13,269 nucleotides of DNA from contig JAUVBP010000009.1 in NCBI GenBank assembly GCA_030591125.1, positions 1 through 13,269 of the forward strand. Reading direction: 5' to 3'. The stretch comes from Candidatus Woesearchaeota archaeon (lineage in GTDB: Archaea; Nanobdellota; Nanobdellia; Woesearchaeales; UBA11576). Under the pieces are notes generated by a model. That model had not been told where the DNA came from, searched no databases, and saw only the letters and a program-made list of their open reading frames with translations. Positions 1-13,269 of this stretch are shown here, piece by piece. Within the stretch, counting starts at the first letter, position 1, and the number at the start of each line of letters is the position of its first letter. The translations under genes were made by a program, and so were the position numbers.

Positions 1-493
1 CCTTCAGATCAACCCAGTACCCTTTCAGCACAACTTCTGCGGCATCGCTCAGACGTCTTACATTGACATTCGCCACAGACCTTATCGTCTTCATGCTCTC
101 TTCATACACATCCAGACGTTCATCCAGTATACGCAGCTCACGCACAATCTGGAACAGCTCTTTCGTCAGCTTCCCTATGGTCGCAAGGTAGTTTGAGACC
201 TGCCCCTGCTGGATGCTCATGCGCTGCTGTGACTGTCCCCAGAAAGCAGACTGTTCAGAAGCAGTGAACATATCCTTTATCTTGATCGCATCATGCAGAC
301 CGAAGTCATCACGGAGACTTGAGAGAAGCCAGAAATATATCTCCTCTATAGACTGGTTGAAACTCTGATATACTAGCTTGAACTTCCGTATAGGTTTGGG
401 ATAGCTCGGCACGTCTACAAGCTTCCCGCCTCTATTCAGCTCATTCTTATCATGTTCCTTGAATCCGAATTTCTCATCTGTGCAATCTAGCAT
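1..493 (-). CDS. Unrecognised helical protein, N-terminal 164 residues (C-terminus outside window)
   Basis: An uninterrupted minus-strand frame runs from an ATG at 493 to the window edge. An in-frame TGA lies 6 nt upstream of the ATG (500-502), which supports this start. The visible 164 residues begin MLDCTDEKFGFKEHD. They are mostly charged and helical, with an aromatic stretch EEIYFWLLSSLRDDFG near residues 50-65, a Gln-rich stretch (GQSQQRMSIQQGQ) and a likely coiled coil from about residue 105 to 145. I see no signal peptide, transmembrane helix or catalytic motif, and I do not recognise the family. A CTTATAAAC element lies 35-42 nt upstream, giving an expected transcript start near 505. 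With no clear Shine-Dalgarno sequence, the message would be nearly leaderless. The gene is real with good confidence; its function is unknown. Confidence 0.8.
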   Translation of the reverse strand, partial: MLDCTDEKFGFKEHDKNELNRGGKLVDVPSYPKPIRKFKLVYQSFNQSIEEIYFWLLSSLRDDFGLHDAIKIKDMFTASEQSAFWGQSQQRMSIQQGQVSNYLATIGKLTKELFQIVRELRILDERLDVYEESMKTIRSVANVNVRRLSDAAEVVLKGYWVDLK

Positions 494-526
494 TTTCGTT
501 CAGGCCCGTGTTCCTTTTGTCAGTTG

Positions 527-535
527 TTTATAAGC
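527..535. promoter_or_regulatory. TATA box, possibly bidirectional
   Basis: TTTATAAGC on plus reads as CTTATAAA on minus, so it fits an archaeal TATA box in either direction. On minus it would start transcription near 505, 12 nt before the ATG at 493. On plus it would start near 555, at the left edge of the inverted-repeat region 551-777. The sequence does not show which direction is used. Confidence 0.45.
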
Positions 536-550
536 GCCAAACTCAATTTG

Positions 551-777
551 TCAAGAACCACAGGTCACCATTCCATTTGGCCGCTATATGCTCAGAAATC
601 TTCGATTTCTGGCATGTTAGAAATGCTGGAGGCATTTCAAACAGACCTATGGTATTGAACTGGGGGTTCTTGATCATGATCAGAAATATACCTGATCACA
701 GACTAAGAGTGGACTTCGCCCACTCACCAGTCAAATGGACTTATGGTATATTTCTGACATATAAACATTATGGTGAC
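551..777 (+). ncRNA. Hairpin-rich nested inverted-repeat element; candidate structured RNA or MITE-like remnant
   Basis: No gene fills 494-810. Nested inverted repeats are directly visible. 564-571 (GTCACCAT) pairs with 770-777. 572-581 (TCCATTTGGC) pairs with 730-739 through one G-U that is a wobble only in plus-strand RNA. Enclosed are hairpins at 588-615 (ATGC and AGAAATC arms), 620-638 (GAAATGC/GCATTTC), 677-698 (TGATCAG/CTGATCA), 707-725 (GAGTGG/CCACTC) and 747-763 (TATAT/ATATA, in the 740-769 branch). A further perfect 9-bp pair, 551-559 (TCAAGAACC) with 665-673, crosses the outer helix, so it is either an alternative fold or a pseudoknot. A TATA-like box at 527-535 would start a plus transcript near 555. 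No terminator is obvious. A non-coding RNA or a decayed palindrome-rich mobile element are both possible. Confidence 0.45.
588..615 (+). repeat. Dispersed hairpin repeat, copy 1
   Basis: ATGC (588-591) pairs with GCAT (612-615), and AGAAATC (594-600) pairs with GATTTCT (604-610) around a TTC loop. The two stems are separated by an asymmetric internal loop, TC against G. The reverse complement of 3231-3265 has the same outer stem, the same TC/G loop and the same AGAAAT/ATTTCT stem, but a longer apical stem. Confidence 0.65.
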
Positions 778-810
778 GCTTCCGATTATATCGTGACATA
801 TCTGCCTCAT

Positions 811-1080
811 TCACCTCTTGTATAATACTACTGTAAATCCTATCTGCTCTATCAGCTCTGCACCAGTCTTAGCTGCAAGCTCTTTTCCCGCCTTCTTCCT
901 ATCATTGCTCTCTACAAAAGACCTCAGTAATTTTATCTTCACTAGCTTACGCTTCAAGAGCACACGCTTCACCTGCAGGACAGTCGATTCAGTAAGCCCG
1001 TTCTTTCCTATGCGGACCAATGGCTCTAATGCATGTGCCTTGCTTTTCATCCTCTTGATCTGTATATTGTCTAACGTCAT
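811..1080 (-). CDS. yhbY: CRM-domain (YhbY-like) RNA-binding protein
   Basis: An 89-residue protein that is essentially a single CRM domain, the fold of bacterial YhbY and of archaeal stand-alone CRM proteins associated with the large ribosomal subunit. The signature GKNGLTES loop (about residues 25-32) follows the first helix (KAHALEPLVRI). A basic strand (LVKIKLL) and the C-terminal GFTVVLYKR strand complete the domain. A role in ribosome assembly or structured-RNA binding is inferred from the family. The ATG at 1080 lies 21 nt after the stop of the upstream antiporter gene, so the two are probably co-transcribed. The upstream GGATGA is only a weak ribosome binding site, and an internal ATG at residue 11 is an alternative start. 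The length matches a stand-alone CRM protein. Confidence 0.88.
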   Translation of the reverse strand: MTLDNIQIKRMKSKAHALEPLVRIGKNGLTESTVLQVKRVLLKRKLVKIKLLRSFVESNDRKKAGKELAAKTGAELIEQIGFTVVLYKR

Positions 1081-1101
1081 TTTTCATCCATCTCGCCAAT
1101 A

Positions 1102-2793
1102 TCAATAATGTGTCGGGTGGTCATGACCCACATCCTTCCTGGCCATCAGATCCTGTATATGCTGGTACTTATACATCATGGCCTGCACATTGCCAGACTC
1201 AAAGCCCTCCAACATCTGGGATACCCTATCACCACCGAGGAAATGCGGCAGTATGACATAATCAGCACCCTGCTGATAGAGCTCAAGAGCCTGATCGATC
1301 TTGTGGGCAGTCACGATAGTCGGTATGTACTTGTTCTGTTCCTTGACCATCCTAAGGAGCAGGAGATTATCATCATAAGAGTTTGCAGTCGATATCACCA
1401 TCTTGGTCTGCTTGACATCAAGATGATCAAGCACCTCTGGGTCGGCAGCATCTCCGTATATACACGGGACACCTGAAGCAGTGAGCTTCTTTACGACGTC
1501 AGGGTTGAAATCAACGACCACGACACTCTTATTCTGTGCGTGCAATGACTTGAGCACACTATACCCTATACGATCATAGCCACACAGCACAACATCATAC
1601 ACCTCCTTCAGAGGAAGTACCTTATCATGATGCATCACATGTATCCCCAGCCGCCTCATGAGAGCGATGAAGTAATGGTAGAACTTCACCTCAAAATTCA
1701 TGAAGTATGATGTGTAGGTCATCGTGACCACTGCAAGCATTATGGTCAGCGTGAGTATGTTCTGCGGTATCGCGCCTGCTGCCACGCCCTGCAGCACGAT
1801 TATCAGTGAGAACTCAGATACCTGCGCCAGAGATGTCGCGGTTATGAACGATGTCCTTGACTTATGCCCCAAGACGAGAAGCGTGAAATAAAGCAGTATC
1901 GGCTTTGCGACCACCACCAGTACGAGAAGCGCTGTGAGCGGCAGCAGCATCGATGACACACCACCCAGATTCAGCTGCATGCCCAATGATGTGAAGAACA
2001 GGATAGCAAAGAAGTCCCTCAATGGCTTCACTTTGCTCACTATCTCAATATTATACGGGAGATTTGCCAGCAATACTCCTGCGACAAATGCTCCTATGGT
2101 TATTGACAACCCTAAAGAATGGAACAGCAATGCGAACATGAAGCAGACACTCAGCGACACACCTAACAATACCTCCCTTGACTTTGCAGCAAAGCAGAAC
2201 ACGTGCGGAAAGACAAACTTGCTGAGCACCACTCCTGCGATAAGGACTCCTGCAAGCTTGGCAAAGAACGCATAGCCAAGTGCAACATCAGATACTGAAG
2301 CCAGGTAAGACAATGCTGCTATCGCGAAGATATCCTGCACTATCAGGATGCCTATCGCGAGCCGTCCATGGAGCGTGTTGGTCTCCACCTTATCAGACAA
2401 CATCTTGATCACCAGCATCGTGCTGCTGAGAGCGATCACGACACCAAGGTATATCGCCTCCAGCTTCGAGAAGCCAAGGAGTTTCGTCACAAGGTATCCC
2501 ATGCCGAAGACCGCAGCTATCTGTAATGTCCCTGTGACAGAAGACACCGCCCCTATATCCTTGAGCTTCTTGAATTCCATCTCAAGACCCACCATGAAAA
2601 GAAGGAATGCTATACCTATCTCGCTCAGGTTCGCTATGAGCTCCCCGTTCGTCACAAGACCGAAGACATTCCCTATCAAGACACCTGATACTATGTATGC
2701 AGGTATGAGAGGCTGCTTGGCCAGCTTAGCAAGGTATGTACCTATACCTGCAAAGATGACAAGCATCCCAATCTCAAAAAATATCTCCATCAT
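1102..2793 (-). CDS. Kef-type monovalent cation:proton antiporter (CPA2) with RCK/TrkA-N domain
   Basis: A 563-residue integral membrane protein. Residues about 5-370 form a Na/H-exchanger-type domain with roughly a dozen hydrophobic helices. They carry typical CPA2 motifs: LFMVGLEMEF (about 65-74), ALSSTMLVIKML (about 121-132), VQDIFAIAALS with its membrane acidic residue (about 152-162), and GAFVAGVLLANLPY (about 234-247). Residues about 398-515 are a cytosolic Rossmann RCK_N domain (VVLCGYDRIGYSVL, then VVVVDFNPDVV and IYGDAADPEVL), which in the family senses nucleotide and gates transport. There is no C-terminal RCK_C domain; the protein ends in a His-rich tail (GHDHPTHY). The expected role is K+ or Na+ efflux coupled to proton entry. 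GAGGT upstream serves either ATG 2793 or, with better spacing, ATG 2790. The CRM gene follows in the same operon. Confidence 0.93.
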   Translation of the reverse strand: MMEIFFEIGMLVIFAGIGTYLAKLAKQPLIPAYIVSGVLIGNVFGLVTNGELIANLSEIGIAFLLFMVGLEMEFKKLKDIGAVSSVTGTLQIAAVFGMGYLVTKLLGFSKLEAIYLGVVIALSSTMLVIKMLSDKVETNTLHGRLAIGILIVQDIFAIAALSYLASVSDVALGYAFFAKLAGVLIAGVVLSKFVFPHVFCFAAKSREVLLGVSLSVCFMFALLFHSLGLSITIGAFVAGVLLANLPYNIEIVSKVKPLRDFFAILFFTSLGMQLNLGGVSSMLLPLTALLVLVVVAKPILLYFTLLVLGHKSRTSFITATSLAQVSEFSLIIVLQGVAAGAIPQNILTLTIMLAVVTMTYTSYFMNFEVKFYHYFIALMRRLGIHVMHHDKVLPLKEVYDVVLCGYDRIGYSVLKSLHAQNKSVVVVDFNPDVVKKLTASGVPCIYGDAADPEVLDHLDVKQTKMVISTANSYDDNLLLLRMVKEQNKYIPTIVTAHKIDQALELYQQGADYVILPHFLGGDRVSQMLEGFESGNVQAMMYKYQHIQDLMARKDVGHDHPTHY

Positions 2794-2803
2794 ACATACC
2801 TCT

Positions 2804-2826
2804 TTCCGCAGACCCGAACTGCGGAA
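2804..2826 (-). promoter_or_regulatory. Leader hairpin just upstream of the antiporter ribosome binding site
   Basis: TTCCGCAG (2804-2811) and CTGCGGAA (2819-2826) form a perfect 8-bp stem with a 7-nt loop. The 3' arm in the minus transcript ends within a few nucleotides of the GAGGT ribosome binding site. It could affect translation of the antiporter. However, the predicted transcript start from the TATA-like box at 2843-2852 falls close to the hairpin, so the whole stem may not always be transcribed. Confidence 0.4.
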
Positions 2827-2842
2827 GTGTCTACAGTTGTCT

Positions 2843-2852
2843 TAAAATATTT
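2843..2852 (-). promoter_or_regulatory. TATA-like box for the antiporter operon
   Basis: On minus the sequence reads AAATATTTTAAG, preceded by a purine-rich GGAAG. It lies about 50 nt upstream of the ATG at 2793 and would start transcription near 2821. It is a fair but not perfect archaeal TATA match. Confidence 0.4.
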
Positions 2853-2868
2853 CTTCCTACTGTAACCA

Positions 2869-2881
2869 GGACAGATTGTCC
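2869..2881 (-). other. Small hairpin between the AbrB-type gene and the antiporter promoter
   Basis: GGACA (2869-2873) and TGTCC (2877-2881) form a perfect 5-bp stem with a 3-nt loop, 34 nt past the AbrB-type stop codon on the minus strand. It may mark the 3' end of that transcript, but there is no oligo-T run, so the terminator role is uncertain. Confidence 0.25.
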
Positions 2882-2914
2882 ATGAACATGATTTGTCTAT
2901 TGCTGTGGCTGGCG

Positions 2915-3064
2915 TCATTGTATATTCCTCTTCAGAACTATGTTGCCCTGTCCATCGAGCTCTATCTTAATCTCTGCACCCTTTATCCAACCTTTAGCAT
3001 CAATCAATGCCTTAGGCAGGGTTATCTTGTACTGCTTGTTGTTGTCGAACTGTAGCTTTACCAC
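2915..3064 (-). CDS. AbrB/SpoVT/MazE-like swapped-hairpin DNA-binding miniprotein
   Basis: A 49-residue frame, read as MVKLQFDNNKQYKITLPKAL and onward, ends in ELDGQGNIVLKRNIQ. This is the AbrB-type pattern: a first strand, then Y-x-I-T-L-P-K-A, then K-G-W-x-K-G-x-E-I-x-I, and a closing N-I-V-L-K strand. Family members dimerise by swapping hairpins and bind DNA as transition-state regulators or antitoxins. No toxin-like partner gene is adjacent. The GTG at 3064 is the only sensible start, because an in-frame TGA lies five codons upstream (3077-3079). No good Shine-Dalgarno is present, so the message may be leaderless or may have a long structured leader from upstream. A frameshifted N-terminus cannot be excluded, because an ATG 16 nt upstream is in another frame. 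Confidence 0.75.
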   Translation of the reverse strand: MVKLQFDNNKQYKITLPKALIDAKGWIKGAEIKIELDGQGNIVLKRNIQ

Positions 3065-3115
3065 GCGTATCCCTTGTCATTCAAGATATGTTCCTGTAAA
3101 CATGAAAGACAATCA

Positions 3116-3199
3116 GAAGCAGCGCGTCAATGTCATGGCATCCGCACGGAGGTGTTCGGTATGTCTTTGTTGTTGTCGCTCGATCATAAACGCTGCTTC
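3116..3199. repeat. 9-bp inverted repeat around a 66-nt loop
   Basis: GAAGCAGCG (3116-3124) and CGCTGCTTC (3191-3199) are perfect inverted repeats. They enclose a stretch with no recognisable gene and lie directly beside the tandem hairpins at 3206-3265. They could form the base of a further arm in the same structured transcript. Confidence 0.45.
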
Positions 3200-3205
3200 C
3201 AAATA

Positions 3206-3229
3206 TCAAGAACCCAAAAGGGTTCTTGA
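3206..3229. repeat. Perfect 10-bp hairpin with AAAA loop
   Basis: TCAAGAACCC (3206-3215) and GGGTTCTTGA (3220-3229) are perfect complements around AAAA. The arms recur at the other hairpin-rich locus as TCAAGAACC (551-559) and GGTTCTTGA (665-673). The element lies one nucleotide from the next hairpin. Confidence 0.65.
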
Positions 3230-3230
3230 A

Positions 3231-3265
3231 ATGCCAGAAATGTTCTCGCGAACATTTCTGAGCAT
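3231..3265 (-). repeat. Dispersed hairpin repeat, copy 2
   Basis: ATGC (3231-3234) pairs with GCAT (3262-3265), and AGAAATGTTC (3236-3245) pairs with GAACATTTCT (3250-3259) around TCGC, with an asymmetric internal loop of C against GA. Read on minus it matches the hairpin at 588-615 in outer stem, internal loop and proximal stem, while the apical stem is longer. It is therefore a second copy in opposite orientation. Confidence 0.65.
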
Positions 3266-3286
3266 GTCTAACCTCTTTTTCCCACT

Positions 3287-3455
3287 ACTGCACTAGGGCA
3301 GTTCTTTCTGTTGCAAACCCCTACTGGGTCTCCAAGCAAAGATAATACCGACTCCGAAATCTTTCAGCACCTTTGGCGCTGTAAGCCTTCAGACCGCAAA
3401 CGCTCTGAAGTTCATCGGCATTATCGAGCTTGTAAACCTCTTCGAGGTCTCCAAG
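3287..3455 (-). ncRNA. Candidate structured non-coding RNA or long leader, family unrecognised
   Basis: In minus-strand RNA order the helices are as follows. (1) 3455-3429: CTTG and ACCTC stems with a 3x3 internal loop and GAA tip. (2) An 11-bp helix pairing 3425-3415 with 3351-3341 through one G-U. It encloses (3) 3410-3387, CTTCAGA/TCTGAAG with an inner CG/CG, and (4) 3381-3365, CAGCGCC-AAA-GGTGCTG with one G-U. (5) 3335-3311 is a second copy of hairpin 1. (6) 3302-3287 has a 5-bp ACTGC/GCAGT stem. The two wobbles would be A-C mismatches in plus-strand RNA, so the minus strand is the likely RNA. Hairpins 1 and 5 share 20 of 25 bases, with a C-G to T-A compensatory change. TATA-like boxes lie upstream. 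It could be an independent RNA or part of the AbrB-type leader. I found no match to tRNA, RNase P, SRP or C/D-box signatures. Confidence 0.55.
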
Positions 3456-3503
3456 TACCACGGCAAGTTGCTGTCGTCAAGTATGATGTTGAATGAAGTT
3501 GAT

Positions 3504-3513
3504 ATGTATAATT
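3504..3513 (-). promoter_or_regulatory. Alternative TATA-like box for the structured RNA
   Basis: On minus this reads AAATTATACATA. It would place a transcript start near 3484, about 30 nt before the first hairpin of the structured region. It is a weaker match than the box at 3575-3583. Confidence 0.3.
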
Positions 3514-3574
3514 TAAGGCATTATTTGATAGTTGTTTTAATACCTTGTTTTATGCTTAGAATTATACATACTTA

Positions 3575-3583
3575 GTATATAAA
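3575..3583 (-). promoter_or_regulatory. Strong archaeal TATA box upstream of the structured RNA region
   Basis: On minus the sequence is AAAACATTTATATACT, a near-ideal archaeal TATA box. It would start transcription near 3553, leading into the structured RNA (3455-3287) and possibly on to the AbrB-type gene at 3064. Confidence 0.5.
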
Positions 3584-3598
3584 TGTTTTGATTCTTGT

Positions 3599-3625
3599 TA
3601 AAATAAAGAAATCTAAAGAAATATC
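3599..3625 (-). terminator. T-rich terminator candidate for the aminomutase operon
   Basis: On minus, TTTCTTT and TTTCTTTATTTTAAC runs lie about 100 nt past the last gene of the operon (stop at 3723). Archaeal RNA polymerase terminates at such T-rich runs without needing a hairpin. The assignment rests on composition only. Confidence 0.35.
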
Positions 3626-3722
3626 TACTAAAATTCAAATTCATCATAGGAATAATCAGATAAGTAAAGAAATTATGTGAAACTTATTTTTTATTCTTTA
3701 CTCTCTTACTCTCAATCTTCTG

Positions 3723-3866
3723 TCAGACATCCTTTACCCTGTGCCCCCTAAGGACCAGGACCCCGAGACCTATCGGCAGTAACCCCTGAAGGATCGGTAA
3801 GAACAGGCCGGCAATACCCCTGATTATGAGTACGATTCCAAGAGTGTATTGGATTGATTTCAGCAT
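3723..3866 (-). CDS. 47-residue small membrane protein
   Basis: The frame starts MLKSIQYTLGIVLIIRG and continues with two hydrophobic segments, about residues 7-24 and 28-40, separated by a Pro/Gln/Gly turn (LPILQGLLPIG). It closes with a basic tail RGHRVKDV. This suggests a two-helix hairpin in the membrane with a charged cytoplasmic end. An AGGTG Shine-Dalgarno lies 6 nt before the ATG at 3866, a strong sign that the frame is translated. The ATG is 26 nt after the aminomutase-family stop, so the two are probably co-transcribed. The glycine-proline pattern loosely resembles small PGPGW-type membrane proteins, but I cannot assign a family. It may be a helper or stress-related membrane peptide; function is unknown. 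Confidence 0.68.
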   Translation of the reverse strand: MLKSIQYTLGIVLIIRGIAGLFLPILQGLLPIGLGVLVLRGHRVKDV

Positions 3867-3892
3867 GAATAGCACCTACCCTAGCACTTAAT

Positions 3893-5701
3893 CTAGAAGT
3901 AATACCATATCGAGCTATATAATTTTGGGTTCTCACCATCTGCTTCAAGGCGTTTCAGATAATCATATATCGCAACATCAGTATATAGATAGTCATGGGC
4001 TTCCTTTAGTTTCGATTCCCAAGGATAGAACCTATAGACGCGCTTGCCATCAGGCAACACCATTATCGGCTCATGGCTCTGCCATGCCCGCAGATGTGAC
4101 TTGCCGAGTTTCGGCACATTGAACACTGGCTCATCCGTCCTCACCAACCCAGGTAAAAGACGTGCTTCCTCCTGACGCTCCTGCTCAATCCTTGAGATAG
4201 GTATACGGAAGTCAACAGTCTCTGCCTTCCCTTTGGTGTTGAAAGAATAATAAGGATCTATACCACTAAGCTTCAGGTTCTTCCTCAAGAAACACGTCTC
4301 GAACCGCCTGCTGTTGAAGTAAGTGAATACCTGCTGATTGTACATCGATATCCCCAGCGACTTCACTTTCTTGACCATCTCAAGAGTGTCAGGGGTCATC
4401 TCTGCAGGATGCTCAAAGTGCGTCACGACAGCAATCTCTCTACGTCCCAACTCATGATATCTTGCAAATATATCAAGCAATCCCTGATCAAACCTGGCAG
4501 GTAATGTAACAGGAGTCCTTGTCCCTATACGTATCCTATCGATGTGCTTGATTCCTGCCACCCCTTCAAGTATCCAATCGATATGCTCATTGTCAAGGGT
4601 AAGTGGATCCCCTCCAGTGATAAGCACCTCAGTTATGTTCTTGTTCTTCCTTATCCAGTCAGTCGCTTTCTTGATCTTCTTCTGGGTGATGCTGGCATCC
4701 TCCATGTTCTTTATCTCCCAGTTCCGCTGGCAGTAGACACATATCTGAGGACAGGAATTATATGGTTTGAGTATGACAATCTGAGGATATCTTCTTGTTA
4801 TGCAATCTATAGGGCTTGTAGACTTCTCACCCATAAAATCCAGATCCGCCTTGCTTTTCCTGTTGCTGAGTACGTTCTCTGTGTAAGCTGTCGTCGGCAA
4901 TACCTGAGAACGCAGGACCCTATCATGCTCGTTCCTGCCATCCTTGTTGAATAGCGATAGGTAATACGGAGTTATCTCGAAAGGGATATCATTCTTCTCG
5001 GCGAGCTTGACTCCTGCAAGCTCTTCCTTGCTCAACTTGACCAATGACCGGAGTGTCTTCGAATCCCTTATCACATTATTGAGATGCCATCGGTAATCAT
5101 TCCAGTCCTTATCTGACGCGCCGAACTTCTTGAGTATGCTCTGCTTCAAGAGTGCTCTGCTCTTTATGAGTGCAGGACTATAACCGCTCACGTAGCGTCG
5201 GAAGTGTCGGGTCATGCTGCTCGAGTAAGAATCAAGTATCTTCGAACGTTTCAGTGCAGCACGTCTGCCATCAGCAGTGAAATGCTCGTGCACATGCTTC
5301 AATACCTCACTGTTCCCATTGATGCCCCTGAACAATGCCATGAATTCCGCAAGAAAACCTTCTTTCACTTTTGTCAAGGCGGATTTCGGCTTATGTGCAA
5401 GATCCATAAGAGTCTGCAATGCAGAGAAACCAGTAAGCTTCTCGTTCTCAGAACGTATGATGTTCTTCAGCACCCTGATGCATTCTTTTGCATTATCCTT
5501 CTCAAATACGTGCAGGTGCTCAAGCTTATTGTCATGATGGACATCAAAGTATCTCTCTTCAAGATCATCGATGTAGCTGAAGAGCTGGTCTCTCGCAGTG
5601 TATATATCGCCAGCATGAAAAAGAATATGTCTTATCTCAGGATCAGCAGACCAAAGCCGCCTAAGAAGTGCATCTTTTGATAATCGTATCACTGACTCCA
5701 T
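3893..5701 (-). CDS. KamA-family radical SAM/PLP aminomutase, probably glutamate 2,3-aminomutase type
   Basis: 602 residues. About 1-240 are a helical N-terminal extension; about 240-570 are the KamA core. The radical SAM cluster is C317-x3-C321-x2-C324 (CPQICVYC). R326 matches the carboxylate-binding Arg of lysine 2,3-aminomutase, GGDP at 363-366 is the SAM-binding motif, and K534 (VPKLGKSH) matches the PLP lysine. The two Asp residues that bind the lysine side-chain amine align here with K490 (SFNTKGK) and N528 (VFNVPK). Lys and Asn at these sites are, from memory of the family, the glutamate 2,3-aminomutase signature. The likely reaction is L-glutamate to beta-glutamate, a compatible solute in some archaea. 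The start is supported by GAGGT 9 nt before the ATG and by a TATA box at 5743-5752. The N-terminal extension I do not recognise. Confidence 0.85.
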   Translation of the reverse strand: MESVIRLSKDALLRRLWSADPEIRHILFHAGDIYTARDQLFSYIDDLEERYFDVHHDNKLEHLHVFEKDNAKECIRVLKNIIRSENEKLTGFSALQTLMDLAHKPKSALTKVKEGFLAEFMALFRGINGNSEVLKHVHEHFTADGRRAALKRSKILDSYSSSMTRHFRRYVSGYSPALIKSRALLKQSILKKFGASDKDWNDYRWHLNNVIRDSKTLRSLVKLSKEELAGVKLAEKNDIPFEITPYYLSLFNKDGRNEHDRVLRSQVLPTTAYTENVLSNRKSKADLDFMGEKSTSPIDCITRRYPQIVILKPYNSCPQICVYCQRNWEIKNMEDASITQKKIKKATDWIRKNKNITEVLITGGDPLTLDNEHIDWILEGVAGIKHIDRIRIGTRTPVTLPARFDQGLLDIFARYHELGRREIAVVTHFEHPAEMTPDTLEMVKKVKSLGISMYNQQVFTYFNSRRFETCFLRKNLKLSGIDPYYSFNTKGKAETVDFRIPISRIEQERQEEARLLPGLVRTDEPVFNVPKLGKSHLRAWQSHEPIMVLPDGKRVYRFYPWESKLKEAHDYLYTDVAIYDYLKRLEADGENPKLYSSIWYYF

Positions 5702-5742
5702 TGATAAGGTACCTCTTTTATAGAGCAGAAAACGGGACTGAG

Positions 5743-5752
5743 GTTTATAAAT
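5743..5752 (-). promoter_or_regulatory. TATA box of the aminomutase-family operon
   Basis: On minus the sequence reads CCAAATATTTATAAACC, a strong archaeal TATA box. The expected transcript start is near 5722, giving a leader of about 20 nt that contains the GAGGT ribosome binding site (5713-5709 in minus order). Confidence 0.6.
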
Positions 5753-5798
5753 ATTTGGATGCCGGACACATATTTAGCCAGGGTGAATAGCGTCGGGT

Positions 5799-6254
5799 TC
5801 AGAGACGTTTCTCCATAAGGATCTTATTGTCCTTCCGCTCCAATACCTTATACCCTAACTTACCATAGAACTTCAGTGCAGGATTGCCCTGCCAGATATG
5901 CAGACGGATCCGCCTCTTCCGCTTTGCCTTAGCTACACTCTCAACGTAGGACATGACCGCACTGCCTATGCCCTTACCCTGATATGCTGGAGACAAGTAT
6001 ATTCGAGTGACATAAATATGAGATAGCTTATTCTCCAACTGGAACATCCCTATCCTCCTTTTACCTTTCAGCAGGATGACGCCAGACTTGTACGTCCTCT
6101 TGAAATCATCATCAAAGAACTTCTTGTTCCACTCCGTGAACTTCTCGACATAAGGTTTCAGCTGCAGGACTAGATGATATACAAAGTCATGATCTGCGAG
6201 TCTGCATTTACGCGTGGTCAATCCTAGATCACTGCAGAAATCAATCTTTGACAT
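5799..6254 (-). CDS. GNAT-family N-acetyltransferase
   Basis: 151 residues from the chosen ATG. The acetyl-CoA pocket is visible as IYVTRIYLSPAYQGKGIGSA, with the Q/R-x-x-G-x-G turn at Q92-G97, a beta bulge strand before it and helix alpha-3 after it. The C-terminal NPALKFYGKLGYKVLERK (about 124-141) is the typical N-x-A-x-x-F-Y-x-x-L-G-F region, with Y130 as candidate general acid. The family moves an acetyl group from acetyl-CoA to an amine; the substrate here is unknown. The ATG at 6254 overlaps the end of the NFACT-R gene by 14 nt and has GGTGGT just upstream, so translation is probably coupled. A GTG at 6266 would add four residues. The partner hints at a translation- or ribosome-linked role, but that is inference. 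Confidence 0.87.
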   Translation of the reverse strand: MSKIDFCSDLGLTTRKCRLADHDFVYHLVLQLKPYVEKFTEWNKKFFDDDFKRTYKSGVILLKGKRRIGMFQLENKLSHIYVTRIYLSPAYQGKGIGSAVMSYVESVAKAKRKRRIRLHIWQGNPALKFYGKLGYKVLERKDNKILMEKRL

Positions 6255-7035
6255 CCAGACCACCACTAGGAAGCACCCTGATTATCTCATCCAGCTCTCC
6301 GCTGAACTTTTTCCTGACCAATTTAGCGATCTCAGATGCTTTCCTGTCGCCTTGGATGATATTCATTGACTGCTTGCAGTGCTTCTTCACCGCACTTGAT
6401 GGTGCGCACATGATCCTACCATCTTCAAGAGCGCCTATCGCACAATCCACTATAGGGGTCAGGTAGTTTGTCTTCCCCCGTATCATGAAAGCACCTTTCG
6501 GCAGATACTCACCCTGGTTCGCTTCCTTTGTGACCTGTCCAGGAGTCACCCAGAAAGTAGGTGTGGTGCCGAGACCCATCTTCCATGCACGAGAGAAACA
6601 AAGAGTAGCGTCAGCGACTTCCTGCAGAGTGGCTTCACCAGGCTCTTTCCCTCCAGTCTTGATGACAAAGAAAGGAGACCCTGACATGTCCGTATGGAAC
6701 ACTATGTCTTCCTTATCTGTGTGTTTCTTTATGACTATCTCATTGGTCGTCGCGTCCCTTCCACCTATGACAAGAAAACCTTCAGAAGAGAGGAACCACC
6801 TGAACTTCTCGTACCACTCGGGCTTGCGTCTGACCTTCTCGGCCCGCTTCTTGTGCTCTGCCTTGAGCTTATCCAGCTTGTCATCTTTATCATGCTGTTC
6901 CTGTTCCAGCTTCTTCTTGGATATCACAAGAGCCTTCTTCGCACCCTCAAGCTTCTTCCGTGCCTTCTTAGCCTTCTCAAAGTATTCTTGTGCGTTCTGC
7001 TCTACAGATCTCTTGGAGCTGATGGTTATCTTCAT
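6241..7035 (-). CDS. Stand-alone coiled-coil + NFACT-R (DUF814) protein
   Basis: 264 residues from the ATG at 7035. Residues about 12-75 are a Lys/Glu/Ala-rich coiled coil. Residues about 76-190 are an NFACT-R domain, seen in KFRWFLSSEGFLVIGGRDATTNE (about 77-99), the FHTDMSGSPFFVIK strand pair, the TLQEVADATLCFSRAW helix and GEYLPKGAFMIRGKTNYL. NFACT proteins (Rqc2/Tae2, RqcH) act on obstructed large ribosomal subunits in ribosome quality control. The N-terminal NFACT-N and helix-hairpin-helix domains of full-length members (usually well over 500 residues) are absent, so this is a separate-domain version. A frame extends upstream to 7104, but it would run through the TATA box at 7061-7069. 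The ATG at 7035 fits a nearly leaderless message and the family N-terminus. Confidence 0.88.
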   Translation of the reverse strand: MKITISSKRSVEQNAQEYFEKAKKARKKLEGAKKALVISKKKLEQEQHDKDDKLDKLKAEHKKRAEKVRRKPEWYEKFRWFLSSEGFLVIGGRDATTNEIVIKKHTDKEDIVFHTDMSGSPFFVIKTGGKEPGEATLQEVADATLCFSRAWKMGLGTTPTFWVTPGQVTKEANQGEYLPKGAFMIRGKTNYLTPIVDCAIGALEDGRIMCAPSSAVKKHCKQSMNIIQGDRKASEIAKLVRKKFSGELDEIIRVLPSGGLDVKD

Positions 7036-7060
7036 GATGAGCGAGAAGAAAGAAAAGAGG

Positions 7061-7069
7061 TATAAAAAT
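7061..7069 (-). promoter_or_regulatory. TATA box of the NFACT-R/GNAT operon
   Basis: On minus the sequence is ACATTTTTATACC. Its centre is about 30 nt from the ATG at 7035, so transcription would start within a few bases of the start codon. This decides the start choice and indicates a leaderless or near-leaderless mRNA. Confidence 0.6.
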
Positions 7070-7085
7070 GTATCTCTACGATATA

Positions 7086-7820
7086 TCACTTCAACGCCGC
7101 GCACACCACATAATTCTTAGAACTCTTCTTCCAGGACCTGTTTGAATAGCCTTCAAACAGCTGCGCTTTGAACCCTATCCTCTCAAGAGTCTTCTTGACC
7201 TGGGGTGTACGGAATATCCTCAGTTTATGCATCTCTTCGCCGAAGTGAAACTTATTGTCTTTACGCAGGATGTATGCCATGTTAAGGAACCCATGATTCC
7301 CTTTCCTGGTTGACTTAGAGAACCGTATAAGATCAACTTCATCATCACTGCAATCGCAGAGATGCCTTGACTTATCTTCATCCCATCGCTCATCATTGAA
7401 CCCCATATCAAATATAAGCATACCTCCTTCCTCAAGGTGGTCATAGAAATTACGCAAAGTCTTCTCCAGATCCATGTAGCTCAGATTGTAATGTATCGTG
7501 CTGAAAAGGCACAATATTATGTCAAACCTCTTCTTCAACCTGAATGTCCGCATATCGCCCTGCCGGAAAGTGATACTCTTCGTCTTCTTCCTTGCAACAG
7601 CGAGCATCTCCTTGTTCAGGTCAATCCCTGTTATCTTGAACCCTTTACTCTTCAGGCTGATTGCGTGATTGCCTGTGCCGCAACCTATCTCAAGAAGATC
7701 CTTACCTCTTATCTTGTGCTTCTTTATCAGACCTGATAAAAATCTGGTCTCCTCAGCATATGATTTTCCTGCGTATATCAGATCATAATACTTTGCGAAT
7801 CTCTTATATAGAAATTTCAT
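7086..7820 (-). CDS. Class I SAM-dependent methyltransferase
   Basis: 244 residues with the standard Rossmann methyltransferase motifs: motif I LLEIGCGTGNH (42-52), motif II with its acidic residue GIDLNKEML (65-73), motif III GDMRTF (88-93), motif IV DIILCLFSTIHY (100-111) and the post-motif strand EEGGMLIFDMGF (130-141). The N-terminal YDLIYAGKSYAEE is typical of small-molecule and lipid methyltransferases. The substrate cannot be told from sequence. The ATG is preceded by GAGGT 8 nt upstream and lies 14 nt after the stop of the second T2SSF gene, so it is likely the last gene of the pilus-type operon. It could modify a pilin, a lipid or a glycan, or be an unrelated passenger; I cannot decide. 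Confidence 0.88.
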   Translation of the reverse strand: MKFLYKRFAKYYDLIYAGKSYAEETRFLSGLIKKHKIRGKDLLEIGCGTGNHAISLKSKGFKITGIDLNKEMLAVARKKTKSITFRQGDMRTFRLKKRFDIILCLFSTIHYNLSYMDLEKTLRNFYDHLEEGGMLIFDMGFNDERWDEDKSRHLCDCSDDEVDLIRFSKSTRKGNHGFLNMAYILRKDNKFHFGEEMHKLRIFRTPQVKKTLERIGFKAQLFEGYSNRSWKKSSKNYVVCAALK

Positions 7821-7834
7821 ACTGATTGACCTCT

Positions 7835-8758
7835 CTATCCCATTGCGCCCTGTGCCAAAGATATGACAAAGAACGCTATAGTCATCAATATCAGAGAGTG
7901 CTTGACACCTGTCTTTATGTCACCTTCAGAGAGCTTTCCGAGGACCAGCCCTGCGAATAAGGCTTGGATCTGTGAAAGCATCAGGAAGACCCCGCGTATT
8001 GACGTGAGCCACGCCCCTAACGTGCCAAGGAATGCCCCAAGAGAAGAATAGTCTATCTGAATAGGGCTCATCGCACCCCCTAACGCGGCAGAGCTCAATG
8101 ACATGCCCGCACCTTCACTTACACCTGCAATATTCTCAGACTCTATGTTTGCGATGTAAGGTATGAGAAAGTTCTGGATGACGACCATCACTCCCAAAAA
8201 GACTATGAAGATTATATAGCTCTGCACTAGCTGTGAATGGATACTTGTCTTACGTTGAAGTTTTATCTTCTTGATCTCTATCACTGAAGAGGTCACTGTC
8301 TCAAGCACATCCTCCATGTTACCGCCTGAGACCTCTGCCTCAATCACAGTCGCTATGCTTCTCTTTATCACACCATTACCAGTCTCATTCGCGAAGTTGG
8401 ACAACGCCTTGTGCACAGGTATCGCCCATTCCACCTGGTTCGCAAGCTTGATCACAAACGGTGTCAGCGCACCATAATCTGTATGTGATATGTAGATGAT
8501 GGCCTTGCTCACCGGCATGCCTGACTTGATCGCCCCTACCAGATTCCTGACAAACTCAGGGAACATAGATTCTATCTGTTTCTGATTCTGCGTACTGACA
8601 AAGTAATCTATCCAGAACTGGCTCCAACCTATGCTCATAGCGATGACTATAAGCGGGACGAACCAGGTTGTCCGCATGAAGAACAGGAAGTCTACGACTA
8701 AGAATATGATACCGAACACCATCGAGATGATGTGTCTTTTCTCCACTACCAGATGCAT
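7835..8758 (-). CDS. T2SSF-domain (TadC/FlaJ/PilC-like) pilus assembly membrane protein
   Basis: 307 residues. Two hydrophobic helices (about 10-28 and 33-50) are followed by a cytosolic T2SSF domain (about 60-170) with FPEFVRNLVGAIKSGMPVSKAI and the typical EAEVSGGNMEDVLE segment. Further membrane helices lie at about 180-200, 255-275 and 285-303. Proteins of this type are the inner-membrane platform of type IV pilus, Tad and archaellum-like machines and work with the GspE/TadA-type ATPase, which is encoded upstream in this cluster. The ATG lies 12 nt past the stop of the larger T2SSF gene, with GAGGT overlapping that stop, so expression is tightly linked. Two different platform proteins in tandem recall the TadB/TadC pair of bacterial Tad systems. 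Confidence 0.88.
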   Translation of the reverse strand: MHLVVEKRHIISMVFGIIFLVVDFLFFMRTTWFVPLIVIAMSIGWSQFWIDYFVSTQNQKQIESMFPEFVRNLVGAIKSGMPVSKAIIYISHTDYGALTPFVIKLANQVEWAIPVHKALSNFANETGNGVIKRSIATVIEAEVSGGNMEDVLETVTSSVIEIKKIKLQRKTSIHSQLVQSYIIFIVFLGVMVVIQNFLIPYIANIESENIAGVSEGAGMSLSSAALGGAMSPIQIDYSSLGAFLGTLGAWLTSIRGVFLMLSQIQALFAGLVLGKLSEGDIKTGVKHSLILMTIAFFVISLAQGAMG

Positions 8759-8770
8759 CTTTTCATTACC

Positions 8771-11047
8771 TCATATCTCCGGCTGTGTCAGCTCAAGGAA
8801 CGTAAGGAACGCTACATTCATGAAAGGGATCACCATATAAGTGCCTATCACGATTATGACATTCACATCCACACCCCCTACTTTTCCACCAAGCAGGCTC
8901 ACCAGAGAGAGTGCTGCCACGAAAAACAGCGGAGCAGCGATGAGTATCCCTGTATAGATATCAGAGTATGTCGCGATCGTCTCAGTGTATTTCTGACGCT
9001 CCATCTTGTAATTGAGCATCGCCTCATCTGCCTTCTGGGTAAAGAAGGACTTCAGATCACCACCACTCTGTGTTGTAGACACCAGCCCTTCAAGGAAGTC
9101 CTTGAAAGCGAAAGACGGGCTTGTCGCGGCGACTGTTCTGAGAGCAGTCAATAGGTCGTAACCGAATATATCCACATAATTGACTATCTTCTCTATCTCT
9201 GCAGAGAACTCTCCATACTCCTTAGACTCTGATATCATCTTGAACATCTTTGCAGGAGCCACCCCTGATGATGAGACCGCTGCCATGTGATTTATAGCGA
9301 AAGGAAGATTAGTATTTATTGACCTTCTCCTCTGCTTCAGCTTCGAATAAGGATACGCATAGAAACCTGCAAAGCCTGCAAGCCCTGAAAGTAGGGACAT
9401 CATGAATGTACGCATGAGTATCTGCTCTATAGGTATTGCGGTTGCGAAGAAGAACATGGCGAAGAATATCAGACCGCCGAACCAGCTGGTGATAGTACCC
9501 AAGACCATCATGTTCACGTAAGTGTTAGACAATACCTTGATATTGGCAAGCCTCAATGCGTGATACAGGTCCTTGAAGAATTCAGGGAACTGGTCAAGAA
9601 GGAACAGGCTCATCTTCTTGATGGCTATGTTCGCCACAGCACCGAAATACGAAGGCTGATAGATATTCAATGCCTTCCTCTTACCCATTATGTGCCGTAT
9701 CCTCTTGGCCTCCTTGGTCAAGGATGTAGCGGTTATCTTCTCAATCTGAGCGGTTATCTCTGGCTTTGACTTACGCCTCAAAGTCTCCAGATGCATGGTC
9801 GAGAAAGGGATGTGTGATTTATCTTCAGTCAAGTGCACCTTCCTGTTCCTGTTGAAAATATGCTTTATGGATTCAACCAGACCACCACCCATGCCGACCG
9901 CACCTTCACTGGTCTCGACGGCCTTGACAGCATGGAACTCCTCTTCAGGAGCCAGCAGCGGAGTCTCTTCTTTGGGCTTCTTCCACATACGCTTGAGCTT
10001 GTCTAACATGCCTGGCTTCTCGACAATGTCAAACTCACCTTTCTTCTGCTTCTCTTTTTCAGGACCTGCTCTCTCACCTGCCTTTGCAGCGACTTTAATC
10101 CCTTCTTTACTGGTGTCAGCGACCTTCTTGAACGCGAAAAGGCTCTTAAGCCAAGTCAGCCAGTCTTTCTTCTCCTCAATCTGTATAGTCTCAGGAGCTT
10201 CAATAGGCTTGACCTCTGCACGTTCCATATCATCTTCATAATCTGCAATACGCTCATGGAATGGTCTCTTTCCAGGTTCATCAACAGGTTCCGGTATCGG
10301 TTCCGCTTCAGGGACCTCAACAGGAACTGCCTTGAACTCTTCAGCCACTGCTTCTGTCGTTTCCCCTAGCTTCTCCTCCTGCTTCCCTTTCTTGACTTCA
10401 GCAGACTCGGCATTTATCTTGTCTATCATGCCGTCCAATTCTTTCTTGACAAAAAGATGCTTGAAGAACAGGACGACCTTATCGAGCATAGAGAGTCTGA
10501 CCTCTACGAGCTTGACTTCAGGAAGTTCTGGTGCTTCTTCTTTCGCTTTGACCAGAACAGGTCCAGGCTCTTCTACAGCAACAGGTCCTTCCTTCTTGAC
10601 CTTCTTCTTGTGCGCCTTCGGCTTTGCTTCAGGTCCTGGTTTCGCCTTCACTGCATGAGCTTTTTTTGCGACCGACTCGGGTTCTGGCGTATACTCAGCA
10701 TCTTCATCCACAACAACCACAGGTTTCTTGAAAGGAGCACCTAACTGGAGCTCCTTGTAGCCCTCATCATTATATGCATCATAGAATATCTGAGAATTGT
10801 AGGTCTCTATGCGTTTCAGAAGAGAAAGGACGTATGCATTGTAATAATTCACCCATTCCTCTTTGGTCTTGCCTTTAAGCAGTCTCTCCTGCGTTTTCTC
10901 ATACTGGAAATATGTCAGCTTCCCTCTCTGGTAATCATCAAATGCCCTCTCAAATGACTTAAGGAAGTTATCCTTATAGAAAGTATATGTCTCTACCTCA
11001 GACACGAGCTCCAGTACCTTATTGACAAGCACCTGTATATTCTTCAT
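8771..11047 (-). CDS. T2SSF-domain pilus assembly protein with a long low-complexity N-terminal extension
   Basis: 758 residues from the ATG at 11047. Residues 1-95 form a helical, aromatic-rich domain (FYKDNFLKSFERAFDDYQRG). Residues about 105-470 are a Pro/Glu/Lys/Val-rich linker holding four short amphipathic segments (about 188-202, 295-308, 347-357, 389-402). Residues about 480-755 are the T2SSF membrane module, with helices at about 512-535, 545-565, 697-720 and 728-750 and a conserved VSTTQSGGDLKSFF segment. Usual family members are 250-550 residues, so the extension is unusual. It may hold the ATPase or another partner, but that is inference. A frame continues upstream to 11119, but it crosses strong hairpins, while GAGGG lies just before the ATG at 11047; I therefore chose the shorter form. 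The ATPase and the second T2SSF gene flank it. Confidence 0.87.
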   Translation of the reverse strand: MKNIQVLVNKVLELVSEVETYTFYKDNFLKSFERAFDDYQRGKLTYFQYEKTQERLLKGKTKEEWVNYYNAYVLSLLKRIETYNSQIFYDAYNDEGYKELQLGAPFKKPVVVVDEDAEYTPEPESVAKKAHAVKAKPGPEAKPKAHKKKVKKEGPVAVEEPGPVLVKAKEEAPELPEVKLVEVRLSMLDKVVLFFKHLFVKKELDGMIDKINAESAEVKKGKQEEKLGETTEAVAEEFKAVPVEVPEAEPIPEPVDEPGKRPFHERIADYEDDMERAEVKPIEAPETIQIEEKKDWLTWLKSLFAFKKVADTSKEGIKVAAKAGERAGPEKEKQKKGEFDIVEKPGMLDKLKRMWKKPKEETPLLAPEEEFHAVKAVETSEGAVGMGGGLVESIKHIFNRNRKVHLTEDKSHIPFSTMHLETLRRKSKPEITAQIEKITATSLTKEAKRIRHIMGKRKALNIYQPSYFGAVANIAIKKMSLFLLDQFPEFFKDLYHALRLANIKVLSNTYVNMMVLGTITSWFGGLIFFAMFFFATAIPIEQILMRTFMMSLLSGLAGFAGFYAYPYSKLKQRRRSINTNLPFAINHMAAVSSSGVAPAKMFKMISESKEYGEFSAEIEKIVNYVDIFGYDLLTALRTVAATSPSFAFKDFLEGLVSTTQSGGDLKSFFTQKADEAMLNYKMERQKYTETIATYSDIYTGILIAAPLFFVAALSLVSLLGGKVGGVDVNVIIVIGTYMVIPFMNVAFLTFLELTQPEI

Positions 11048-11067
11048 ATTCCCTCGTCGGCATACTA

Positions 11068-11101
11068 AAAGCAATTGATTTCCTAACAAATCAATTGCTT
11101 T
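11068..11101. repeat. Perfect 14-bp hairpin in the leader of the large T2SSF gene
   Basis: AAAGCAATTGATTT (11068-11081) and AAATCAATTGCTTT (11088-11101) are perfect complements around CCTAAC. In the minus transcript the stem ends about 13 nt before the GAGGG ribosome binding site. It may control or protect the message, or be a processing site. There is no T-run after it on minus, so it is not a classical intrinsic terminator. Confidence 0.6.
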
Positions 11102-11104
11102 GGT

Positions 11105-11137
11105 ATATACAAAAAGCATTTCATGCGTTTTGTATAT
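11105..11137. repeat. Second tandem hairpin, 10+4 bp with one mismatch
   Basis: ATATACAAAA (11105-11114) pairs with TTTTGTATAT (11128-11137). After one mismatch (11115/11127), GCAT (11116-11119) pairs with ATGC (11123-11126) around TTC. Both arms contain TATATA-like sequence, so the element may also hold the promoter of the downstream genes. It lies three bases from the 14-bp hairpin. Confidence 0.6.
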
Positions 11138-11203
11138 GAGGCAAACCTAACATCGTAAGGTCACGACACACAACAGCATCACACCTTCCGTTGCCCCCCA
11201 ATC

Positions 11204-11209
11204 AAAAAA
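11204..11209 (-). terminator. Oligo-T terminator candidate after the small helical protein gene
   Basis: On minus the sequence is GAATTTTTTGATT, a run of six T 35 nt past the stop at 11244. Archaeal RNA polymerase often stops at such runs. It would separate the ATPase transcript from the T2SSF genes at least in part. Confidence 0.4.
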
Positions 11210-11243
11210 TTCTCGAAGTATAATCTCAATAGCATACAACATT

Positions 11244-11474
11244 TCACTTAAGCTTCTCATGCGATTCTATCCTATCAAGACGGTTCTTCACATGCATCGA
11301 CAATCTCAATATCCTGTCCCTTGCGAACTTAGCCTCATCCTGCTTCACTTTCAGCTCCCTATCACTCTCAGGACTCGAGCTGATGAACTCTGTGTAAAGC
11401 TCGTCAAGAGCTGCAATCTCACGCATGCTCTCATCGACCTCTATTATATAATTCGCCATATCCTCTTGTTTCAT
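11244..11474 (-). CDS. Small helical protein of unknown function between the ATPase and T2SSF genes
   Basis: 76 residues, strongly charged and mostly helical, starting MKQEDMANYIIEVDESMREI. A first helix (about 8-32) and a second (about 40-72, ending RLDRIESHEKLK) are separated by an SSSPESD turn, which suggests a helical hairpin or short coiled coil. It has no membrane segment, signal peptide or known motif. The ATG at 11474 is 18 nt after the ATPase stop, with AGGGT upstream. A second ATG at residue 6 has GAGG only 2 nt before it, which is too close. Position in the operon suggests a cytosolic accessory factor of the pilus-type machine, but this is inferred from location only. Confidence 0.75.
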   Translation of the reverse strand: MKQEDMANYIIEVDESMREIAALDELYTEFISSSPESDRELKVKQDEAKFARDRILRLSMHVKNRLDRIESHEKLK

Positions 11475-11492
11475 ATCAGTTACCCTGACACA

Positions 11493-13269
11493 TCATTTTA
11501 TCCCGAACTGTTTCTTCACCATCTCAGGATTCTTATAATAATCATTTATCACTTTATTGAACTGCTTAAAATGCGACAGATTCTGATCAGTCATCTTATG
11601 CAGGAGAACTGCACGGGTCTTCATCTCCGCATCTATCTGTGCGTGAGTCATGCCTGTCCGTTTAGTTATCCTCTCAAAGATAGTGGGCTTGCCATTGTAT
11701 AATATCTCATCCTTGGCAGGGTCAAGCGCGAACACAGGATTATAATTCGCTTTACCGAGCGCCTGCTCTATACCGATTATCTCATCTATCTCCTTTAACC
11801 TTCGCACATTGCGCTTCTGATCCTTGACATGGATACAGATACATACGATGTCAAGCGCCTCTACAAGTGAAGGTGACAGGTTTATAGGAGGAGTCTCCAG
11901 CCTCTTCACTACAGTGTCGACAGAAGCTGCGTGGAATGTGGAGAATGATGGATGGCCTGATGCCATACCCTGGAACAATACATAAGCTTCCTTACCCCTT
12001 ATCTCTCCAACAATCACATAATCAGGGTTCTGCCTGAAGCTCTCTCTCAGAAGATCGAATAGGGTAATCTCTCCGAACTGCACACCTGCAGCATCTTTTG
12101 CGCCGAAACCTGCCCTTGTCACTGCAGGCAACCAGTTCAGGTGCGCAAGATTCAGCTCTCGAGTATCCTCAATCGAACATATACGCGCTTCAGGAGGGAT
12201 GAAATCCACAATACAGTTCAGGAAAGTGGTCTTACCGGAAGCGGTCTCTCCCACCACCATCATGTTGAACTTATGCTCTATGACCATCCAAAGATAAGCA
12301 AAAGCCTCTGCAGTCACGGTCTTTGACTTTATCAGATGCACAGGGCTCCAAGGTTCTTTTGTGAATTTCCTTATCGTAAACGTCGGCCCTCTAGTCGTGA
12401 CGTCCTCTGTATATGTAGCGTTGACCCTTGATCCATCTGGAAGGGTCCCGTCCAGCAATGGCTTTGCGTAGGATATATACCTGCCAGTCTTCTGAGCCAA
12501 TTTCTCTACAAAATCAGTCATGTATGACATGTCATTGAATTGCACAGTCGTCTTGATGTTCTGGTATGCACGGTGCACTATGTAAAGAGGAAAGTTACAC
12601 CCATTGCACTCAATATCTTCCACATAGTAATCATTGAGCAGCGGCTCTATCTCATTGAGCCCTACAGAATTCCTATACACATAGTACATTATCTTATGGT
12701 ATGTCTTACGGTTGACCTTAGTGCCGAGCTCGACAAGGATGCTCTGGACGTTCTTCTCAAGATACTGCAACAGTATATGCGACTTTGCCGCTCGCACGAA
12801 ACTTATGTTGATCATCTCCTCAAGACCCAGGTTCACGAGCTCGAGCAGTTCACGTTCGGTCTCGTCAAGTATAGGCTCTTCAATAGAATATATGATCTCG
12901 TTCTGTTCATTGTCCCAATAGATATGCGCGTAAGCATATGGAGGGATAAGAGGATAACGTACGTTCAGGGTCCTCTTCTCAGAATATGGTGGAAGCTTTA
13001 TGATCTTGGGATGAGTATCTATGTAGAAGCCTTCTTTTGTCTGTATCTTCCCTGTGCCTTCAGCATCACCATCTTCATCAGAAGATTCTCCTTCCACATT
13101 CTCCGCGCCTGGTGCAGCCAATGTTGCGTCAGTAGGCTTCTCTGTAGGTTTCCCTGAAGGCTTTGCCACTTCAGCAGTCTTTCCTGCAGAGTCTGCCTGC
13201 TTATCCTCTACAGTCTTATCTCCTGCGTTCTTCCCAGCAGCTTCATTCTCAGCCTTCTCTTTGAGTACC
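11493..13269 (-). CDS. GspE/TadA/FlaI-type secretion and pilus assembly ATPase (N-terminus outside window)
   Basis: The frame stays open to the window edge, so the start is not visible; a GTG at 13169 is possible, but the same Ala/Lys/Glu-rich sequence continues upstream of it. Numbering from that GTG: residues 1-45 low complexity and acidic, about 50-290 the N-terminal domain, then Walker A GETASGKT (307-314), Asp box CSIEDTREL (331-339), Walker B VIVGEIRG with E389 (385-392) and His box GMASGHPSFSTFHA (401-414). These are the marks of the hexameric type II/IV secretion ATPase superfamily, which powers pilin assembly or retraction at the membrane through T2SSF platform proteins. Two such proteins are encoded downstream. 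No pilin gene lies in this window. The closest named relatives are archaeal GspE2/FlaI-like ATPases. Confidence 0.93.
   Translation of the reverse strand, partial: VLKEKAENEAAGKNAGDKTVEDKQADSAGKTAEVAKPSGKPTEKPTDATLAAPGAENVEGESSDEDGDAEGTGKIQTKEGFYIDTHPKIIKLPPYSEKRTLNVRYPLIPPYAYAHIYWDNEQNEIIYSIEEPILDETERELLELVNLGLEEMINISFVRAAKSHILLQYLEKNVQSILVELGTKVNRKTYHKIMYYVYRNSVGLNEIEPLLNDYYVEDIECNGCNFPLYIVHRAYQNIKTTVQFNDMSYMTDFVEKLAQKTGRYISYAKPLLDGTLPDGSRVNATYTEDVTTRGPTFTIRKFTKEPWSPVHLIKSKTVTAEAFAYLWMVIEHKFNMMVVGETASGKTTFLNCIVDFIPPEARICSIEDTRELNLAHLNWLPAVTRAGFGAKDAAGVQFGEITLFDLLRESFRQNPDYVIVGEIRGKEAYVLFQGMASGHPSFSTFHAASVDTVVKRLETPPINLSPSLVEALDIVCICIHVKDQKRNVRRLKEIDEIIGIEQALGKANYNPVFALDPAKDEILYNGKPTIFERITKRTGMTHAQIDAEMKTRAVLLHKMTDQNLSHFKQFNKVINDYYKNPEMVKKQFGIK

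Follow-up and report, generated by a model that had tools for sequence, protein, structure and literature searches.

A nested hairpin repeat and its likely insertion in the abrB-kefB leader of a Woesearchaeota-type archaeon

Introduction

Does a strongly folded stretch in front of an abrB-type gene mark a regulatory RNA of that gene, or a repeat that has settled in its leader? The question is raised by positions 3287-3455 of a 13,269-nt stretch of a Candidatus Woesearchaeota contig (JAUVBP010000009.1), here called the window. The original prediction, made from the sequence alone, placed an unrecognised structured RNA on the minus strand there and offered two readings of it: a new ncRNA family, or a cis-regulator of the neighbouring AbrB-type gene. 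Hairpin repeats scattered through the genome are familiar from bacteria and organelles. For Woesearchaeota, none of the listed titles and abstract openings of open-licence PMC texts on repeats or RNAs describes such a structure.

Results

The minus strand folds into repeated and nested hairpins

Folded alone, the minus strand from 3455 to 3287 has an MFE of -70.6 kcal/mol, compared with -46.6 +/- 4.0 for shuffled sequences (z -6.0; 0 of 200 as good). Within its 341-nt context (3540-3200), the same strand reaches -122.4 (z -7.4; 0 of 100 shuffles as good) and the plus strand -102.2 (z -4.9; 0 of 100 shuffles). These values confirm the structure predicted on the minus strand and, as modelled, its fold is more than chance. 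The parts of the structure are listed below in transcript order, with R1 and R2 denoting our covariance models of modules B and C.

3430..3455, minus strand: 5' flanking hairpin of type A (CTTG...CAAG), from repeat detection; A-type hairpins precede B in other copies (by eye)
3334..3432, minus strand: B hairpin, with outer helix and linkers, its apical loop enlarged by module C (R1 match)
3415..3425, minus strand: 5' strand of the 11-bp B helix (both folds and R1 match)
3360..3410, minus strand: module C in the B apex, a pair of hairpins with GGCTTAC between them and GAAAGA at the end (R2 match 3359-3411)
3341..3351, minus strand: 3' strand of the 11-bp B helix (both folds and R1 match)
3311..3336, minus strand: 3' flanking hairpin of type A, second copy (repeat detection)

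Mechanical repeat detection recovered the two flanking hairpins (3311-3336 and 3430-3455) as 26-nt copies that are 81% identical, so the duplication that had been described holds; the 3x3 internal loop ascribed to both copies is not fixed, the folds pairing part of it. When the 169 nt are folded alone, the MFE structure joins the two copies to one another, and in the 341-nt context they form separate hairpins. The 11-bp helix and the two hairpins that it encloses, also foreseen, are present in the MFE and centroid structures of both minus-strand folds. The stem at 3287-3302 may be part of an older leader rather than of the insert described below.

With Rfam covariance models, the window gave a single sub-threshold match at E <= 1, located elsewhere (2552-2616), and 12 loci, most of them with repeat copies, gave only tRNA and 16S rRNA at E <= 0.5. 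The structure itself has no Rfam match and was rightly called unrecognised.

Matching leaders in the same genus are short

The folded stretch lies between a promoter and a Shine-Dalgarno-like sequence in the leader of a small gene.

3575..3583, minus strand: TATA box of the leader promoter, TTTATATAC, aligning with the TTTAAATA boxes of the G003:C94 and G001:C62 leaders
3503..3570 (arms 3503-3521 and 3552-3570), minus strand: A+T-rich inverted repeat by the expected start site, part of the older leader (repeat detection; aligned in two relatives)
3263..3283, minus strand: GGGAAAAAGAGGTTAGACATG, a Shine-Dalgarno-like stretch and an ATG opening a 19-codon frame (by eye; leader alignment)
2915..3064, minus strand: AbrB/MazE-type gene of 49 aa downstream of the leader (PF04014, E 0.001, under the Pfam cut-off)

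The G001 ortholog of the 49-aa gene matches the AbrB model TIGR01439 weakly, also below the cut-off. We searched for the leader in 98 genomes, among them four of the window's genus: G000, which is the window's own assembly (67% complete, 226 contigs), and G001 to G003. Matching leaders were found in two genus members, at G001:C62 and G003:C94. Shared by all three leaders are the A+T-rich inverted repeat, TGCCGTGGT, the Shine-Dalgarno-like GGRAAAAAGAGGTTAGRCATG and the TATA box, which had been noted as pointing into the structure and is conserved in both relatives. The distance from TGCCGTGGT to GGRAAAAAGAGG is 173 nt in the window, 14 nt in G001 and 17 nt in G003. Because the matching leaders of the same genus have only 14 or 17 nt at this place, most of the 173-nt stretch is an insertion, and parsimony across a few genomes points to a gain in the window rather than a loss in the relatives.

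In G001, as in the window, the leader is followed by the 49-aa AbrB/MazE-type gene and, further on, by a KefB-type antiporter. Contig G003:C94 stops inside the leader, and the abrB-kefB genes of G003 stand at the end of another contig, C97; the two probably form one locus. No B or C match was found at E <= 1 in the G001:C62 and G003:C94 leader loci or in the abrB locus of G009, which belongs to another genus of the family and has a short abrB leader. A B hairpin does lie directly before abrB in G003, at a different spot from the window's (L320 4259-4299, minus strand), and L319 has a weak C match (E 0.06) at 1301-1353, beyond kefB.

The same region holds other features. GGRAAAAAGAGGTTAGRCATG was considered as a new conserved RNA motif and rejected, as it reads as a gene start at G006 and G009 (by eye). 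Two near-perfect hairpins, CAGAAATGTTC/GAACATTTCTG and TCAAGAACCC/GGGTTCTTGA, occupy 3203-3266 on the minus strand, between the Shine-Dalgarno-like stretch and abrB; they are missing from the G001 leader, and G003 has other hairpins (by eye). A helix, GGAAGCRGCG/CGCYGCTTC, brackets the pre-abrB region in the window and in G001, with an A-U to G-C change, and its G003 halves seemingly lie on two contigs (window 3115-3200, minus strand, with L094 and L095/L344; all by eye).

Module B belongs to a dispersed family with covarying helices

Pieces of the insert match further places in the genus genomes. The pattern CCGATGAGCTTGCGAGTCGG, with up to 3 mismatches, occurs at 27 places in the four genus genomes and at 5 in 35 others, and the reversed pattern, used as a control, matched once across all 39 genomes. 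Common to the B copies are ATGY..RCAT as the outer arm, a 9-bp helix with RAWAAT and three more pairs, and their apex usually has tandem G.A pairs around a small stem-loop. Two motif assignments were dropped: a hammerhead-like reading of the GAYGAG..CGAG apex, for which the other core strands of a hammerhead are missing, and a kink-turn, for which a 3-nt bulge is absent.

From 49 B candidates we dropped the window, L204, two other long-apex copies and one duplicate, and built model R1 from the remaining 44. The percentage of paired positions is biased upward because candidates had been preselected for 6/9 Watson-Crick pairs; this bias does not itself create double changes. Both sides changed in 10 of the 18 pairs, six of them in the long helix. 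Cells with both-side changes numbered 100, as opposed to 31.0 +/- 7.1 after shuffling and no more than 7 when partners were slid; the copies are related, and these counts are not of independent events.

Without having seen the window, R1 matches it at 3334-3432 with 46.9 bits (E 5.4e-8, the E-values of our home-made covariance models being rough here and below). The same element scored 33.7 bits (E 0.0023) in the genome-wide scan and was not listed when the window was scanned with filters off, a scan that gave weak matches only, the best at 3231-3266 (12.1 bits, E 1.1). We attribute the low score and the non-listing to the 50-nt insert in the apex. A B copy in G003:C34 is 79% identical to the window over 102 nt, and the default R1 scan aligned that kind of copy across a 56-nt gap.

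At E <= 0.01, B was found in at least 11 of the 98 genomes, with at least 54 matches in all four genus genomes (G000 13, G001 20, G002 5, G003 16) and at least 18 in seven of the 94 others (G008 7, G068 5, G007 2, and one each in G013, G047, G052 and G093), the strict filters making all of these lower bounds.

Of the 45 loci found by an exact-pattern scan of species genomes, 29 come from archaeal MAGs recorded as Woesearchaeota, Nanoarchaeota or simply archaeon. Fifteen of the other 16 lack B flanks by eye; the exception is contig L215 of a Deltaproteobacteria MAG, where the B flanks are complete. Family B is not defined by the apex alone, because Lachnospiraceae, Gordonia and Halorientalis (13 of the 45 loci) carry it with different flanks. 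These 13 loci were left out of the B collection together with three more non-archaeal ones, L215 among the three. The apex GACGAGCTTGCGAGTC with other flanks occurs in Lachnospiraceae (L194, L210, L213, L216, L230, L235) and Gordonia (L200, L203, L207, L222, L233), and in such unrelated bacteria it is perhaps a convergent, very stable tandem-GA hairpin. A pattern for viral contigs was too loose (59 loci, not used), and a further scan gave 0 matches.

Some copies of module C sit at sites with uninterrupted counterparts

Module C follows the plan CTTCARG-hairpin-CYTGAAG-GCTTAC-hairpin-GAAAGA and is about 50 nt long. Model R2, built from 9 C copies with the window left out, matches the window at 3359-3411 with 61.1 bits (E 2.3e-16). 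Both sides changed in 6 of its 16 pairs, with 18 such cells, again from related copies, versus 6.0 in shuffles; further pair types were no more numerous than in shuffles. For both modules, then, models without the window found homologues in relatives, and these show the true covariation that the original prediction had proposed to look for, pairs of the 11-bp helix included.

C was found at E <= 0.1 in 13 of the 98 genomes, outside the genus mostly as single, weak matches. Sixteen copies in three genomes exceed 45 bits (G003 11, G001 4, G000 1), nine of which were in the model. An R2 match in L362 (18.3 bits, E 3e-4) falls within an open frame of 232 aa, and we regard it as a chance hit. Among the 16 copies, GGCTTA follows the first hairpin in 10 and GAAAGA ends the module in 10; the preceding base is A in 14 and the following base G in 14. 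Their length varies, 45 to 53 nt, without following a three-nucleotide step, which speaks against protein coding.

For 19 copies, the 16 above and three weaker ones, we joined the 14 + 14 flanking bases and searched for the result in the fetched loci. For 10 of the 19, at about six kinds of site, there is an uninterrupted counterpart that differs at no more than 4 of the 28 bases. The controls gave 0/19 when flanks were trimmed by 6 on each side and 1/19 when flanks were swapped among copies, the single case linking two copies whose sites are of one kind. Copies that share one kind of site or host repeat may descend from one insertion. With [C] marking the module, the filled site GATGAG[C]GTTACGAGTC in G003:C34 compares with the empty GATGAGTTTACGAGTC in a neighbouring hairpin, and GAGTCA[C]GGCCTCGG in G003:C11, C12 and C15 with the empty GAGTCAGGCCTCGG. 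The window's site is GATGAA[C]TTTCGGAGTC in the B apex; this copy stands outside the ten, its best empty match being a B hairpin elsewhere in its own genome with 5 mismatches of 28. Most C copies inspected by eye occupy a loop or junction that belongs to another hairpin. Any target-site duplication at C is limited to about 1 nt, and terminal inverted repeats are absent, its ends not being inverted.

Some loci are more elaborate. L304 (G002:C51 9346-9419) holds a double C module, apparently a C hairpin repeated within another, next to a CAAACGCGAAGCGTTTG hairpin. In G003 and G001, A-B and C modules are housed in a larger repeat of ~250-330 nt, whose closing helices are nested (AAAACCGAGGCC..GGCCTCGGTTTT and others further in; L316, L317, L318, L303, L346, L347, L349; by eye). 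The ~110-390 nt upstream of the G003:C12 C copy, used as a query, matched in 4 of 10 genomes; these matches were not used.

Surroundings of the repeats and competing explanations

In the genus genomes, 36 of the 38 B clusters lie outside predicted genes, as placed by our simple codon-based gene finder. A-type hairpins, several of them followed by B hairpins, stand 2-10 nt after tRNA genes in Woesearchaeota MAGs and genus genomes (L205, L219, L223, L226, L236, L249, L348, L350 and others).

That the stretch is a functional cis-regulatory RNA of abrB-kefB, attenuator- or riboswitch-like and acting between promoter and Shine-Dalgarno sequence, is improbable. Its place in the leader, on the gene's strand and behind a conserved promoter, would suit such a role, as would the B hairpin near abrB in G003, but the abrB leaders of G001 and G009 have no B or C match at E <= 1, and the same modules stand beside other genes in either orientation (18 on the same strand as the upstream neighbour and 16 opposite, for 34 clusters with that neighbour in view). 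Wobble pairs at the apex also hint at an RNA: at the third apex pair, 42 B copies have C-G 21 times, T.G 21 times and C.A never; the nine outer B pairs have G.T 8 times versus A.C 3 times, without a clear difference (p 0.23). Selection on an RNA strand is possible, as the apex T.G excess over C.A and the conserved C junctions and B apex hint. Covariation alone does not make a leader structure a riboswitch, because a dispersed folded repeat gives the same signal. Since the same hairpin modules sit, nested, in many other places in related genomes, A-B(C)-A at abrB has the look of a structural repeat that spreads, rather than of a switch dedicated to abrB. The cis-regulatory half of the original prediction is not supported: the relatives' matching leaders lack the structure, and dozens of other, mostly intergenic places hold its modules. 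Of the proposed new ncRNA family, what stands is a new dispersed structured repeat, which may or may not act as an RNA.

The surroundings could instead reflect a dispersed small RNA or an RNA-processing or terminator family, working in trans or at 3' ends, with tRNA-linked A-B arrays as its normal site and the window as a displaced copy. All eight B clusters behind a tRNA lie on the tRNA strand, the helices covary strongly, and T runs close many of the A hairpins (by eye); in loci that were picked for holding B, 12 of 34 tRNAs have a hairpin with a GAY..RTC apex starting 2-10 nt behind them, a figure that, coming from such loci, is not a genome-wide rate. We consider this explanation quite unlikely, given that clusters with an upstream protein gene show no consistent orientation (10 same strand, 16 opposite) and that paralogues differ in whether they carry C at a given place. 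A chance fold or a protein-coding sequence is far less probable still, and we take it as refuted. An open frame does span 3321-3461, and in the closest homologue, G003:C34, one frame stays open over the stretch that was compared; yet the residues matching the window's peptide lie in two different frames of that homologue, the matching frame shifting midway, and chance is opposed by the z of -6.0 and by homologues with compensatory changes.

Discussion

The stretch at 3287-3455 is, in our judgement, probably a nested palindromic repeat, A-B(C)-A, present as a non-autonomous insertion in the abrB-kefB 5' leader of a Woesearchaeota-type archaeon. Module C would have entered the apical loop of B, and the A-B(C)-A block would have become seated in the abrB leader. 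We infer that such modules are non-autonomous elements, which spread by entering the loops of hairpins and probably move as hairpins of single-stranded or cruciform DNA (or RNA), on which an enzyme supplied elsewhere would act in trans. The insert would be transcribed with abrB and would add stable stem-loops between promoter and Shine-Dalgarno sequence, most likely as a tolerated passenger with little effect on abrB; regulation of abrB-kefB by the insert is conceivable but unsupported.

An extension of the insertion reading, which we regard as unlikely, would make module C a mobile element of a new kind, a three-way-junction insert of ~50 nt entering the loops of other folded nucleic acids without a scar, mostly after A and before G. 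It might move by its own RNA or single-strand structure, for example through a reversal akin to splicing, and would in this way give rise to nested folded arrays in DPANN archaea. Modules seated exactly in the loops of other modules, with conserved junctions and covarying stems, would make a compact natural system in which to study how insertion is guided by folded DNA or RNA.

Several known systems resemble these repeats. A hairpins behind tRNA genes, with T runs after their stems (by eye), could be intrinsic terminators on that strand; the orientation of the clusters to protein genes is not consistent. REP/BIME palindromes have a conserved 5' tetranucleotide, GTAG or GGAG, at the hairpin foot. 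In PMC2817692 they accompany RAYT transposases and reach over 100 copies. Our repeats resemble REP/BIME elements in being dispersed extragenic imperfect palindromes, some in arrays of alternating hairpins, and differ from them in the nested module C, in number (5-20 B matches per genus genome) and in the lack of a Y1 (RAYT) transposase: a search with PF01797 was positive in one of six genomes, G007, and negative in all four genus genomes (assemblies 67-93% complete). Prokaryotic MITEs (PMC10969869) are likewise short, non-coding and dispersed; module C, without terminal inverted repeats and with a duplication of at most ~1 nt, is not classed among them.

The hairpin elements of sponge and fungal mtDNA (PMC2800124) are short, dispersed double-hairpin or repetitive hairpin-forming elements of one or two hairpins, many of them intergenic, some inside rRNA genes, and potentially mobile. 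A, B and C are likewise short, dispersed units of one or two hairpins, and module C has two adjacent hairpins, dispersed, in loops or spacers (loop position by eye), as expected of a double-hairpin element. Sponge elements, in the same source, keep their stems and vary their loops, whereas here the stems covary and the junctions (GGCTTAC, GAAAGA) and the apex (GAYGA..GAGTC) are conserved. Unlike the organellar elements, the modules have an archaeal host and are nested, with uninterrupted counterparts; the kinship seen between these short sequences is one of shape only. On the best reading, A-B(C)-A is closest in kind to REP/MITE repeats and to the organellar double-hairpin elements.
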